The notes under the pieces are model-generated. The model searched no databases, was not told the DNA's origin, and saw nothing but the letters and a program-made list of their open reading frames with translations. A DNA stretch of 64,000 nucleotides, from positions 1,302,001 to 1,366,000 of the forward strand of contig NZ_CP137642.1 of assembly GCF_033472595.1 (NCBI RefSeq), written 5' to 3'. Position numbers and translations under genes: made by a program. How positions within the stretch are numbered: the stretch's first letter is position 1; each line of letters starts with the position of its first letter. Below are positions 1 to 64,000 of the stretch, piece by piece. Origin of the DNA: Methanoculleus receptaculi. GTDB taxonomy: Archaea > Halobacteriota > Methanomicrobia > Methanomicrobiales > Methanoculleaceae.

Positions 1-1686
<1,686 letters not shown>

Positions 1687-1784
1687 CTATCGCAGCAAAA
1701 TTCACAGTATATATTGGGTTTATGGACACTTATACCTGTGGCTCAGGGGAAATGCCTGTTTTGAGGCCATCAGAGCAATATCCA

Positions 1785-2093
1785 CCCCGGTTTGATAAAC
1801 CCCTCCATTGATAGATCCGGGGTGGCGGCATCGCCGTGCATCACCACGCTCATCCGGATCCAGGGCGGCGGGGGTGTTTCCCCCTCCATACAGTTCACAG
1901 CAGAGAACCACTCTGCCGTCAGCGTGAACACCCTCACCGGAAACCAGTTCCTGCTCCCCTGGCCCTCTATATGGGGCTATCGCCAGAGACTCCCCCGCCC
2001 CCTCTGGAGGGGGCTGCGGCTGGCCAGCCGCAAAAGGCGTCTCACCGCGGTGGTGGTTCGAAGGATCGAACGATGAGCAAACTGGTTTGATGG
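1785..2093. repeat. Dispersed non-coding repeat, copy A
   Basis: The gap between gyrB and the next gene (1657-2199) holds no convincing gene but contains the fullest copy of a repeat seen four times in the window. Its blocks are: a GGTTTGATAAAC start with a GGGTGGCGGCATCGCC segment (shared with 30345-30412); a CACCCTCACCGGAAA block (shared with 20414-20515); a CCGCCCC-TCTGGAGGGG hairpin-like block; CAGCCGCAAAAGGCGTCTC; and a final ATGAGCAAACTGGTTT block. The last three blocks are shared with 3031-3151. A minus-strand frame through it stays open, but its product resembles only the translated repeat copies, so it is not called a gene. Confidence 0.75.
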
Positions 2094-2199
2094 CCTCGGT
2101 TTTGACGTCTATCCCCCCTGCCAGCGGCCCAGAAGATCGCACCACTACATGAGGCCTGGACGCCTATCTGCCTTCAATCAGCGGGTGCACCTGCGCTCA

Positions 2200-2514
2200 T
2201 CAGTCGTACTTCCCCACGTCAGGCTCGGCGATCCCCAGTTCGCGGTCGATCGCGATCGCGAGCCTGTTGAGGAGGTGTTTTACGTCCGCTGCATCCTCTT
2301 TGTCCATGATACCGGGCTGGTGCCAGATCACCGCCTTGCGGAGCCGCTCGACAAGTTCCTCGATCTCTGTCCCTCTGAAACGTTCTGGCAGGATAAAATC
2401 ATTCAGGTGGTCTGCAGCGCCATAGAATGCTCTTTCCGGCGGGAGGCCAAAGTGCCGCGAAAGCAGCATCAGGTTGACGATGAATCCTCTCCCAAACTCG
2501 CTTTTTGCGGGCAT
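2200..2514 (-). CDS. Hypothetical protein, 104 aa
   Basis: The family was not recognised. The product is a soluble, mostly helical, acidic protein of 104 residues without a signal peptide or membrane segment. It has an N-terminal region rich in Leu/Phe and a central helix with Glu-Glu-Leu-Val-Glu-Arg-Leu spacing. The ATG at 2514 is the first in frame. It lies 123 bp after a second small unknown gene on the same strand, and both sit between two direct copies of a dispersed repeat (1785-2093 and 2988-3151). Codon use, with GC in the third position, looks like that of its neighbours, which supports a real gene. Confidence 0.6.
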   Translation of the reverse strand: MPAKSEFGRGFIVNLMLLSRHFGLPPERAFYGAADHLNDFILPERFRGTEIEELVERLRKAVIWHQPGIMDKEDAADVKHLLNRLAIAIDRELGIAEPDVGKYD

Positions 2515-2637
2515 GATACCCTATGCGCCGCCGGCCGATATGAAAGATCCGTTTTTTTTGTGCAGCTGACCGGATCTCACCGGATCCACATCTTTTGTCG
2601 AGAGCATTCTCTCCCGGTCATGCTCAAAGACCACTCC

Positions 2638-2862
2638 TCAAAACTCGGGCTTTGCAAAGTACCGGAGCGCCTCCGGTCGGTGCTTTTCGAGTTCGTTGAA
2701 GAAGTGCATCACGAGTTCCGGATCGGAGTTGTTGATCGCATCCTGAAGGGTCTCCATCAACCACCCCCCGATCTCATGTTCTGAATCCATTGTATTCATC
2801 ACGACGACAACAGCCTCGTCCACATCTCTTCTGCTGTTCCACCGGTAGGGCACATCCACCAT
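2638..2862 (-). CDS. Hypothetical small acidic protein, 74 aa
   Basis: The family was not recognised. The product is a small soluble protein with an acidic helical core (segments EIGGWLMETLQ and HFFNELEKHRPEALRYF). It has no Cys pair, signal peptide or membrane segment. The start is uncertain: ATG 2862 has a GGAG directly against it, while an internal ATG at codon 23 (MNTMDSEHE) is also plausible. It lies upstream of the 104-residue unknown on the same strand, so the two may be co-transcribed. The pair is bracketed by repeat copies A and B. Confidence 0.55.
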   Translation of the reverse strand: MVDVPYRWNSRRDVDEAVVVVMNTMDSEHEIGGWLMETLQDAINNSDPELVMHFFNELEKHRPEALRYFAKPEF

Positions 2863-2987
2863 CTCCGGAGAGGAGATGTTCGCGTGGTCTATATACGGTT
2901 TGTGGCTGTGACAGCCTTGAGACCCCCGGCGGCCATCAAACCAAGACGTTCAGGCCGGGGCGGCTTTCTGGGGTGTGTGCGTGAGCG

Positions 2988-3151
2988 GGCAATCGCTGAG
3001 CACCTCTCTCCGTCCCCGTCCACGGCTTTCGTGGGGTTGTCACCAGACACTTGCCCGCCCCATCTGGAGGGGGCGGGGTGGTCAGCCGCAAAAGGCGTCT
3101 CACCACGGTGGTGATGTGGGGGATCAAACCATGAGCAAACTGGTTTTACGG
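2988..3151. repeat. Dispersed non-coding repeat, copy B
   Basis: This fills most of the gap 2863-3251. From 3031 to 3151 it aligns almost end to end with 1971-2093: the CCAGA-C block, CCCGCCCC-TCTGGAGGGGGC, CAGCCGCAAAAGGCGTCTCACC and ATGAGCAAACTGGTTTT are all shared, with scattered substitutions and a short indel. Upstream, GAGCACCTCTCTCC (about 2998-3011) resembles the GAGCACCTTCTCCC of the copy at 30345-30412. The orientation is the same as copy A, so A and B are direct repeats about 1.06 kb apart. A GGCCATCAAACCA inverted version of the repeat's last motif lies at about 2932-2944. Confidence 0.75.
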
Positions 3152-3251
3152 GCTCGCCCCGCCGTCCCGAACCCGCAGAGAGGGGAGCGCCGTCTCCGCC
3201 GCATTTATCAACCTGCAGGATACAACGGAGCATATCAAAGAGGTGTCAGTG

Positions 3252-3677
3252 ATGATGCACCGCCGGACAATCCAGGTAAATACACACGGTGAGGGGGAGA
3301 TCGTCAACCTCACACCGCCGGTCGCAGAGACAGTTTCCGAGAGCGGCGTGCGTGAAGGCCTTGCAAACATCTTTGTCTCGGGTTCGACCGCTGCCGTCAC
3401 CACCATCGAGTATGAACCCGGCGTTCTCTCCGACCTCTGCCGGGCGCTCTCGGTCATTGCACCAGAGGGCATCCCTTACGCCCATGATGCAGCCTGGGGC
3501 GATGGCAACGGTCGTTCGCACGTCAGAGCGGCGATCGTCGGCCCCTCGCTCACCGTCCCTATCATCGGAGGCAAACTTGCGTGCGGGACATGGCAGCAGA
3601 TCGTCCTCCTGGAGTTAGACGTGCGGTCGCAGCGCCAGCGCACCGTTCACATCACCGTCATGGGTGAAGAGCACTAA
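3252..3677 (+). CDS. YjbQ/UPF0047 family protein (secondary thiamine-phosphate synthase-like)
   Basis: This is a compact 141-residue member of UPF0047 (YjbQ/TIGR00149). The family signature is near the C-terminus: GTWQQIVLLELD followed by a basic RQRT segment and the terminal VTVMGE-like strand. Bacterial YjbQ has been reported to have weak thiamine-phosphate synthase activity that can complement a thiE mutant; the physiological role is unsettled. ATG 3252 is preferred over the GTG codons at 3243 and 3249 because AGAGGTG lies about 7 bases before it. The conserved His-Asp-Ala-Ala-Trp and Asn-Gly-Arg-Ser-His segments of the presumed active site are present (about residues 80-95). Confidence 0.9.
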   Translation: MMHRRTIQVNTHGEGEIVNLTPPVAETVSESGVREGLANIFVSGSTAAVTTIEYEPGVLSDLCRALSVIAPEGIPYAHDAAWGDGNGRSHVRAAIVGPSLTVPIIGGKLACGTWQQIVLLELDVRSQRQRTVHITVMGEEH

Positions 3678-3771
3678 GACTAAGAGAGGGGAGATAGCGG
3701 GTTTCGGCCGGCAAAACCGGAGAATCCCCTTTCTGCTATGGTTCTGCTGGAATCAGTCAATTGCGGACGAT

Positions 3772-4035
3772 TCAGTCAAGAGGTACCGTTTCAAGTTGAG
3801 ATACCAGTTCCCAGATCCTTGTCCGCGCATGGACCGGCATGTTCGGGTCGTTGCTGATCTCGTCGATCATTGAGATCGCGGTTGCGGCACGAAGACCTAT
3901 ACTCTGCGACTCGTCAAGGAGAACAGATTTTGTCGAGTCTGCAGCACGCCTGATATTTCGTGGGATGGTGGAATCTTCGCTGATATTCTGCAGCATTTGG
4001 ATGCAGGTCTGTATTGTTTCGTCTGGACTTGCCAT
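3772..4035 (-). CDS. UPF0147 family protein
   Basis: This 87-residue all-helical archaeal protein belongs to UPF0147, recognised by the central RNIRRAAD and [20 protein letters not shown] segments and the terminal [14 protein letters not shown] helix. The function is unknown; the family is widespread in Euryarchaeota and Crenarchaeota. It converges with the YjbQ gene on one side and is divergent from the zinc-ribbon gene at 4098. The intervening 60 bp is AT-rich and carries overlapping TATA-like sequences (around 4070-4079), so the two genes probably share a compact bidirectional promoter region. Confidence 0.9.
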
Positions 4036-4097
4036 GAGAACAACCCCTCTATTATTAATGCCATACAGGCATATATAGGTTGAAGGAGTTAAGCAAA

Positions 4098-4478
4098 ATG
4101 ACGGTTGAGCGGGCCGATGAAGTCATGGCCGAGTATCTTCTCAAAGGAGGGAAGATGCTCGCAAAATCCTGCAAGGTCTGCGGCTACCCCCTTTTTGAGT
4201 ATAAAGGAGAGACGCAGTGCGTCATCTGCCCTCTCCTTGAGTCTGAGGCGCCTCATCCGGGCTCCGAGCCCTCCGCACCACCTGCTCCCACCGTTCAGAT
4301 CCCGCCAACCGCTGCGGCCGACAGGGAGCGGGGTTCCTGGGTTGCCGCCGAGATCGAGCGGACGATCGTCCACCTCTGCGAGCGCGTCAGGGGTGAAGAG
4401 AAGGCTGAAGACTGCCTGACACTTATGAAGGCGGTCGAGCGGGGCGCGAGGGCACTCGCAAGACTCGGTCAGCGGTAA
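4098..4478 (+). CDS. Sjogren's syndrome/scleroderma autoantigen 1 family zinc-ribbon protein
   Basis: This protein of about 126 residues begins with the family hallmark [16 protein letters not shown], followed by a short zinc ribbon (C-x2-C, then C-x2-C, about residues 26-46). A Pro/Ala-rich linker follows and then a C-terminal helical region. Archaeal members are of unknown function and are related to human p27/SSSCA1. ATG 4098 is chosen over the upstream TTG at 4080 because GAAGGAG (4082-4088) sits 9 bases before it. The last 10 bases overlap the 3' end of the convergent hef gene. Confidence 0.85.
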
Positions 4479-6700
4479 GGTCTGCAGGCGAGATCCCATA
4501 TGGCGCGGGCGGTCTTCTCCCCGATCCCGTCCACCGCCATCAGGTCCTCTGGTTCAGCCTCGATAACCGCCTTGAGCGACCCGAAATGCTCGAGGAGGAG
4601 CCTTGCGCTCTTTAAACCGACGTTAGGGAACGCTGCAAGAACATACTCCTGCTCTTCGCGACTCGATCGGTAGGACTTCTTCGGGTGCATCTTCCGTTCC
4701 CGCCGTTCGCCGCCCTCACGCTGTGCAAGGACATAGAGCGTCTCTGCGGTGTCATCCGGATCGCGCGTGCGGATCAGCGCCACCCCCATATCGACCATTA
4801 TGGCGGCAAGCGTCCCCCTGATCGCGTTCGGGTGGATGTTTCGCACCGCGTAGAGGTCGTCAGACCCCTCGATGATCAGGACAGGGCGGGGCACGGCATC
4901 GGCAATCGCCTGAATCTGCCCGAAGAGGTCACGTTCGACGAGGGTTGTCACAAAGTCCTGAACCGTCTTTCGCTCAACGAGAATTCTGTCTCCTATGGCG
5001 TAATCACCGACATCAAGCCGTTCCAGCGCGATCGATGCCCCGAGTTGGTGCAGGCGCTCGACAACCCGGGACGAGGTCTCCCTGTCATCGACGGTTATCG
5101 CCGGCCCCGGCGATGCGAACGCCAGGATCTCCGTCTGTCGGGTGGCAGGGTTATGAACGGGAGCGGCACTCATTTTCCTTATGCCCCTCATCATCGCCCG
5201 TTCTCTGTTCTGGCTCACATACCTGAACGTCTCATCGGAGGTTCCTTTCGTCACCAGGACGATGATTGTGCCGCTGCCGCTGCGCCCTGTCCGGCCCTTT
5301 CGCTGGATGCTCCTGATCTCCGAGGGGACGGCCTCGTAAAAGATCACCATATCGGTCGATGGAACGTCGAGTCCCTCCTCACCTACGGATGTTGCGATCA
5401 GGCATTTCAGTTCCCCTGCCCGGAACCGGGCCAAGGTTGCGATCTGCTCCTTCTGCGAGAGTCCACGCTCCGCGTCCCTGGACGCCTGGCCGACGAACCG
5501 TTCGCAGGGGATCCCAGCCGCCCTGAGCGTATCGACCAGGGTCTGGACGGTGTCGCGGTAGGTGGCAAAAACGATGATCCGGCTCTCCGGGTGCGCTGCC
5601 ACCTGGGCCTCTACCAGTTCGCGGACGATCGAGACCTTCGGGTGGAGTTCCTCTTTCCAACCCGCCGCCGTCTCGACCAGCCTCCGGTATGCCGGATCCG
5701 AGACAAGCCGTTTGCTTGCCTTGCTCCCGGCGCTCGAGGCGCCCTCAGCACCGAGTCTTGCAAGGTATAGTTTGAGCGCCTCGCTCCCCTGGGTCTCGGC
5801 AAGCGATATGGCGTGGCGGAGCTTCATGCACTCCGCATGCAGCGATGCCGCCATGAACCCGGAGGGGTCACGAGACTGTATGCGCTGCTGGATCTGGGCG
5901 TTCAGGGCGTTTAAGGCCTTTATTGAGAGTTTATCGACTTTTGGAACCTGGTAATTGAGTTTTGCAAGTTGTTCAAGCCGTGATTCCAGAAGTTGCCGGA
6001 GGGTCACGAGCGCTTCCTGGAGTTCCGGGGGCAGGTAGACGTCTATGTAGTGTATCTCGCGCTCGTGGATGTAGGGGAGGACATCTTCATCGGTCTCCAC
6101 CCGTGTCTCGACCGCCTCGATGTGCAGGTTCTCGCAGACCTCCTGCACCTTCAGCCGGTCACCCCCGGGGGAAGCGGTCATCGCAAGAACCAGCGGGTTC
6201 TTCGCTGTGTTGCAGTAAAGGTCGGCCAGGAAGACGTAAGCGTAGTTCCCGACCGCCCTGTGACACTCGTCCACGACCAGCAGCACGACATCGGTAAGGC
6301 TGTACCTGCCTGCCAGACAGTCGTTCTTGATCACCTGCGGCGTGGCAAAACAGATCCGACACGCCTCCCAGGCCTGTGCCCGTTCGTTCGGGGGGGTGGC
6401 CCCGGTAAACATAGCAAAATCCGTCTCCGCCGGCTCGGTTGCCTCTGATAAGAGCAGGTGCTGCCTGAAGAACCGGAGGTGCTGCTCGACCAGGGGTTTT
6501 GTTGGCGCAAGCACGAGCACCTTCCCCTGGTGGGAGTAGAGTCGGGACGCTGCAACTATGAGCGCTACGGCAGTCTTCCCGAGTCCCGTCGGGAGGACGA
6601 CCATCGTGTTCATATCGAGCGCCCTCAGGGCGATTGAGATCTGGTAACGCCGCTCCTCGATGCTCTGAGGTCGGATCAGCGGGTGGGAGACGTAGTTCAT
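4469..6700 (-). CDS. hef: Hef helicase-nuclease (FANCM/XPF-like)
   Basis: Hef processes stalled replication forks and branched DNA and is the archaeal relative of FANCM and XPF. The 743 residues show the full architecture. A superfamily 2 helicase has Walker A LPTGLGKT near residue 36 and a DECH Walker B. The ATS-GEEGLDVP and QRKGRTGRSG motifs V and VI follow. An XPF-type nuclease has GDYAIGDRILVERKTVQDF near residue 575. A C-terminal tandem helix-hairpin-helix occupies roughly residues 685-740 (NVGLKSARLLL, VDGIGEKTARAI). No domain is missing. The start ATG overlaps the last bases of glyS (ATGA), which suggests translational coupling. Confidence 0.96.
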   Translation of the reverse strand: MNYVSHPLIRPQSIEERRYQISIALRALDMNTMVVLPTGLGKTAVALIVAASRLYSHQGKVLVLAPTKPLVEQHLRFFRQHLLLSEATEPAETDFAMFTGATPPNERAQAWEACRICFATPQVIKNDCLAGRYSLTDVVLLVVDECHRAVGNYAYVFLADLYCNTAKNPLVLAMTASPGGDRLKVQEVCENLHIEAVETRVETDEDVLPYIHEREIHYIDVYLPPELQEALVTLRQLLESRLEQLAKLNYQVPKVDKLSIKALNALNAQIQQRIQSRDPSGFMAASLHAECMKLRHAISLAETQGSEALKLYLARLGAEGASSAGSKASKRLVSDPAYRRLVETAAGWKEELHPKVSIVRELVEAQVAAHPESRIIVFATYRDTVQTLVDTLRAAGIPCERFVGQASRDAERGLSQKEQIATLARFRAGELKCLIATSVGEEGLDVPSTDMVIFYEAVPSEIRSIQRKGRTGRSGSGTIIVLVTKGTSDETFRYVSQNRERAMMRGIRKMSAAPVHNPATRQTEILAFASPGPAITVDDRETSSRVVERLHQLGASIALERLDVGDYAIGDRILVERKTVQDFVTTLVERDLFGQIQAIADAVPRPVLIIEGSDDLYAVRNIHPNAIRGTLAAIMVDMGVALIRTRDPDDTAETLYVLAQREGGERRERKMHPKKSYRSSREEQEYVLAAFPNVGLKSARLLLEHFGSLKAVIEAEPEDLMAVDGIGEKTARAIWDLACRPYR

Positions 6701-8427
6701 GCCTTGAGTTCGTGGAACGTAACCTTGCCGGCGATGAGGCCAGAGAGAGTCGCGGGCAACCGTTCGATCGGCACCCTGACCTGTTTGGTGCTGTCTCGGT
6801 CTCGAATGGTCACAGTGTTGTCCTCCAGGGTATCGTGATCGACGGTGACGGCAAAGGGCGTTCCGACCTCATCCTGTCTCCTGTAACGCCTCCCGATTGC
6901 ACCGGAATCATCATACTGGGCAAGGATACGGTGCTGCAGCAGGGTCTCTGCGATCCTGCGGGCGATTGTATCAAGGCCATCGCGGTTCATCAGAGGGAAG
7001 ACAGCAACCTGGATAGGTGCAACCGCCGGCGGGAATCGAAACACACGCCGGATCTCGCCATCGATCTCATCCTCGGCGTAGGAGTGTTCAAGGGCGACGT
7101 AGATCATCCGGTCGATGCCGTATGAAGGTTCGATGACATGGGGCATCACATCTTCACCCCTGACTTCCACCACCTCTTCACGGACCTGGTAGAGGTCGGC
7201 GGGTATGAAGATCTCCTCACCGTCGATGGTGATCCGCGCGCCGTCCTCACCGGGTTCAGAAGATGCCAGGGCCTCCACAATGGCTTTTGCCTTCTCGCGG
7301 AACCTGGGACCGATCACGCCCATGTCAGGCATTATCCGGCGCTTTTTAACCGCCCGCGGCTCGTCGTAGGGGACGAAGATTGTCATCGATGTGCCGGAGT
7401 GCTCCGCGTGCGAGCGCAGGTCGTAGTCGGTGCGGTCGGCGATCCCTACGACCTCAACCCAGCCGAAACGTTCGGAATAGACCTCGGCGTCCCAGCAGTC
7501 GGCCGCGTAGTGCGCCCGTTCCTCTGTCAGGTGCTGGCGGAACCTGAGTCGGGCGGGATCGATGCCGATGGAGGTCAGGATCTGGTGCGTCAACGCTATG
7601 TAGTAGGCAACATACTCGTTTGCAATCAACCCATCGTTCACAGCATCATGCATAGTCATTCTGACAGGTTCGCGGTTCTCCACCTGCCCTGCGATGGTGA
7701 GGAGCGGCACAGCATAATCCGCGTATCGGGAAAATGAGGGATGGTTCTTCTCGTCGGGGTGGACAAAGATCTCGGCTTCCGCCTGGGAGAACTCGCGCAT
7801 CCGGATCATGCCCTGGCGGGGTGAGATCTCGTTGCGGTAGGACTTCCCGATCTGGACGGCGCCAAAAGGAAGTTTGTCCCGGTAGAAACGGAGGAGCCGG
7901 GGAAAATCGGTGAACATGCCCTGGGCGGTCTCCGGCCGGAGGTAACCCTTCCTCTGCGACCCCGGACCGATGGTCGTCTGGAACATGAGGTTGAACGCAA
8001 AGATGCCTGCCTCGCCCAGGACCTCATTGCAGGAGGGGCATGGCAGGCCGCGGAGCGCTGCCTGAAGGGCTTCCGCTGAAAGGGTGCCGGCGTTCTCGAT
8101 CCCGTGCTCCTGCGCAATGTGATCAGCGCGGAGGTACTCGCCGCAGTGCGGACACTGAACCATCTTGTCGGCGAACTCTTTCACATGGCCGGATGCGACA
8201 AAGATGGCCTCTGTTCCAATTGTGGGACACTCGATCTCATAGTAACCTTCCTGGAAAACGTAGAATGAGCGCCAGAGGTTCTCGATGTTTCTCTTCAGCA
8301 TCGCCCCGAGCGGGCCGTAATCGATAAACCCGGCGACCGACCCGTAGATCTCGGATGACGGCCAGACAAAACCGCGTCTCCTGGCAACATCCATGACTTT
8401 CTCGTAAATATCGCTTGTCTCGGCCAT
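6697..8427 (-). CDS. glyS: Glycyl-tRNA synthetase (archaeal/eukaryotic type, alpha2)
   Basis: This class II synthetase charges tRNA-Gly. The chosen ATG at 8427 gives 576 residues starting MAETSDIYEKVMD, matching the usual archaeal length of about 570-580. The frame is open for a further 62 codons upstream, but that part has no resemblance to the family. Motif 1 region FIDYGPLGAMLKRNI, the zinc-binding CPHCGEYL and CPSC pairs, motif 2 FRNEISPRQGMIRMREFSQAE, motif 3 SYGIDRMIY and the C-terminal anticodon-binding domain (VAVFPLMNRDGL onward) are all present. The gene is followed directly by hef with a 4-base overlap. A TATA-like element at about 8457-8465 lies 30 bp upstream. Confidence 0.97.
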   Translation of the reverse strand: MAETSDIYEKVMDVARRRGFVWPSSEIYGSVAGFIDYGPLGAMLKRNIENLWRSFYVFQEGYYEIECPTIGTEAIFVASGHVKEFADKMVQCPHCGEYLRADHIAQEHGIENAGTLSAEALQAALRGLPCPSCNEVLGEAGIFAFNLMFQTTIGPGSQRKGYLRPETAQGMFTDFPRLLRFYRDKLPFGAVQIGKSYRNEISPRQGMIRMREFSQAEAEIFVHPDEKNHPSFSRYADYAVPLLTIAGQVENREPVRMTMHDAVNDGLIANEYVAYYIALTHQILTSIGIDPARLRFRQHLTEERAHYAADCWDAEVYSERFGWVEVVGIADRTDYDLRSHAEHSGTSMTIFVPYDEPRAVKKRRIMPDMGVIGPRFREKAKAIVEALASSEPGEDGARITIDGEEIFIPADLYQVREEVVEVRGEDVMPHVIEPSYGIDRMIYVALEHSYAEDEIDGEIRRVFRFPPAVAPIQVAVFPLMNRDGLDTIARRIAETLLQHRILAQYDDSGAIGRRYRRQDEVGTPFAVTVDHDTLEDNTVTIRDRDSTKQVRVPIERLPATLSGLIAGKVTFHELKA

Positions 8428-8741
8428 AGTCTTACAGTAAAGTTGCATGGTGGTGCTAATAAAGAATGGGCTTTCCAGCACCTGAGACGTCTTCTCGCAG
8501 CGGCAGGGAGGGAGACGAACAGCCGTGTTTCCATTCGCCTGGACGGATCCGATCGTGAGTCCGGGTGGGCTACATACAGTAGAAAATCTCCCGTTTTGAG
8601 GGGTATATGACAAGTTTTAAATGCTAGAGGTTGTAATGTAGGGAACATTGCACCCACAAGGTGGGACAAAGTATATACCTGGGTTATCATTGGTAACGTC
8701 ATTGACCGGACAGCGGATTTACAGAAGTTAGGGAGATGGAC
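8428..8741. promoter_or_regulatory. Divergent promoter region between glyS and the cmi4-like gene
   Basis: This gap of about 310 bp holds no gene. For glyS, a TTTATTA box on the minus strand (about 8457-8465) lies 30 bp before the ATG. For the plus-strand gene, GTATATACC at 8671-8679 is a good archaeal TATA box, preceded by a small CCCAC/GTGGG hairpin (8653-8665). GGGAG at 8731-8735 serves as its ribosome site. A further TTTTAAATG element lies at about 8614-8622. No further structure was recognised. Confidence 0.5.
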
Positions 8742-9350
8742 ATGGCAGAAGACACCCGCAAGCGGAAGCTCCTGGAGCTTTTTACGACAATAACAAAGAA
8801 GAAAGCAATCGTCGAACCGATGAGAAAGGTTCACGGGACTCTGCGGGATCGTGATGCTGTTGAGCGCGAGATTGCCCTGATCATGCGGGAGATACTCGAT
8901 CGGGGTTATTTTAAGACCAAACTCACCCCGCGGCAGCTCGCAAAACTTGTGGTTGCGTACTACGACGGTATGAACGACACCGAGATCGCCAGGACGCTGG
9001 GCGACGAGAAGTTGAGCAAGACCGTGGCACGTGCCAGGGTTCGGCTTAAACTCTTCCGGGACCTTGATTTCAAGATGCCGTTTGACCAGGAGAAGTTGGT
9101 GAAACTCCTTGAGTCCGACAAGACTCTGAAAGAGATCAGCGAGGAGTTAAATGTAAGCCCATCGACTCTGCGTGAGTATCGCCACGTGATCGAGCAAAGA
9201 AACGATACTACGCTCGATCCCTACCTGGAACGGATCAGGGATGTGATGGAAGACCGGGATCTCTCCGAGGCGATGACGCGCGGTGTCGCGAATGACGGCC
9301 TGAGCGAGGCGATCGATATCACCGAAGCGATCGACATGGGTGAGTTCTGA
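8742..9350 (+). CDS. Conditioned medium-induced protein 4 (CMI4)-like helix-turn-helix protein
   Basis: This archaeal protein of about 202 residues resembles proteins named conditioned medium-induced protein 4 in haloarchaea; the biochemical role is unknown. It has an N-terminal helical region, a middle segment LVVAYYDGMNDTEIARTLGDEKLSKTVARARVRL that looks like a helix-turn-helix, and a second one (LKEISEELNVSPSTLREYRHVIE, about residues 125-150). This arrangement suggests a DNA- or RNA-binding regulator. The C-terminus is acidic. ATG 8742 is preferred to ATG 8736 because GGGAG ends 6 bases before it. The assignment rests on remembered family resemblance, not a search. Confidence 0.75.
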   Translation: MAEDTRKRKLLELFTTITKKKAIVEPMRKVHGTLRDRDAVEREIALIMREILDRGYFKTKLTPRQLAKLVVAYYDGMNDTEIARTLGDEKLSKTVARARVRLKLFRDLDFKMPFDQEKLVKLLESDKTLKEISEELNVSPSTLREYRHVIEQRNDTTLDPYLERIRDVMEDRDLSEAMTRGVANDGLSEAIDITEAIDMGEF

Positions 9351-9409
9351 CCCCCCAACCCGCCCCTCTTCACTCAACATTTTTCAGCTCCCAGATCGAT
9401 CTCTTCATC

Positions 9410-10072
9410 ATGAGGTTAACCTGGGTTGGTCATGCGTGCTTTCTGCTGGAGGGATCGAAGCGTATCCTGATCGATCCGTTCATCCCGGAAGGCACCCTCA
9501 GTAAGGAGCCTGATATGGTTGCCGTGACGCATGCTCATGGCGACCACCTGGGCATCGCTCTGCAGTTGAAGAAAAAGACGGTTGCCATCGCTGAACTTGC
9601 GCACTACCTGGCGACTAAAGGCGTCCCTGCCGAACCGATGAACATCGGGGGCAGCATCACCGTTGACGGTGTCCGTTTCACGATGACGCCTGCGCTCCAC
9701 TCATCCGGACTGGATAGTGAGGGTGCCGGGTTCTATGGCGGTGCACCCGCAGGTTTCGTCATCACGATGGATGGCGTCAGCGTCTACCACGCCGGGGATA
9801 CTGCGCTCTTCTCGGATATGCAGATCATCCGCGACCTATACCGGCCGGATGTGGCGCTCCTTCCAGTGGGGGGGTGCTACACGATGGGGCCGGAGGAGGC
9901 GATGATCGCGGCGCGCTACATCGGGGCGAGACTGGTGATCCCGATGCACTACAACACATTCCCGGCAATCCAGCAGAACCTTGACGAGTTCAAGAAGACG
10001 ATCGAGCGGACGACGCCGATCCGGGTCGCGTTACTCTCGCCGGGGGAGAGCATCGAGGTCAACCCTGAGTGA
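9410..10072 (+). CDS. UPF0173 metal-dependent hydrolase (beta-lactamase fold)
   Basis: This 220-residue metallo-beta-lactamase-fold enzyme begins MRLTWVGHACFLLEG. The metal-binding HAHGDHLG motif lies at about residue 41, followed by a conserved His in TPALHSSG, an Asp in YHAGDTALFSD and a final His in VIPMHYNTFP. These match the UPF0173 family related to UlaG/RNase Z-like hydrolases; the substrate is unknown. It follows the CMI4-like gene by 59 bp on the same strand, so co-transcription is possible. Length and motif order are normal. Confidence 0.92.
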   Translation: MRLTWVGHACFLLEGSKRILIDPFIPEGTLSKEPDMVAVTHAHGDHLGIALQLKKKTVAIAELAHYLATKGVPAEPMNIGGSITVDGVRFTMTPALHSSGLDSEGAGFYGGAPAGFVITMDGVSVYHAGDTALFSDMQIIRDLYRPDVALLPVGGCYTMGPEEAMIAARYIGARLVIPMHYNTFPAIQQNLDEFKKTIERTTPIRVALLSPGESIEVNPE

Positions 10073-10546
10073 GCCGGGATGCGAAGAAGGGTGGTCGCAG
10101 CGTAGACCCCCTGCCCGGAGTTAGCGGGAGATCTGGACGTTCGCGTGAGAGGTCGGCGAAAAACGTTTGGTGGTGTGCGGGTTTAATGATCCCGGTGGAT
10201 GTTGCCCTGGTAAAGGCGGCGAGTTTATATCATGGAATCGTTGATCTGATGGTCTCCGTATCGTCCTTTGAGCGCAGCCGCGAAAGTTTAACGTCATCCG
10301 CGATCATTGTATCCGTCATATAGAGTGACGTTGCTGGGACCGCACCGATCTGCGGGAAAAAACCTGTAAAGGTGGCGGGATCTTTCGCCTAAAATTCTCT
10401 ACATAAGCGTGTGGCGGTCTCGCGCCCCGCCGGGATCGAGCTCCATCGGTTAACAACAGATCAATTCCACGCACCGGCTCGATTGCAAAGTTCATTTCCG
10501 GGAATTCACCCCCATTCAACAGGATTCGGATCAGTGGAGCGGGCAT
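10073..10546. other. Intergenic region upstream of the DUF389 gene
   Basis: About 470 bp contain no gene that could be supported. Short frames here lack family resemblance. AT-rich stretches such as GTTTATATC (about 10218-10226) could be a TATA box for a long leader, and a CCCCGCCGGG segment near 10424-10433 is self-complementary. No ribosome site of note precedes ATG 10547. No repeat copy was found here. Confidence 0.4.
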
Positions 10547-11521
10547 ATGAAGAAGATTGTCGTCCACGTACGAAAAGACGGCCACGATAAAATAGAAGAG
10601 GCTCTCAAGGACGTTCACTACACCGAACTGCTTCTCCAGGATGTCTACGAGTTCACCATATTCACGCCCGATGAACACCTGGATGATCTGATTGAAAAGA
10701 TCCAGAACGCTCTCGATCTCCGCTACAACGAGAACATGATCGAGGTATCCACACCCGAGTTTGTCATCTCCTCCCGCCTCAAACGCGCCGTGAAGAGCAT
10801 AGAGAAAAAGGAGGAGAAGACACCGGTTGAGAAATTGCTCGACAGTATAAGGCCGTATGGAGAACTCGACCTTGAGAAACTGGCGCTGACCTCCATTGCC
10901 GGGCTGATCGCGCTCTCCGGGCTCCTCCTCAACAACCCCGTGATCATCATCGGGGCGATGCTGCTCTCCCCGATCATAGGCCCTATCTATGGGTTCAGCA
11001 TCTATGTTGCTCTCGGTATGGTCAGGGAGTCTCTGCGATGCCTTGGAGTCCTCGCGGCGTTGCTCCTGAGCGTCTTTGCCCTCTCCGCGGTTGCCACCTT
11101 TCTGATAAATCTCGCCATACCCCTCCCCCTGACGACGGAGATCACTTCACGGGTTGTGGTGAACCCCATCTACACCCTCATGGCGGTTCTCCTCGGGTTT
11201 GCGGCGGTGCTGGCGTTCAATCGCGGCACATCGGAGGTGATTGCCGGTGTTGCCATCGCTGCCGCCATCATACCGCCGATGGCCGTGATGGGTATCGTTC
11301 TTGTGATCCAGCCGCCGAGCCTGATTGCCGCCGCGCTCCTGGTCGGCGGGCAGGTTGTCGGGCTGATCGTCGGTGCGCTCCTGGCTGTGGCCATGCTGAA
11401 GGTCAGGCCAAGGAGCAGCCGCGACCGGGCGATTGCGCAGCGTTACCTGAAGCGGTCGGTCGCCCTGATCGTGCTGCTGTTTGCCCTTCTGCTCTGGATT
11501 ACCCTGATCATGGCGGAGTGA
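10547..11521 (+). CDS. DUF389 family membrane protein (TIGR00341)
   Basis: The product has 324 residues: an N-terminal cytosolic part of about 100 residues (MKKIVVHVRKDGHDKIEEAL) followed by a hydrophobic domain with about six membrane spans. The DUF389 signatures GLIALSGLLLNNPVIIIGAMLLSPIIGP and VAIAAAIIPPMAVMGI are both present. The function of DUF389 proteins is not established; they occur in archaea, cyanobacteria and actinobacteria. The next gene downstream, a frameshifted anion transporter, is on the same strand and 66 bp away, but no functional link is known. Confidence 0.9.
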   Translation: MKKIVVHVRKDGHDKIEEALKDVHYTELLLQDVYEFTIFTPDEHLDDLIEKIQNALDLRYNENMIEVSTPEFVISSRLKRAVKSIEKKEEKTPVEKLLDSIRPYGELDLEKLALTSIAGLIALSGLLLNNPVIIIGAMLLSPIIGPIYGFSIYVALGMVRESLRCLGVLAALLLSVFALSAVATFLINLAIPLPLTTEITSRVVVNPIYTLMAVLLGFAAVLAFNRGTSEVIAGVAIAAAIIPPMAVMGIVLVIQPPSLIAAALLVGGQVVGLIVGALLAVAMLKVRPRSSRDRAIAQRYLKRSVALIVLLFALLLWITLIMAE

Positions 11522-11587
11522 CCTCGGAGCAGTCCTTCTTCAGGGCCGCACGCAAACCTATCGATAGCGCGGAGTTCTCATCTCCCG

Positions 11588-12728
11588 ATGATACCATGGG
11601 CACATTTATACCGCTTATCGTTCTCATCAATCGTCTTCATCCTGATCGCTGTCCGGAGGATCGGGAGCGTCGACCTCCGGATCTGGCAGGTGATGCTCAT
11701 TGGCGCGGTTGTGGTAGTGCTGACGGGATCGATCACGCCGGGCGATGCGCTTGCATCCATCAACACCGATCTGATGCTCTTCCTCTTTTTTATGTTCATT
11801 ATCGGTGAGGCGCTCGCGACGAGCGGTTACCTCAACCACCTCTCCGTTCGCCTCTTCTGCCGGGCGGAATCGGTCGGAAGCCTGGTCTTCCTCATCCTCA
11901 TCGGCGCGGGGGGCCTCTCGGCGCTCCTGATGAACGACACCCTGGCGGTCGTTGGCACCCCGCTGATGCTCTACTTCGCACGGCGGCACGGTATATCAGC
12001 GGAACTCCTGTTGCTCACGCTTGCTTTCGCCATAACAACCGGGAGTGTTGCAAGCCCCATCGGGAACCCGCAGAACCTCCTCATCGCGCTCTCGGGCGGT
12101 GTTACAAACCCGTTCATCACTTTTCCGCTCTATCTTGGCATCCCAACGGTGATCTCGCTCGTCCTGCTCGTGGTCATGATCGTCGTCAGGGTCGCTCTCG
12201 TCATGCTCGTCCAGGACGTTGAGATCCCTCTGACCTGGATCGCGGCGGTTGCGGCCATCCCCATACTTATAGGGAGCAGGCGCCGGTTTGAGATCCTTCG
12301 CCGGATCGACTGGCCGACGTTGGTCTTCTTCGCTGCTCTGTTCGTCCTTACGGCGAGCGTCTGGGAGTCGGGCGTCTTTCAGCCATTGGGTTGAGGGGAG
12401 GTCGCTCGATCCGGGCGCTGTGTCGGTCATCATCGCGCTGGGCGTCATAGTCTCTCAGTTCATATCGAACGTCCCGTTTGTCGCCCTTTTCCTCCCGGTT
12501 CTCTCCCATGCGGGAGCGTCCACCGTGGGGATGATGGCGCTTGCGGCCGGCAGCACCATCGCCGGAAACATGCTGATCCTGGGGGCGGCAAGCAACGTCA
12601 TCATAATCCAGGGGGCGGAGCGTGAAGGTGAGACGCTGACGTTTGCCAGGTTCGCGCGGGTCGGCGTCCCGCTCACAATAGCCCAGGCGGTGGTGTATGC
12701 GGTCTGGCTCTCGTTTGTCCCTGCGTAG
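11588..12728 (+). pseudogene. ArsB/NhaD/SLC13-type ion transporter, single-base frameshift
   Basis: Two overlapping frames together make one transporter of about 380 residues with roughly 10 membrane spans. The first part ends at 12394 after WESGVFQPLG. Removing one G from the GGG at 12389-12391 continues the frame as PLVEGRSLDPGAVSVIIALG and runs to a normal C-terminus at 12728. Family motifs are ALLMNDTLAVVGTPL, SVASPIGNPQNLLIALSGG and a second half QFISNVPFVALFLPVL, ASNVIIIQGAE. The family exports or imports anions (arsenite, dicarboxylate) or exchanges Na+/H+; the substrate cannot be told. Either the gene is inactivated or the base is a sequencing error. The exact start is uncertain. The 3' end overlaps the convergent Clp1-type gene by 56 bp. 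Confidence 0.85.
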
Positions 12729-13620
12729 AGGCCTCGGACCTGTGACACTCCATCGTTCCAGGCGGCGCCTCGAGGTCAAGGGAAACTGAACCGAACCGAC
12801 CGGATGCGACGGAGGTTGTGTCGAATGGCGGGGCGAAGACTGTAAGAGTGCGCCCTTTTGGGTCGAACTCGCTGACGATCCCTAGGACTATGACAAAGTT
12901 CTCCGGGTCGTTGAGGGAGACTAGCCGTCCGGCAACCCCCGATCGGTTCTCCGGATCGGGCACCCTCCCCTGTAACCCTGGCTCGCGGAGCGCGATCTCC
13001 TGCACCTGCGCGCCGGCAAAATAGGCTGTGAACCGCCATTCGCGGTAACGCCGCCGTTCGGCTACCGTCCGCGGGACGACCGCGGTGGAGACGGGGAACC
13101 GATGAGTCTGGATGGTGGGGTGGCGCGCGAAGTTTGCAAGCACCCCTTCAAGTTCCCGGCCGCGCTGGAGAGCAACGATATGATCGGGGCGGAGGAGGTC
13201 GATCATCTGGACCTGGAACTCGATGCCCACCCCGCCATGGACAAGCCCGGGGGAGTCGATCAGGGTTATGCGAGCACCGTCTTCCAGGGCCCGCTCAGCG
13301 AGGCGTTTTGCCGCGGTGAGTGTCTGGACGAGGTGGCCACGGGGCGAGGTCGAACCGACAAACCGTAGAACGGGTTTTGAGGGACGAGGGTGGATGGTCA
13401 TCCCCTCGGTTGTCGGCGGGCCGATCCAGGATTGCCCGGTGTCACAGTCGACGCAGCCCGTCCGCACGTGTGCTGACGTCCGACTGAGAAGGTAACGGCA
13501 GAGCGTTGTCTTTCCGGAGTCCGTCGCCCCTATGATGTAGACGCTCTCTCTGAGACCTGATTCTATGAGCGCTGTGGCAAGGTCGTCCCAGCCTTCGCTT
13601 ATGTGGATCACGCCGGGCAA
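12673..13620 (-). CDS. Clp1/Grc3-type polynucleotide 5'-hydroxyl kinase
   Basis: The product is a P-loop kinase of about 315 residues of the Clp1/Grc3 family, which phosphorylates 5'-OH ends of RNA (or DNA) and in archaea may act in tRNA processing or repair. The Walker A IIGATDSGKTTLCRYLL is near residue 30, a Walker B-like VDCDTGQSWIGPP near 58, a conserved STSPRGH at about 90, and IDSPGLVHGG near 125. The C-terminal third is a beta-rich domain. The C-terminus overlaps the convergent frameshifted transporter, so the last 20 residues (rich in Arg, Pro, Gln) could be an extension past the family end. Confidence 0.88.
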   Translation of the reverse strand: MPGVIHISEGWDDLATALIESGLRESVYIIGATDSGKTTLCRYLLSRTSAHVRTGCVDCDTGQSWIGPPTTEGMTIHPRPSKPVLRFVGSTSPRGHLVQTLTAAKRLAERALEDGARITLIDSPGLVHGGVGIEFQVQMIDLLRPDHIVALQRGRELEGVLANFARHPTIQTHRFPVSTAVVPRTVAERRRYREWRFTAYFAGAQVQEIALREPGLQGRVPDPENRSGVAGRLVSLNDPENFVIVLGIVSEFDPKGRTLTVFAPPFDTTSVASGRFGSVSLDLEAPPGTMECHRSEASTQGQTRARPHTPPPGLL

Positions 13621-13717
13621 TCCTCCATACTGAGACTTGTTGCGCGCAGGGGTTTGATGGAGGGGTCGGTGAAGTGAACGCGTCGGAGGGCATTTCGCGC
13701 TCCCTCAACCAATGGTC

Positions 13718-14194
13718 TCAGAGGTTTTTTAAGGCAACTATATCCTTCACGCCGGTCAGTTTCCATATGTTTGAGCGCTCCTCGGAGGCGATCGCCTCGA
13801 TCGGTTCCTCGGGCATGTGACCGAGCGCCGCAAGAATGTTGCGTGAGAGGTTATGTTTTCCGATCATCTCCACGAACTTCTCCCGGATGATCTTCTTCTC
13901 GATCGCATCCTCGACCTGAACCAGGTAGCCCTGCATCGTCACGAAAGTGTAGCATGAAAGGTCGCTTGAATACTTCTCGATCTCGACAGATACGTACGGG
14001 TGCTGCCGGAAAAGGTCGTTCTTCCTGCCGTATTTGGTTGCCAGGAAGTATAGAAACTTTCCATCAAAGACATACAGGAATGGGGCGATATAGGGGTATT
14101 TGGCGCCCTGGAATGCGATACGACTGAGAAACCCCTCCTCGATGAGTTTGTCATACTCCGCCCTGTCCATGTTGGGTATCTTAACGATCTCCAT
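13718..14194 (-). CDS. Pyridoxamine 5'-phosphate oxidase-fold flavoprotein
   Basis: This protein of 158 residues starts MEIVKIPNMDRAEYDKLIEEGFLSRIAF, typical of the split-barrel FMN-binding PPOX family (PNPOx-like, related to NimA). Core strands PYIAPFLYVFDGKFLYFLATKYGRKNDLFRQHPYVSVEIE are visible. The substrate is unknown; such proteins often bind FMN, F420 or haem. ATG 14194 is chosen over an upstream in-frame start because GAGGG lies about 9 bases before it and the N-terminal family residues begin there. It lies 103 bp downstream of the phosphodiesterase gene on the same strand. Confidence 0.88.
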   Translation of the reverse strand: MEIVKIPNMDRAEYDKLIEEGFLSRIAFQGAKYPYIAPFLYVFDGKFLYFLATKYGRKNDLFRQHPYVSVEIEKYSSDLSCYTFVTMQGYLVQVEDAIEKKIIREKFVEMIGKHNLSRNILAALGHMPEEPIEAIASEERSNIWKLTGVKDIVALKNL

Positions 14195-14297
14195 GGTGTG
14201 TAACCCTCTTATGGCGGTAACCTGCGAGACCACATATATGTTCTTGCTGCTACCGCTACAGCCGCGTCTTTGCCTCCTGCCGGGATACACCACCCTT

Positions 14298-14810
14298 CTA
14301 CGGCTCTTCGTGTCCGGGTGTGAGCAGTTCGACGCTCCGGGTCACGGTGTCCAGCACGGCAGCGGTCGATCGGCCGGTCAGGTAACCGCAGGCCTCCCCC
14401 GGGTTGATGACAAGCGTCCCCGGGAGACTCCTGACCTCTGCCTGATGGGTATGACCGTATACGACGACGTCAAACACCTTTCTCGTGATGAGCGCCTGGA
14501 GGAGTTCGTGGTCATCGCCGTGAAGCAGCCCGATTGCCAGCCCATCGGCGCTGATACAGGCGAAACGTCCCCGCAGGCTGAATCGGTCGTGCTCTTCAAA
14601 CCGTCTCTGAAGGAGTCTATGGTCGCCATCGTTGTTCCCGAGGACACCGATCATCGGTGACTGCAGGTTGGCAAACCGCGGAATGACAAAAGGGGAGACG
14701 TAATCCCCGGCGTGGAGCACCATCTCCACTCCTTTCGCGTTCAGAGATCTTACGGCCGCATCCACCTTCTCAAGGTTGTCGTGGGTGTCGGCGAGTATTC
14801 CTATTAGCAT
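14298..14810 (-). CDS. YfcE/MJ0936-type metallophosphodiesterase
   Basis: The product is a 170-residue calcineurin-like phosphoesterase of the YfcE/MJ0936 family. The metal ligands are in the expected order: D-x-H in ILADTHDNLEKVD at the N-terminus, GD in VLHAGDYVSP, GNND in GVLGNNDGDH, H in GLLHGDDHE, and GHTH in VVYGHTHQAEV. Family enzymes hydrolyse phosphodiesters such as bis-pNPP or cyclic nucleotides with Mn2+ or Ni2+; the cellular substrate is unknown. Length is normal and the sequence is complete. Confidence 0.93.
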   Translation of the reverse strand: MLIGILADTHDNLEKVDAAVRSLNAKGVEMVLHAGDYVSPFVIPRFANLQSPMIGVLGNNDGDHRLLQRRFEEHDRFSLRGRFACISADGLAIGLLHGDDHELLQALITRKVFDVVVYGHTHQAEVRSLPGTLVINPGEACGYLTGRSTAAVLDTVTRSVELLTPGHEEP

Positions 14811-14929
14811 TATGTATCCCCTGGTGCTCTCAGGTGATATTATATGGTTACCTGTTCTGTGGGTGAGGAGGACCTTCCGGTGAGGTGCAGGAGAGAGGTA
14901 AGGGAGGCAACCTCTCCGGTTCGTCCTGC

Positions 14930-16159
14930 TTACCGGATGAACCGGACGGGAGGGCGGCGCATCGGCTGGACGTTTGCCCCCTCCATCTCACCCATGGCAA
15001 ACGCGTACCTCTCCCGGATGGTTAGCGGGAGCTCACTCTCCGGTATCGAGACAAACCCGTACTTCCCATAGAAGTCAACAAGATTCCTGACCGCGTGCAT
15101 GTAGAGGGTGTCATGCTGACAGGCCTCAACGAGCGCGTCCATCGCGCGCCGCGCATAACCCCTGCCCCGGAACCTTACCGGCGTGAATACACCGTCCACC
15201 TCGTAGCCGTCCGGGTGCCGGCGGCACCTGGCGACCGAGACCAGCCTGCCGTCGGCAAAGACCCCAAATATCCGGTCGGTCTTCGGGTCGGCCTTCAACT
15301 CATGATAGTCCACCCAGATATCCTCTGCACGTCCAAACTCCTCGCTTCGCAGTTCGCGGGTCTCGATCTCGACGTGTATCGGGATCGCGAGCACAAGCAG
15401 CGGTCTTTTAACGCAGGTGGCAACAGCGCCAGTGACACTCCCCAGCGTGGCCGCCCCCGCGGCGTCACGCCGGCCTATGCGAGGCATAACCACCATGGAG
15501 GCCTCGATCTCCTCGGCCACGGCACAGATGGTGCGCGCCGGATCACCTGTGCGTGCCAGCACCTCAACCTCCCGATGGGGGGTTGTAAGTTCCGCCCTGA
15601 TGGCTGCAAGCCGGTCGGCCACCTCCTCCTCCGTCCGCCCTGGCTCCATTACATTCAGGAGCACCGCCTCTCCCTCACCGCCAGCGTCGCGCAGGAGCGC
15701 GCGGATCTCGGGTGCGGGGTCTGCAAGGTCCGTCGGCACCAGCAGCCTTGCCCCGAGGGGCGGCCCGCCCCTTGCCGACTGCGGCAGGATCAGGACGTGC
15801 ACCACGGCATCCCGGAGCACACCGGCCGCGACGTTCCCGGAGAAGAGGTTCCGGAAGAGCCCGGGGTCGCGAACCCCCATGGCGACCAGGTCCACATAAT
15901 TTTCTCTGGCGATCTGAAGGATCCGCGCCGGGATATCCGTCTTCACCTCTTCCACCACCAGCCGTACAGCGTAACCCTGACGCTGTATGATCTCCTGCGC
16001 CTGCTGGAGCGCCTCCTTCCCGGCGGGTGAGAGGTCGGTCGATCCTTTCAGGGCGTGGAATAGAATTACCTCACGAACGCCAGGAACCTCGCCGATCCGC
16101 TCCACCATTGTGGTGGAGGCCTCCGAGAGGTCTGTCGGGATAAGCACTTCTGGAAACAT
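14930..16159 (-). CDS. UspA-UspA-GNAT fusion protein
   Basis: The product has 409 residues in three parts. Residues 1-130 form a universal stress domain (MFPEVLIPTDLSEAS start, MGVRDPGLFRNLFSGNVAAGVLRDAVVHVLIL end). Residues 138-262 form a second UspA domain (LLVPTDLAD, then MPRIGRRDAAGAATLGSVTGAVATCVKRPLLVLA). Residues 265-385 form a GNAT acetyltransferase with the acetyl-CoA-binding RFRGRGYARRAMDALVEAC. UspA domains bind ATP or sense stress; the GNAT acceptor is unknown. The two-UspA tandem is common, but a C-terminal GNAT is not usual. The gene begins 13 bp after the histidine kinase gene, so the two are very likely co-transcribed. Confidence 0.88.
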   Translation of the reverse strand: MFPEVLIPTDLSEASTTMVERIGEVPGVREVILFHALKGSTDLSPAGKEALQQAQEIIQRQGYAVRLVVEEVKTDIPARILQIARENYVDLVAMGVRDPGLFRNLFSGNVAAGVLRDAVVHVLILPQSARGGPPLGARLLVPTDLADPAPEIRALLRDAGGEGEAVLLNVMEPGRTEEEVADRLAAIRAELTTPHREVEVLARTGDPARTICAVAEEIEASMVVMPRIGRRDAAGAATLGSVTGAVATCVKRPLLVLAIPIHVEIETRELRSEEFGRAEDIWVDYHELKADPKTDRIFGVFADGRLVSVARCRRHPDGYEVDGVFTPVRFRGRGYARRAMDALVEACQHDTLYMHAVRNLVDFYGKYGFVSIPESELPLTIRERYAFAMGEMEGANVQPMRRPPVRFIR

Positions 16160-16172
16160 CTTCTCCCTCTTT

Positions 16173-17513
16173 TCAGGTTATCCTGTAGCCATCCGGCGGC
16201 ACGTGGATCACAAACCTGGCGCCCTCGCCGGGCGTCCCCGTCTCCCGGATCGTCATGTTTGTGATGGCGAGGATCTCCCGTGTCAGGAAGAGGCCGAGCC
16301 CGCCACCGCTGCCGACGCCATACTCAAAGATACGCTCTTTATACTCCTCGGGAACGCCCACGCCGTCGTCCTCAACGTAGATAGCGAGCCCATCGTCCAG
16401 GATCTGAAAGGTGATGACGACCGAGGATACGGTCTTCCCGTGGCGGATGGCGTTCTCGATCAGGTTCGAGAAGACCCGATCCAGCATAGGGTCGGCGAAT
16501 ACCTCAAGCCGCTCCACCCAGGAGTGGATGGATACTCCCGAAGGTATCAGCAGACACGATGTTGCCCGCCGGATCACCTCCTGCACCGGTTGCCAGTCCG
16601 GCGGCTGGAGACCAAGATCCTGGTAATCGCGGGTGATCTCCACCCGGCGCTGAACAACCCGGGCGCTCTCCTCCAGTTCCTCAAGGTAGCGGCGAAACGC
16701 GGGATCGTCAAACTGCCGCATTCCCTGCGTGATCTGCGCCAGGAGTCGCGAGACCGCTGCAGCAAGATCCCTGTGAGTGAGTCTCCCGAGCATGTTAAGT
16801 TTGGCGTTTGTCCGGCGGAGCGTCTCCTCGGCGTTTTTGAGGGCCGTGATATCCACTAACGTGAGGACGATGCCACCTCCCTGCAGTCGGCCGGCCGAGA
16901 GAAGCGCGCGGGCGGTGCCGCCGTCGGTTCGGCGCAGGGTTGTCTCGAAGCCGTAGACGGTGCCTTTCAGGTCAATATCCGCCTTCAGGCTCTCCCAGAC
17001 AGCGGGATCATCGAAGAGCCGGGTGATGGGTTCGCCCCTCAGTGCATCTGTGGTGGAACCAAGGAGCGAGGCGCCAACGTAGTTTGCCTCCTCAATCTGT
17101 GCTCCATCCGCCTCCTGAGCGATAATGAACGTTCCGGCCTCTGAGTTATCGAAGACTCCTCTGTATAGTTCCTCGCGTTCTCGCAGCCGTAGAGTGAGTA
17201 GCGATATGACGGCGCCGATGGCGGCAAAGACCACCGCCCTTGCAATCGCCTGGACGAGCAGCCATCCCTCCCCGATGGCAAACGGGAGACTCATCGCCAG
17301 ATATCCCAGGGCAAGGCCGAGCGAGAAGGGGACGCCACGTCGGGGGTACCAGTAGGCACCGAGGACTATCGGGAGGTAGAAGAGGTGCGGAAGGACTGTG
17401 GAGATGCCTGAAAAGAGGCCGACGACGTTTGCGGCAAAAACGACAATAACCGATGCGGTGAGCAGAAAGAGACGGCGTCTCTCCCATGCTGCAGCCCGAC
17501 GCCCGGAGGTCAT
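16173..17513 (-). CDS. Membrane sensor histidine kinase with PAS domain
   Basis: The product has 446 residues. Four hydrophobic segments (about residues 14-110) anchor it in the membrane, then come a PAS domain (LYRGVFDNSEAGTFIIAQE to LVDITALKNAEETL, about 112-230), a dimerisation helix with the putative phospho-acceptor in MLGRLTHRDLAAAVSRLL (about 243), and a HATPase_c domain with N box FSNLIENAIRHG, YVEDDGVGVP and GSGGGLGLFLTREI. No response regulator lies nearby, as is usual for methanogen kinases. The next gene downstream, 13 bp away, is the UspA-UspA-GNAT fusion, which may be its regulatory output or target (inference). Confidence 0.92.
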   Translation of the reverse strand: MTSGRRAAAWERRRLFLLTASVIVVFAANVVGLFSGISTVLPHLFYLPIVLGAYWYPRRGVPFSLGLALGYLAMSLPFAIGEGWLLVQAIARAVVFAAIGAVISLLTLRLREREELYRGVFDNSEAGTFIIAQEADGAQIEEANYVGASLLGSTTDALRGEPITRLFDDPAVWESLKADIDLKGTVYGFETTLRRTDGGTARALLSAGRLQGGGIVLTLVDITALKNAEETLRRTNAKLNMLGRLTHRDLAAAVSRLLAQITQGMRQFDDPAFRRYLEELEESARVVQRRVEITRDYQDLGLQPPDWQPVQEVIRRATSCLLIPSGVSIHSWVERLEVFADPMLDRVFSNLIENAIRHGKTVSSVVITFQILDDGLAIYVEDDGVGVPEEYKERIFEYGVGSGGGLGLFLTREILAITNMTIRETGTPGEGARFVIHVPPDGYRIT

Positions 17514-17728
17514 CCCGCCCGCCCCCGGCCAGACTTAAATCCCATTCCACTGTATGCTCTATGCATGCTCTCTACAGGGCGCTATGATCTTTTGCCCATA
17601 AAAGGTATATGATCGGTGTGCCAGCGAAGTGTGGCGTCTGCAGTATAACCGGTCCAGGGTAAGAAGGACAGGAAAAGACATATGCCAACCGTTCTGCCAT
17701 TACTGATCAGAGGTAGCCGGGAACTGTC

Positions 17729-19321
17729 ATGAAGATCTCGCTTCTCCAGGTGAATACCGTTGTCGGCGATCTCGCCGGAAACGCCGGGCGGATAGCGGGA
17801 GGTGTCCGGGAAGCGGCCCGGGACCGACCGGACCTGATCGTCGCACCGGAACTCTCCCTGACGGGGTGCCCCCTACGGGATCTGTTGCTGCGGCCAGGGT
17901 TTGTTGCGCGAGCCCTCTCTGCAGTGGATGAACTTGCTGCAAACCTCGCCGGCGCACCCCCACTTATCCTCGGCCTCCCGATAGCGAATCCAGCCGGCAC
18001 GGGCCGCCCGGCCTTCAACGCCGCCGCCCTTATCAGGGAGGGGGAGGTCGCAGGGATATTCCGAAAACCCTCCATCTCCGCCGGCGTCCTGAATGAGGAT
18101 CGTTACTTTGAGCCTGCGGGCGGAGAGATCCCGTTCATCCGCCTTGGCGGAAAGACGGTGGGCGTGGTCATCGGTGAGACGATCTGCTACGAGGGGCCGA
18201 TGCCGGACGTGATCGTTAACCTGGTCGCATCGCCGTTCGCCGTAGGGAGAGGGCGCCTGCGGGAGGAGTATCTCTCAGGGTTTGCCAGGGAGCATGGGGT
18301 TGCAGTCGCGTCTGTAAACTCTGTGGGGGGAAACGATGACCTGGTCTTTGACGGCCGGAGTGCCATCTTCGATGCCCGGGGAACGCTCGTTGCCCGCGGT
18401 GCGCCGTTTGATGCCGACATCGTGACCGCGAATCTAGCCAACCCCGCGCCGCAGGCTGTCGCCGCCGACGAGTATCTGCCTGAATCAGAGATCTGGCGTG
18501 CTCTGGTTCTCGGTACCCGGGACTATGTCCGGAAATGCGGGTTTACATCGGTCATCATAGGCATCTCCGGCGGGATCGATTCATCGCTTGTGGCCGCCGT
18601 CGCAGCCAGTGCGCTCGGGCCGGAGAACGTTCTCGGGGTGCTTTTACCCTCTCCCTACACCTCCGCTGCTAACATAGAGGATGCAAAACAACTTGCGGAT
18701 AACCTGGGGATCCGGAGATGCTGCATCCCGATAACCCCGATGATGGAGACTTTCTCTTCCAGGCTTGCCGGTGTATTCTCCGGCATGCCCCCGGACACCA
18801 CCGAGGAGAACCTGCAGGCCAGGATCCGGGCGGTGGTTCTGATGGCCATCGCGAACAAGTTTGGTTCAATGCTCCTTGCGACCGGGAACAAATCGGAGAT
18901 CGCGGTGGGTTACTGCACACTCTATGGCGACATGGCCGGTGGGCTTGCCGTTATCGCCGATCTCCCGAAGGGGATGGTTTACCGGGTTGCCCGCTGGCTG
19001 AACGCCCAGCGTCCGGTCATCCCGCAGCGCGTCCTCGAGAAACCGCCTTCTGCGGAACTCCGGCCCGGGCAGGTGGATCAGGAGACGCTTCCGCCTTACG
19101 ACCTCCTGGACGCGATCCTGGAGCGCTACATCGATCGACTCGAGTCGCCTGATGATATCATCGATGCCGGCTACCCGCCAGAGACCGTCCGGAAAGTCGT
19201 CCGGATGGTCGAGGCTGCGGAGTTCAAGCGCCGGCAGGCCCCGCCCGGGATCCGGGTGACCGGGCGGGCGTTCGGGACTGACTGGCAGATGCCGATCGCT
19301 GCAGGACGGTGGTGGCTATGA
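17729..19321 (+). CDS. nadE: Glutamine-dependent NAD+ synthetase
   Basis: This enzyme makes NAD+ from deamido-NAD+ and glutamine, the last step of NAD synthesis. The N-terminal nitrilase-type glutaminase (about residues 1-250) shows Glu in VAPELSLTGCPLRD, Lys in IFRKPSISAG and the nucleophile Cys in VVIGETICYEG. The C-terminal synthetase domain has the PP-loop IIGISGGIDSSLVAAVAA near 270 and ATGNKSEIAVGYCTLYGDMAGG near 385. The length of 530 residues fits the two-domain form. The stop overlaps the start of the endonuclease III-like gene (ATGA), indicating translational coupling. Confidence 0.95.
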   Translation: MKISLLQVNTVVGDLAGNAGRIAGGVREAARDRPDLIVAPELSLTGCPLRDLLLRPGFVARALSAVDELAANLAGAPPLILGLPIANPAGTGRPAFNAAALIREGEVAGIFRKPSISAGVLNEDRYFEPAGGEIPFIRLGGKTVGVVIGETICYEGPMPDVIVNLVASPFAVGRGRLREEYLSGFAREHGVAVASVNSVGGNDDLVFDGRSAIFDARGTLVARGAPFDADIVTANLANPAPQAVAADEYLPESEIWRALVLGTRDYVRKCGFTSVIIGISGGIDSSLVAAVAASALGPENVLGVLLPSPYTSAANIEDAKQLADNLGIRRCCIPITPMMETFSSRLAGVFSGMPPDTTEENLQARIRAVVLMAIANKFGSMLLATGNKSEIAVGYCTLYGDMAGGLAVIADLPKGMVYRVARWLNAQRPVIPQRVLEKPPSAELRPGQVDQETLPPYDLLDAILERYIDRLESPDDIIDAGYPPETVRKVVRMVEAAEFKRRQAPPGIRVTGRAFGTDWQMPIAAGRWWL

Positions 19322-20019
19322 GGGGATCGAACCTGGCCGAGGACCTCCTCGCAATCTACAACGCCCTCCGTTTGGCGTTCGGCCACCAGCACTGGTGGCC
19401 CGCAGAGACACCTTTTGAGACTATGATCGGGGCCATCCTCACCCAGAACGTCTCCTGGACGAACGCGGCGCAGGCCATTCGTAACCTGGAGGGTGCAGGA
19501 CTGCTCGATCCCCACACCCTTGCCGCGGCAAAGACCTCTGAGATCGCCCGCCTGATCGTCCCATCCCGCTACTACAACCAGAAGGCGGAGCGGATCCGGG
19601 AGTTCTCCCGGATCTACGTTGCAGAGTTCGCGGCAGATCCGGCGGTGATGGCGGCCGCTGATACCGATGAACTGCGCAGGCGTCTCCTTGCCATCCGCGG
19701 TCTCGGGAAGGAGACGGTGGACACCATCCTTCTGTATGCCTGCGAAAAACCGGTCTTTGTTGTTGACGCCTATACCCGGCGGGTATTCTCGCGCTATGGT
19801 CTGCTGCCGGAAGACGCATCCTACGATCGGACGCAGCGTCTTTTCGCGGAGAACCTGGAGCCCGATGTGGAGCTCTTCAACGATTACCACGCCCAGGTCG
19901 TGCATCTGGGAAAGACCATCTGCAGGAAGTCGCCGCTCTGCGACCGCTGTCCCATCCGTGAAGTCCGGGAGACGCTCTGCTGCGAAAAGACCGTGTCTCT
20001 GGCGGCCGGCAATCCCTGA
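19318..20019 (+). CDS. Endonuclease III-like HhH-GPD DNA glycosylase with 4Fe-4S cluster
   Basis: This base-excision repair glycosylase of 233 residues shows the helix-hairpin-helix LLAIRGLGKETVDTILLYAC with the catalytic Lys, and the following Asp in VFVVDAYTRRVFSRYG. A C-terminal C-x6-C-x2-C-x8-C cluster (CRKSPLCDRCPIREVRETLC) binds a 4Fe-4S centre. The ETMIGAILTQNVSWTNAAQAIRNL segment is close to MIG/Nth-type enzymes; oxidised pyrimidine or mismatch specificity cannot be read from the sequence. ATG 19318 overlaps the nadE stop; an upstream GTG at 19309 is also possible. Confidence 0.92.
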   Translation: MRGSNLAEDLLAIYNALRLAFGHQHWWPAETPFETMIGAILTQNVSWTNAAQAIRNLEGAGLLDPHTLAAAKTSEIARLIVPSRYYNQKAERIREFSRIYVAEFAADPAVMAAADTDELRRRLLAIRGLGKETVDTILLYACEKPVFVVDAYTRRVFSRYGLLPEDASYDRTQRLFAENLEPDVELFNDYHAQVVHLGKTICRKSPLCDRCPIREVRETLCCEKTVSLAAGNP

Positions 20020-20413
20020 TATGATGCGGTTTTTCTCTTATTCCCTGCTCCATCGGTGAACGATAATCTCCACGCATCGCTCCCAGATTTTGTCCGGGTC
20101 TGATGGGCAAATCCGTTCCCGCCCCTCCATCGGCCCTCTCTTGATTTGTGATTTGCCATCGATAGACTGCCATAGAGGAGGCAGGCTCTTAGCGGTCTCA
20201 TCAAACACCCATGAAATCGCGTTTCCATCCATTGCACGGCCTTCCGGGACAATTGCCCCCCAGCGGCCGGCAGGTGTGGGGTGTTCAACGAATACCGTTC
20301 CGGGCGACACGATGAGACAGGGGAGGGGGGAACGAAAACGTTCCCCCCTCCCCGTCAGCCCCACCCCATGGGGGTGATTCCCCATCGATAGAGTGCCACG
20401 AGGGAGCATCCCA

Positions 20414-20515
20414 CCGCCGTCAATGTGATCACCCTCACCGAAATCCTCGTCCCCGTGCACGGCCACCGGGCCAATCGCCACACTGCCCGCCCCTTTCACA
20501 GGGCGTATTCGAGGG
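20414..20515. repeat. Dispersed non-coding repeat, copy C (in 20020-20614 gap)
   Basis: The gap of about 600 bp between the DNA glycosylase and the next gene has no supported gene. Within it, CCGTCAATGTGATCACCCTCACCG, a following CCAATCGCCACACTGCCCGCCCC and a GGGCG end align with the middle blocks of copy A at about 1917-2012, with many substitutions. A related GGATTGATGGCC motif follows at 20531-20542. A short internal near-repeat, ATCGATAGA-TGCCA, occurs at about 20158 and 20384. A TATA-like TATTTATATG at about 20572-20581 is a promoter candidate for the gene at 20615. Confidence 0.6.
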
Positions 20516-20614
20516 TGTCAGGAGTCCACCGGATTGATGGCCTCCCCCGGCCCCCATCTCAGGATGGATTCTATTTATATGTATGCAGTTGAGAGTGTAC
20601 ACCTGTGAGAGAGA

Positions 20615-21019
20615 ATGGTTGCACTGACTGAAGAGATGAAAGCGGCTTTCCGCACCATGAAGGCCTACCCGGTCGCCACTGCGTCAAAGGAGGGGTGGCC
20701 GAACGTGGTACCGATCGCGTTTGTGGAACTTGTCGATGATGAGACTATCTGGATAGCGGACAACTACATGAAGAAGACACTTGCAAACCTTCAGGAGAAC
20801 CCCAGGGTTGCCATCTACATCTGGGGTCCTGAGACAAAGGGCTGCTTCCAGATCAAGGGCGATGTCGAGATCAGGACAAGCGGCCCGGACTTTGAAAAGA
20901 TGCAGTTCACCGTCCGGTCGAAGATGGCAAAAGCACCGGCAAAGACCCTGCTCATCATGAAGATCCGCGAGGTCTACGAGTGCACGCCCGGGCCAAAGGC
21001 AGGAGAGAAGATTCTGTAA
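20615..21019 (+). CDS. Pyridoxamine 5'-phosphate oxidase family protein
   Basis: This 134-residue split-barrel FMN-binding protein has the core AYPVATASKEGWPNVVPIAFVELVDDETIWIADNYMKKTLANLQENPRVAIYIW, a hallmark of small PPOX-family flavoproteins of archaea. The C-terminal REVYECTPGPKAGEKI strand is also typical. The reaction is unknown. It is the second PPOX-fold protein in the window and is not closely similar to the one at 13718-14194. A TATA-like TATTTATATG lies at about 20572-20581, and a stable GAAA-capped hairpin (21025-21042) follows the stop directly. Confidence 0.88.
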   Translation: MVALTEEMKAAFRTMKAYPVATASKEGWPNVVPIAFVELVDDETIWIADNYMKKTLANLQENPRVAIYIWGPETKGCFQIKGDVEIRTSGPDFEKMQFTVRSKMAKAPAKTLLIMKIREVYECTPGPKAGEKIL

Positions 21020-21024
21020 ACCGC

Positions 21025-21042
21025 CCCGCCCGAAAGGGCGGG
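21025..21042 (+). terminator. GAAA-tetraloop hairpin after PPOX gene
   Basis: A perfect 7-bp stem, CCCGCCC paired with GGGCGGG, is closed by a GAAA loop starting 5 bases after the stop codon of the PPOX gene. There is no T-run after it, so it may act as an mRNA 3'-end stabiliser or processing signal rather than a classical terminator. It lies 12 bp from the 3' end of the convergent tRNA-Ser gene. Confidence 0.5.
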
Positions 21043-21054
21043 ACATCAAATCAG

Positions 21055-21139
21055 CGCCGGGAGGGAGATTTGAACTCCCGAGGTGCAGGGCACCAGCGGC
21101 TTTCAAGGCCGCCGCCTTACCGGACTAGACTATCCCGGC
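21055..21139 (-). tRNA. tRNA-Ser (anticodon UGA)
   Basis: This is a class II tRNA of 85 nt read on the minus strand. The acceptor stem is GCCGGGA/TCCCGGC with discriminator G. The anticodon loop CTTGAAA has anticodon TGA and is closed by a GC-rich stem. The long variable arm, GGTGC-CCT-GCACC, is diagnostic of serine or leucine tRNAs. The T arm contains GTTCAAATC. CCA is not encoded. It lies 39 bp downstream of the secreted-protein gene at 21179-22264 on the same strand. Confidence 0.95.
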
Positions 21140-21165
21140 CTGCCTTAACCTATTGGGCAGCGCAC

Positions 21166-21172
21166 AAAAAAA
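21166..21172 (-). terminator. T7 tract directly after the 21179-22264 gene
   Basis: On the minus strand a run of seven T begins 6 bases after the stop codon of the secreted-protein gene. Archaeal RNA polymerase terminates at oligo-T tracts, so this is a likely terminator between that gene and the tRNA-Ser gene just downstream. Confidence 0.55.
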
Positions 21173-21178
21173 GGTTGT

Positions 21179-22264
21179 TCATCCCCGGCGCACGAGGACG
21201 ACGGCAAGAAGCGCGAGGAGTGTAAGGAGCGGCGGCAACGGCGTTGATTGTGTGGGTGTGGGGGGAGCGTCCCCGAAGAGAGCGGGCGCGACCTGGCTCA
21301 CCCTGACAGCCCTGGCGTTTGCTGCAGAGATCTGCACTGTAGCGTTATCAGTGTAACTCAGCGGGTAGATCTTCACGTATACCGTGCCGCCTTCTGTGGC
21401 AATCTCCACCTTTTCTGGCTCGAGCATGCCTTTCTCGTTGACCTTATGGCGCACATTCTTCTCATCGATGTACTCGACAACCCAGTCGAGCCCGGACGAA
21501 GTTGTGATGGTCACCGTCCCGCTCCGGGTCTCGACCTCGAAGTAGGCCGGCGCGGAACGGCTGGCGGGAGCGCTTGCAGAGATGACCACCCCGGTTGGTG
21601 TTGGCTCCGCCGCGCCAATCACCACAAACTCACGGCTGCCGATGTAGCCCCTGGCATCGTGGAAGGTGACCTCGTAGGTGCCCCCTGCAGAGATTGGCAC
21701 CTCCACCGAGAACGCCCCGTTTTTGTCGGTTGCAAGATAGGTAGGTCCGTAGACGATGAAACCATCATGTTCAACCCTGACCTGCACCCCCACATCGCCA
21801 AGGTCAGCGACGGAACCCCGGATATCAAGGGTGCCGTCGAAATCCTGGGTGAGGGGCGAGTCTATTGTGATAATCCCCGATCGGTCGATCAGGGTAACCA
21901 GCTGCTGCGTCTTCGAACTGCCTCCAAACGTGGTCTTTGTGGGGTCGACGATCTCGATCGAGTAGCGTCCTGGTTCGAGCCCCTCAGTCTCAAAGGTCGC
22001 GGAGAACGTACCGTCTTCCTGTACGACGATCGTCTTCCGCTCGATCTCGCGCTTGGCGTACTGGGCGTAGTAGAGGACGATCTCGGTGCTGAACCCCGGG
22101 CTGAGCGAGGGTTTCGGCTGCCCCTCTATGGTCGAGGTACCCCTGACGACGAGCGGGTCGCCGACGTAGACCTCCTGTGGTGCGCTGATGGAGACATATG
22201 CGGCCGATGCAGGTGCTATTAGCACCATCGCGGCGATGAGTGCCAGCAATGCGATCCTTTTCAT
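21179..22264 (-). CDS. Secreted, C-terminally anchored beta-sandwich protein
   Basis: The product has 361 residues with an N-terminal signal peptide (MKRIALLALIAAMVLIAPASA), a long Ig-like beta-rich ectodomain, a Pro/Thr spacer (PTPTQSTPLPP) and a C-terminal hydrophobic helix ending in Arg-Arg-Gly. This tripartite tail is like those of archaeal surface proteins that are anchored or processed by an archaeosortase, but the exact recognition motif is not one that could be named. Segments such as VYVGDPLVVRG and DGTLDIRGSVADLG resemble repeated domains of methanogen extracellular proteins. Its role is unknown; a surface-layer or adhesion role is an inference. It is divergent from the RaSEA gene with only 28 bp between the starts. 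Confidence 0.75.
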   Translation of the reverse strand: MKRIALLALIAAMVLIAPASAAYVSISAPQEVYVGDPLVVRGTSTIEGQPKPSLSPGFSTEIVLYYAQYAKREIERKTIVVQEDGTFSATFETEGLEPGRYSIEIVDPTKTTFGGSSKTQQLVTLIDRSGIITIDSPLTQDFDGTLDIRGSVADLGDVGVQVRVEHDGFIVYGPTYLATDKNGAFSVEVPISAGGTYEVTFHDARGYIGSREFVVIGAAEPTPTGVVISASAPASRSAPAYFEVETRSGTVTITTSSGLDWVVEYIDEKNVRHKVNEKGMLEPEKVEIATEGGTVYVKIYPLSYTDNATVQISAANARAVRVSQVAPALFGDAPPTPTQSTPLPPLLTLLALLAVVLVRRG

Positions 22265-22292
22265 ACCATTAGATCAACGGATATGAGGTATA

Positions 22293-23279
22293 ATGCTATC
22301 CCAATTGACCGAGAAACCGCTGGCCTCCTGGCGCGGGAAAGACCGGCACGAGGGCCGGATCCTGGATACGCTGACGGTGATCTTTCGAAGCGGAGGTTGC
22401 TCCTGGAACCGCTGCCGGATGTGCGGCTACAGGCACGAGCGTTACCAGGATCTCGCCGGAGCCGAACTTGCCGAACGGATCATCCGCCAGGTTCGCTGGG
22501 TGAAGGAGAACTTCTCCGACGACGATTACCAGTTGGTAAAGGTATTCACCTCCGGCAGTTTCTTTGACCCCCTGGAGGTCCCCCCAATCGCGCGAGACGC
22601 CGTTGCAGAGGCGTTCCGCGGCAAGGTCTTGATAGTCGAGACACGGCCGGAATACGTCGAGGCCGATGGGGTTCGCGAGTTCCGCGAGGGGATCGATACC
22701 GGGATGCATGCCGTGCCGCTCACAATCGCCATGGGTCTTGAGACCACAGACGATCTGATCCGGGAGAAGTGCATAGACAAGGGGTTCACCTACGCAGATT
22801 TCCTCCGCGCCACAGAGACTGCGCACGCCGCCGGCGCGGGCGTTAAGGCCTACCTGCTGATGAAACCGCCGTTCCTGACAGAACGCGAGGCGCGTGATGA
22901 CATGATCCGGTCCATCAGGGATCTCGCCCCTTCGGTCGAGAGCATCTCCATGAACCTCTGCACTGTCCAGAGCAGGACCGAACTCGAGCGCCTCTGGAGA
23001 GAGCACGCCTACCGGCCGCCATACCTCTGGAGCGTCCTGGACGTCCTGATTCAGTCGCCGGTGCATGTCCTCTGCGATCCTGTCGGTGGCGGGCAGATGC
23101 GCGGCCCGCACAACTGTGGCGCCTGCGACGGCCCGATAGTGAAGGGGATTACTGACTACTCGCTGAACAACGACGCCGGTCTCCTGCGCGCCCTTGCAGA
23201 GATGGAGTGCGGCTGCAAAGAAGAGTGGGAATTTGTGCTCGAGCAGGAAGAGCCCTACTGCATGCCGCTTACCCGCTGA
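22293..23279 (+). CDS. Archaeosine biosynthesis radical SAM protein RaSEA
   Basis: RaSEA works with ArcS to convert preQ0-lysine on tRNA to archaeosine (G+) at position 15. The 328-residue protein has the radical SAM cysteines in SGGCSWNRCRMCGYRHERYQ (about residue 33-46), followed by VKVFTSGSFFDPLEV. It ends with a Cys-rich segment (HNCGACDGPI and MECGCKEEWEF), as in the TIGR01210 family. The ATG at 22293 is only 28 bp from the divergent secreted-protein gene. Its 3' end overlaps the convergent ornithine cyclodeaminase gene by 25 bp. Confidence 0.9.
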   Translation: MLSQLTEKPLASWRGKDRHEGRILDTLTVIFRSGGCSWNRCRMCGYRHERYQDLAGAELAERIIRQVRWVKENFSDDDYQLVKVFTSGSFFDPLEVPPIARDAVAEAFRGKVLIVETRPEYVEADGVREFREGIDTGMHAVPLTIAMGLETTDDLIREKCIDKGFTYADFLRATETAHAAGAGVKAYLLMKPPFLTEREARDDMIRSIRDLAPSVESISMNLCTVQSRTELERLWREHAYRPPYLWSVLDVLIQSPVHVLCDPVGGGQMRGPHNCGACDGPIVKGITDYSLNNDAGLLRALAEMECGCKEEWEFVLEQEEPYCMPLTR

Positions 23280-24505
23280 CTCCTCTCCAGTTCCTCAAGT
23301 TGCTCGCAGAGCAACGGGAGGAACGCCCCTGCGTCGCTCACGACGCCAATAGCCTGTGTCGTGCCCCGGTCCATAAGTTTTGTCACCGAAGCGGGGTTGA
23401 TATCGACGCAGACGGTCTTGACGTACGAGGGCAGGCAGTTCCCGACGGCGATCGAGTGGAGGAGTGTTCCCACCATCACAACCATCGAGAGACCATGGAT
23501 ATGCCGACGCATGGCGTCCTGCGCCTCCACAACGTCCGTGATCACATCCGGAAGCGGACCGTCGTCGCGGATGGAGCCGGCAAGCACAAACGGGACCTCG
23601 TTCTTCACGCACTCATACATGATCCCGCCGGTGATGATCCCCCGGTCGACCGCGTTCTTTATGGAGCCTGCTCGCATGATCTCGCTGATGGCGCGGATGT
23701 GATGCTTGTGCCCGCCGGTGACAAGCGTGCCCGTCCTGATCTCCATCCCGAGCGACGTGCCGTAGAGGTTTGATTCTATATCGTGGGTGGCAAGCGCGTT
23801 CCCCGCAAACAGGACATCGATATAACCATCGCGGATCATGGTTGCGAGGGCGTCGGCCGCTCCGGTATGGACGATGGCAGGACCGCCGACAAGCGCGATC
23901 TTCCCGCCCTCCTTCTTCACTTTCAGGATCTCGCGGGCTATCTTTGTTATGATCGCCTTGCTAGGGCGTTCAGAGGATACCGTTCCGTGCATGAACTCAA
24001 ACGTGCTGGACTTCCGGGGGCGCTCGGGGTAGATCACTCTGACACCGGTCTCGCTGACCACGACGAGATCCCCGGCCCTGATCTTTGATATGGGGGTGCA
24101 GATCGCACGATTCTCCTTCTCATCGATCACGATGTGGCAGTCCATCTCGATATTCTCGACCGGCAACCATTCTCCCCTGTACTTGACATAGGTCGGGTGG
24201 TTGGTTGTCGAGTAGAACCCCTTCGGGAGGATACGGTCTCCCTCTGCCGGTACAAGGATGACATCGCTGACCTCCGGGGTGCGTGCGCCGAGACGGTGCA
24301 GCTCGGAGAGGATGGCGTCAAGTTGCTGTTCGGTGGGGGCGGTCACGCGCAACCGGGCGTAACTGGTGTCGGTCTTCAGTTTCCCGACGTTGAACGTAAG
24401 AATCTCAAATTCACCGCCCATGTCCATGATCCTGTCAAAAACCATGGTCATGATGCCTGAATCGATGATATGCCCCTCTAATTCGATTTCCCGGCAGGGT
24501 CTCAT
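23255..24505 (-). CDS. Archaeal ornithine cyclodeaminase (TIGR00300 family)
   Basis: The product has 416 residues matching the archaeal TIGR00300 family, of which a methanococcal member was shown to be an NAD+-dependent ornithine cyclodeaminase making proline from ornithine. The start MRPCREIELEGHIIDSGIMTMVFDRIMDMGGEFEI and the GGPAIVHTGAAD and VFAGNALATHDIESNLYGTSLG motifs, together with the C-terminal NAD-binding VCVDINPASVTKLMDRGT, are typical. The family was once annotated as an LOR/SDH-like bifunctional enzyme. A TATA-like TTTATATAT lies right against the ATG, so the real start or promoter position is uncertain. Confidence 0.85.
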   Translation of the reverse strand: MRPCREIELEGHIIDSGIMTMVFDRIMDMGGEFEILTFNVGKLKTDTSYARLRVTAPTEQQLDAILSELHRLGARTPEVSDVILVPAEGDRILPKGFYSTTNHPTYVKYRGEWLPVENIEMDCHIVIDEKENRAICTPISKIRAGDLVVVSETGVRVIYPERPRKSSTFEFMHGTVSSERPSKAIITKIAREILKVKKEGGKIALVGGPAIVHTGAADALATMIRDGYIDVLFAGNALATHDIESNLYGTSLGMEIRTGTLVTGGHKHHIRAISEIMRAGSIKNAVDRGIITGGIMYECVKNEVPFVLAGSIRDDGPLPDVITDVVEAQDAMRRHIHGLSMVVMVGTLLHSIAVGNCLPSYVKTVCVDINPASVTKLMDRGTTQAIGVVSDAGAFLPLLCEQLEELERSQRVSGMQ

Positions 24506-24664
24506 ATATAAACGTTGGTTATAGTCCGATAATAGGGTTTCCCAGGGTCCCTTCGGGGTGCGTCCCCTTCGCTGCTCGCTGGTTCCGCAGTAACCCGGAG
24601 AGCACCAGAATCGGACACGATCGGCATGTTGCTAAAACGAGGCGAGAAACCGGTGAAAAAAGGG

Positions 24665-25273
24665 CTACCCCTGGTGTTTTCCGCAGAGATACCGCTGCAC
24701 CAGTGCCAGTTCTTCGCGTGTGTTGATGTTGAAGGCAAGGCGCCGGTCATGCAGGAGAACCTGCACCTCCTCCTCTGGTATCCCCGCTTCGCGGCTGGCT
24801 GTCAGGATGTTGACCCCGGCGGGGCATGCGGGAATGCCGTCGATGACCTCTGTGTAGTGTGTGCGGCAGCCATGTTCCAGACAGAGATCGCGGGGCACCC
24901 ACGTGGAGCATGCCGGCAGCCCCGAGCGGCGCCAGGCGGCCTCGATATCGGCGATGATATCGACTGTGAGGCATGGCAGATCGGAGACGCAGGTGAAGAG
25001 GGGTTTTCCTTCCTCCTCAAGGTCGGCCGCAGCGGCATTGATATCCTCAACGTAGCCAAGCCCCTTTGTGTCGTAGATGGTGACGCCCTGCGCCCGGCAC
25101 CAGTTTTTTGTGAACGGCGTCCGGTGCGAGGCCACAACGACCACTTCATAGCCTGCGGCAAGAAAGGCGTCGATCACATAGGAGACCATCGGTCGCCCGC
25201 AGATGTTTACAAGCGGTTTTTCACCCATCCCGAGCCTGGATCCCTCTCCCCCGGCCATGATCAGTGCAAGCAT
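24665..25273 (-). CDS. cobY: Adenosylcobinamide-phosphate guanylyltransferase CobY
   Basis: CobY transfers GMP from GTP to adenosylcobinamide phosphate in archaeal cobalamin synthesis, a non-orthologous replacement for bacterial CobU. The 202-residue protein starts with the nucleotidyltransferase loop LALIMAGGEGSRLGMGEKPLVNICGRPM and has the metal-binding CVSDLPCLT. It overlaps the end of the cobD-like gene by 13 bp, so the two are translationally coupled. A second conserved block is HYTEVIDGIPACPAGVNIL, also seen in the archaeal family. Confidence 0.92.
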   Translation of the reverse strand: MLALIMAGGEGSRLGMGEKPLVNICGRPMVSYVIDAFLAAGYEVVVVASHRTPFTKNWCRAQGVTIYDTKGLGYVEDINAAAADLEEEGKPLFTCVSDLPCLTVDIIADIEAAWRRSGLPACSTWVPRDLCLEHGCRTHYTEVIDGIPACPAGVNILTASREAGIPEEEVQVLLHDRRLAFNINTREELALVQRYLCGKHQG

Positions 25274-26262
25274 GCCTCAAGAGCCTCGATGAGTTGCCTG
25301 TTCTCCTCACGGGTTCGTACAGCCACACGGATGTGCCGGGGGAGCCCGAAAGACCGGCAGTCCCGCACCAGGATGCCCCGCGAGAGGAGCCGTTCGCTGA
25401 GCACTCCCGACTCCAGCGGGATCCCGACCAGGATGTAGTTTGCCGAAGGTGGGACGCAGACGAGACCGAGACCCTCCAGCCTCTCAGAAAGCCAGGCCCT
25501 TTCTTCTGAAATCCGCTTCCTTGACTCTTCCAGGCGATCGTAGTGGCGGAAGGCCTCGATCGCAAAGGACTCGGCGAACGTATTCACCGTCCAGGGGAGG
25601 CGCACCCTCTCAATCCTATCGATAAGTTCAGGGCTGCCAAACCCGTATCCGAACCGGATCCCAGGGACGGCAAAACTCTTTGTCAGGGATCGCAGCACGA
25701 AGAGTTTCTCGTGTGGTAGATCGACCAGACTCTGGCGGGGGTCAGCAAGTTCGATGAACGCCTCGTCAAGGAAGAGGTAACCCCCACGCCCGGCGACCGC
25801 ATCGAGCACCCGGAAGACTTCTGCGTGGGAAAAGAGAGTTCCCGTGGGATTGTTCGGGTTGCAGAGAAACCTAACGGTGGCGCTGTCGTCCCCTGTGACG
25901 CATCTCCCTCCGGCAAGCCTCACAGCCACCCCGTACTCGGCAAACGTGGGCATCTCGATACAGGCGGCGTCGCCAGGTCCGAGCATCGCGCAACAGAACG
26001 CGCGGATCAGTTCGACCGATCCGTTCCCGACTGCCACCTCCGCGGCATCGCGCCCGAACGTCCTGGCGATCACCTCTTTTAGTTCTTCATACCGGTCGTC
26101 GGGGTAATCTTTCAGTGCAGAGAGATCCGGTATCCAGGGGATATCGGGAGGGTATGGGTTCATGTTCGCGCTGAAGTCAAGCACCGCATCCCTCATCCCG
26201 CGGCTGCGATGCCAGCGCACCCGGCCGCCATGTTCTGCTCTCTCAGGAAGATACTCTCGCAT
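25261..26262 (-). CDS. cobD: PLP-dependent aminotransferase-fold enzyme, likely threonine-phosphate decarboxylase CobD
   Basis: CobD makes (R)-1-aminopropan-2-ol O-2-phosphate, the cobalamin linker, by decarboxylating threonine phosphate. The product is a class I aminotransferase-fold protein of about 333 residues starting MREYLPERAEHGGRV, with the N-terminal LDFSANMNPYPPDIP typical of CobD/CobC. It has CNPNNPTGTL, FLDEAFIEL, and the PLP lysine in VLRSLTKSFAVPGIRFGYG. HisC is the main alternative. Overlap with cobY by 13 bp supports CobD. ATG 26262 is preferred; the open frame extends 13 codons to a TTG at 26301. Confidence 0.82.
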   Translation of the reverse strand: MREYLPERAEHGGRVRWHRSRGMRDAVLDFSANMNPYPPDIPWIPDLSALKDYPDDRYEELKEVIARTFGRDAAEVAVGNGSVELIRAFCCAMLGPGDAACIEMPTFAEYGVAVRLAGGRCVTGDDSATVRFLCNPNNPTGTLFSHAEVFRVLDAVAGRGGYLFLDEAFIELADPRQSLVDLPHEKLFVLRSLTKSFAVPGIRFGYGFGSPELIDRIERVRLPWTVNTFAESFAIEAFRHYDRLEESRKRISEERAWLSERLEGLGLVCVPPSANYILVGIPLESGVLSERLLSRGILVRDCRSFGLPRHIRVAVRTREENRQLIEALEACLH

Positions 26263-26343
26263 ATCGATGGCAACTCTTTGAGGATATTTTGTCGTCTGCA
26301 ACCAATAAAATCGTTATCCCGGCCAGAAAAAAATATCGGCAGG

Positions 26344-26445
26344 TTTATATCCAATACCAATGCTATTATGGCTTATCTGATACAGTCAGACATATAGACA
26401 ACAAATGTCTGACAATTGTCTGCTTTAGAGCAGCCAAGTGTCAGA
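26344..26445 (+). promoter_or_regulatory. cdrS-ftsZ promoter with clustered TGTCTGA inverted repeats
   Basis: A TATA box, TTTATAT (26344-26350), is followed by a dense cluster of operator-like sites. GTCAGACA at 26385-26392 is the exact inverse of TGTCTGAC at 26406-26413. The perfect palindrome GACAATTGTC spans 26411-26420. Further half-sites are TGTCTG at 26417-26422 and TGTCAGA at 26439-26445. The starts at 26406 and 26417 are 11 bp apart, one helical turn. They lie where transcription would begin and run up to the start of the ribbon-helix-helix gene, as expected for an autoregulated promoter. Confidence 0.7.
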
Positions 26446-26462
26446 TATGAGTGGATGGAATG

Positions 26463-26639
26463 ATGGATCGGATCACTATCAGATTGCCACGACAGCAGGT
26501 TGAGATGCTCGAGAAGCTGGTGGAGGCAGGTGAGTTCCCCACGGTATCGGAGGCTGTGCGGTATTCTGTCAGAGCGCTTCTTGAGAAGTATGGAGACCGT
26601 GTCATGCGCGAGGCGGATCAGATCTCATTCAACGGTTAG
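26463..26639 (+). CDS. cdrS: CdrS-like ribbon-helix-helix transcription regulator
   Basis: This protein of 58 residues is a single ribbon-helix-helix domain: strand [18 protein letters not shown], then helix [25 protein letters not shown]. CdrS is a small RHH regulator that in haloarchaea sits just upstream of ftsZ2 and controls cell division genes. Here it lies 10 bp upstream of ftsZ, the same arrangement. ATG 26463 is used; ATG 26460 and GTG 26451 are in frame. No strong ribosome site precedes them. The family name rests on size, fold and position; a search would confirm it. Confidence 0.85.
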
Positions 26640-26649
26640 GAGGTATATG

Positions 26650-27774
26650 ATGCAGACTATCATTAACGAAGCGTTGAAGCACGCAGAACGTGAGAAATAC
26701 CTGAAATCGGAAACGGATGAGGTCGAGGATGACATCCTCGGCCAGCCGCGCATCGTCATCGTGGGGTGCGGTGGTGCGGGGAACAACACAGTCAACCGCC
26801 TTTACCACATGCAGGTCAGCGGTGCCGAGACCATCGCGATCAATACGGACAAACAGCACCTGGACATGATCCGCGCCGACAAGCGGGTTCTTGTCGGCAA
26901 GTCGCTCACCAAAGGCCTTGGCGCCGGGGGGTTCCCTGACATCGGCAGGCGCGCGGCCGAGATGGCCCGGCCGACCCTGGAGACTCTACTCTGCGATGCG
27001 GACCTGGTTTTCATCACCGCCGGTATGGGTGGGGGTACCGGCACGGGCACAGCCCCGGTCATCGCGCAGATTGCAAAGGATCAGGGGGCGATCGTTGTCG
27101 GGATGGTCAGTTATCCCTTCCAGGTTGAGAAAGCCCGGCTTCTCCGCGCGGAAGAGGGGATGGAAGCTCTCTCTAACGCTGCCGACTCGGTTATTGTGCT
27201 CGACAACAACCGCCTCATCAAATTCGTCCCCAACCTGCCGCTCGGTCAGGCGTTCTCGGTGATGGACCAGCTCATCGCGGAGACCGTGAAGGGCATCAGC
27301 GAGACTATCACGGAACCGTCGCTCATAAACATCGATTACGCTGATGTGCGTGCCATCATGAGCAAGGGTGGTGTTGCCGTTATGCTAGTCGGCGAGAGCA
27401 AACAGCAGAACAAGGCCGAGAGCGTGGTTCACGAGTGTCTCAACCACCCACTGCTGGACATCGACTACCGTGGAGCAACGGGGAGTCTCATCCACATAAC
27501 CGGTGGCAACGACCTGACTCTCCAGGACGCAGAGGAGATCGCAAGCTCTCTGACCTACGAACTTGACCCCCACGCGGACGTCATCTGGGGAGCACGGGTG
27601 AACAGCGACTTCGAAGGTAGAGTCCGTGTCATGGCGATCATGACCGGTGTGAAAAGTGCACAGATCCTCGGAAACCATCGCGCCTACGATCAGGCCTTAC
27701 CAAGGCCTGCGGTATCAGCAAACAGGCGCATGGCAAGGGATGCCGCGAGCGGCCACCTTATTGATTTTATCTGA
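26650..27774 (+). CDS. ftsZ: Cell division GTPase FtsZ
   Basis: This tubulin-like GTPase forms the division ring. Its 374 residues include the GTP-binding [17 protein letters not shown] near residue 35, the tubulin signature [19 protein letters not shown] near 120, the T7-loop region [17 protein letters not shown], and a normal C-terminal domain ending in the short tail ASGHLIDFI. The ribosome site GGAGG at 26639-26643 is 6 bases before ATG 26650; ATG 26647 is the alternative. It directly follows cdrS and probably shares its promoter. N-terminal [20 protein letters not shown] is a helical extension typical of archaeal FtsZ. Confidence 0.97.
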
Positions 27775-28138
27775 TCACTCCTCCCTTACCCTCTTTCATA
27801 TTATTTTGATCCGGGTCGATTGAGAGCGGAGGCGGTTTTCTGTCCCCTGCGAAATACTTAATATGACAGATGACATGTAAGATATAGACGTTCTTGTATA
27901 ATCCTCCCCCGTATGGAGTGTGTTGTGCAGGGCAGAGACCGCTATGGTCTGCGGTGCCAGGGTACCGAGGTTGAACACATGAGCAGGCAGGTGAGCGACT
28001 GTCCGGGTCGCGAGTCCGGAGAAGGTCTTTTCTTGTGGTGTAACCGTTGCACGAGCCCTGGCGTTCCTGCAGCGATACGTTTTGGATCCGTCGGGTGAGG
28101 GTATGAGACATGTACCGAATGTCGAGGATTGGTAAGGA
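27775..28138 (+). other. Long leader or non-coding region before the coiled-coil gene
   Basis: The 364 bp between ftsZ and the coiled-coil gene hold no supported gene; a 61-codon frame at 27913 has no recognisable product. A TATA-like TACTTAATAT (about 27854-27863) would put transcription start near 27885 and give a leader of about 250 nt. This leader includes the potential stem GCAGAGACC-GCTAT-GGTCTGC (about 27930-27950). No known riboswitch or RNA family was recognised. Confidence 0.4.
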
Positions 28139-28999
28139 ATGCTGAACGATCTGATTGAGAAACGAAAAAAAGTCCTTGCGGAGTCTGAACAGCACAAAAA
28201 CCGGCGTAACGAGTTGAACGCACTTGCAAGCAAGTGCGCACGGGAGCGCAATGATCTGAATGCCCAGACCCGCGAATATGTTGAGGAGGCGCAACGGCAC
28301 AAGGAGGAGCGGGACAGGATAAACAAGGATGTCCAGGCGCTTAAAGACGAGAGAAATAAATATAACGAGCGTGCAAACGCCCTATTTGAGGAGATCGAGG
28401 CTTTCAAGAGGGAGCATGGCAACCTCCAAAACCGGGGCATCAAAGAACTGCAGAAGCAGATTGAGCACCTGGAGTTCAAGCAGCAGACCGAGGTCTACAG
28501 CACCGATAAAGAACGTGAATTGATCGAGAAGATCAAGCACCTTAAATCGCTGGTGAAGGAACAGGAGGCCGAGTTTGAGCAGAACAAGGAGATGCGGGCG
28601 AAGCTTGCTGAGGCACGTGAACTCCGCAGGCGGGCCTCTGAGATCCATAAAGAGGTCACTGAGAAGGCCGAACTTGCACAACAGCACCATGACCTGATGG
28701 TTGAGGCCTACCGGAAGGCCGACAGATCTCGCGAGGAAGCCGACCGCGCCCACCAGAAGTTTGTTGAGGCTCAGGAAGCGGCGGACGAGGAGCACAGGTT
28801 ATTTATCGCCTGCCAGAAGGAACTCCGCGATTACGATAAGGTTATATCGGGTCTCCGGAAGAAGACCAGGAAAACCAAGGTTACCAGAGAGCAGAAAGCC
28901 GTCCGGAAAGAGGCGGAACGTGTTTTCCAGCAGTTCCGCGACGGCGAAAAGATCACAACCGATGATCTGCTCCTGCTGCAGCGTGCAAAGCTTATCTAA
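28139..28999 (+). CDS. Coiled-coil protein (COG1340-like)
   Basis: The product has 286 residues, almost entirely charged heptad repeats (Lys, Glu, Arg, Gln) from residue 1 to about 245, with a short basic KKTRKTKVTREQK turn and a C-terminal helical cap DGEKITTDDLLLLQRAKLI. It matches the archaeal coiled-coil family COG1340 in composition and end structure; the function is unknown. A structural role near the cell-division genes is inference from proximity to ftsZ only. GAGG at 28124-28127 is a suitable ribosome site about 11 bases before ATG 28139. Confidence 0.8.
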   Translation: MLNDLIEKRKKVLAESEQHKNRRNELNALASKCARERNDLNAQTREYVEEAQRHKEERDRINKDVQALKDERNKYNERANALFEEIEAFKREHGNLQNRGIKELQKQIEHLEFKQQTEVYSTDKERELIEKIKHLKSLVKEQEAEFEQNKEMRAKLAEARELRRRASEIHKEVTEKAELAQQHHDLMVEAYRKADRSREEADRAHQKFVEAQEAADEEHRLFIACQKELRDYDKVISGLRKKTRKTKVTREQKAVRKEAERVFQQFRDGEKITTDDLLLLQRAKLI

Positions 29000-29055
29000 T
29001 ACTTTTTTTGGCGCCCTGATAATTATTTAATAGTTCCAGAAAGATGTTCTAGTGA

Positions 29056-30183
29056 ATGGCAAAAGAGCGGACGCTTGTCCTCTGTGTTGATCGCGACGAT
29101 GACCTGGGCTTTAAAGCCGGGATCGAAGGGCCCATCATGGGCAGGGAGGCGTGCCTGCACGCAGCGACCTCGCTCGCCCTGGCCGATCCTGAGGATTCAG
29201 ATATCAACGCGTTCTTTGAGACCATCAAAATCTATGATGAACTTGCCGCGCGGGGAGAGGAGGTTGCCATTGCTATCATCTGTGGTAATCACATGAACCT
29301 GATCGAGGGTGACCGGCGTGTTGCAAACGGTCTTGATACAGTCCTCAAGGTGACTGACGCAACATCCTGTATTGTCGTGACGGACGGTGCCGAGGACGAG
29401 TATGTCATGCCGGTCATCCAGTCCCGCGTGCCGGTTGGCAGCGTGCGGAGGGTGGTGGTCAACCAGATGCCAAACCTGGAGGGGACATATTACATCCTGA
29501 GACGTTTACTGGACGATCCAAAGGTTTCAAGGATTGTGCTTGTTCCGATCGGGCTTGCCATGCTCCTTTACGCACTGGGCTACCTGCTGGGCTACCCTGA
29601 GGTTGGGATCATCGTCGTTGTCGGTGTCATCGGGATCTACCTGCTCTTCAAGGGGCTGGGGATCGACGAGTTTTTCGGCTACCTGGTAAACTCGTTGAAA
29701 ACATCGCTCCATGGTGGCAGGTTTACGTTTGTCTCCTACATCGCTGCAATACTGCTCTGCATAGTCGGTGTCATAATGGGACTTCTCAGCCTTCTGGAGT
29801 ATTATGTGCCGTTTGGTATTGTCATCCAGGTTATTTCCTTCATATATGGGGCTGTGGCATGGTTCATTGCCGCAGGCCTGGTTGCGTCGGTGGGAAAGAT
29901 CATCGATATATTCTTAAACGAGCGTGAGACTATCCAGCGTGTGATTGCTCTGCCGTTCTTCATCCTTGCAATAGGGGTCATCGCCTACGGGGCAAGCGTC
30001 TATATACTCTCGATCAGCAGTGATATACCGGGTTTCCCCATATCGAGCGCGGATGGGGTGGTTTACATAGTCATCTCGATCATAGGGGGGCTCTTCTGCG
30101 CATTCTTTGGTGTTTACTTCCAGTCATTCCTGGGCCGAGTGCTGAGAGAGGGTGAACTGGCTGCGCTGAAGAAAGAGGCTTGA
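29056..30183 (+). CDS. DUF373 family membrane protein
   Basis: The product has 375 residues. A cytoplasmic N-terminal part of about 155 residues starts with the DUF373 signature TLVLCVDRDDDLGFKAGIEGPIMGREACLHAA and contains CIVVTDGAEDEYVMPVIQSR. Six or so membrane spans follow. The function of DUF373 proteins, found across archaea, is not known. It lies 56 bp downstream of the coiled-coil gene on the same strand and may be co-transcribed. The final segment GRVLREGELAALKKEA is basic and cytosolic. Confidence 0.92.
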   Translation: MAKERTLVLCVDRDDDLGFKAGIEGPIMGREACLHAATSLALADPEDSDINAFFETIKIYDELAARGEEVAIAIICGNHMNLIEGDRRVANGLDTVLKVTDATSCIVVTDGAEDEYVMPVIQSRVPVGSVRRVVVNQMPNLEGTYYILRRLLDDPKVSRIVLVPIGLAMLLYALGYLLGYPEVGIIVVVGVIGIYLLFKGLGIDEFFGYLVNSLKTSLHGGRFTFVSYIAAILLCIVGVIMGLLSLLEYYVPFGIVIQVISFIYGAVAWFIAAGLVASVGKIIDIFLNERETIQRVIALPFFILAIGVIAYGASVYILSISSDIPGFPISSADGVVYIVISIIGGLFCAFFGVYFQSFLGRVLREGELAALKKEA

Positions 30184-30344
30184 GGCCCGATCCACTGCCA
30201 CCTGCCACCTGTTGACCCGCGGATGAGAGGTTGCAGGCCCTCATTGAGTATCAATCGCGCCTTTCCTTTAGGGGGATGCCCGCTCCTGCTTTAAATTGGA
30301 ATTATTTTGCGAAATTCACGGGGTTGCGCCCCAGCCTGACTTCC

Positions 30345-30412
30345 CCGGTTTGATAAACATCTCCATGGACGGATTTCAGGGGGTGGCGGCATCGCCGAGC
30401 ACCTTCTCCCAT
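30345..30412. repeat. Dispersed non-coding repeat, copy D (in 30184-30706 gap)
   Basis: The roughly 520-bp gap after the DUF373 gene has no supported gene. From about 30345 the sequence GGTTTGATAAAC, CTCCAT, and GGGTGGCGGCATCGCCG-GCA aligns with 1787-1835 of copy A, and the following GAGCACCTTCTCCC with copy B near 2998. Only the first block of the family is present here. The rest of the gap (30430-30700) is GC-rich and without recognisable structure apart from a GGGCGGCCGCGGG palindromic patch. Confidence 0.65.
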
Positions 30413-30706
30413 CCGGAGACGGGGCGGCCGCGGGTTTTTTGCGAGACGGCATTGCGAAGAGATCAGAGAGGCGAGGGAGAGCGATGAAGTGGGGTGTCGG
30501 GGCGAGATGCTGAAGAGGGAGGAGGTAGCGGGCGGTTTCGTCGCGGTTTCACCGAACACTCCTCGGTATCCGGGCCGGGTGGGGGGTGATCCAGCAAGAG
30601 AGGTTTTCAGTGATACGTCGATACAGGGGAGGGGACGTCTCCGCCCCCCGCTCCCTGTCCAGTGACTACCACGGGAAGGTGAAGAGTTGAGTTTACCGTC
30701 CAGGTC

Positions 30707-31153
30707 TCACGCAAAATAGCCAAATCCACCAGAGATCTCGCTGGTGTTCTCGTAATGCCTGGCGCTCTGCGGTGTGATGATGGTGAGGGAGGGCACGGCC
30801 ACACCAAAACTGTGCTCCGGGAACCAGTATGTTCCATCTCCGTAATCGTTAGCCACACCATCCACGCGGATCTCTGCATGATCAAGACCTAGATACTGAA
30901 CGCTCACATTGTTAAAGTTCAGTATGTTAAGGACCTTCTGTTCCAGGTCTGATTTTCCAAGGAGGAGGACGAGAAAGCCTATACTGCCATCTACCGTGTA
31001 GTTCATGGTGACAACGGCATCTGCCATCTCCAGCCGAATCGTGACGTCTTGAACCGTTATATAACTGTAGCGCCCCTCGTCCCCCGCTGCCATCGAAGGA
31101 GTGATGAGGGCAAGCACCAGCATCAAGACTACGCCTACGGCCACCTGCTTCAT
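30707..31153 (-). CDS. Secreted hypothetical protein, 148 aa
   Basis: The family was not recognised. The start at 31153 gives a signal peptide (MKQVAVGVVLMLVLALITPSMAAG) and a mature domain of about 125 residues. The mature part has beta-strand-like alternation (YSYITVQDVTIRLEMADAVVTMNYTVDG) and a C-terminal aromatic segment (ISGGFGYFA). It is probably exported and may associate with the cell surface. An ATATAAAC box (about 31164-31171) is close upstream, so the message may be nearly leaderless. The frame is open for 29 more codons upstream, but these would spoil the signal peptide. Confidence 0.65.
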   Translation of the reverse strand: MKQVAVGVVLMLVLALITPSMAAGDEGRYSYITVQDVTIRLEMADAVVTMNYTVDGSIGFLVLLLGKSDLEQKVLNILNFNNVSVQYLGLDHAEIRVDGVANDYGDGTYWFPEHSFGVAVPSLTIITPQSARHYENTSEISGGFGYFA

Positions 31154-31555
31154 TGTATAGTTGTTTATATGGTGTTTCTTAAATCCTTTGTGGTTGAACG
31201 CCTTATCGGGACGCTCGTGGCTTTGATCGACGCTCTGCACGGGCTATGGCAGAAATATTCACATCCTCTCCGGCAGGTCGCTCTCCAGGCATTGATGGTT
31301 TTGCCCTCCATCTGGTTCCAGGGCCAGGAGGGGTTTGATCTTCGATCCCGCGCTGAAAGGGGGTTGAGATCAGGGAGATGCTTCTCTCAACCGCTGCCGC
31401 AGGCAAGAATCGCTTCATCGGGTTCACGGTGAGCAGTTGGCAGGTGGCATGCGTGTCCAACCGCAGCAATCAGGGATTGTTACCTGCTCCCGACGGCATC
31501 TACCCTCACTCTGCATGCCATACACCGCTGGCGTGCAAAAAATGTTTTCTGGGTC
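31154..31555. other. Intergenic region between secreted-protein gene and alba
   Basis: About 400 bp separate the divergent-oriented minus-strand promoter region of the 31153 gene from the 3' end of alba. No gene is supported. A GAGGGGTTTGATC motif at about 31328 resembles the GGTTTGAT start of the dispersed repeats, and CCCTCACTCTGCAT at about 31504-31517 matches part of the 98-bp repeat at 62037 and 63579. These are short matches and could be chance or decayed repeat copies. Confidence 0.4.
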
Positions 31556-31831
31556 TCACTCCTGGTGAGCGAGGATTATCTCGATGCTGGATACGTTTGT
31601 CTTGCCGGTATCGGTGTCGATCATCTCGGTCGATGTGAGGATCTCTTTCTTGACCACGTTTGCAAGGAAGCGGTTGAGTGCGATCTCCGCCGTATCGACC
31701 GCACGTGATATAGCCTTTCCGCGTGCCTTGATCGCGACTTCTTCCGCTCCATTGTTGAACTGAGTGACCACAGCAAGCACGTAGTTCATGACCGGTTTGT
31801 TTCCAACGAATACTGTGTTGTCTTTTATCAT
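31556..31831 (-). CDS. albA: DNA-binding protein Alba
   Basis: This archaeal chromatin and RNA-binding protein has 91 residues and starts [25 protein letters not shown]. The family core [24 protein letters not shown] (with the lysine region that is a target of acetylation in other archaea) is present. ATG 31831 is preceded by GAGGTG about 6 bases upstream, and is chosen over an upstream in-frame start. It is the last gene of the minus-strand series running from the HD-domain gene through dapAB and asd, 13 bp after asd. Confidence 0.95.
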
Positions 31832-31844
31832 TGAACACACCTCA

Positions 31845-32861
31845 TCAAAGGTAATTCCTTGAATGTATCAGTTCTGCGTTGAGGACGGATGCACCTGCAG
31901 CTCCACGTATGGTGTTGTGGCCGAGCGCCACAAAACGCAACCCATCGCGAACCCTGCCGACAGAGACTGTCATGCCTCGCCCACGGTTACGGTCAAGCCG
32001 CGGCTGTGGACGGTCGGGCTGGTCGAAAAGTTCGATCGTCTTTGCCGGCTGCAGCGGCAGGTTGCTGAAGGGCGGCTTGAATGTTGCATAGGCTTTCTTT
32101 ACCTCAGCCACCGGCTCCTTAACGTCGACCCAGACGGCCATGGTGTGGCCATCGATCACGGGAACCCTGTGGCAGCTGGCACTCACCCTGAAGGGAGCCG
32201 GCTTCACCTCGGAGCCGTCGAACTTACCCATGATCTTCAACGTCTCGGTCTCCATCTTCTCCTCTTCAGAGCCGATGTATGGGACAACGTTGTCATAAAT
32301 CTCCATGGCGGGGATACCGGCAAACCCGGCACCTGAGATCGCCTGCATGGTTGCCACATGCGCATCATGAAACTCAAACGCTCTCAGGGGTGCAAGAGCC
32401 AGCACAAAGACAATCGTCGAACAGTTGGGGTTGGTCACGATAAACCCATCACGCCCCCGATCACGCTGAACGTCAATCAGTCCCAGGTGATCCGGGTTAA
32501 CCTCCGGGATCACAAGGGGTACATCAGAATCCATCCGGTGTGACCGGGCGTTGCTGCAGACAGCGATGCCGGCGTCAGCGATCTCAGTCTCGAGTGATGT
32601 TGCCACCTCCGGGGGTAGCGCCGAAAAGACAAGGTCACAGTCTTTCAGGCTCTCGACGGTTGTTGGAGTGACAACGATATCGCTGACGTTGTCCGGGTAC
32701 GGCGCATCAAGCCGCCAGTTGACCACCCTGCCATAAGGTTTTCCTGCACTTCGTTCAGATGCCGTGAGGGTTTGAAGGTTAAACCAAGGATGATCCTCCA
32801 GCAACTGAACAAAACGCTGTCCTACTGCCCCTGTGGCACCAAGCACTCCTACATCAATCAT
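31845..32861 (-). CDS. asd: Aspartate-semialdehyde dehydrogenase
   Basis: This enzyme reduces aspartyl phosphate to aspartate semialdehyde, the branch point to lysine, threonine and methionine. It has 338 residues with the NADP-binding [20 protein letters not shown] at the N-terminus, the catalytic Cys in [18 protein letters not shown] near 150, and the His-containing [19 protein letters not shown] near 230. The archaeal/yeast type length is normal. ATG 32861 is chosen over a frame open 34 codons further up. It follows the ferredoxin by 46 bp and precedes alba by 13 bp. Confidence 0.95.
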
Positions 32862-32907
32862 GGATAGGAGTATCTCTCGTGCTGGTGGTATTAAAAGAGT
32901 TGGTTTT

Positions 32908-33081
32908 TTATTCCATGGATATAGCCCCAGACGGGCACTCGTCGATGCAGGTTTCACACTCAACGCAGAGATCAGGATCGACTTTTGCCTTCCCGTCCAC
33001 CATGGTTATGGCAGCAGAAGGACAGACATCCACACAGATCTCACAGGCGGTGCATTTCTCGGTATCAACTACTGCTGGCAA
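32908..33081 (-). CDS. 2[4Fe-4S] ferredoxin
   Basis: This small bacterial-type ferredoxin of 57 residues has two CxxCxxCxxxCP motifs (CTACEICVDVCPS and CVECETCIDECPS). The likely start is the TTG at 33081, since GGAGG lies 8 bases before it; an in-frame TTG at 33096 would place the ribosome site inside the gene. It sits between dapB and asd, an unusual partner for lysine synthesis genes, but the same neighbour order is expected in relatives (recalled, unchecked). Electron donor role in a coupled reaction is unproven. Confidence 0.88.
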   Translation of the reverse strand: MPAVVDTEKCTACEICVDVCPSAAITMVDGKAKVDPDLCVECETCIDECPSGAISME

Positions 33082-33144
33082 ACTCAGTTCCTCCAAATGT
33101 ACTTATTTTCTACGATGCCCCCAAAAATAAACTTCACTAATCCG

Positions 33145-33906
33145 TCACAGCCCCAGGACATCCTGCATAGTGTATATGCGCGGTTCCCTTCCGACAATCC
33201 AGCGTGCGGCGCGGATAGCTCCCTGTGCGAAGACAGCACGATCGTAGGCCCGGTGCGAGATCTCGATACACTCAAAGTTGCCCGCAAAGAGAACGGAATG
33301 GTCGCCGACGATATCCCCGCCGCGGATTACATGAACGCCGATCTCGTCTTTCCGTTCGGTTGCACCGACGCGACCGTAGACCTTCTCGCGTTCCCCGAGT
33401 TCCTGATCCAGGATATCGAGGATGGTCTTTGCCGTACCACTCGGCGCGTCTTTCTTGTAGCGGTGATGCGCTTCCGTGACCTCAATATCGTAGTCGCCCA
33501 GCTGGCGGGCGGCTTCACGCACAAGTTTCCAGAAGATATTGACGCCGACGGAGAAGTTGCTCGATATCACCGCCGGCACCTTCCCCTCAACGGCGCTCTC
33601 GATCTCCTTTCGCTGTGCTGGCGAAAACCCGGTTGTCCCAACTACCAGTGCCACATTATTTCTTGCTGCTGCTTTGATGTTCTCAACCGCAGCGGCCGCA
33701 ACGGAGAAGTCAATGAGAACGTCGGGTTTCTTCTCCTTGAAGAATGCATCAATCCCTGTTGCCGGGACCACCTCCGTCCCGAAAAGGCTTCCCTTCTTGA
33801 CGTCTATCCCGCCGACCAGCTCGAGGTCATGGGCCTCGCTGATTATACGGCCGACCGTGCCGCCCATGCGCCCGAGGGCGCCGGATATAACCGCCTTAAT
33901 GGCCAT
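33145..33906 (-). CDS. dapB: 4-hydroxy-tetrahydrodipicolinate reductase
   Basis: DapB reduces hydroxytetrahydrodipicolinate in the lysine/diaminopimelate pathway using NAD(P)H. The 253-residue protein has the Rossmann glycine motif AVISGALGRMGGTVGRIISE, VVGTTGFSPAQ, NFSVGVNIFWKLV and the active-site EVTEAHHRYKKDAPSGTAKTI. Its ATG at 33906 overlaps the end of dapA by 11 bp, indicating translational coupling. The coding start three codons upstream (33915) is an alternative. Length and motifs are normal for the family. Confidence 0.95.
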   Translation of the reverse strand: MAIKAVISGALGRMGGTVGRIISEAHDLELVGGIDVKKGSLFGTEVVPATGIDAFFKEKKPDVLIDFSVAAAAVENIKAAARNNVALVVGTTGFSPAQRKEIESAVEGKVPAVISSNFSVGVNIFWKLVREAARQLGDYDIEVTEAHHRYKKDAPSGTAKTILDILDQELGEREKVYGRVGATERKDEIGVHVIRGGDIVGDHSVLFAGNFECIEISHRAYDRAVFAQGAIRAARWIVGREPRIYTMQDVLGL

Positions 33907-34774
33907 AGTTTGCAAGCACCCCCTTCAGGAGTTCTGTCCTGGCCGCATCCAGTTCGTCCAGCGGTAGCCTAACCGGACCTGCAGCCATCCCGAGGAGTTC
34001 GACCGCCTTCTTTACCGGGATTGGGTTTGTGTCGATGAACATTGCGCGCATGAGTGGGGAGAGTGTGTAGTGCAGGTCCTGTGCGTGAGCAAGGTCACCG
34101 GCGCTGAACGACTCGTACATCTCCACCATCAGCCCGGGCTCAACGTTCGCGGCGACCGATATCACGCCTGCGCCTCCAATGGCCAGGATGGGAAGGGTCA
34201 TCGCATCGTCTCCGGAGAGAACACTGAAATCCTCGTCCTGCGTCTCCTCGACGATACGGGAGACCTGGGTGATGTCTCCACTTGCCTCTTTGATCCCGAC
34301 GATGTTTGGATGCTCTGCAAGCTCTGCCACCAGGTCTGGCTGAAGGTTCTGCGCTGTCCGGCCCGGAACGTTGTACATGACGATCGGTAGATCCAGGTCA
34401 GCGAGTTTTGTAAAATGCTTGATAAGCCCTGAACGGTTTGGCTTGTTGTAGTAAGGGCTGATGATAAGCGCGCCATCCACACCTGCATCCTTTGCTGACC
34501 GGGTCAGGCGCATGGCCTCTGCCGTGCTGTTAGATCCCGTTCCCGCGAGCACGGGCACCCTACCGTCGATGACCTCCACCGTCTTTGCGATAACCGCCTC
34601 GTGTTCCTCGAACGTGAGTGTTGCCGACTCGCCGGTTGAGCCGCAGGGCACTATGCCGTGGACGCCACATTGCAGAAGCGACTCAATGTTGGACTCAAGC
34701 CCATCGAGATCGAGACTCATGTTTGAGTCACGGAATAATGGGGTTATGATTGCCGGAAGGACTCCCTCAAACAT
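33896..34774 (-). CDS. dapA: 4-hydroxy-tetrahydrodipicolinate synthase
   Basis: DapA condenses pyruvate with aspartate semialdehyde, the first step specific to lysine. The 292-residue TIM-barrel enzyme has the conserved Thr-Thr-like GSTGESATLTFEEH, the proton-relay Tyr in YNVPGRTAQNL and the Schiff-base Lys in VGIKEASGDITQ. It follows the S17e gene by 10 bp and overlaps dapB by 11 bp on the same strand. A CAT-like start MFEGVLPAIITPL is typical for archaeal DapA. Confidence 0.96.
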   Translation of the reverse strand: MFEGVLPAIITPLFRDSNMSLDLDGLESNIESLLQCGVHGIVPCGSTGESATLTFEEHEAVIAKTVEVIDGRVPVLAGTGSNSTAEAMRLTRSAKDAGVDGALIISPYYNKPNRSGLIKHFTKLADLDLPIVMYNVPGRTAQNLQPDLVAELAEHPNIVGIKEASGDITQVSRIVEETQDEDFSVLSGDDAMTLPILAIGGAGVISVAANVEPGLMVEMYESFSAGDLAHAQDLHYTLSPLMRAMFIDTNPIPVKKAVELLGMAAGPVRLPLDELDAARTELLKGVLANYGH

Positions 34775-34784
34775 ATGGTATGCT

Positions 34785-34973
34785 TTAACGCTTCCTTCTA
34801 TTTATCTTTCGTGTGATGTATCCGGCAACCCGGTTCCTGACACTTTTGCTCTCGATCACGGTAACCCCGGCTACCGCCTGCTTATTCTCTTCAAAATCCT
34901 TGCTGAACCTTCCGTCGTGCTTGACGAGGAGTTCTTCGCCGAGGTTCTTGATATATGACGGCTTTATACCCAT
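34785..34973 (-). CDS. rps17e: 30S ribosomal protein S17e
   Basis: This archaeal/eukaryotic ribosomal protein of 62 residues (MGIKPSYIKNLGEELLVKH, FSKDFEENKQAV, RVAGYITRKINRRKR) is of normal archaeal length. It lies 12 bp downstream of the ThiN gene and 10 bp upstream of dapA on the same strand, so it is part of a tightly packed unit. The eukaryotic protein is longer; the archaeal form corresponds to its N-terminal half. Confidence 0.96.
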   Translation of the reverse strand: MGIKPSYIKNLGEELLVKHDGRFSKDFEENKQAVAGVTVIESKSVRNRVAGYITRKINRRKR

Positions 34974-34985
34974 ATGGATCTCCCT

Positions 34986-35537
34986 TTACAATTGTGCATA
35001 TTTTATGCGATTCGACAGTTTAAGAATATTTTGTGCTACCGTGACCGGATCCTCGCCGAGTAGCCTGATCATCGGCTCTTTTCCGACGGCCCCCGGGTCA
35101 TATATGACATCAGGTACACCTTCCCTGCAGCAGGAGGCTACACCCCAGTCCATCGTCTGGACGCCGGGCGGCTCCTTCCCCCGGTCAAAAGAGCGGACCT
35201 CAAAGAGGAGGTCAGTTAATTTAGAGACAATCTCGTCCGAGAAACGGATGTTTGCCGCGCTACGTATCCTCGGATCGAAGCGCATGGCCGTGAGGACAAC
35301 CCGTGCCATGTGGTCGCTTGCGCCGAACGCGATCTCCCCGACAGGGTGAACCCGGTCACCAAGCCTGACGATGCGTCCCAGAACACCTGCTACATCCTCT
35401 CTGCTCCGCGCGTCTGGCAGTGCATAGACTACATTCATTCCAACCTCGGGGATGAGCCGCGCGTCCATGCGTTCGGCGAGCAGCCCTACGGCCTCCTCCA
35501 ACCTCTTGATAACCTTCTCGCGTTCTTCCTGCGTCAT
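34986..35537 (-). CDS. ThiN-domain thiamine-phosphate synthase family protein
   Basis: The product has 183 residues matching the ThiN domain, an archaeal replacement for ThiE that joins hydroxymethylpyrimidine and thiazole phosphates to thiamine phosphate. Typical segments are MNVVYALPDARSREDVAGVLGRIV, FGASDHMARVVLTAMRFDP, RSAANIRFSDEI and PPGVQTMDWGVAS. It stands alone, whereas many methanogens have ThiN fused to ThiD or to a DNA-binding domain (ThiR). Whether this copy is catalytic or regulatory cannot be told. ATG 35537 is used; the frame is open upstream, but the extension is Arg/Ser-rich and unlike the family. Confidence 0.85.
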   Translation of the reverse strand: MTQEEREKVIKRLEEAVGLLAERMDARLIPEVGMNVVYALPDARSREDVAGVLGRIVRLGDRVHPVGEIAFGASDHMARVVLTAMRFDPRIRSAANIRFSDEIVSKLTDLLFEVRSFDRGKEPPGVQTMDWGVASCCREGVPDVIYDPGAVGKEPMIRLLGEDPVTVAQNILKLSNRIKYAQL

Positions 35538-35574
35538 ATTGAGATCACCAATTTGAACCGTATCTCGACTGCGT

Positions 35575-36147
35575 TCATGCGAGCCCGAGATCAGCACGCG
35601 CCTCCTTGAGCCCCTCGATCGCGAGGTGGTAGAAGGTTTCAATGTCCATGAGCGACTCGATCATCAGGATCCGTTCGCGCTCGCAGCCGGCGGCAAAAGA
35701 CTTCTCCTTGAACTTCTTCTTGACCGTCCTCGGTGTGACATTGTCGATCACCCCGCCTTTTACAAGGGCGCAGGCGATGATGAGGCCCGAGGCGCTGTCA
35801 GCAGCCTGGAGCGCAACCTCGATGGGGCGCTCGTAGCCTGATGTAAGCAGGTGGTTGTGGCGCCTTACGATCTCCGCTACATTCTCCGGGACGCCGTTCT
35901 CGATCAGGATCCGGTAGCCTTCGATCCCATGGCGTTCCATCTCCCCCTCAACAAGATCGTAGTCGATGTCGTGCAGGAGACCGATGATCTCCCACATCTC
36001 CGCATCTTCACCGAGGTGCTCCGCGACCTTCCTCATGATGGCTGCCGTGGCGTGGCTGTGGACGATGTGCGACTGCGACGTCAGGTAACGCCGGAGCAGG
36101 TCAATGGCCTCCTCTCTCTCCATGCGAAAGAAGTTGTCGGTCGCCAT
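35575..36147 (-). CDS. HD domain protein (HDIG type)
   Basis: The product is about 190 residues with the HD phosphohydrolase residues in order: H in IVHSHATAAIMRKV, HD in IIGLLHDIDYDLVE, H in ERHGIEGYRIL and RRHNHLL, and D in LQAADSASGLII. The HDIG family hydrolyses phosphoester bonds, often in nucleotides; the substrate is unknown. ATG 36147 (MATDNFF) is used; MEREEAI at 36123 and an upstream start at 36213 are alternatives. It is divergent from the small membrane-protein gene at 36217 and begins the minus-strand series through alba. Confidence 0.88.
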   Translation of the reverse strand: MATDNFFRMEREEAIDLLRRYLTSQSHIVHSHATAAIMRKVAEHLGEDAEMWEIIGLLHDIDYDLVEGEMERHGIEGYRILIENGVPENVAEIVRRHNHLLTSGYERPIEVALQAADSASGLIIACALVKGGVIDNVTPRTVKKKFKEKSFAAGCERERILMIESLMDIETFYHLAIEGLKEARADLGLA

Positions 36148-36216
36148 CGATAAATGGTGTGGGTCGCGCCACTTTGCAGGGATAGAGATATACATGCATC
36201 TGTTCCACCTCAATAC

Positions 36217-36399
36217 ATGAATCTACGGGTTCTTGAAGTACTGGCGGCAGTGGTGTGCTTTGTGATCTTTGTCCTGCTGCTGGTGGTGCTGCCCGATCTT
36301 ATGGCGGGGATGGAAGGGTTTGCCTACGTTGCGGCGCTGGCGGTCTTTATCAGTTCACTCGGTATTGCAGGCTACCTGATCGACAGAATGGTCATGTGA
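36217..36399 (+). CDS. Small two-span membrane protein, 60 aa
   Basis: The family was not recognised. The protein has two hydrophobic helices (LEVLAAVVCFVIFVLLLVVLP and FAYVAALAVFISSLGIAGYLI) with a short polar turn between them and a basic cytosolic tail DRMVM. Its stop codon abuts the right end of a degraded IS200/IS605-type element (hairpin at 36404-36424), so the last residues may have been altered by the insertion. It is divergent from the HD-domain gene; a minimal shared promoter must lie in 36148-36216. Confidence 0.65.
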   Translation: MNLRVLEVLAAVVCFVIFVLLLVVLPDLMAGMEGFAYVAALAVFISSLGIAGYLIDRMVM

Positions 36400-36400
36400 A

Positions 36401-36793
36401 CTACCCCGCGCCTCTCGGGCGGGGCTTCCCGGCTATCATGGCCAACACTTGCACCACAGAGATGTGATGTAGAGGTCTTGGCTCCACAGGCTCGAAGGGC
36501 TGTTCCATCCCCACGCGGTGGATATTCACCGCAGCATTGTAATCTCTATCGGCAACAAACCCACAGTATGGGCATTCGTGGACTCTCTCGGAGAGCGTCT
36601 TTTTCACGATGCTTCCGCAGTTCGAACACATCTGGGATGTGTTTCGGGGATCGACTTTGACGAGTTCCGTACCAGCACTTTCAGCCTTGTACGAGAGGTA
36701 AGAATAATAGAATATACCCAAGATGAAGGAAGGGCGGCTCCGCTTGCATCCCCGCTTTTCTCGACCGCGGACTTCCCGCTCCGCCCTCTTCAC
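36401..36793 (-). pseudogene. tnpB: TnpB C-terminal remnant (IS200/IS605 family)
   Basis: Only the C-terminal part of a TnpB accessory nuclease is present: YLSYKAESAGTELVKVDPRNTSQMCSNCG, a second zinc-ribbon pair CPYCG, and the RDYNAAVNIHRVG that follows the ribbon and holds the last acidic residue. The usual TnpB is about 400 residues; the RuvC-like N-terminal and central parts are missing, so this is a dead remnant. The first 40 residues of the open frame are unrelated and lie within a non-coding repeat (36747-36808). No tnpA is seen. Confidence 0.88.
36404..36424 (-). other. IS200/IS605 right-end hairpin
   Basis: CCCCGC and GCGGGG (36404-36409 and 36419-36424) form an imperfect hairpin immediately after the TnpB stop codon, of the type that marks the right end of IS200/IS605 elements recognised by TnpA. 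The element end is probably near 36397-36403, at the stop codon of the neighbouring small membrane-protein gene. Confidence 0.6.
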
Positions 36794-36808
36794 CCCCGCA
36801 ATTAAAAC
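36747..36808. repeat. 62-bp direct repeat, left copy
   Basis: CATCCCCGCT, CTCTCGACCG, GGACTTCCCGCTCCGCCC and TTCACCCCCGCAA blocks are repeated in the same order and orientation at 39915-39976, with about 7 or 8 substitutions. The two copies enclose 3.1 kb of accessory genes. This copy overlaps the unrelated N-terminal part of the TnpB-remnant frame. Confidence 0.75.
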
Positions 36809-36876
36809 GGCTTCATGGCCCTTGTTTACGATCAGGGGTTTTCTATCGCATCCAGGGATCTCGATCCGTCTGCGTC

Positions 36877-37108
36877 TCAGGGCGTTCTGCCGCCCCTCAC
36901 GCTTACGGCCACGACGATGGCCCCCATGGCGAAAGCAATCGCTCCGGCAACTGCCCAGGACGGGGATGGCCCGGCACCCTCCTCACAATTTGCGATGCAT
37001 AATATCGGACGCATCCGAAGGATTCCCGTGCCCTGCGGGAACCATAGCAGGCCGAGGATGGCTACAAAAAACGCCGAGAAGCGCCCCAATTGTCTGGCTT
37101 GCCTTCAT
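36877..37108 (-). pseudogene. Small two-span membrane protein with a frameshift in T6
   Basis: A start at 37108 encodes MKASQTIGALLGVF and then loses frame at a run of six T (minus strand; A6 at 37066-37071). Shifting by one base gives VAILGLLWFPQGTGILRMRPILCIANCEE and a second hydrophobic helix AVAGAIAFAMGAIVVAVSV, ending at 36877. The joined protein of about 76 residues looks like a common type of small archaeal membrane protein (GLLWFLQGTGI-like core). Alternatively, translation could start at the in-frame TTG at 37089. The gene lies within the direct-repeat-bounded island. Confidence 0.6.
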
Positions 37109-37256
37109 GCTCGATCGAACGCCAATCTTCGATACCGGATGAAAATACCTTCTGCCTCGCAGAGTCGTGATGCCACCCGGCACCCGTTCCCGGCTATGGG
37201 CGCGGGGTTACACCGGGCGGCTGCATAATTTGTGAAGTTGTCCCAAAACACTGTTA

Positions 37257-37282
37257 CCGGGAAGGGGGACACCCCCTCCCGG
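37257..37282. other. Strong GC hairpin in 37109-37490 gap
   Basis: CCGGGAAGGGGG and ACCCCCTCCCGG pair almost perfectly around an AC loop, with a single A bulge. The surrounding 380 bp between the small membrane-protein gene and the shikimate kinase gene have no supported gene. The structure may be a terminator-like signal or the remnant of a mobile element end. Confidence 0.5.
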
Positions 37283-37490
37283 ACCCTCCCCCAAGTGGCG
37301 ATATCCAATGGAAAGCCGTTTCACCCTTCTTGCTCAGAGTGCGTCTCAGATGGGGGATACCTGAGAAGTAAGGGCTCCGATTAGGGTATACCGAAGGTTC
37401 GAAGCTCGTTTTGAGATGACCTCTGTCAAACAACCTTCATCTCCCCCGAAATCCCACCTGGATCTTAACAGAGGTAACCGGGAGAGCGGT

Positions 37491-37991
37491 ATGCAGCATC
37501 ACAAAAACATCGTCCTCATCGGCATGCCCGGTGCGGGGAAGAGCACCGTGGGCGTCGTCCTTGCAAAAACCCTCGGCATGCAGTTCATCGATACGGACAT
37601 CCTGATACAGGAACGGGCCGGGAAGATGCTGCAGGAGATCCTCGACGGGAACGGGCCCGACGCGTTCAAGCGGCTCGAAGAAGAGACGATCCTCTCCATT
37701 CGCCCCGACCGTGCGGTGATCGCGACGGGCGGCAGCGTGGTCTGCAGCGAGGCTGCGATGGCGCACCTGAAGTCGGGAGGGGTGGTCGTGTACCTGGAGA
37801 TCCCGTATGCGGAAATGGAGGCGAGGCTCAAGAACATCACGACAAGGGGGATACTCCTCCTCCCGGGCCAGAGCCTCCGCGGGATGTACGACGAGCGGGT
37901 CCCGCTGTATGAGAAGTATGCCGATCTCACCGTCGCGTGCTCGGATGAGGATTTTGAGTCCGTGGTCGGGAACTTGATCGAAGCGTTGTGA
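37491..37991 (+). CDS. aroK: Shikimate kinase-like P-loop kinase (bacterial AroK type)
   Basis: The product has 166 residues starting MQHHKNIVLIGMPGAGKSTVGVVLAKTLG. It has the AroK order of motifs: Walker A GMPGAGKST, DTD in QFIDTDILIQ, a Lys/Arg-containing FKRLEEE, IATGGSVV in place of the usual GGG, and the lid ITTRGILLLPGQSLRGMYDERVPLYEKYADLTV. Bacterial AroK enzymes phosphorylate shikimate with ATP; archaea usually employ a GHMP-type kinase instead, so this may be an acquired gene with an altered role. GGGAG lies about 7 bases before the ATG. It is the only intact enzyme gene in the 36.7-40.0 kb island. Confidence 0.82.
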   Translation: MQHHKNIVLIGMPGAGKSTVGVVLAKTLGMQFIDTDILIQERAGKMLQEILDGNGPDAFKRLEEETILSIRPDRAVIATGGSVVCSEAAMAHLKSGGVVVYLEIPYAEMEARLKNITTRGILLLPGQSLRGMYDERVPLYEKYADLTVACSDEDFESVVGNLIEAL

Positions 37992-38007
37992 GGTGGGGGG
38001 TGGAGGA

Positions 38008-38644
38008 TTACGATCCCGCCTCAGCGACCAGGAACCGTCCTTCCTCCTCTTCGGCGAACCTCACCGTGACCATCTCCCCTTCGTGCACGCCGAAGTCCGA
38101 GTAGGGTTCGTTCAGGAGCGTTCCCCGGAGTGAGGCGCCGTCGTCCGACTGGCCTTCCAGGCGGACCCACACGCCTTCGGGGATCAGTCCCCGGTCTTTT
38201 GAGTACAGGATCACCGATACGTCGTCGAAACACCCCGGAGCCCTGAACCTGTCAAGATCAATCCTCTTTCTTACTGCCTGGAGCGCTTCCGGTTCGTAAT
38301 AGAGGCGCCATCGCTGCTTTTCGAGCAGCGAGAGGCGGTTTGCTTCGTCGTTCGACAGAAGCGTATACGCCCGACCTCGTCGGAGTGGAGTATCAGCCCT
38401 TCGCCGTGGTTCTCGAAGTTCACGACGAACTCCGGCGGCTTTCCGGGTTCGATCCGGCAGAGGGAGTGGATGCGGAAGATGATGCCCTTCTCGTGATCGA
38501 CGTAGAAGAAGCCGATGCACCGCTCCGCGTCCGGCCGCATCAATCCCTTCGCGGAGAGGATGCGGGAGATGCCGGGCCGATCTCTGCGATTGCCCAGTTG
38601 TTGATGATCTCCCGGTCTGAATGGGGTGCTGTTCCGTCGTTCAT
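38008..38644 (-). pseudogene. Unrecognised protein with two single-base frameshifts
   Basis: The family was not recognised. Three reading frames join into one protein of about 210 residues: start at 38644 (MNDGTAPHSDREIINNWAIAEIG), shift near 38576, continue SRILSAKGLMRPDAERCIGFFYVDHEKGIIFRI to SDEVGR, shift near 38370, then TLLSNDEANRLSLLEKQRW to the end at 38008. Each join needs one extra base, at GGCCCGG and in GGGCG respectively. The C-terminal part has a beta-rich stretch LIPEGVWVRLEGQ and an acidic tail. Either the gene is dead or both gaps are sequencing errors. Confidence 0.7.
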
Positions 38645-38996
38645 GTTACGTGGTACAAAATTCTCGTGTGCAGTGTGAAAGGGGTTGTGGAATGTTTATG
38701 GGAAGTTCTTGATTTTTCGGGGGTGTAAATAGGGTGTTTGGAGGTTCGGGGAGGGTGGGATGGTGGTTCTGGTCGGGCATTGGGAGCCCTCGAACATCGC
38801 CTCATCTCTCACCGAGCGCCTTCACCAGCACCGCCAACACACTGCCGGCGACTCGTCAGCTCGCAGAGCCCGCAACCATGCCTAAAAATCCCGCTCGAAG
38901 ACCTTCAGTGCCCCCGCGCCGGTAACAACTCCTCTTCAGACAGAGATATGTAGATTGAAGCACCAGAAGATCTTATACCGCAGAGGTGAAGGTGTC
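38645..38996. other. Gene-free stretch before the toxin-antitoxin pair
   Basis: About 350 bp carry no supported gene. Frames here are short and of low complexity. The sequence 38650-38720 is AT-richer (ATTTTTCGG, TGTAAATAGG) and may hold the promoter of the frameshifted minus-strand gene. TATACCG at about 38974-38980 is a TATA-like element 20 bp before the antitoxin start at 38997. Confidence 0.35.
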
Positions 38997-39194
38997 ATGA
39001 CGAACGTAAAAGAGGAGATCATCAGTGAGTTGAGCGACCTCCCGCCCTGGACATATGGTGAGGTGCTCGATTTCATCCGGTTCCTCAAGTCCCGGCGCCG
39101 GAAGGCCGCACCGGACACCGCCCTCGCGAGCGAGCCCGTGCTCCGGAAAGACTGGCTCCGGCCCGAGGAGGAAGAGGCGTGGAGCGACCTGTGA
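38997..39194 (+). CDS. Putative antitoxin (DUF2281-like), 65 aa
   Basis: This acidic 65-residue protein has a short helical N-terminus (VKEEIISELSDLPPWTYGEVLDFIRFLKSRRRK) of the kind seen in antitoxins paired with MazF/PemK or VapC toxins. It then has a disordered acidic tail ending PEEEEAWSDL that would wrap the toxin. It overlaps the start of a MazF-like frame by 4 bases (GTGA), the usual toxin-antitoxin arrangement. The toxin is broken, so this antitoxin may be an orphan. Confidence 0.7.
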   Translation: MTNVKEEIISELSDLPPWTYGEVLDFIRFLKSRRRKAAPDTALASEPVLRKDWLRPEEEEAWSDL

Positions 39195-39492
39195 AGGGCG
39201 ATGTTGTCGTTGTACCGTTTCCCTTCTCCGATCTCTCAACCGTGAAACGGCGGCCGGTGGGGACGATGTCATCCTCTGTCAGATCACGAGCCAGCAGATC
39301 CGGGATCGCTATGCCGTGGGGATCACCGACGTGAATTTTGCAGAGGGAACGCTCCACAAACCAAGCAACATCCGGCCAAACCGGCTCTTTTCTGCCAGTG
39401 TCGATCTGATTCTTTATCGAGCCGGCCGTCTCAACGACCAGACCGTCATGTCGGTCATCGAACGGATCATCGGGATCCTGCAGGCAGAGTAA
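39191..39492 (+). pseudogene. MazF/PemK-like toxin, broken
   Basis: The GTG at 39191 begins VKGDVVVVPFPFSDLSTVKRRP, the N-terminus of a MazF/PemK endoribonuclease. The frame then stops matching. A second frame continues GGDDVILCQITSQQIRDRY and runs to 39492 with NFAEGTLHKPSNIRPNRLFSA and a normal end. The sequence between (normally ALVV-type strand and loop) is missing at about 39247-39262, so an internal deletion of roughly 15-20 bp plus a frame change has occurred. The toxin is therefore inactive unless the assembly is wrong. It forms a pair with the acidic antitoxin just upstream. Confidence 0.8.
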
Positions 39493-39914
39493 ATGAATCG
39501 GTCGTGATTAGATTCTCTTTCGTGACCCTGGCATCTTCGAGACCACGAATTGCCCTGTCGGGCATCTCCACCGTCGCGGAATCCTAGCGGGGAAACTCGT
39601 CTGGCGGGAGGAGGGGCGAGTATGAGCACGCTCAAATGCACCCGCGTCAATGGAACGTATGAGGATGGGGAGACCGCGCACGACCTCAAGCGCACCGTTG
39701 CCGCCATGCTCCGCGACGGTGTGCCTCCGTCGGCGGGTCGTTGAAGAAACCTCCGTGCTGTACGGGATTCCTGAAGAGTGTGTGGAAGAAGTAGTGGTCG
39801 CGGCCCCGGCGTGGTTACTTCAGCCTCACCCAATGCTTGTTCGGGTAGATCGCGACGGTCGGGTAGTGTTTCAGATCTTCTGTAATTTGTCTGAGCCCTG
39901 TCTCCTTGCCTAAT
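39493..39914. other. Gene-free stretch between toxin remnant and priL
   Basis: About 420 bp have no recognisable gene. Two short plus-strand frames (MSTLKCTRVNGTYEDGETAH at 39622, and one ending near 39913 with ILYGIPEE-like sequence) could be decayed coding sequence, since together they would read on across a frame break near 39735, but no family was recognised. Confidence 0.35.
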
Positions 39915-39976
39915 CATCCCCGCTCCTCTCGACCGGGGACTTCCCGCTCCGCCCCCTTCACCCCCGCAAGTTAAAC
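39915..39976. repeat. 62-bp direct repeat, right copy
   Basis: This is the second copy of the repeat at 36747-36808, same orientation. It ends inside the 3' end of priL, covering its stop codon (39971-39973). The stop and last codons of priL are therefore shared with the repeat, which suggests the repeat is derived from, or a target in, this 3' end. Confidence 0.75.
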
Positions 39977-40978
39977 CTGTTTTTTTGCACCACTCTTCTT
40001 GAGCCGGTAGTAACTTAAGGGGTGGCTGATCCGCTCACATTCTTTATCCCGGTTGGCACAGAGGCCGAAGGTGCGCATCGTGATGCATGATGGCGGGGTG
40101 TACTCGGTGCCGCCACGGCCGGAGATGTGCTCCACCTGGTATATGGTCATATCCGGGTCAAAATCGGGTGCCTGCGCGAAAATTTCCGTTATCTGGGCTA
40201 TGTTCATACCGATAGTGTGAAGGAACGATGTGATGGCAAACCGTCCCATGTGCGTCAGGTTCGTTCCTGCTGTGAGCGCCTGGAGGAGACTGGCAATGCA
40301 TGGCGGAAACGCCTCCTCCCGGATCTCCCCGAATTCTTCGAGTGCCTGCTGCTGCCGCAGTGCGGTGATCTCGCTGGCCACCGCTGCCAGGGTTTCGCAT
40401 ATCCCGCCAGGTACCCGTAGCGGGAGGTTATCGGCGACGATCGTTCGTATCCGTTCCCGGATCAGTTCGTCGATCTCGCCGGGCTCAACACCCACAACTC
40501 CCCGGTTGACATCCCTGTTGACGAGCCTCCAGCGATTATCACGCAGGCGGGCTACCAGTTCAACGTAGTCGGTTACCGGCATGCTTCTGGCGTCGGGATC
40601 GATCTGGAGCCGCAGGGCAACGAAACGACGAACCTCGGGTTCTTCGGATGCCAGGAAGAATGATGACCGGTCAGATTCGTAGCGTGCAAGGCGGTCGATA
40701 AGCGTTCGGTCGCCTATGCAGGAGACAATTATACGGGCAAGCGCATAACTTGCGATCTCAAGTTCGGGGCCCGGGCCCCGCGCGGCGTCATCCTGGAAAT
40801 CTCGCCTGAACCTTAGCGCAGCGATGATGCGTTCCTTTGCACGTTCAAGCGCCACGTTTCCGGCACTGCTGGCAAGGAACGCCTCGAGGGATTCAACGTG
40901 CTGGCTGGCCAGCTGCTGCGACTCTTTTAAAAATGGATATTTGGTGAGTTCTTTGCGATCGAGTACAATATCCATCAA
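39971..40978 (-). CDS. priL: DNA primase large subunit PriL
   Basis: This is the large subunit of archaeal/eukaryotic primase, which supports primer synthesis and carries a 4Fe-4S cluster. The 335-residue protein has an N-terminal helical domain (ELTKYPFLKESQQLASQHVESL) and a C-terminal domain with conserved cysteines in FPPCIASLLQALTAG, PPSCITMRTFGLCANRDKEC and an intervening HTIGM helix. The start ATG overlaps the pcn stop (ATGA), so the clamp and primase genes are translationally coupled. Its last bases lie in a direct repeat. Confidence 0.93.
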   Translation of the reverse strand: MMDIVLDRKELTKYPFLKESQQLASQHVESLEAFLASSAGNVALERAKERIIAALRFRRDFQDDAARGPGPELEIASYALARIIVSCIGDRTLIDRLARYESDRSSFFLASEEPEVRRFVALRLQIDPDARSMPVTDYVELVARLRDNRWRLVNRDVNRGVVGVEPGEIDELIRERIRTIVADNLPLRVPGGICETLAAVASEITALRQQQALEEFGEIREEAFPPCIASLLQALTAGTNLTHMGRFAITSFLHTIGMNIAQITEIFAQAPDFDPDMTIYQVEHISGRGGTEYTPPSCITMRTFGLCANRDKECERISHPLSYYRLKKSGAKKQV

Positions 40979-41718
40979 TCTGCCTCGACCCTGGGGGCAA
41001 GGAGGTAGTCGACACGGCCGTTGCCGTCTGCAATCTCAAAGACAAACCGGACTGGGTGATTGATGCCAAGGTGGATCTCGACCTTCTCTGCGCGCGCCAT
41101 TACCCTGCCCATGTCCTTTAAGTAATCTATCGAGAAGAGGGAGCGGGATCTGACCGGGTTTAAGGCGATGAGTTCGTCTTCGCTGAGCGCGAGCTTTATG
41201 TGGTCGGTGTCCCCCTCGGCCTCCATGTAGAAGGTCATGGATTCCGGGTCGATCCCGAGCGCGATCTTGTCGGATATAACGCTTGCAGCCTTTATGGCAT
41301 TGTTCAGCGTCTCTCCGGGGATTACGGCTCCTCCCGGGAGGTCGACTGCCGGCGGATTCGGGTCTTTCCGGAGGGTGCTGGCATCAAGAAGTGTGAGAGA
41401 GTATCGGTAACCGCCGAAACTGAGTTCCAGTCTCCTATCGTCGTCACGCAGCTGGAGGGTCAGAGCATCGCCCTTGCCAACCATTGCCAGGATGTTCTTT
41501 AACCTCGTGACATCCAGTCCCAGTTCCCCGTCTGTCGCGGAGAACGATTTGAATGCGGTGCTCTGGAGTTCCAGGGTGATCATGGCCACGTTTGCGGTAT
41601 CGACGGAGCGTGTCCAGATCATATCTTCCTGTGTGTGCAACCGGCACTCTGTCACCAGCGCGGCGATCGCGTCGATAGACTCCCGGAAAATTTCTGCATC
41701 AATCGTTGCCTTTAACAT
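40975..41718 (-). CDS. pcn: DNA polymerase sliding clamp PCNA
   Basis: PCNA is the trimeric replication clamp. The 247-residue protein shows the two-domain clamp fold: MLKATIDAEIFRESIDAIAALVTE at the N-terminus, SVDTANVAMITLEL, LTRLKNILAMVGKGD-like linker and the C-terminal EKVEIHLGINHPVRFVFEIADGNGRVDYLLAPRV. The PIP-box-binding interdomain loop is present. It overlaps priL by 4 bases. An AT-rich divergent promoter region separates it from rlmE. Confidence 0.96.
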   Translation of the reverse strand: MLKATIDAEIFRESIDAIAALVTECRLHTQEDMIWTRSVDTANVAMITLELQSTAFKSFSATDGELGLDVTRLKNILAMVGKGDALTLQLRDDDRRLELSFGGYRYSLTLLDASTLRKDPNPPAVDLPGGAVIPGETLNNAIKAASVISDKIALGIDPESMTFYMEAEGDTDHIKLALSEDELIALNPVRSRSLFSIDYLKDMGRVMARAEKVEIHLGINHPVRFVFEIADGNGRVDYLLAPRVEAD

Positions 41719-41975
41719 TGTGACCCCTTTATAACATTCGTTGAGAGTACATAGTCTCCTTCACTCATAATAGTCCTTTACGATCGAAATCTGTTGTGGA
41801 CTTCATCGCAAGGGTGAGGGAGATGTTCGTGATTTCATACACCGTGAGGTCTGTGAGGGGTTATTAGACCACATCATTCATAGTTAACTGCACCAAATAC
41901 CATACATAGTCTACTTGATAATGCAGGCGGGGCAGTCAACCGACAGTCAGAGTCAGGTGGGGGGGCAGTTTATCA
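41719..41975. promoter_or_regulatory. Divergent promoter region pcn / rlmE
   Basis: A 257-bp AT-rich gap contains TTTATAAC (about 41728-41735, minus-strand TATA for pcn) and several TATA-like sites on the plus strand (TAGTTAACT near 41881, TACATAGTCTACTTGATAAT near 41903). A GGTGGGGGGGC run precedes the rlmE ATG. No gene or repeat was found here. Confidence 0.45.
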
Positions 41976-42587
41976 ATGGGTTCGCAGTGGACGAAGGATA
42001 GCGTCTATCGCAAGGCGATGCAGTCAGGCTACAGGGCGCGGGCCGCCTACAAGTTGCTGGAGATCCAGCAGCGCAATGGTGTTATCAGGGCCGATGACAG
42101 CGTTGTTGACCTGGGGGCGGCGCCGGGGAGCTGGCTGCAGGTGCTTCGCGACCTGACCGACGGCCGGATAATAGGCGTGGATTTAAACCCAATAGCACCC
42201 ATGGAAGGCGTCACCACCCTCGTCGGAGACTTCACCGATCCTCTCGTCCAGGAGCGCATCCGCGAGGAGGCCGGCGGCGTCGTCAGTGTCGTGGTCTCTG
42301 ACGCCTCGCCAAAACTCTCTGGCCAGAAGAGTTATGATCAGGCGCGTGCGATCGGGCTTGGTGAGGACGCACTTGCGTTCGCCTGCACAATCTTGAAGCC
42401 CGGTGGAAATATGGTTTTGAAATCGTTCCAGGGTGAGCTCTTCGGGGAGCTTGTGGCCGAAGTCAGGAAGCATTTCTATTCCGTCCGGAGTTACAGGACA
42501 AAAGCATCGCGGAAGGGGAGTGCTGAGATCTATATCATTGCAAAGAATTTCAAAGGAGCATCCAACGATGCTGAAGGACCCCTATAA
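41976..42587 (+). CDS. rlmE: 23S rRNA 2'-O-ribose methyltransferase RlmE (FtsJ)
   Basis: RlmE/FtsJ methylates the 2'-OH of U2552 in 23S rRNA. The 203-residue protein begins MGSQWTKDSVYRKAMQSGYRARAAYKLLEI with the first catalytic Lys, has the SAM motif VVDLGAAPGSWLQVL, the catalytic Asp in VVSDASPKLSG, Lys in NMVLKSFQGE and Glu in SAEIYII. It is complete. The end overlaps the moaA start by 20 bp, so the two are probably one transcript. Confidence 0.93.
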   Translation: MGSQWTKDSVYRKAMQSGYRARAAYKLLEIQQRNGVIRADDSVVDLGAAPGSWLQVLRDLTDGRIIGVDLNPIAPMEGVTTLVGDFTDPLVQERIREEAGGVVSVVVSDASPKLSGQKSYDQARAIGLGEDALAFACTILKPGGNMVLKSFQGELFGELVAEVRKHFYSVRSYRTKASRKGSAEIYIIAKNFKGASNDAEGPL

Positions 42588-43443
42588 TCGAACCGTGACC
42601 AACCTCCGGATCAGCCTTACATCGCGGTGTAATCTGCGATGTATCTACTGTCATGCCGAAGGCGAGGTGAACCCGAAGGAGCAGATGAGCACAGATGAGA
42701 TCGCTGAACTGATGAGGGTCGGTGCACAGTTTGGCATCAGGAGCGTCAAATTCACCGGCGGGGAACCCCTGCTCCGCCAGGATCTTGTCGATATCATCCG
42801 CTCGGTGCCGCCGGGAATCGAGTCCTCGCTGACAACTAATGGGACGCTGCTTGCTCCAAAGGCCGCGGATCTCAAGGAGGCCGGGCTTGCACGGGTGAAT
42901 GTCAGTCTGGATACGCTTCGACCCGAGCGCTACCGCCGGATCACCGGGAAGGACTGCCTGGAGGATGCTCTGGAAGGGATCGATGCGGCGATCCATGTTG
43001 GGTTGACGCCGGTCAAGATCAACATGGTCCTGCTTGACGGGATCAACGAGGATGAGATAGATGACTTTATGGCGTTTGTCCGGGGAAAACGCGACCTGGT
43101 CCTGCAGGTTATTGAACTGATGGAGTTCAACGAGTGCAGGTTCCACGGGGATGTCGACAGCGTCGAGCAGGAATTAAACGAGCGGGCAACGCGGGTCGTC
43201 ACCAGGAGGATGCACCACCGGAAGAAGTACTGCCTCGACGGCGCCGAGGTTGAGGTGGTCCGGCCACTCCATAACACAGAGTTCTGTGCCTTCTGTAACA
43301 GGCTGCGGGTAACCTCTGATGGCAACCTCAAGCCCTGCCTCCTCCGGACGGATAACCTGGTAAACATCCGGGGCAAGCACGGCAAGGAACTTGAAGATGC
43401 CTTTCGTGAGGCGGTCAGCCGCCGCAGGCCGTATTTCACATAG
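42568..43443 (+). CDS. moaA: GTP 3',8-cyclase MoaA
   Basis: MoaA starts molybdopterin synthesis by radical-SAM rearrangement of GTP. The 291-residue protein has LRISLTSRCNLRCIYCHAEG (the SAM 4Fe-4S cysteines), the SAM-binding VKFTGGEPLLRQD, and the C-terminal second cluster CAFCNRLRVTSDGNLKPCL. It is of archaeal length and ends RRRPYFT without the terminal Gly-Gly of bacterial MoaA. AGGAG lies about 10 bases before ATG 42568. Formate dehydrogenase and formylmethanofuran dehydrogenase of methanogens need this cofactor. Confidence 0.93.
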   Translation: MLKDPYNRTVTNLRISLTSRCNLRCIYCHAEGEVNPKEQMSTDEIAELMRVGAQFGIRSVKFTGGEPLLRQDLVDIIRSVPPGIESSLTTNGTLLAPKAADLKEAGLARVNVSLDTLRPERYRRITGKDCLEDALEGIDAAIHVGLTPVKINMVLLDGINEDEIDDFMAFVRGKRDLVLQVIELMEFNECRFHGDVDSVEQELNERATRVVTRRMHHRKKYCLDGAEVEVVRPLHNTEFCAFCNRLRVTSDGNLKPCLLRTDNLVNIRGKHGKELEDAFREAVSRRRPYFT

Positions 43444-43537
43444 GTGCGACATACTATCTTCAGGTCGCTGAATGCCGTCGCTGCCCTGCTGCATCAAAGG
43501 AATATTATTTGAACCACGCTAGCCAACGGGTGAACGT

Positions 43538-44047
43538 ATGCTGGAAACGAACGAGTATGTCCGCGTAATGGAGAAACTCTACAACAAATCGCTGATCCTG
43601 GAGAGCCCCAGCGATTTTCATCCGGTTCTGCACTTTTATTTCACCGATGCCCTCGCTCACATCGATTTCACTGCAACCGTTCTCGCCTACAACCCCATGT
43701 CGCCGAGGAACATAATGAGCATGGAGTACATGCGGTGGCGACTGGACCAGGAGAAGGTCGGTGACCGGGTACATTTCCCGGGGTTCATCAACTGGCTTAA
43801 GACCGAGCATCCTGAGGTCTATGAAGAGCTCCCGATGCTCTGGACAGGTATATACGATACAGACGATCCAGCCCAGTACAGGAGTTTCCGGATCGTGCTC
43901 AACCCCGATGAGAGGGGGCCGATCCCATCTGAGTACCTCTCGATGTTCATCGATGAGTTCTTCGATCCGGCGTTTATCAAACAGCTTTATGAGGGCTCGT
44001 CGCTGGCGAGGCTCTTTGATGAATATGCGGCAGCCAGGTCGGAGTAA
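43538..44047 (+). CDS. Hypothetical archaeal protein, 169 aa
   Basis: The family was not recognised. The protein has 169 residues, is soluble and acidic, and has alternating helix and strand predicted from sequence (TNEYVRVMEKLYNKSLILESPSDFHPVLHFYFTDALAH near the N-terminus). Trp, Tyr and Phe residues are frequent (FPGFINWLKTEHPEVYEELPMLWTGIYD). No metal, nucleotide or membrane motif is evident. It lies 94 bp after moaA and 12 bp before the M20 peptidase gene, on the same strand, which suggests the latter as operon partner. Confidence 0.75.
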   Translation: MLETNEYVRVMEKLYNKSLILESPSDFHPVLHFYFTDALAHIDFTATVLAYNPMSPRNIMSMEYMRWRLDQEKVGDRVHFPGFINWLKTEHPEVYEELPMLWTGIYDTDDPAQYRSFRIVLNPDERGPIPSEYLSMFIDEFFDPAFIKQLYEGSSLARLFDEYAAARSE

Positions 44048-44059
44048 GGGGAGCACTGC

Positions 44060-45226
44060 ATGGATGTCGCCCGGCTCGCCTCATCGTTGATCCGGATCCG
44101 GAGCGAGAACCCGCCGGGGAGCACGACCGAGATCGTTGCGTTCATCGCGGAGTTTCTTGACTCGCTCGGGGTGAAGAACCGGATCGTCTCCAACTCTGAT
44201 GGGCGGGACAACCTGGTCACTACCGAAGCCAGCCCACAACTCCTCCTCTGCGGTCACGTAGATGTTGTTCCGGCCATTCCGGATGACTGGCTCTACGATC
44301 CCTTCAGCGGCACGATTGCCGATGGATATGTCTGGGGGAGGGGCGCTACGGATATGAAGGGCGGTTGTGCCGCACTCCTTGTTGCCTGCCGGGATCTCAT
44401 CGAGAGCGGTGTGGAGCCGAATGTCCAGTTTGCCTTTGTCTGCGACGAGGAGACCGGGGGTGAGCATGGCATCCGGTCGCTGCTTGCAGAGGGTCTGCTC
44501 AAGCCGCGTGAGTGCCTGATCGCAGAACCGACACCGCACACCAGCCCGGCGATCGGGCAGAAGGGTCTCTACCGGCTTGATATTTCTTTTCGCGGTACAC
44601 CTGGCCACAGTTCCCTCTACCCGCTGGTCGGGAGAAGCGCCATCATGGCGGCGTTCGATCTCTTGGGCTACCTGCGGGAGGTTCATGCCCATCAGTTTCC
44701 GGTCGATGAAGACCTGCAGCCGCTAATAAGCCAGTCTGCCGCGCTCTTTCGCGAGATCTTCGGGATCGAGGGAGGGGATAGCATCCTGACACGGGTGATG
44801 TTCAACCCGGGGCGGATCGAGGGTGGTGAGAAGGCAAACATCGTGGCGGAGCAGTGCCGGATGGACCTCGATATACGGGTGCCGTGGGGGTGCCTTCTCG
44901 AAGACCTCCGGCGCGGTATCGCCGAACATGCTCCCGATGCGGTGGTACGCGAGGTGGACGTGGCGGAACCAACCCTGACGCCGCCTGGCGCCCGGGTTGT
45001 CCGGACGGTCTGTGCCGAGGTGGAGCGCGTCCATGGAACGGCGGCGCCGTTCCTGCAGTGGGCTGCAAGCGACGCGAAGTACCTCAGGGACGAGGGGTTC
45101 GATGTTGTGGAGTACGGCCCGGGGGAGATCACGACGCTGCACGCGGTGGATGAGCGGGTGTCAATAGAACAGCTTGAGCGGGCGGTGGATGTATACCGTG
45201 GGGTAATCCGGGCATACTCGGGGTGA
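44060..45226 (+). CDS. M20 family metallopeptidase (ArgE/DapE-like)
   Basis: The product is a 388-residue zinc hydrolase of the M20 family. The metal ligands are H-x-D in LLCGHVDVVPAIPDDW, the bridging D in WGRGATDMKGG, the catalytic EE in FVCDEETGGEHG and EP in CLIAEPTPHT, and a final His in ITTLHAVDERVS. The family includes succinyl-diaminopimelate desuccinylase (DapE), acetylornithine deacetylase and peptidases; the substrate cannot be fixed. Methanogens usually make diaminopimelate by DapL, so a DapE role is not assumed. It overlaps nothing and ends at a gap of about 200 bp. Confidence 0.88.
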   Translation: MDVARLASSLIRIRSENPPGSTTEIVAFIAEFLDSLGVKNRIVSNSDGRDNLVTTEASPQLLLCGHVDVVPAIPDDWLYDPFSGTIADGYVWGRGATDMKGGCAALLVACRDLIESGVEPNVQFAFVCDEETGGEHGIRSLLAEGLLKPRECLIAEPTPHTSPAIGQKGLYRLDISFRGTPGHSSLYPLVGRSAIMAAFDLLGYLREVHAHQFPVDEDLQPLISQSAALFREIFGIEGGDSILTRVMFNPGRIEGGEKANIVAEQCRMDLDIRVPWGCLLEDLRRGIAEHAPDAVVREVDVAEPTLTPPGARVVRTVCAEVERVHGTAAPFLQWAASDAKYLRDEGFDVVEYGPGEITTLHAVDERVSIEQLERAVDVYRGVIRAYSG

Positions 45227-45432
45227 GGGGGATTGGGGAGTGGCGCGGGTGATTATTGATGATAGAAGAGGAAACTGCCAGGGGGGTACACCCTGAGTGC
45301 GCGCCATTCCCGGCGAGTTTATGAGTGCCCCAAATGGATGTTCCGACACATTTCGGTAACACTGCCATTTATTTTGGGTGATCGCGCAAACACGATCTGC
45401 CACTGTTGATCGTTTGTTCACCCTGTTTTAGG

Positions 45433-46758
45433 TTATCTCGTGCTCCTCCTGATCCTTGATACCACCTGTCCAACTGCAGATCTGGTGTCATCATAGAGAG
45501 TTGGATCTGATTTTAAGATGAGAAGGATCGATGCCAGGTAGACTGCAGCATGGACCATAAAGAACGCGAGCGAACCATACCACCCGGCTGTCCCTATTTC
45601 ATTAACGTAACCCCTATTTACGTAAAGGACCCCCCAGGCAATCGGGAATTCGATGTAGACGACGGCCTGCAGCAGGTAAAACACAAGAACGTTCCTTAGC
45701 GAATCGATCAGCAGCAGAGCGTAAAATGGTGTCAGCCAGACGAGGTACTGAGGACTATGGAACTTTGTACAGAAGATCACCATAAATAGCGTGACGGCAA
45801 TGAGAACAAGCAGTCTTCGTGGATTCTCCACACCTTTGACCCATGATACAAGGATCAGCAGGAGGATTACCCCTATCATGAGAATATACATTATAAGTGA
45901 GATTATCCCTTCTGAAACTGGTATGTGCAGAACCACATAGATGAGGTTATAAAGTGTATACGTCACGGTATTGGCATATACCCCAACACCCGTTCCAGTG
46001 GCAAAGAGGAACGGTCTATACCAGTCCTGAACAAGAAGGATCATGGGGATCAGGAAGATTGCGCCACAGACAGCGGCCACCTTCAGCAGTGTAACGATCT
46101 CTGTTTTCAGTGACGTTTTGCTGGCATTGAACGGTACAAGATACGGTACTGCAATGACCGGGAACACCTTTGTGAAGAAACCAAGGATTGTTGAGATGTA
46201 ACTCCTTGCCGGCATGCCATACACTGCAGCGAACGTGCCAAGAACAAGCAGGAACGTGGGGAAAGAGTCATACTTTGTCAGTATGAAGTATGACGCCGCA
46301 AAAGCCGTTGCATAAAGGAGCGCGGCTCTGAAGGCGCGTTTACTGTCGAAGATGCGCAGTCCAATTAAGTAAACGAGGAAAAGTGTGAGGATGTCAAAGA
46401 ATGTCATGAGCACCTGAAACCCTGCCACATATACGCTGGCGTCATTGGCAATCATGGCGGGAATGAGCGGGATCAGAACCGGGATCAGAAACAAAAACGG
46501 GTATTCAACGGAAAAGTCAATGTAAGGTATCTGACCATTCAGCACGCTCATTGCGTAGCCGAAATACACCGAGATGTCAAACAGATCTACGAACGAATGG
46601 AACACCGAGGTCGTAAGGAAAAGCACCATCAATTTTGTGAAGATTGAGACGCATCCAAGAAGGAAGAGGTTGCGGATCAGGGTCGGGCGTTCGATATTGG
46701 GAATTGTCAGTCCGCAAACGGAGCAGGACGGAACTGGGCGTTTCTTCCCTTTCCTCAT
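45433..46758 (-). CDS. Membrane glycosyltransferase (GT-C type, DUF2029/GT87-like)
   Basis: The product has 441 residues with about 10-12 membrane spans. It resembles polyprenol-phosphate-sugar-using mannosyltransferases (GT87/DUF2029-like): the first loop has DISVYFGYAMSVLNGQIPYIDFSVEYPF with an Asp and Glu pair near the membrane, and later spans carry FHSPQYLVWLTPFYALLL. It has a short N-terminal CxxC segment SCSVCGLTIPN of unusual kind. It would transfer sugars at the outer membrane face. It is the first gene of a surface-glycan cluster and lies divergent from the flippase-like gene with 300 bp between. Confidence 0.8.
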   Translation of the reverse strand: MRKGKKRPVPSCSVCGLTIPNIERPTLIRNLFLLGCVSIFTKLMVLFLTTSVFHSFVDLFDISVYFGYAMSVLNGQIPYIDFSVEYPFLFLIPVLIPLIPAMIANDASVYVAGFQVLMTFFDILTLFLVYLIGLRIFDSKRAFRAALLYATAFAASYFILTKYDSFPTFLLVLGTFAAVYGMPARSYISTILGFFTKVFPVIAVPYLVPFNASKTSLKTEIVTLLKVAAVCGAIFLIPMILLVQDWYRPFLFATGTGVGVYANTVTYTLYNLIYVVLHIPVSEGIISLIMYILMIGVILLLILVSWVKGVENPRRLLVLIAVTLFMVIFCTKFHSPQYLVWLTPFYALLLIDSLRNVLVFYLLQAVVYIEFPIAWGVLYVNRGYVNEIGTAGWYGSLAFFMVHAAVYLASILLILKSDPTLYDDTRSAVGQVVSRIRRSTR

Positions 46759-47058
46759 ACGTTAATGTTTGTTTATGCACTATAAGAGAATGTCTTTTTG
46801 CATCAGACAGGGTATGGGCCACCATATAACCGAGGGGGGAGAGAAGCAGAAGTTATCTCCCTGCCAGGAGTTGCTGGATGCGCCACCTCTCCTGCCGCGA
46901 CGGTTGCATTAGTCTTTGTACTGCAGGAAGGTCTGCAATTACCCACCGGCTACAAAGAGTCTTCCATCATCCCAAAAATCGGATCTAAATATATCGTTCT
47001 AACATTTGCGCGACAGATCGACATCTTTAATCATTTTCAAAAGCAACAATTCTTTTAA
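46759..47058. promoter_or_regulatory. Divergent promoter region in the glycan cluster
   Basis: About 300 bp without a gene. On the plus strand, TAAATATATC (46986-46995) is a TATA box about 65 bp before ATG 47059, and TTTTAAATG overlaps the start itself. On the minus strand, a CTTATAGTGCATAAAC segment (about 46776-46791) is the likely promoter of the GT-C gene. No repeat copy was seen. Confidence 0.45.
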
Positions 47059-48057
47059 ATGCCCTCAAAACGGCCAATACGACTTATAGGTATCATTGGC
47101 ATTGCTGTTTTCCTGGTGATCCTTGTCAACCTCGACACCCGGGCGATCCTCACCGCTCTGCTTTCTGTCAATTATTATTACCTGATCGCAGCTCTCCTGA
47201 TCAATGGGCTGATCGTCGTCATTAAAGCAAAAAAGTGGAAGATCATCGTCGATTCCATTCGTTCGGGTTTCTCTCTGTGGCAAAGTATCATCGGTTTTTT
47301 AGTTGGTTTCTCTCTCTCCACCTTGACGCCGGCAAAGGTAGGCGATGCCGCCCGCTTCCTGTATGTTCGAGACGAGTCCTGCACCACAGGGATGGCTCTC
47401 TCAACAGTTGTTATCGACAGGATAATCGATCTGGTTCTCCTCTTTGCATTCGGGATCATCGCTATGATCGCATTCTCGCTCATCAGAGGCGTGGAGATCC
47501 TGTCCGGTGGTCTGTTGCTTGTTCTCACAGGGGCTATAATCTTCGGGATATATGCGGTCTCTCGCAAAAATTACATGAAAAAAATACTCAGGCCATTCTT
47601 TGGTATCTTTGTCCCGCCACGTTATCGTAATCAGGTTTCGGGCTATTTCAATGACTTTTATTCCGGGCTTGAACAGTTTCTGGCGTCCCGGCGTAAGGTG
47701 CTGGGGTGTGTTGCGGCAGGGATCGTGTCATGGCTATTGGCGGTGGTCTATGCAGCCCTTCTTGGAAGGGCCATTGGCATCGATGTTGGCTACTACATGT
47801 TCCTTGTGATCCCCATTATCAGTGTTGTGGATCTCCTTCCGATCAGCATCTCGGGTATTGGAACCAGGGACGCCACGCTGCTCTACCTATTTGGCATTAT
47901 CGGAATCGCTCCAGAGACGGTCGTTGCCTTTTCAATCCTATACCTGGTCTTCAGTTACTGGTTTATTGCCCTTGTGGGATTGCTTTTCTGGTTCCTCTAT
48001 CCTGTCCCGCTAGAAATGCTCAAAGAAGATGCACCCGAAACGCAGGGCGGCATCTGA
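47059..48057 (+). CDS. Flippase-like membrane protein (UPF0104/AglD C-terminal type)
   Basis: The product has 332 residues with about 8 membrane spans and matches the UPF0104/TIGR00374 family (lysylphosphatidylglycerol synthase TM-like). Such proteins occur alone or fused to glycosyltransferases such as haloarchaeal AglD. The family motif LTPAKVGDAARFLYVRDESCTTGMALSTVVIDRIIDL is present, with the later PISISGIGTRDATLLYLFG. Its role is transport or positioning of a lipid-linked sugar (inference). It lies in the glycan cluster, pointing away from the GT-C gene. Confidence 0.85.
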   Translation: MPSKRPIRLIGIIGIAVFLVILVNLDTRAILTALLSVNYYYLIAALLINGLIVVIKAKKWKIIVDSIRSGFSLWQSIIGFLVGFSLSTLTPAKVGDAARFLYVRDESCTTGMALSTVVIDRIIDLVLLFAFGIIAMIAFSLIRGVEILSGGLLLVLTGAIIFGIYAVSRKNYMKKILRPFFGIFVPPRYRNQVSGYFNDFYSGLEQFLASRRKVLGCVAAGIVSWLLAVVYAALLGRAIGIDVGYYMFLVIPIISVVDLLPISISGIGTRDATLLYLFGIIGIAPETVVAFSILYLVFSYWFIALVGLLFWFLYPVPLEMLKEDAPETQGGI

Positions 48058-48099
48058 GCGCTTCGTCTGGCCATGCCGCAGGGCAGGGTTCATCATCTC

Positions 48100-48807
48100 T
48101 TACTCTTTGCAGCCCACGATGCCCACTGCGTAGCTATAATACTCCTTGAATGGGAGGAACCTCTCAATTCTTGCAAGCTTCCTTCGGATTGGAAACGGGA
48201 TAAACTCTCTCTCGTTTGTTGCAAGCACCGGTGTTGCCTGAAGTCCAAAACACCCTGTGACATTGATCCCTGCCTCTTCAAACGTTCTCTTCAGTCGCCC
48301 CGGCGAGTAATCCTCCTCATACCCAAATTCAAACCTGTTAAACCGATAAGCAACCTCTTTTCCAAGTTTGTACCAGAGACAGAGGGTGTTTGGGACTATC
48401 ACTATTATCTGTCCTCCCCTTCGGGTGATTCTTGCCATCTCTGATAGCGCTCTGACGTTTGCAGGGTAGGGAAAGTGCTCGATCACGCCGGAGTTGTAGA
48501 CAAGGTCGCAGGTCTCGCTCCGGATAGGGATCTGGAAGATATCGCCCTGTAACGGGGTATCGCAGTTGTTTTTTGCGATACAGAGGGCGTTTGCCGAGAT
48601 ATCAAGCCCGATTGTCCTGTGTCGGGGGGAGAAGATCTGGAGTGTCTGTCCTGTGCCACATCCCGCCTCACACACCGTTGAACGTGCCGGGAGACTCTGC
48701 TCGATCCCTCGCATAAAATCGAGGTACCTGATGCTATAGTCGCTTGTGATCTGGTTTTTGCTCCAGATCCTGTCCCAGAGTTCCGCGCCACGATCTATTT
48801 CATTCAT
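48100..48807 (-). CDS. Class I SAM-dependent methyltransferase
   Basis: The product has 235 residues with the SAM-binding VCEAGCGTGQTLQIF (motif I), TIGLDISANALCIAK, GDIFQIPIRSETCDLVYNSGVIEHF and ALSEMARITRRGGQIIVIVPN. It is a Methyltransf_11-type enzyme; the substrate is not evident, but O-methylation of a surface sugar is likely from its neighbours. It lies 10 bp after the GT2 gene on the same strand and is therefore probably co-transcribed with it. Confidence 0.88.
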   Translation of the reverse strand: MNEIDRGAELWDRIWSKNQITSDYSIRYLDFMRGIEQSLPARSTVCEAGCGTGQTLQIFSPRHRTIGLDISANALCIAKNNCDTPLQGDIFQIPIRSETCDLVYNSGVIEHFPYPANVRALSEMARITRRGGQIIVIVPNTLCLWYKLGKEVAYRFNRFEFGYEEDYSPGRLKRTFEEAGINVTGCFGLQATPVLATNEREFIPFPIRRKLARIERFLPFKEYYSYAVGIVGCKE

Positions 48808-48817
48808 ATGCTTCGTG

Positions 48818-49555
48818 TTACGAGCGCCATGGCCGGTGAAAATACTTCGTCCGGACGATCTTTCTCATAATCTTCAGGTTGTTTAGAACTTCCCTTCGGA
48901 TGTTGATCTTTGATTCCCCATACCGCCGTTTATGAAGTTCAACCGGGACTTCTATCACACGGTAGCCGGAGATGAGGTACTTTGAGATTATTTCAGCGTT
49001 GATCTCGAAGTTCTCACTCTCCAGGTCCAGTTCTTTCAGGGTATCGGCTCTGTATAGCCGAAAGATCGGGCTTACACAGGTGATGGGTTGGCGCAGCAGC
49101 ATACGGTACATAAAATTGACACTTTTGCTAAAAAAGAGGCGCATTGGTGCCACCTCCTTCATAAGCCCATTCTGGAGGTATGGTGATCCGGCTACGCATT
49201 CAGGCCGTTCACGAAAGTATGCATCAAGGAGGACCGGTATATCTTCCGGTCTGAAGGTGAGATCGGCGTCCATGGTTATGATAAGGTCGGCAGAGGTGTG
49301 TGCGAATCCTGTCTTCAGCGCTGCACCCATCCCCCTATTTTTCTGGTGATGAAGCACCACCACGTTCTGACGCTTCGTCGCGATCGAACTGATCTTCTCG
49401 AGGGTCCGGTCTTTACTACCGTCATCAACGAAAATAAAGTCGATGGATATACGGTATCTCTCTGCAACCTCGTCGACAATCGGGAAAAGCTCGAGTTCGT
49501 AGTTGTCGACATTGTCTTCTTCATTATATAGGGGGACCACTATCGAGACCTGCAT
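48818..49555 (-). CDS. Glycosyltransferase family 2 (dolichyl-phosphate sugar synthase-like)
   Basis: The product has 245 residues beginning MQVSIVVPLYNEEDNVDNYELELFPIVDEV, with the GT2 metal-binding DADLTFRPEDIPVLLDAY and a TCVSPIFRLYRADTL segment. It ends with KYFHRPWRS and has no clear membrane span, so it is a soluble or peripheral dolichol-phosphate mannose synthase-like enzyme. It probably makes a lipid-linked sugar donor for the GT-C enzymes around it. ATG 49555 is chosen over an upstream in-frame start by similarity. It is followed by the methyltransferase gene at 10 bp. Confidence 0.88.
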   Translation of the reverse strand: MQVSIVVPLYNEEDNVDNYELELFPIVDEVAERYRISIDFIFVDDGSKDRTLEKISSIATKRQNVVVLHHQKNRGMGAALKTGFAHTSADLIITMDADLTFRPEDIPVLLDAYFRERPECVAGSPYLQNGLMKEVAPMRLFFSKSVNFMYRMLLRQPITCVSPIFRLYRADTLKELDLESENFEINAEIISKYLISGYRVIEVPVELHKRRYGESKINIRREVLNNLKIMRKIVRTKYFHRPWRS

Positions 49556-49637
49556 AACCGTTACTCTTAGCTTATCATATTTCACAGGAGAGTATATCAT
49601 CGATCTGTTTTAATCCATCCCCGTTCCACAAATATTG

Positions 49638-50720
49638 ATGAGGATTGCGATCATTCTCGGCACACGCCCAGAAATAGTCAAGATGTCGCCGGTGATACGT
49701 TCATGTCTTGCAAGATCCGTTGATTTTTCAATCATTCACACCGGTCAGCATTACTCATACGAGATGGATCGGATCTTCTTTTTCGAACTCAAACTTCCAG
49801 ACGCCGCATACAACCTCGAGGTTGGTTCCGGAACGCACGCTGCACAGACAGCGCGCATGCTGACCGGTCTTGAGCAGATCCTGCTTGAGGATCCCCACGA
49901 TGTCGTGCTGGTCCAGGGTGATACTAACACAGTGCTTGCCGGGGCTCTGGTAGCCGCAAAACTTGGTGTTCCTCTGGGTCATGTCGAGGCTGGACTGAGG
50001 AGTTATGATCGTTCGATGCCAGAGGAGATCAACCGGGTAGTTGCCGATCACTTGAGCGATCTCCTTTTTGCACCGACGGAGACGGCTGCCTCCAACCTGA
50101 GAAAAGAAGGAAGGCCTGACCCGGCAATATTCGTAACAGGTAATACCGTTGTCGACGCTGTTTTCCAGAACCTCTCTCTCGCTGCAGGGGATGAAACTAT
50201 CTTTTCAAGGCTCGGCATTGAGAAGGGTGGCTACATCCTTGTCACCGCACACCGACAGGAGAACGTAGACAGGCGGGAGAACCTTGCCGGTATACTGAAG
50301 GGTATTGAACACGTAGCCAACTATTTTGGCGTCCCGGTTCTCTACCCGATTCATCCCCGCACAAGAAAGATGGTTGAGCGGTTTAACCTCCGGGTTCCGG
50401 ATAACCTCCATCTCATTGAGCCCCTCGGATATTTCGATTTCCTCCTTCTTGAGGCCTCGGCGCAACTTGTCCTGACCGACTCTGGAGGCGTCCAGGAAGA
50501 ATGTTGCATCCTCAAGACTCCGTGTGTGACGATGAGGAAGAACACAGAGCGTCCCGAAACGGTCGCTGCAGGAGGCAATATACTTGCAGGGACGGATCCA
50601 GAGGCTATACTCTCCGCTGCGAGGGCGATGGTTCTCAGGCCAAGGACCTGGGAGAACCCCTTCGGCGATGGAAGATCGGGCGATAGAATCGTCAGGCATC
50701 TCCAGAAGAAATTTGCCTGA
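49638..50720 (+). CDS. wecB: UDP-N-acetylglucosamine 2-epimerase (non-hydrolysing)
   Basis: WecB converts UDP-GlcNAc to UDP-ManNAc, a precursor of surface glycans. The 360-residue enzyme has the start MRIAIILGTRPEIVKMSPVI, the substrate-binding VLVQGDTNTVLAGALVA, HVEAGLRSYDRSMPEEINR, VTAHRQENVD and LTDSGGVQEECCILKTPCVTMRKNTERPETV. All signature motifs of the family are present. ATG 49638 and the upstream TTG 49635 are both possible. It lies between two oppositely oriented glycosyltransferase genes. Confidence 0.94.
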   Translation: MRIAIILGTRPEIVKMSPVIRSCLARSVDFSIIHTGQHYSYEMDRIFFFELKLPDAAYNLEVGSGTHAAQTARMLTGLEQILLEDPHDVVLVQGDTNTVLAGALVAAKLGVPLGHVEAGLRSYDRSMPEEINRVVADHLSDLLFAPTETAASNLRKEGRPDPAIFVTGNTVVDAVFQNLSLAAGDETIFSRLGIEKGGYILVTAHRQENVDRRENLAGILKGIEHVANYFGVPVLYPIHPRTRKMVERFNLRVPDNLHLIEPLGYFDFLLLEASAQLVLTDSGGVQEECCILKTPCVTMRKNTERPETVAAGGNILAGTDPEAILSAARAMVLRPRTWENPFGDGRSGDRIVRHLQKKFA

Positions 50721-50818
50721 TGGTGGTGAGTTGGTCGCGCATGTTATGGGTTGCACGCGAAGTAGATGTGGAACAGGAGAAAATCCGGTGAGGGCACGCA
50801 GGGTTGACCGGTGATCCG

Positions 50819-51934
50819 TTACACGTTCTTCCAGGTGAAGTGTCGGTTGACCATGAAGTTCCAGGCAAACGCTGCAAAGATCCCGGCAAGGTTCGCGATG
50901 AGGTAGTAAATCCCTCCAACCTCTACAAGGAGGTAGAGTATCAGCATATTGATGGCAAGCCCGCCCATCGAGACCACCTGGAACGAGACAAACCGGTGGA
51001 GCCTCCTCGTAAACCTGAGCCTCCCTCCAGAATTAAACGTCCAGAGATCGTTCCATATAAAGTTGTTCACGATCGAGGTCTCGATCGCGAACGCCGCTGA
51101 GACGAGGTAATAGAGGCCTGCAACCTCCGTCAGAACATAAAGAAGTCCCATGTTGACAAAGATACCCGAGAGCCCGACAACCCCGAACCTGAGAATCTTT
51201 GTCCACTCCGTCCAGACTGGACCGGTGCGGTGTGTGACCGAAAACCAGATAATGCCGCAGCACTGCCGGAGGTAATCAAGCATCGTCTCCAGCCGCAGTT
51301 TACTCTCCCCCTCCGCGCGGTCTCTGAAGACAAATGGGATCTCGACAAATGAGCGCCATCGGCCCTTGCCGAGGACCTCCATCAGGATCTTGTAACCCCT
51401 CGGTGCGAGAGGGGCTCTATCCACGACCTCTCGGCGCACGGCAAAGAAACCACTCACAGGGTCGGTGATCTCCGGAAATAGTACACGCCCGAACGCGGTG
51501 GCTCCCAGAGATATAATCCGGCGTTTGATTGGCCATTCCTCGATATCCCCACCCTTCATGTACCTGCTCCCGATGGCTATATCCGCCCCGCCACGTATAG
51601 CCTCGTAAAACCTTGGGATAAGTTCTGGCGGGTGGGAAAAGTCAGCGTCGATTACCAGGAGGATATCCGACCGAGCTGCCCTGAACCCATCTACGACCGA
51701 CTGGGATAGGCCATGGTCGTTCATCCGCACTATCAGGCGCACATTCTCACACCGCCTAACGATATCCTGCACGATCGGGATGGTGCGGTCATTTGAGTTG
51801 TCATCCACCACCAGGATCTCTGCCTGGATCCCGTTCTTCGAGCAGACATCGTTGACAGCACCGATAATGGCGGCGATGTTCTCCTCCTCGTTAAAGGTCG
51901 GGATGATCACCGAGAGGTTATAGCGTTCGCTCAT
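50819..51934 (-). CDS. Dolichol-phosphate mannosyltransferase fused to GtrA-like domain
   Basis: The product has 371 residues. Residues 1-230 form a GT2 domain (LSVIIPTFNEEENIAAIIGAV, LLVIDADFSHPPELIPRFYEA, IAIGSRYMKGG) of the polyprenol-phosphate mannose synthase type. Residues 240-370 form a four-span GtrA-like domain (LRFGVVGLSGIFVNMGLLYVLTEVAGL, WNFMVNRHFTW). GtrA-like domains help flip or anchor lipid-linked sugars. ATG 51934 (MSERYNLS) is chosen since the frame's extra N-terminal 30 residues are unlike the family. It lies 10 bp after the GT39 gene, on the same strand. Confidence 0.9.
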   Translation of the reverse strand: MSERYNLSVIIPTFNEEENIAAIIGAVNDVCSKNGIQAEILVVDDNSNDRTIPIVQDIVRRCENVRLIVRMNDHGLSQSVVDGFRAARSDILLVIDADFSHPPELIPRFYEAIRGGADIAIGSRYMKGGDIEEWPIKRRIISLGATAFGRVLFPEITDPVSGFFAVRREVVDRAPLAPRGYKILMEVLGKGRWRSFVEIPFVFRDRAEGESKLRLETMLDYLRQCCGIIWFSVTHRTGPVWTEWTKILRFGVVGLSGIFVNMGLLYVLTEVAGLYYLVSAAFAIETSIVNNFIWNDLWTFNSGGRLRFTRRLHRFVSFQVVSMGGLAINMLILYLLVEVGGIYYLIANLAGIFAAFAWNFMVNRHFTWKNV

Positions 51935-51944
51935 GATGACCTCG

Positions 51945-53480
51945 TTAGGCCGACCTGAAGAGGTATATCCCCATGCGCTGCCCAACGAACTCTGTATTCT
52001 TATCAAGCCAGACCAGAGCCTCACCCGTGGGGTCGACGGCGAGTATATCAGCCGTTACCACGTAGAACGCACGCCGGTCGGAATATTGTTCCCGGATTGC
52101 ATCGAGGTCTTCCCCGGTATTTGCTCCGAGTTCGATCGTCCCATCGGTGGCGTTGCTGTAGTAGTAGTCGAGCGGCTGTGACATGTAAGGCGGCAACACG
52201 ACAATGAGATCGCCCTCTACCGTCATACCCGCGAGTTCCTCGGAAAACCCACGCCAGTCGTTCTTCTGCGGTGTCGTGTAGTAGGTTGCAAGGAACGGCG
52301 TGCTGATCAGGAACACACCAATGATTGCAAGGTATATTGCTCGCTTATCCCGAACAAGAGCATAGAGCGCTGGATACGATGATGCTATGCCGATGAAGTA
52401 GACCGGCAGAAGGTAGATGAGGTAACGCGGGATCATCGGCATCCTTGAGGAGAGGAGGAGGCTTGCTGCCAGCGGGAGGATCATCAGGAAAACGAGCAGG
52501 AGCGATCCATTTCTGTCCTCGCGCCATGTTGAGATGACACCGACCAGGAAGAGAAAGATGAACAACACCATGATCAGGTCGTTGAATCCCGATATCTGGA
52601 GCAGGGTTTGATATATAACGCTGGCACCCTGAATGCCATAGGTCGGGGCTGATGATGTTCTCACCAGGAATAGGTTGGTCGTAACGACGAGCAGAGGAAG
52701 CGTAGCTAAGATGAACACAATGATCGAGAGTGCTATACCTCGTACGTTCCGGAGATCTCTCCTGATCTCCCCCACCCGGCTGATCAGCGCGTGCAGGACA
52801 AGTACTGCGACTGGCACAAAAGCGTAGAAGTGCATCCAGAAAGCGATCGCTGAGAAGATCCCGAAGATAACCCAGGAACGTGTCTCGTTCGACCGGTATG
52901 CCTTTATGTAGAAGAGCAGCGCCAGGGAAAAGAAGAAGAGCATCGGCGCGTATGCCCGGGCCTCCTGCGAGTAGAAGATATGGAAGGGTGAGAAGGTGAG
53001 GAGCGCTGCTGCAAGGAGTCCGACGTTTTTATCGCGGAACTCCTTCCCGATGAGGTATATGACGGGGATCGTCAGGACGCCGAGGAGCGCGGGGAGAAAC
53101 CTGAGCACAAACTCGCTCTCTCCGAAGAGGATCATGCCGTGCTCCAACCAGTAGAATAGTGGCGGGTTGAACTCTCCAGCAGCGACGCTTGCCCAGATCT
53201 CACCCACCGACTGCCGGGCGAACGTGAGGGTTGTGGCTTCGTCGAGCCAGAGGGAGTTCCCACCAAGGTTATAGAACCTGAATATAAACCCTACAAACGT
53301 CAGCCCGATGAGGATCTGGAGATACCTGGACGTCCTGATCGCCGTCACGACCTTATCAAGCGGAGAGACGCCTGAGGGTGCAGGTGAGGTGATTCCGGCA
53401 TCGAGATCACCTTTATCGTCCTGCCTCCCGTGTGCCGGGCTTACTGTTTTCTTTCCTTTCTTCCCCTGCTTTTTGCTCAT
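51945..53480 (-). CDS. GT39/PMT-like membrane glycosyltransferase
   Basis: The product is about 511 residues with a Lys-rich cytosolic N-terminus (SKKQGKKGKK), about 11-13 membrane spans and a C-terminal soluble domain. The first loop has the GT39/ArnT-type acidic motif NLGGNSLWLDEATTL, followed by NPPLFYWLEHGMILFGESEFVLRFLPALLG and YSQEARAYAPMLFF. Such enzymes transfer a sugar from a polyprenol-phosphate donor to protein or lipid. ATG 53480 is preferred; an upstream start would add 49 unlike residues. It precedes the GT2-GtrA gene by 10 bp. Confidence 0.88.
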   Translation of the reverse strand: MSKKQGKKGKKTVSPAHGRQDDKGDLDAGITSPAPSGVSPLDKVVTAIRTSRYLQILIGLTFVGFIFRFYNLGGNSLWLDEATTLTFARQSVGEIWASVAAGEFNPPLFYWLEHGMILFGESEFVLRFLPALLGVLTIPVIYLIGKEFRDKNVGLLAAALLTFSPFHIFYSQEARAYAPMLFFFSLALLFYIKAYRSNETRSWVIFGIFSAIAFWMHFYAFVPVAVLVLHALISRVGEIRRDLRNVRGIALSIIVFILATLPLLVVTTNLFLVRTSSAPTYGIQGASVIYQTLLQISGFNDLIMVLFIFLFLVGVISTWREDRNGSLLLVFLMILPLAASLLLSSRMPMIPRYLIYLLPVYFIGIASSYPALYALVRDKRAIYLAIIGVFLISTPFLATYYTTPQKNDWRGFSEELAGMTVEGDLIVVLPPYMSQPLDYYYSNATDGTIELGANTGEDLDAIREQYSDRRAFYVVTADILAVDPTGEALVWLDKNTEFVGQRMGIYLFRSA

Positions 53481-53612
53481 CTTTATCAACAAAACTTGAC
53501 ACCGGGCGCAGATATGCATTGCTAATTGCGTTCGCCAGGGGAATAAGAGCGCCCTCTCATCCGCGGGATGATTGATAAAGACATATATACCCTGCTGCGC
53601 AATCCCTTTGCG

Positions 53613-54251
53613 ATGAGTGGGGGCCATATACCTTTTATAGCAGCTGTGGTTCTACTGGTCATCATCCTTGCCTCTGCCGGGTGCGCGGAGCTGCCGCCAG
53701 GTGTAAGTACAGGACAATCGGGTGGAATTCCGCCGACAGAAGAGCAGAGCAGCGGGCAGGGTTACAACCCCGGCTACCTGACCCCGGCCACCCCCTATCC
53801 CACAGCGACACCGGACGTTCTTGCTGCGCCAACTCTCAACAGGTTCTCTGATACTGTGCCGACGAGCGACCCTTATGTGACCATCTACCAGAAGAAGTCA
53901 AAGTTTGAGCAGACAATTGAGGCCTACTCATTCAACCTGACCAGACCGCCGCTCATCATCGAGTTCAACGTGGAACCAAAGATGATCACCCGGGAGAAAC
54001 ATACTACAAGCAGTTATGGTGATAAAGATGAGATCGTCGTCACCCAGAGATACCCGAGCGAGGACGCCTGGTTCAGGGTGATCGTGCGGGACAGCGCGAC
54101 CGGTAAGATTCTGGCCGAGGATGGGTTCGGGAAGGGCTTCAGCGCGGACACTCATAAAAGGATCTTCGTTGGCAGGTACGGGGACTACCTGCTCGAGTTC
54201 TCTGGAAACGAGGTTACTGTGGATATTCAGGTGCGCGTTGGCGGCGTGTAG
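53613..54251 (+). CDS. Predicted lipoprotein
   Basis: The family was not recognised. The start at 53613 gives a signal peptide with a lipobox-like LASAGC (cysteine at about residue 24), then a Pro/Gly/Thr-rich linker (TPATPYPTATPD) and a domain of about 150 residues rich in strands (LIIEFNVEPKMITREKHTTSS, AWFRVIVRDSATGKILAEDGF). This is typical of archaeal surface lipoproteins. A TATA box ACATATATAC (53581-53590) lies 23 bp before this ATG, so the message may be leaderless. An upstream in-frame ATG at 53568 would precede the TATA box. Confidence 0.75.
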   Translation: MSGGHIPFIAAVVLLVIILASAGCAELPPGVSTGQSGGIPPTEEQSSGQGYNPGYLTPATPYPTATPDVLAAPTLNRFSDTVPTSDPYVTIYQKKSKFEQTIEAYSFNLTRPPLIIEFNVEPKMITREKHTTSSYGDKDEIVVTQRYPSEDAWFRVIVRDSATGKILAEDGFGKGFSADTHKRIFVGRYGDYLLEFSGNEVTVDIQVRVGGV

Positions 54252-54367
54252 TCGGTTGGATCAAGACTGCGTTCCAGGAACCCGCATGTTCTTTCCCGCT
54301 GACCGGGTGAGCAATCCTTTTTAACCAGGACAACCCTAGTTGTTAGGGTAAACGGATCCGTTCTTGT

Positions 54368-54439
54368 GTCCCGGTAGGGTAGCGGATATCCTAGAAGCCT
54401 GCGGAGCTTTTGACCCGGGTTCAAATCCCGGCCGGGGCG
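54368..54439 (+). tRNA. tRNA-Arg (anticodon GCG)
   Basis: The gene is 72 nt long. The acceptor stem is GTCCCGG/CCGGGGC with discriminator G and one T-G pair. The anticodon loop CTGCGGA gives anticodon GCG between GAAGC and GCTTT. The T arm contains GTTCAAATC closed by CCGG pairs, and the D arm GGTAGCGGATATCC. CCA is not encoded. A T-rich CTTTTTAACC (about 54315-54324) is the likely TATA element. It decodes CGC and CGU codons. Confidence 0.93.
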
Positions 54440-54801
54440 TATTCGATTTTGCTGATATCTCAATCCGGGGAGGGGACATGGTTGGGATTGCTTTCCCCCC
54501 TCAGTCCTTCGCCTGAAGGATTCTCTCCGGTATTCCAGCAAACCCCTCACCGAAAAGTTCCCTCGCGCGCCCGGGAACGAATTCCAGGGTGGTATCGCCA
54601 CACAGCCCCTCCTACCTGCCCACGCTTTCATGCGGAGTTCCGGTGAAGACCCTGCAATGTACCCTCTCCGTGAACCATTGGGCCTCATCACGCGCTGTTA
54701 TCCCTTAAAGATAGAAGACGAAACGCCGCACCGGCATCTTTTGCCGCGCACTTGAACACAGGGAGGGACGTCCGGTGGTGTGCTGTGAACCTGATTTGCG
54801 G
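54440..54801. other. Gene-free stretch between tRNA-Arg and uvrB
   Basis: About 360 bp without a supported gene. AACCCCTCACCGAAAAGTTCC at about 54541-54560 resembles the ACCCTCACCGGAAACCAGTTCC block of repeat copy A near 1930; a CCCGGGAACGAATTCC palindromic patch follows. The match is short and may be a decayed copy. Confidence 0.35.
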
Positions 54802-56745
54802 TCACCCCCGGGCCTTCTTTGCCGCCCCCTCCCCCTGCAGTCTCCGGATCGTGTCGCGGAGGGCAATCGCCCGCTCGAACTCCAGGCGTTCTGCTGCTTC
54901 CCGCATCTCGGCCTCGAGCTCGATGACCAGGTTCGGGATCTCGGCCTTCGGGACGTGCCTTATATCCTTGATATCAACCTCCTTTTCGCGGATCGGTTTC
55001 CTGATTGTCTGTGGCGTGATCCCGTGCTGAACGTTGTAGTCAATCTGCATCGCCCGCCGCCGCTCTGTCTCCGCCAGGGCTCTCCTGATAGAGTCGGTCA
55101 TTGTGTCGGCGTAGAGCACTACCTTTGAGTTAACGTTCCTCGCGGCCCGCCCGATCGTCTGGATCAGGCTCCGGGCATCGCGCAGGAACCCCTCTTTGTC
55201 GGCGTCCAGGATCCCGACCAGTCCAACCTCGGGGATATCGAGCCCCTCACGCAGAAGGTTTATCCCGACCAGCACATCGTACTTCCCAAGGCGCAACTGC
55301 CGGATGATCTCCGTCCGCTCGAGGGTATCGATCTCGGAGTGGAGGTAACGTGTCTTTATACCCTGGCCGGCCAGGTAGTCCGAGAGTTCTTCTGCAAGCC
55401 TTTTTGTGAGCGTCGTCAGAAGCACCCGGTCGCCGCGCTCGATGGTGGCCCTGATCTCCGCCATAACGTCCGGGATCTGCCCCTCGATCGGCCGGACATC
55501 CACCGCCGGGTCAACAAGCCCCGTCGGCCGGATGATCTGCTCAACGACGGTTGAGCGTTTCAGTTCGTAGTCACCCGGAGTTGCCGAGACGAAGATAACC
55601 GTCCGCATGTAGTCTGTAAACTCGTTGAACTTCAACGGCCTGTTGTCAAACGCCGAGGGGAGGCGAAACCCGTATTCCACAAGCGCTTTCTTCCTTGAGT
55701 AGTCGCCATGGTACATCCCGCGCACCTGCGGGAGGGTCTGGTGACTCTCATCGATCACCATCAGGAAATCGTGCGGGAAGTAGTCCAGCAGACAGTAGGG
55801 CTGTTCCCCGGGTTTCCTCCCATCGAAGTGGCGTGAGTAGTTCTCGATCCCCTTACACGTCCCGGTCTCCCGGATCATCTCGATGTCGTAGAGCGTCCGC
55901 TGGCGCAACCGGTGCGCCTCGATCATCCCCAGGTTCGGGAGCCATTCATCGAGTTCCTCCACGATCGATGCGATCGCCCGCTCTTTTGTCTCCTCCGGGA
56001 CGACAAAGTGGCGGGCGGGGTAGACGAAGAAGTAGTCCATCGTCTCGACCCGCTCTCCTGAGGTCTTATCGATCTCGCTGATCCGGTCGATCTCGTCCCC
56101 AAAGAGTTCGATCCTTATGATGTTGCTGAAGTAGCCGGTGATAAGGTCGATTGTGTCGCCGCGCGCCCGGAACCGGCCAGGAGCAAGTTCGATATCGTTC
56201 CTCTCAAACTGGATATCCACGAGCTTCCGGAGGATATCATCACGCCTCATCCGGTCGCCGACCTTCAACTCGAACCCCAGCCCCCGGAAGTTCTCGGGGT
56301 TTCCAAGACCGTAGATGCATGAGACCGAGGCGACTACTATGGTATCAGGACGGGAGAGGACAGAGGCGGTGGCAGAAAGCCGCATCTGCTCGATCCTCGG
56401 GTTGATCTGGGCGTCCTTCTCGATGTAGAGGTCGCGTTTCGGGATGTAGGACTCGGGCTGGTAGTAGTCGTAGTATGAGACAAAATATTCCACCCTGTTG
56501 CCAGGGAAGAATGATCTGAACTCGTTGTAGAGCTGGGCCGCAAGCGTCTTGTTGTGGGCGAGAACCAGGGTGGGTTTCTGGACGTTCTGGATCACGTTTG
56601 CTATCGTGAAGGTCTTGCCCGATCCGGTCACCCCGAGCAGCGTCTGGAACCGCTCGCCGCTCTCGATGCCGGCGGTGAGTTTCCGGATGGCTTCGGGCTG
56701 GGACCCGGTTGGCGCAAAATCCGCTGTAAGTTGAAACCCGGTCAT
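54802..56745 (-). CDS. uvrB: Excinuclease ABC subunit B
   Basis: UvrB is the damage-verifying helicase-like subunit of bacterial nucleotide excision repair. The 647-residue protein has Walker A TLLGVTGSGKTFTIANVI, the beta-hairpin region YYDYYQPESYIPKRDLYIEKD, DESHQTLPQ, LLREGLDIPEV, QTIGRAARN and a C-terminal UvrB-C (UVR) motif (LVIELEAEMREAAERLEFERAIALRDTIRRL). All motifs are intact. ATG 56745 overlaps the end of uvrC by 4 bases (ATGA), so the genes are translationally coupled. UvrABC in Methanomicrobiales is a bacterial acquisition. Confidence 0.97.
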   Translation of the reverse strand: MTGFQLTADFAPTGSQPEAIRKLTAGIESGERFQTLLGVTGSGKTFTIANVIQNVQKPTLVLAHNKTLAAQLYNEFRSFFPGNRVEYFVSYYDYYQPESYIPKRDLYIEKDAQINPRIEQMRLSATASVLSRPDTIVVASVSCIYGLGNPENFRGLGFELKVGDRMRRDDILRKLVDIQFERNDIELAPGRFRARGDTIDLITGYFSNIIRIELFGDEIDRISEIDKTSGERVETMDYFFVYPARHFVVPEETKERAIASIVEELDEWLPNLGMIEAHRLRQRTLYDIEMIRETGTCKGIENYSRHFDGRKPGEQPYCLLDYFPHDFLMVIDESHQTLPQVRGMYHGDYSRKKALVEYGFRLPSAFDNRPLKFNEFTDYMRTVIFVSATPGDYELKRSTVVEQIIRPTGLVDPAVDVRPIEGQIPDVMAEIRATIERGDRVLLTTLTKRLAEELSDYLAGQGIKTRYLHSEIDTLERTEIIRQLRLGKYDVLVGINLLREGLDIPEVGLVGILDADKEGFLRDARSLIQTIGRAARNVNSKVVLYADTMTDSIRRALAETERRRAMQIDYNVQHGITPQTIRKPIREKEVDIKDIRHVPKAEIPNLVIELEAEMREAAERLEFERAIALRDTIRRLQGEGAAKKARG

Positions 56746-58292
56746 GGTGCCACCGTCTTCCTCCGCAGGTTCCTGTGGTAGGTGATCGCAAACCTGTGCG
56801 CCTCGTCGCGGATCTCCTGAATGAAGAGTGACGCCTTCTCGTGGCGGTCAAGCGGCAGTGGGTGGGAGAAACCCGGTATAAAGACCTCCTCTTCACGCTT
56901 GGCGATGGCCGCGATGGGGATGCTGACCCCGAGTTCCCGGAGCACGGCGGTTGCCGCTGTCAGCTGCCCTTTTCCGCCGTCGATCAGGATGAGGTCCGGG
57001 AATTCCCCATCCTCTTTCTTCAAACGGGTGTAGCGCCGGCGCACGACCTCTGCGATCGCTGCGAAGTCGTCGATGCCCTCGACCGACCTGATCCGGAACC
57101 GGCGGTAGTTGCGCCGGTCGGGTTTTCCACAGTAGAACCTGACCATCGATCCAACCATCGCCGTCCCTGAAAGGTGGGATATGTCAAAACACTCGATCGC
57201 GACCGGTAGGCTCGGGAGGTGGAGACGGCGTCTGAGCTCCTCTAGTTTGATCCGGTCGCCGAAGAATGTGATCTCGACGTTCTTTCCGACAAGGTCCAGC
57301 AGGTTCTTCTTCTCCCCTCGTTGCGGCACCACAAGACGGACCTTCCCGCCCCTGAGGTGGGAGAGGTAGATGGCGACCGCATCGTCCACAGGTTCGGGGA
57401 GGATCACCTCCTCCGGCGGTTCATGGTCGGCGTAGTAGCGGGCCAGGAACTCCTCGAGGAAACCTTCAGTCTCATCGAAGGTGTACTGGTGCTTCCCGGC
57501 AAGCGTCCCCCGGTCAACGTTGAAGAGCATCAGATAGACGGTTCCATCGCTTCTGATATAGTTGATGATATCCTCGTTGTAGGTCTTCTGCCGGTCGACA
57601 TGTTGACGTTCGCGCAACCGCTCAAGAGCAGTGATCTGGTCACGGAGATCCATCGCCCGTTCGTAATCGAGGCGTTCCGCATGCGCCGCCATCTCATCCC
57701 TGAGCGTCCGGATGAGCCCGCCGATATCACCTTTGAGGACGGCCTCGGCCCTCCGGACTCTCTCCCCGTACTCCTCCTCGCCGATCCTCCCGATACAGGG
57801 GGCGCTGCACGAGCCGATGTGCGCCCGCAGGCACGCCCGCCGGGGAAGGCGACGGCATGAACGGAGCCCAAATAGCGATTTTAAGAGCCGGAGAAGGTCG
57901 TCACGTTCTCTCGCCGAAACAAACGGCCCGTAGTAACGACCGTTTTCGTCGGGTCCCCGGGCGACATGGATCCTTGGGAACGGTTCGTCGGTGATGTGGA
58001 TGTAGGCGTAGGTCTTCGAGTCCTTCAGGTCGATGTTGTACTTCGGCTGGTGTTTCTTTATCAGGGTGTTCTCCAGGATGAACGCCTCAACCTCGGTGTC
58101 TGTGACGATGAAGTCGATCCCGGCGATGGCGTCCACCAGGCGTGCAGTCTTCGGGTCGAGGTCGTGGCGGGAGAAGTAACTTGAGACGCGCTTCCGGAGG
58201 TTCCTAGCCTTACCCACGTAGATGACGTTCCCCCCCTCGTCGGAGAAGAGGTAACAGCCAGGTTCAGCCGGAAGGGTTGCAGGGTCGATCAT
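56742..58292 (-). CDS. uvrC: Excinuclease ABC subunit C (no C-terminal HhH domain)
   Basis: UvrC cuts on both sides of DNA damage. The 516-residue protein has the N-terminal GIY-YIG nuclease (LPAEPGCYLFSDEGGNVIYVGKARNLRKRV), the Cys-rich SCRRLPRRACLRAHIGSCSAPC, a UVR helix (ERLDYERAMDLRDQITALERL) and the C-terminal endonuclease with the Asp residues of ECFDISHLSG and DLILIDGGKGQLTAA. It ends at the HRNLRRK that normally precedes the tandem helix-hairpin-helix domain, so this domain is absent, about 90 residues short of bacterial UvrC. It overlaps uvrB by 4 bases. Confidence 0.95.
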   Translation of the reverse strand: MIDPATLPAEPGCYLFSDEGGNVIYVGKARNLRKRVSSYFSRHDLDPKTARLVDAIAGIDFIVTDTEVEAFILENTLIKKHQPKYNIDLKDSKTYAYIHITDEPFPRIHVARGPDENGRYYGPFVSARERDDLLRLLKSLFGLRSCRRLPRRACLRAHIGSCSAPCIGRIGEEEYGERVRRAEAVLKGDIGGLIRTLRDEMAAHAERLDYERAMDLRDQITALERLRERQHVDRQKTYNEDIINYIRSDGTVYLMLFNVDRGTLAGKHQYTFDETEGFLEEFLARYYADHEPPEEVILPEPVDDAVAIYLSHLRGGKVRLVVPQRGEKKNLLDLVGKNVEITFFGDRIKLEELRRRLHLPSLPVAIECFDISHLSGTAMVGSMVRFYCGKPDRRNYRRFRIRSVEGIDDFAAIAEVVRRRYTRLKKEDGEFPDLILIDGGKGQLTAATAVLRELGVSIPIAAIAKREEEVFIPGFSHPLPLDRHEKASLFIQEIRDEAHRFAITYHRNLRRKTVAP

Positions 58293-58491
58293 GGTTCAGG
58301 TGCTGTTTTTCCGGAGAGAGAAGGCCCCTCCGCGCTCTCGCGTAAGTCAACACCGCCGTTGACGGCGGCTCTCTCATATGTGAATACAGGTGTTGGAATC
58401 GATAAAGTCTTTGCAGGCAGGGGTCTCTGGGGAGGTGTTGCGGTAAACCCAGCACTGAATCGCAGCCCTAGCCTCTCGTGGGTGTCATCTG

Positions 58492-61296
58492 TCATTGTTT
58501 CAGTATCTTTTTCAAGAACGCCCCGGTGTGGCTCCCCTCAACTTCCGCGACCTCTTCAGGGGTTCCAGTCGCGATGACCTCGCCGCCGGCGTCCCCGCCC
58601 TCGGGCCCCAGGTCGATGATGTAGTCGGCTGACTTTATGACATCCAGGTTATGCTCGATCACGACCATGGTGTTCCCCCGGGCCACAAGATCGTCCAGGA
58701 CGGCGATCAGGTTCTTCACATCATGGAAGTGCAGCCCCGTAGTCGGTTCGTCGAGGAGGTAGAGCGTCCTTCCAGTCGCCCGCTTCGAGAGTTCACGGGT
58801 CAGCTTGATCCTCTGCGCCTCGCCGCCAGAGAGGGTCGTGGAACTCTGCCCGAGGTTGATGTAGCCAAGCCCTACCCTGGAGAGTGTCTCGAGTTTGTTC
58901 CTGATGGAGGGGACGTTCTCAAAGAGGGCAAGCGCCTCCTCGACGCTCATATCGAGGACATCGGCGATTGATTTACCCCTGTACTTCACCTCAAGCGTCT
59001 CGCGGTTGTAACGTTTTCCCCGGCACTCCTCGCACTCGACGTAGACATCGGGGAGGAAGTTCATCTCGATCTTGATGAGTCCTTCTCCCTGGCAGGCCTC
59101 GCACCGCCCGCCGCGCACATTGAACGAGAACCGCCCGGCGTTGTAGCCCCTGACCTTTGCCTCCTTTGTCCCGGCAAAGACCTTCCTGATCTCGTCAAAG
59201 ACCTTGGTGTAGGTTGCCGGGTTCGAGCGCGGCGTCCGGCCGATGGGGCTCTGGTCTATGACTATCACCTTGTCGATCTCTTCATCAAACGTGAGGCTAT
59301 CAAACTCGCCGGCGGGTTCGCGTGAGTTATGGAGCCGCTGCATCAGTGCGCGGTAGAGTGTGTCGTAGATGAGCGTTGACTTCCCTGAACCCGAGACACC
59401 GGTTACAACCGTCAGGACGCCGATCGGAATCCTGACATCGATCTCCTTGAGGTTGTTTGCCCGGCATCCGGAGAGCCGGATGAACCGATCGCTCCTCCTG
59501 CGCCTGGCGGGGACCTCGATCTTTAGATCGCCCGCAAGGTACCTCCCCGTGAGCGAACCCGGTGTCGCCGCGATGACTTCTGGCGGACCTTCCGCGACTA
59601 TCTCGCCGCCGTGGAGCCCTGCTCCAGGTCCCATGTCCACAACCCAGTCGGCGCTCCGGATGGTCTCCTCGTCGTGCTCAACCACGATCAGGGTGTTGCC
59701 AAGGTCACGGAGGTGTCGGAGGGTCTCGAGCAGTTTCCGGTTGTCGCGCTGGTGCAGCCCGATTGAGGGCTCATCCAGGACGTAGAGAACACCTGTGAGG
59801 TTTGATCCGATCTGTGTTGCCAGGCGTATCCGCTGCGCCTCGCCGCCGGAGAGGCTCCCGGCACTCCGCGAGAGCGTCAGGTAGCCGACACCCACCTGCT
59901 CCAGAAACTCGAGACGGGCGATTATCTCTTTGAGGACCTGTTTTGCGATCTCGCGCTCGGTCTCGGTAAGGTCTAGCGTCCTGAAGAACGAAAGCGCCTC
60001 GGTTATGGAGAGGTCGGTGACATCGACGATGGACTTCCCGGCGACCTTCACGGCGAGGACCTTCTCCTTGAGCCTCCGGCCGCCGCATCTTGGGCATGGG
60101 AGGACGCGCATGAACTTCTCGAGTTCCCGGCGCCGGTAATCCGATCTCGTCTGGCTGTGGAGCCGCTCTGCCTGGGGCACAAGCCCCTCCCATCTGCCGG
60201 TATGTGACCATGAGGAGTCGCCGTTCCTTGCCTCCACCGAGAACCGGAGTCGCTCGTTCGAGCCATACATAAGTACCCGATACTGTTGTTCGGTCAGATC
60301 CTTTATCGGCGTCAGGAGGGAGAACCCGTATCGGTCGGCCACCGCAGCGAGGTGGTGCACCCGGTAGCCGTCAACGTAGTTCCGGTAGAGCGCGACGGCG
60401 CCCTCGGCGATGCATTTGTTCCTGTCAGGTATTATAAGGTCGGGGTCGAACTCCATCCGGATCCCGAGGCCGTTGCACTCCTCACAGGCACCGAACGGGC
60501 TGTTGAAGGAGAACATCCGGGGCTGGAGTTCTTCAAACGCAATCCCGCAGACCGGACAGGCCATGAGCGAGGAACAGGTCTCCTCGCGCCCCTCGCTGTC
60601 GACGGCGATGACCAGCCCTCCGGCCTTTTCAAGGGCGTTCTCGACGGCCTCGGCAAGCCTTGAGCGCTCGTCGACGGAGAGGCGGTCGATGACAACCTCG
60701 ATGTCGTGTTTGCGGTAACGTTCCAGGGTGATCTCCTCGTCTGTACGCCGGATCTCCCCGTTCACCCGGACTCGCGCATAACCCTCACGGTTGAGGTCGC
60801 GGAAAACCTGCTGGTATGTCCCCTTCTTCTGCCGGACTATCGGGGCAAGGATGGTGACCGTCCCGGTCATCGTGGAGGCGATCCGGTCGGCGATCTTCTC
60901 AGGTGACTGCGCCTCTATGGGGATCTGGTGCTCCGGGCAGAAGGGTTTTCCAACCCGGGCAAAGAGGAGCCGCAGGTAGTCGTAGACCTCGGTGACGGTG
61001 CCGACGGTGCTCCGTGGATTCTTTGATGTAGTCTTCTGTTCGATGGATATGGCAGGAGAGAGCCCTTCGATGCTGTCGACGTCTGGTTTCTGCATCAGAC
61101 CCAGGAACTGTCGCGCGTAGGCGGAGAGCGACTCCACGTAGCGCCGCTGCCCCTCGGCGTAGATGGTGTCAAAGGCAAGCGTGGATTTTCCTGAGCCGGA
61201 TACACCAGTGAGGACGATGAGTCGGTCGCGCGGGAGTTCGACGGTTATGTTGTTGAGGTTGTGTTCCCGCGCCCCCCTGATGATGATCTTCTTCAT
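58492..61296 (-). CDS. uvrA: Excinuclease ABC subunit A
   Basis: UvrA is the ABC-type ATPase that finds DNA damage. The 934-residue protein has both nucleotide-binding domains: Walker [28 protein letters not shown] and [22 protein letters not shown], signatures [17 protein letters not shown] and [16 protein letters not shown], and zinc modules CPVC[27 protein letters not shown], CPRCGG and the last one [14 protein letters not shown]. It is the first gene of the minus-strand uvrA-uvrC-uvrB order; a gap of about 200 bp separates it from uvrC. A TATA box lies at 61351-61365. Confidence 0.97.
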
Positions 61297-61350
61297 TTGG
61301 GTATCTGGATATTTTTGTCTTACTTCCTCATAGCCATTTGCTAATGGAAA

Positions 61351-61365
61351 GTTTTAAATATATAG
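61351..61365 (-). promoter_or_regulatory. TATA box of uvrA
   Basis: The minus strand reads TATATATTTAAAACT across this stretch, a strong archaeal TATA box about 55-65 bp before the uvrA ATG at 61296. A run of eight G (61373-61380) just upstream on the plus strand may be a homopolymer prone to sequencing error. Confidence 0.6.
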
Positions 61366-61470
61366 AACAAAAGGGGGGGGCCGATGACACCGGGCGGCAT
61401 CGGGTGTTCCGGCCGCCTCTGTCACGGCAGTTTGAGCGTGAGTAGAAGTTGTTGTGAGAGGTGGTGCCTA

Positions 61471-61926
61471 TCACCACACCTCGGGGTATGCCATGTTCGT
61501 GTAGATATCCTCGAGCCGGGCTTTGTGCCCCTTCTCCATGTTGGCGAGCTGCTCAAAGACCATCTTCTGCTCTGCGTCTGCAGAGGCTCTGGCCAACCTG
61601 GAGTACATCTGGGCAGCCTGCAGTTCTTTCTTGATGGCCAGGAGCAGACCGTCGAGCGGCTTCATATCGACGGAGAGTTCGGGCTCGTCGAAAGCGTCGG
61701 TGACCTTGTAGTCGGGAGCGTCTATGAAGTGCATCTCCTTTAGCCCGCGGGTCAGCACCTGCTGCAGATACTCACGGTGACCCTTCTCGTCCTCGGCGAG
61801 GTCGAGGAAGATGGTCTTCAGGCTTTTGTCCTTCGCCCTGTCGGCAACCGATTTGTAGAAGGTGTACGATTCCACCTCGCTGTCTATGGCACTGCTGATG
61901 ATCTTCTCAAAATCCTCGGGTTTCAT
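61471..61926 (-). CDS. Ferritin-like/rubrerythrin-domain protein
   Basis: The product is a four-helix bundle protein of 151 residues with four metal-ligand helices: EVESYTFYKSVADRA, LAEDEKGHREYLQQV, IKKELQAAQMYSRLA and LANMEKGHKARLEDI. The Glu and His residues of the E-x6-Y and E-x2-H di-iron ligand sets are conserved. It lacks the C-terminal rubredoxin domain of true rubrerythrin. Such proteins are linked to peroxide detoxification or iron handling in anaerobes. It lies 175 bp upstream of uvrA on the same strand. Confidence 0.88.
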   Translation of the reverse strand: MKPEDFEKIISSAIDSEVESYTFYKSVADRAKDKSLKTIFLDLAEDEKGHREYLQQVLTRGLKEMHFIDAPDYKVTDAFDEPELSVDMKPLDGLLLAIKKELQAAQMYSRLARASADAEQKMVFEQLANMEKGHKARLEDIYTNMAYPEVW

Positions 61927-62036
61927 ATACCTACCTCCATGATCCTCTGCGATGGCAGAGTCCGTTCGCGTTCATTCGAACAATGCTATATAGGATATTG
62001 AACGGTTAAACCTTTTGCCTTTATTACTCCAGGACG

Positions 62037-62135
62037 GGGGGAGGCCATCGATCCAATGCCCTCACTGGTTTGATGGCAACTTTCAGCGACCACGCAAGAT
62101 CCCTCCCTCATCCCCCTCACTCTGCATAATTAGAG
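62037..62135. repeat. 98-bp direct repeat, copy 1 (in 61927-62298 gap)
   Basis: The sequence from GGGGAGGCCATCGATCCAA to CATAATTAGAG is repeated at 63579-63676 with about 5 differences including one base indel. It holds a potential hairpin, GCCATCGATCCA with TGGTTTGATGGC. The rest of the gap (62136-62298) shows no gene; the run of G at 62258-62265 is notable. The two copies lie in the same orientation, 1.54 kb apart, on each side of a transposase gene. Confidence 0.85.
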
Positions 62136-62298
62136 TCCTCCACCTCATCTCCCACCCTCTCATAGAGACGATACCTCGAGCCTTGAGAGCAAATTGTGGC
62201 AGAACCTGGAAAACTGAAGACAGCTCCCGCTCTTCATGTCCCCCCATATTTCGGGGGGGGGAAAAGTTCCCTCAACTCCGACTGAGTATCAGATTCCC

Positions 62299-63396
62299 TC
62301 AGACCAGTGCACTCAGGTGCGTTGGATTCTTCAGTCCCGCGCGCAACCCGAACAGAAGGAGAATTTGATATGCTACGAAGTTGAGAGTCATATAGAGTTT
62401 CCGGCTCTCATGTCGGATCCCTTTGAGGTGAAAGGTTACAGAAGCCTTAATCCGGCCATGTATCCGTTCACACTCACCGCGGCTTTGTATGAGAGTTGGG
62501 AATTCCGGGTCGAGAAGATTCTTGTTTCGCAAATGCATCCCGACCTGTTCAACTCTTCCATGCTGGTATAGGAATCGCAACTGTTGAGTCAGGGGAGCAT
62601 GGATATCTCCCCCTGCTCTCCAGAGTTTGTTGACCCAATGCCGGATGCGTGGTTCCGTCCCTTCTTCCTGGATCACTGCCCCATCCCGGGTATCAATACA
62701 GGGTCGAGCATTCAGATGATACCAGAGGTGTGCATGTGCCTCGTATGAGTCGTATCCGGTATCAAGCAGCACAAGACTGAGTTTAGGTTTCAGCGCCTCC
62801 ACTCTCTCGATAAGTGGAAAAAGGTGGGTTAAATCCGCATCAGTCCCATTCGAGTAGACCATGGTGAGTGGGTATGGTCCGAGATGGAAGATATGCGCTT
62901 TATCCATCTTAACCTGGTAATGCGGGTGAAAAAGAGCATATCTGTCATACCGGGATGCTTCGATTGGAGTTGAATCGATGATCCCAACCCTCTCCTGCTG
63001 TGCCCAGAGAACAATTGCCTCACCGACAAGATGCATAAGCCGTTCCACACCTTCGACGCCGAGACGATATTTCACAAAATTGTGGAGTGTTGCAGGATTG
63101 GGCAATAGATACCCTGCTTCAGTCTTCTCTGCACCAAGGTTGAAACAATCATCCTCTGTCAGGAGACGAATTGTCCGGACATAGGACTGTTTCCTGAAAC
63201 ACTTGATGACAAGTAGTTTGATCATAAGAATAACCGGATAATGGAACCGAGAGACCTGTCTGGAGTAGTATTCTCGTTCAATAGTCTGTGCAATGGTGTC
63301 CAGATAGGGCGAACTGAGGAACTCCGTGAGAGAGAACCCTGGTTCAATCTCTTCAAATCCGCCTTTTTTTGCCAAAAACTCGGTGTTAAAGGCCAT
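62299..63396 (-). CDS. IS transposase, DDE type (IS4/IS1182-like)
   Basis: The product is about 365 residues with the three acidic residues in expected contexts: Asp in VGIIDSTPIEASRYD, Asp in LVLLDTGYDSYEA and Glu in RGECERIHGRIK, fitting DDE transposases of the IS4/IS5/IS1182 group. The N-terminal HTH-like part (SSPYLDTIAQTIEREYYSRQVSRFHYPVILMIKLLVIKCF) matches the usual DUF772 domain. MAFNTEFLAKKGG at 63396 is preferred over an in-frame TTG at 63504. Inverted ends were not found with certainty. It is flanked by 98-bp direct repeats. Confidence 0.88.
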   Translation of the reverse strand: MAFNTEFLAKKGGFEEIEPGFSLTEFLSSPYLDTIAQTIEREYYSRQVSRFHYPVILMIKLLVIKCFRKQSYVRTIRLLTEDDCFNLGAEKTEAGYLLPNPATLHNFVKYRLGVEGVERLMHLVGEAIVLWAQQERVGIIDSTPIEASRYDRYALFHPHYQVKMDKAHIFHLGPYPLTMVYSNGTDADLTHLFPLIERVEALKPKLSLVLLDTGYDSYEAHAHLWYHLNARPCIDTRDGAVIQEEGTEPRIRHWVNKLWRAGGDIHAPLTQQLRFLYQHGRVEQVGMHLRNKNLLDPEFPTLIQSRGECERIHGRIKASVTFHLKGIRHESRKLYMTLNFVAYQILLLFGLRAGLKNPTHLSALV

Positions 63397-63578
63397 GAGC
63401 CATTTTGGGGCCAGGTATATATACCTGTCGGAACAGCCCTCATCGAGGCGCAAAAAAATTAGCAGACCTGGTAAATCTCCGGTAAAAACCAGATAAACTG
63501 GCAAGGTGCGCCAGAGGCGCGCATACTACCGGAAAAGAGAGAAGAGTTTATAAGCCAGATCGTTGATTTGATGGGCTC

Positions 63579-63676
63579 GGGGGAGGCCATCGATCCAACA
63601 GCCTCACTGGTTTGACGGCAACTTTCAGCGACCACGCAGATCCCTCCCTCATCCCCCTCACTCTGCATAATTAGAG
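63579..63676. repeat. 98-bp direct repeat, copy 2
   Basis: This is the second copy of the repeat at 62037. It ends exactly with CATAATTAGAG, after which the sequence changes to AGAATTTCGAACAACC, the presumed left end of the next insertion element. At copy 1 the sequence continues instead with TCCTCCACCTC. Inference: the second IS was inserted in the TTAG of this copy, a target of the YTAR type used by IS5-group elements. Confidence 0.8.
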
Positions 63677-63738
63677 AGAATTTCGAACAACCCCGTCTCA
63701 TCCAAAGTACTTTATAGTCCCGGATCGACGTTTTTCCC

Positions 63739-64000
63739 ATGAGTACGTTTACCAATTTCGCGATTCGGCACGAATATGCCTCTCTTGCCGCCCTGGGTGA
63801 TCGACTGGGTGAGGTTAGCGGTCTGATCGACTGGGAAGCCTTCCGTCCTCTGCTTGCTGACCTCTACACAAATGCCGAGGGTCGAGGTGGTCGTCCGAGC
63901 TGTGACGTCGTTCTCATGATCAAACTGCTGGTGCTCCAGCAGTGGTATGGCCTCTCGGATCCTGAACTGGAGCGTCAGGCGACCGACCGGATCTCGTTTT
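63739..64000 (+). CDS. IS5-type transposase, N-terminal part (runs off window)
   Basis: The ATG at 63739 opens a frame of 87 codons to the window end: MSTFTNFAIRHEYASLAALGDRLG, then WEAFRPLLADLYTNAEGRGGRPSCDVVLMIKLLVLQQWYGLSDPELERQATDRISF. This is the DUF772 N-terminal domain of IS5-family transposases (GGRPSCD-VLMIKLLVLQQWYGLSD). The DDE residues lie beyond the window. The element's left end is probably near 63674-63680, next to the 98-bp repeat. Confidence 0.9.
   Translation, partial: MSTFTNFAIRHEYASLAALGDRLGEVSGLIDWEAFRPLLADLYTNAEGRGGRPSCDVVLMIKLLVLQQWYGLSDPELERQATDRISF

Follow-up and report, generated by a model that had tools for sequence, protein, structure and literature searches.

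A phased GTCWGAC array between the promoter and start codon of cdrS-ftsZ in Methanoculleus receptaculi, a probable operator for a CdrS-like ribbon-helix-helix protein

Introduction

Autoregulation by ribbon-helix-helix (RHH) proteins is a kind of control already known. The RHH autorepressors Arc, MetJ, CopG, Omega and the ParD-type antitoxins bind tandem short palindromic subsites, with one dimer at each, and the half-sites of Arc are approximately 11 bp apart.

The RHH proteins closest to the one considered here are those of the haloarchaeal division genes. In Halobacterium salinarum, CdrS activates ftsZ2, and the cdrS-ftsZ2 promoter is bound, as proven by ChIP, by CdrL, which is reported from Halobacteria only (PMC7439475). 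In Haloferax volcanii there are 18 CdrS ChIP sites, with ChIP-seq peaks at ftsZ1 (motif 50 nt ahead of the start) and dacZ (47 nt); the cdrS promoter is not among them, and the synthesis of cobalamin is implicated as a process that CdrS activates (PMC8406309).

Here we describe a row of short palindromes in the cdrS-ftsZ leader of the methanogen M. receptaculi, located in a 64-kb stretch of DNA (the window) that was analysed as a whole. We consider it probable that the row is a CdrS operator through which the operon represses itself. No description of a methanogen cdrS operator, of its architecture or of its contrast with the haloarchaea was found in the open-access library searched.

Results

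The features of the locus are collected in Table 1. The 59-residue product of the first gene of the operon has a single RHH_1 domain (PF01402; 30.4 bits against a cut-off of 20.5), and its beta-strand reads R-I-T-I-R. The best NCBIfam match is NF058555, a model named for the haloarchaeal CdrS proteins, with 58 bits and thus under the cut-off of 100; for this reason we term the protein CdrS-like, and we base its assignment on synteny together with the evidence from the operator given below. Sequence matches in the PDB are limited to weak ones to ParD-type antitoxins. The protein is 98% identical to that of Methanoculleus sp. Yes49-05, the nearest relative in the genome set. The ftsZ gene starts approximately 10 bp past the cdrS stop codon on the same strand, and FtsZ is found downstream of cdrS in nearly all related loci examined; a second FtsZ is encoded elsewhere in the host genome (G000:757342-758397). 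On the other side, the intergenic region is shared with a gene for a CobD-like aminotransferase (271 bits to TIGR01140, under the cut-off of 290.55), and this divergent arrangement with cdrS is seen at 63 Methanomicrobiales loci. On this side, several Methanoculleus have a GTCAGAC unit directly after a conserved ATAAAAC-N2-TTAT block; the unit is degenerate in the host (26305-26330).

Table 1. Features of the cdrS-ftsZ locus (positions in the window; fractions of 7 are matches to GTCWGAC).
Feature	Position	Strand	Basis
CobD-like aminotransferase gene, divergent, common intergenic region	25261..26262	-	best match TIGR01140 (CobD)
ATAAAATCGTTAT, conserved; probable TATA region of the CobD-like gene	26305..26317	-	sequence, related loci
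TTTATAT, TATA-like element of the cdrS-ftsZ promoter	26344..26350	+	read in sequence
Leading unit ATCTGAT	26375..26381	+	ATCTGAT in 22/27, GTCTGAT in 2/27 aligned leaders
Unit GTCAGAC, 7/7	26385..26391	+	identical in 21/27 aligned leaders
Empty register position, 2/7	26396..26402	+	register scoring, 27-leader alignment
Unit GTCTGAC, 7/7	26407..26413	+	GTCWGAC in 27/27 aligned leaders
Unit GTCTGCT, 5/7, 11 bp past the 26407 unit	26418..26424	+	register scoring, leader alignment
Unit AGCAGCC, 4/7	26429..26435	+	register scoring, leader alignment
Unit GTCAGAT, 6/7, adjoining the ribosome-binding region	26440..26446	+	identical in 22/27 leaders
cdrS-like gene, 59-aa RHH protein, proposed reader of the array	26460..26639	+	Pfam RHH_1
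ftsZ, cdrS-linked FtsZ2 type	26650..27774	+	TIGR00065, 419.8 bits

The array lies between the TATA-like box and the cdrS start codon at 26460. A preliminary description of the region, which placed the repeats in 26344-26445, had reported an inverse pair, a palindrome, an 11-bp spacing and two further half-sites, and each of these is present in the sequence: GTCAGACA (26385-26392) and TGTCTGAC (26406-26413) are exact reverse complements, GACAATTGTC occupies 26411-26420, residues 26401-26411 are directly repeated at 26412-26422, and AGCAGCC (26429) and GTCAGAT (26440) precede the cdrS start. The array itself ends at approximately 26447, slightly past that span. The repeats are best read as 7-bp GTCWGAC pseudo-palindromes, mostly in one 11-bp register (units beginning at 26385, 26407, 26418, 26429 and 26440), with the ATCTGAT at 26375 standing 10 bp ahead of the next unit and so 1 bp off the register. 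The unit at 26407 forms the core of the leader's only exact TGTCWGACA (26406-26414), and three units of the host array are weak (4-6 of 7). The row is the top 7-unit array of the window, scoring 33 when started at 26385 and 31 when started one unit earlier (mean across the window 14, SD 3.1). With a TATA-to-transcription-start distance of approximately 25 bp, transcription is predicted to begin near 26372-26376, which would place the array over both the start site and the leader. A TATA-like box is found at the corresponding place in most related leaders.

The array is real and deeply conserved, from order- to phylum-wide. The cdrS upstream regions of Methanomicrobiales, whose comparison the preliminary description had proposed, contain it in 64 of 64 leaders tested. 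In this set, TGTCWGACA-type 9-mers (≤1 mismatch) occur 2.66 times per 110 bp, compared with 0.016 in shuffled sequence and with 0.11 in the 90 bp before the leaders, so that the unit is enriched more than 100-fold over shuffles and approximately 25-fold over the adjoining 90 bp. The spacings between units are 11, 22, 33, 44 and 55 bp, and one of the eleven possible phases dominates when 95 leaders are considered (best phase 15.7, second 3.9, average other phase 1.0). Arrays are also found before cdrS, with FtsZ downstream, in families f7, f8, f18, f19, f28, f30 and f31, and in these other families of the phylum they are nearly always 3' of the TATA box and ahead of cdrS-ftsZ. Chance repeats are ruled out by the conservation and by the shuffle controls.

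Palindromes in a leader can form hairpins in the mRNA, and the repeats might act beside the ribosome-binding site to control translation or the processing of the RNA, with the symmetry of the DNA as a by-product. We regard this as quite improbable. Although the host leader folds better than its shuffles (z = -3.3; single relatives, -2 to -6.5), the predicted folds differ between relatives, and the unit centers switch between A and T. One stem has a weak excess of covariation (3 of 500 shuffles), but the covariation term of the consensus RNA, in which 80% of cells are paired, is just -0.32 kcal/mol. Post-transcriptional regulation of cdrS-ftsZ2 has been suggested in H. salinarum (PMC8303175); against a function in RNA, the units are also found 5' of haloarchaeal ftsZ1 promoters, in DNA expected to be untranscribed, the conserved 11-bp register is unexplained by an RNA fold, and there was no Rfam match. 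The palindromic row may still make some contribution at the RNA level, a reading to which we give less weight.

The array is well supported as an operator for a CdrS-type RHH protein, a part of the preliminary description that stood, and CdrS is its most likely reader. One line of evidence comes from the promoters bound by CdrS in Haloferax. A tandem GTCWGAC-N4-GTCWGAC site, which we infer from promoter sequence to be the CdrS motif, is found at the ftsZ1 promoter in 14 of 15 haloarchaeal genomes (≤3 mismatches; 12 with ≤2), where a conserved GGGGAAAGATAATTAA block typically comes straight after it. Across 50 kb of dacZ loci there are only five tandem sites with ≤2 mismatches, all of them just 5' of dacZ (5 of 15 genomes). 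The tandem unit common to the ftsZ1 and dacZ promoters provides an indirect link between the array and CdrS binding in vivo.

A second line comes from covariation between protein and DNA. The central base of the unit tracks the residue that makes the first contact in the beta-strand of CdrS: Arg occurs with A/T in 98 cases and with G/C in 5, and Lys with G/C in 24 and with A/T in none, so that R-x-T-x-R proteins pair with TGTCWGACA and the K-x-S-x-R proteins of family f9 with TGTCSGACA. The Lys-G/C association comes mainly from one Lys clade (f9) and two f31 loci, and thus represents few independent events. In the f9 loci (L204-L207, L212-L230), the TGTCSGACA sites lie directly 3' of the TATA box.

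Finally, the array follows the presence of cdrS. At ftsZ loci without cdrS, array scores are mostly 3-6, about what shuffled sequence gives (95% = 6), compared with 13-20 where cdrS is present. The ftsZ locus of genome G051 (L327; G051:C1:1269931-1270956 and upstream) has a frame-broken but alignable cdrS remnant and a decayed array scoring 11, and three congeners with intact cdrS have arrays scoring 18-20. These observations also bear on whether another DNA-binding protein reads the array, as CdrL does at the Halobacterium cdrS-ftsZ2 promoter. That precedent, a ChIP-proven binder at the equivalent promoter, speaks for the idea, but we consider it highly improbable here: CdrL is reported from Halobacteria only, loss of cdrS goes with an absent or decaying array, the array's center covaries with the CdrS strand, and the CdrS-bound haloarchaeal promoters bear the GTCWGAC unit too.

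With CdrS as the probable reader, the geometry of the array suggests how it could work. One CdrS dimer would occupy each 7-bp unit through its antiparallel beta-strands (R-x-T-x-R), and the 11-bp repeat would bring neighboring dimers almost onto one face of the helix, where they could bind cooperatively. The row runs from approximately the predicted transcription start to approximately 12 bp short of the cdrS start codon. CdrS bound there would block RNA polymerase, and the resulting self-repression of cdrS-ftsZ would fix the level of both CdrS and FtsZ.

That CdrS represses its own operon had been proposed in the preliminary description; we infer it from the position of the sites, as the sign of control was also read in Haloferax (PMC8406309). 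The units are 3' of the TATA box in the host and in nearly all methanogen leaders, and 5' of it at haloarchaeal ftsZ1, so that the usual position rule points to repression in the former and activation in the latter. The opposite sign, in which CdrS activates its own operon in a positive feedback as at the haloarchaeal division genes, appears unlikely to us. It has precedents in the activation of ftsZ2 in Hbt. salinarum (PMC7439475) and in the lowering of ftsZ1 and HVO_1885s when Hfx. volcanii is depleted of CdrS (PMC8406309), and some Methanoculleus have an extra site 5' of the cdrS TATA box; however, all host units are 3' of the TATA box and span the predicted start and the leader, which is the usual place for repression, and the sites at the activated haloarchaeal genes stand 5' of it. 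Because CdrS activates ftsZ2 in Halobacterium and its own promoter is off the Haloferax ChIP list, the haloarchaeal circuit is not directly transferable to the methanogens, in which we favor autorepression of cdrS-ftsZ.

The preliminary description had also suggested a scan for sites near other division genes, and none were found at the ftsZ1 or sepF promoters of the host genome. Across 35 Methanoculleus genomes, cdrS is the only place with the 20-bp tandem site (≤2 mismatches), a further pointer to CdrS as the reader, which makes CdrS in this genus look like a self-regulator, unlike the wider regulator of the haloarchaea. Tandem sites with ≤1 mismatch number 3-14 genome-wide in haloarchaea (control, 0-3), a count not very different from that of the ChIP sites (18); the host array is weaker, and for this reason the host genome has none at this threshold. 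In the 1.98 Mb of the host genome there are just five places with exact TGTCWGACA (control, 1); those away from cdrS comprise one within atpB, one between genes for two ribosomal proteins, one in a gene for a sugar dehydrogenase and one in an intergenic region (L254). A wider regulon in the host was rejected, as these other exact sites are away from the ftsZ1 and sepF promoters. Two further tandem sites with 3 mismatches (L117, L118) are at genes other than division genes. The intergenic TGTCTGACA of L254 (approximately position 1501; G000:C1:1187773) has a second partial unit approximately 21 bp off and lies 5' of the TATA box of a minus-strand 104-aa ORF; it is possibly a second CdrS target.

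Discussion

How the amount of FtsZ is set in archaea is poorly known, and the array offers a concrete, deeply conserved candidate operator with a named reader. It leads to a prediction of specificity at a single residue, in which an R to K change would shift the preferred center from A/T to G/C (TGTCTGACA versus TGTCGGACA), and the cdrS pseudogene of G051 with its decayed array amounts to a natural knock-out. The array also suggests a path by which a regulator of division, acting on itself in methanogens, could have gained a wider role among the haloarchaea.

A joint reading that goes further, and that we hold to be doubtful though conceivable, is that the array at cdrS switches in two directions, between division and cobalamin, and was later rewired in haloarchaea through CdrL. 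In the first part, CdrS would repress cdrS-ftsZ and activate the divergent CobD-like gene, tying division to the supply of B12. In the second, CdrL, with the altered half-site GTAAGAC, would have taken over cdrS and freed CdrS for broader regulation.

In its architecture, the host array resembles the operators of the known RHH autorepressors, consisting of palindromic subsites phased in an 11-bp register at the gene's own promoter, and, as expected of a tandem operator of this kind, which overlaps or follows the promoter, the sites are 3' of the TATA-like box, at the predicted start. Unlike cdrS-ftsZ, the genes governed by Arc, MetJ, CopG, Omega and the ParD proteins belong to phages, plasmids, methionine metabolism or toxin-antitoxin pairs; the host locus has neither a toxin nor a plasmid context.

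The likeness to haloarchaeal CdrS lies in the small size of the RHH protein and in its gene standing immediately 5' of ftsZ2 (PMC8406309, PMC7439475), and in the GTCWGAC-N4-GTCWGAC arrangement that the Haloferax targets ftsZ1 and dacZ share with the host array. Unlike the methanogen protein as proposed here, haloarchaeal CdrS is described mainly as an activator, binding mostly 5' of other genes' promoters; the methanogen sites are 3' of cdrS's own promoter and, at ≤2 mismatches, nowhere else in Methanoculleus. As in the control by CdrL in Halobacteria, an RHH-domain protein would act at the cdrS-ftsZ promoter (PMC7439475). The haloarchaeal cdrS promoters, in families that we call haloarchaeal by CdrS type and kinship only, bear GTAAGAC-N4-GTCTTAC, with approximately four half-sites in most families; the half-to-half offset is 11 bp, as in the methanogen array, but the half-site is GTAAGAC/GTCTTAC, and GTCWGAC pairs are absent from those examined. 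These promoters (L192-L203, L210, L211, L237-L251) often also have a lone GTCTTAC ahead of the start. Haloarchaeal CdrS retains the R-x-T-x-R strand although the palindrome at its own promoter differs, a point that counts against the reading proposed here. As CdrL is the proven binder in Halobacterium and is reported only from Halobacteria (PMC7439475), the GTAAGAC sites are plausibly its own, and if so, the operator would have been re-assigned after the methanogen-haloarchaea split.
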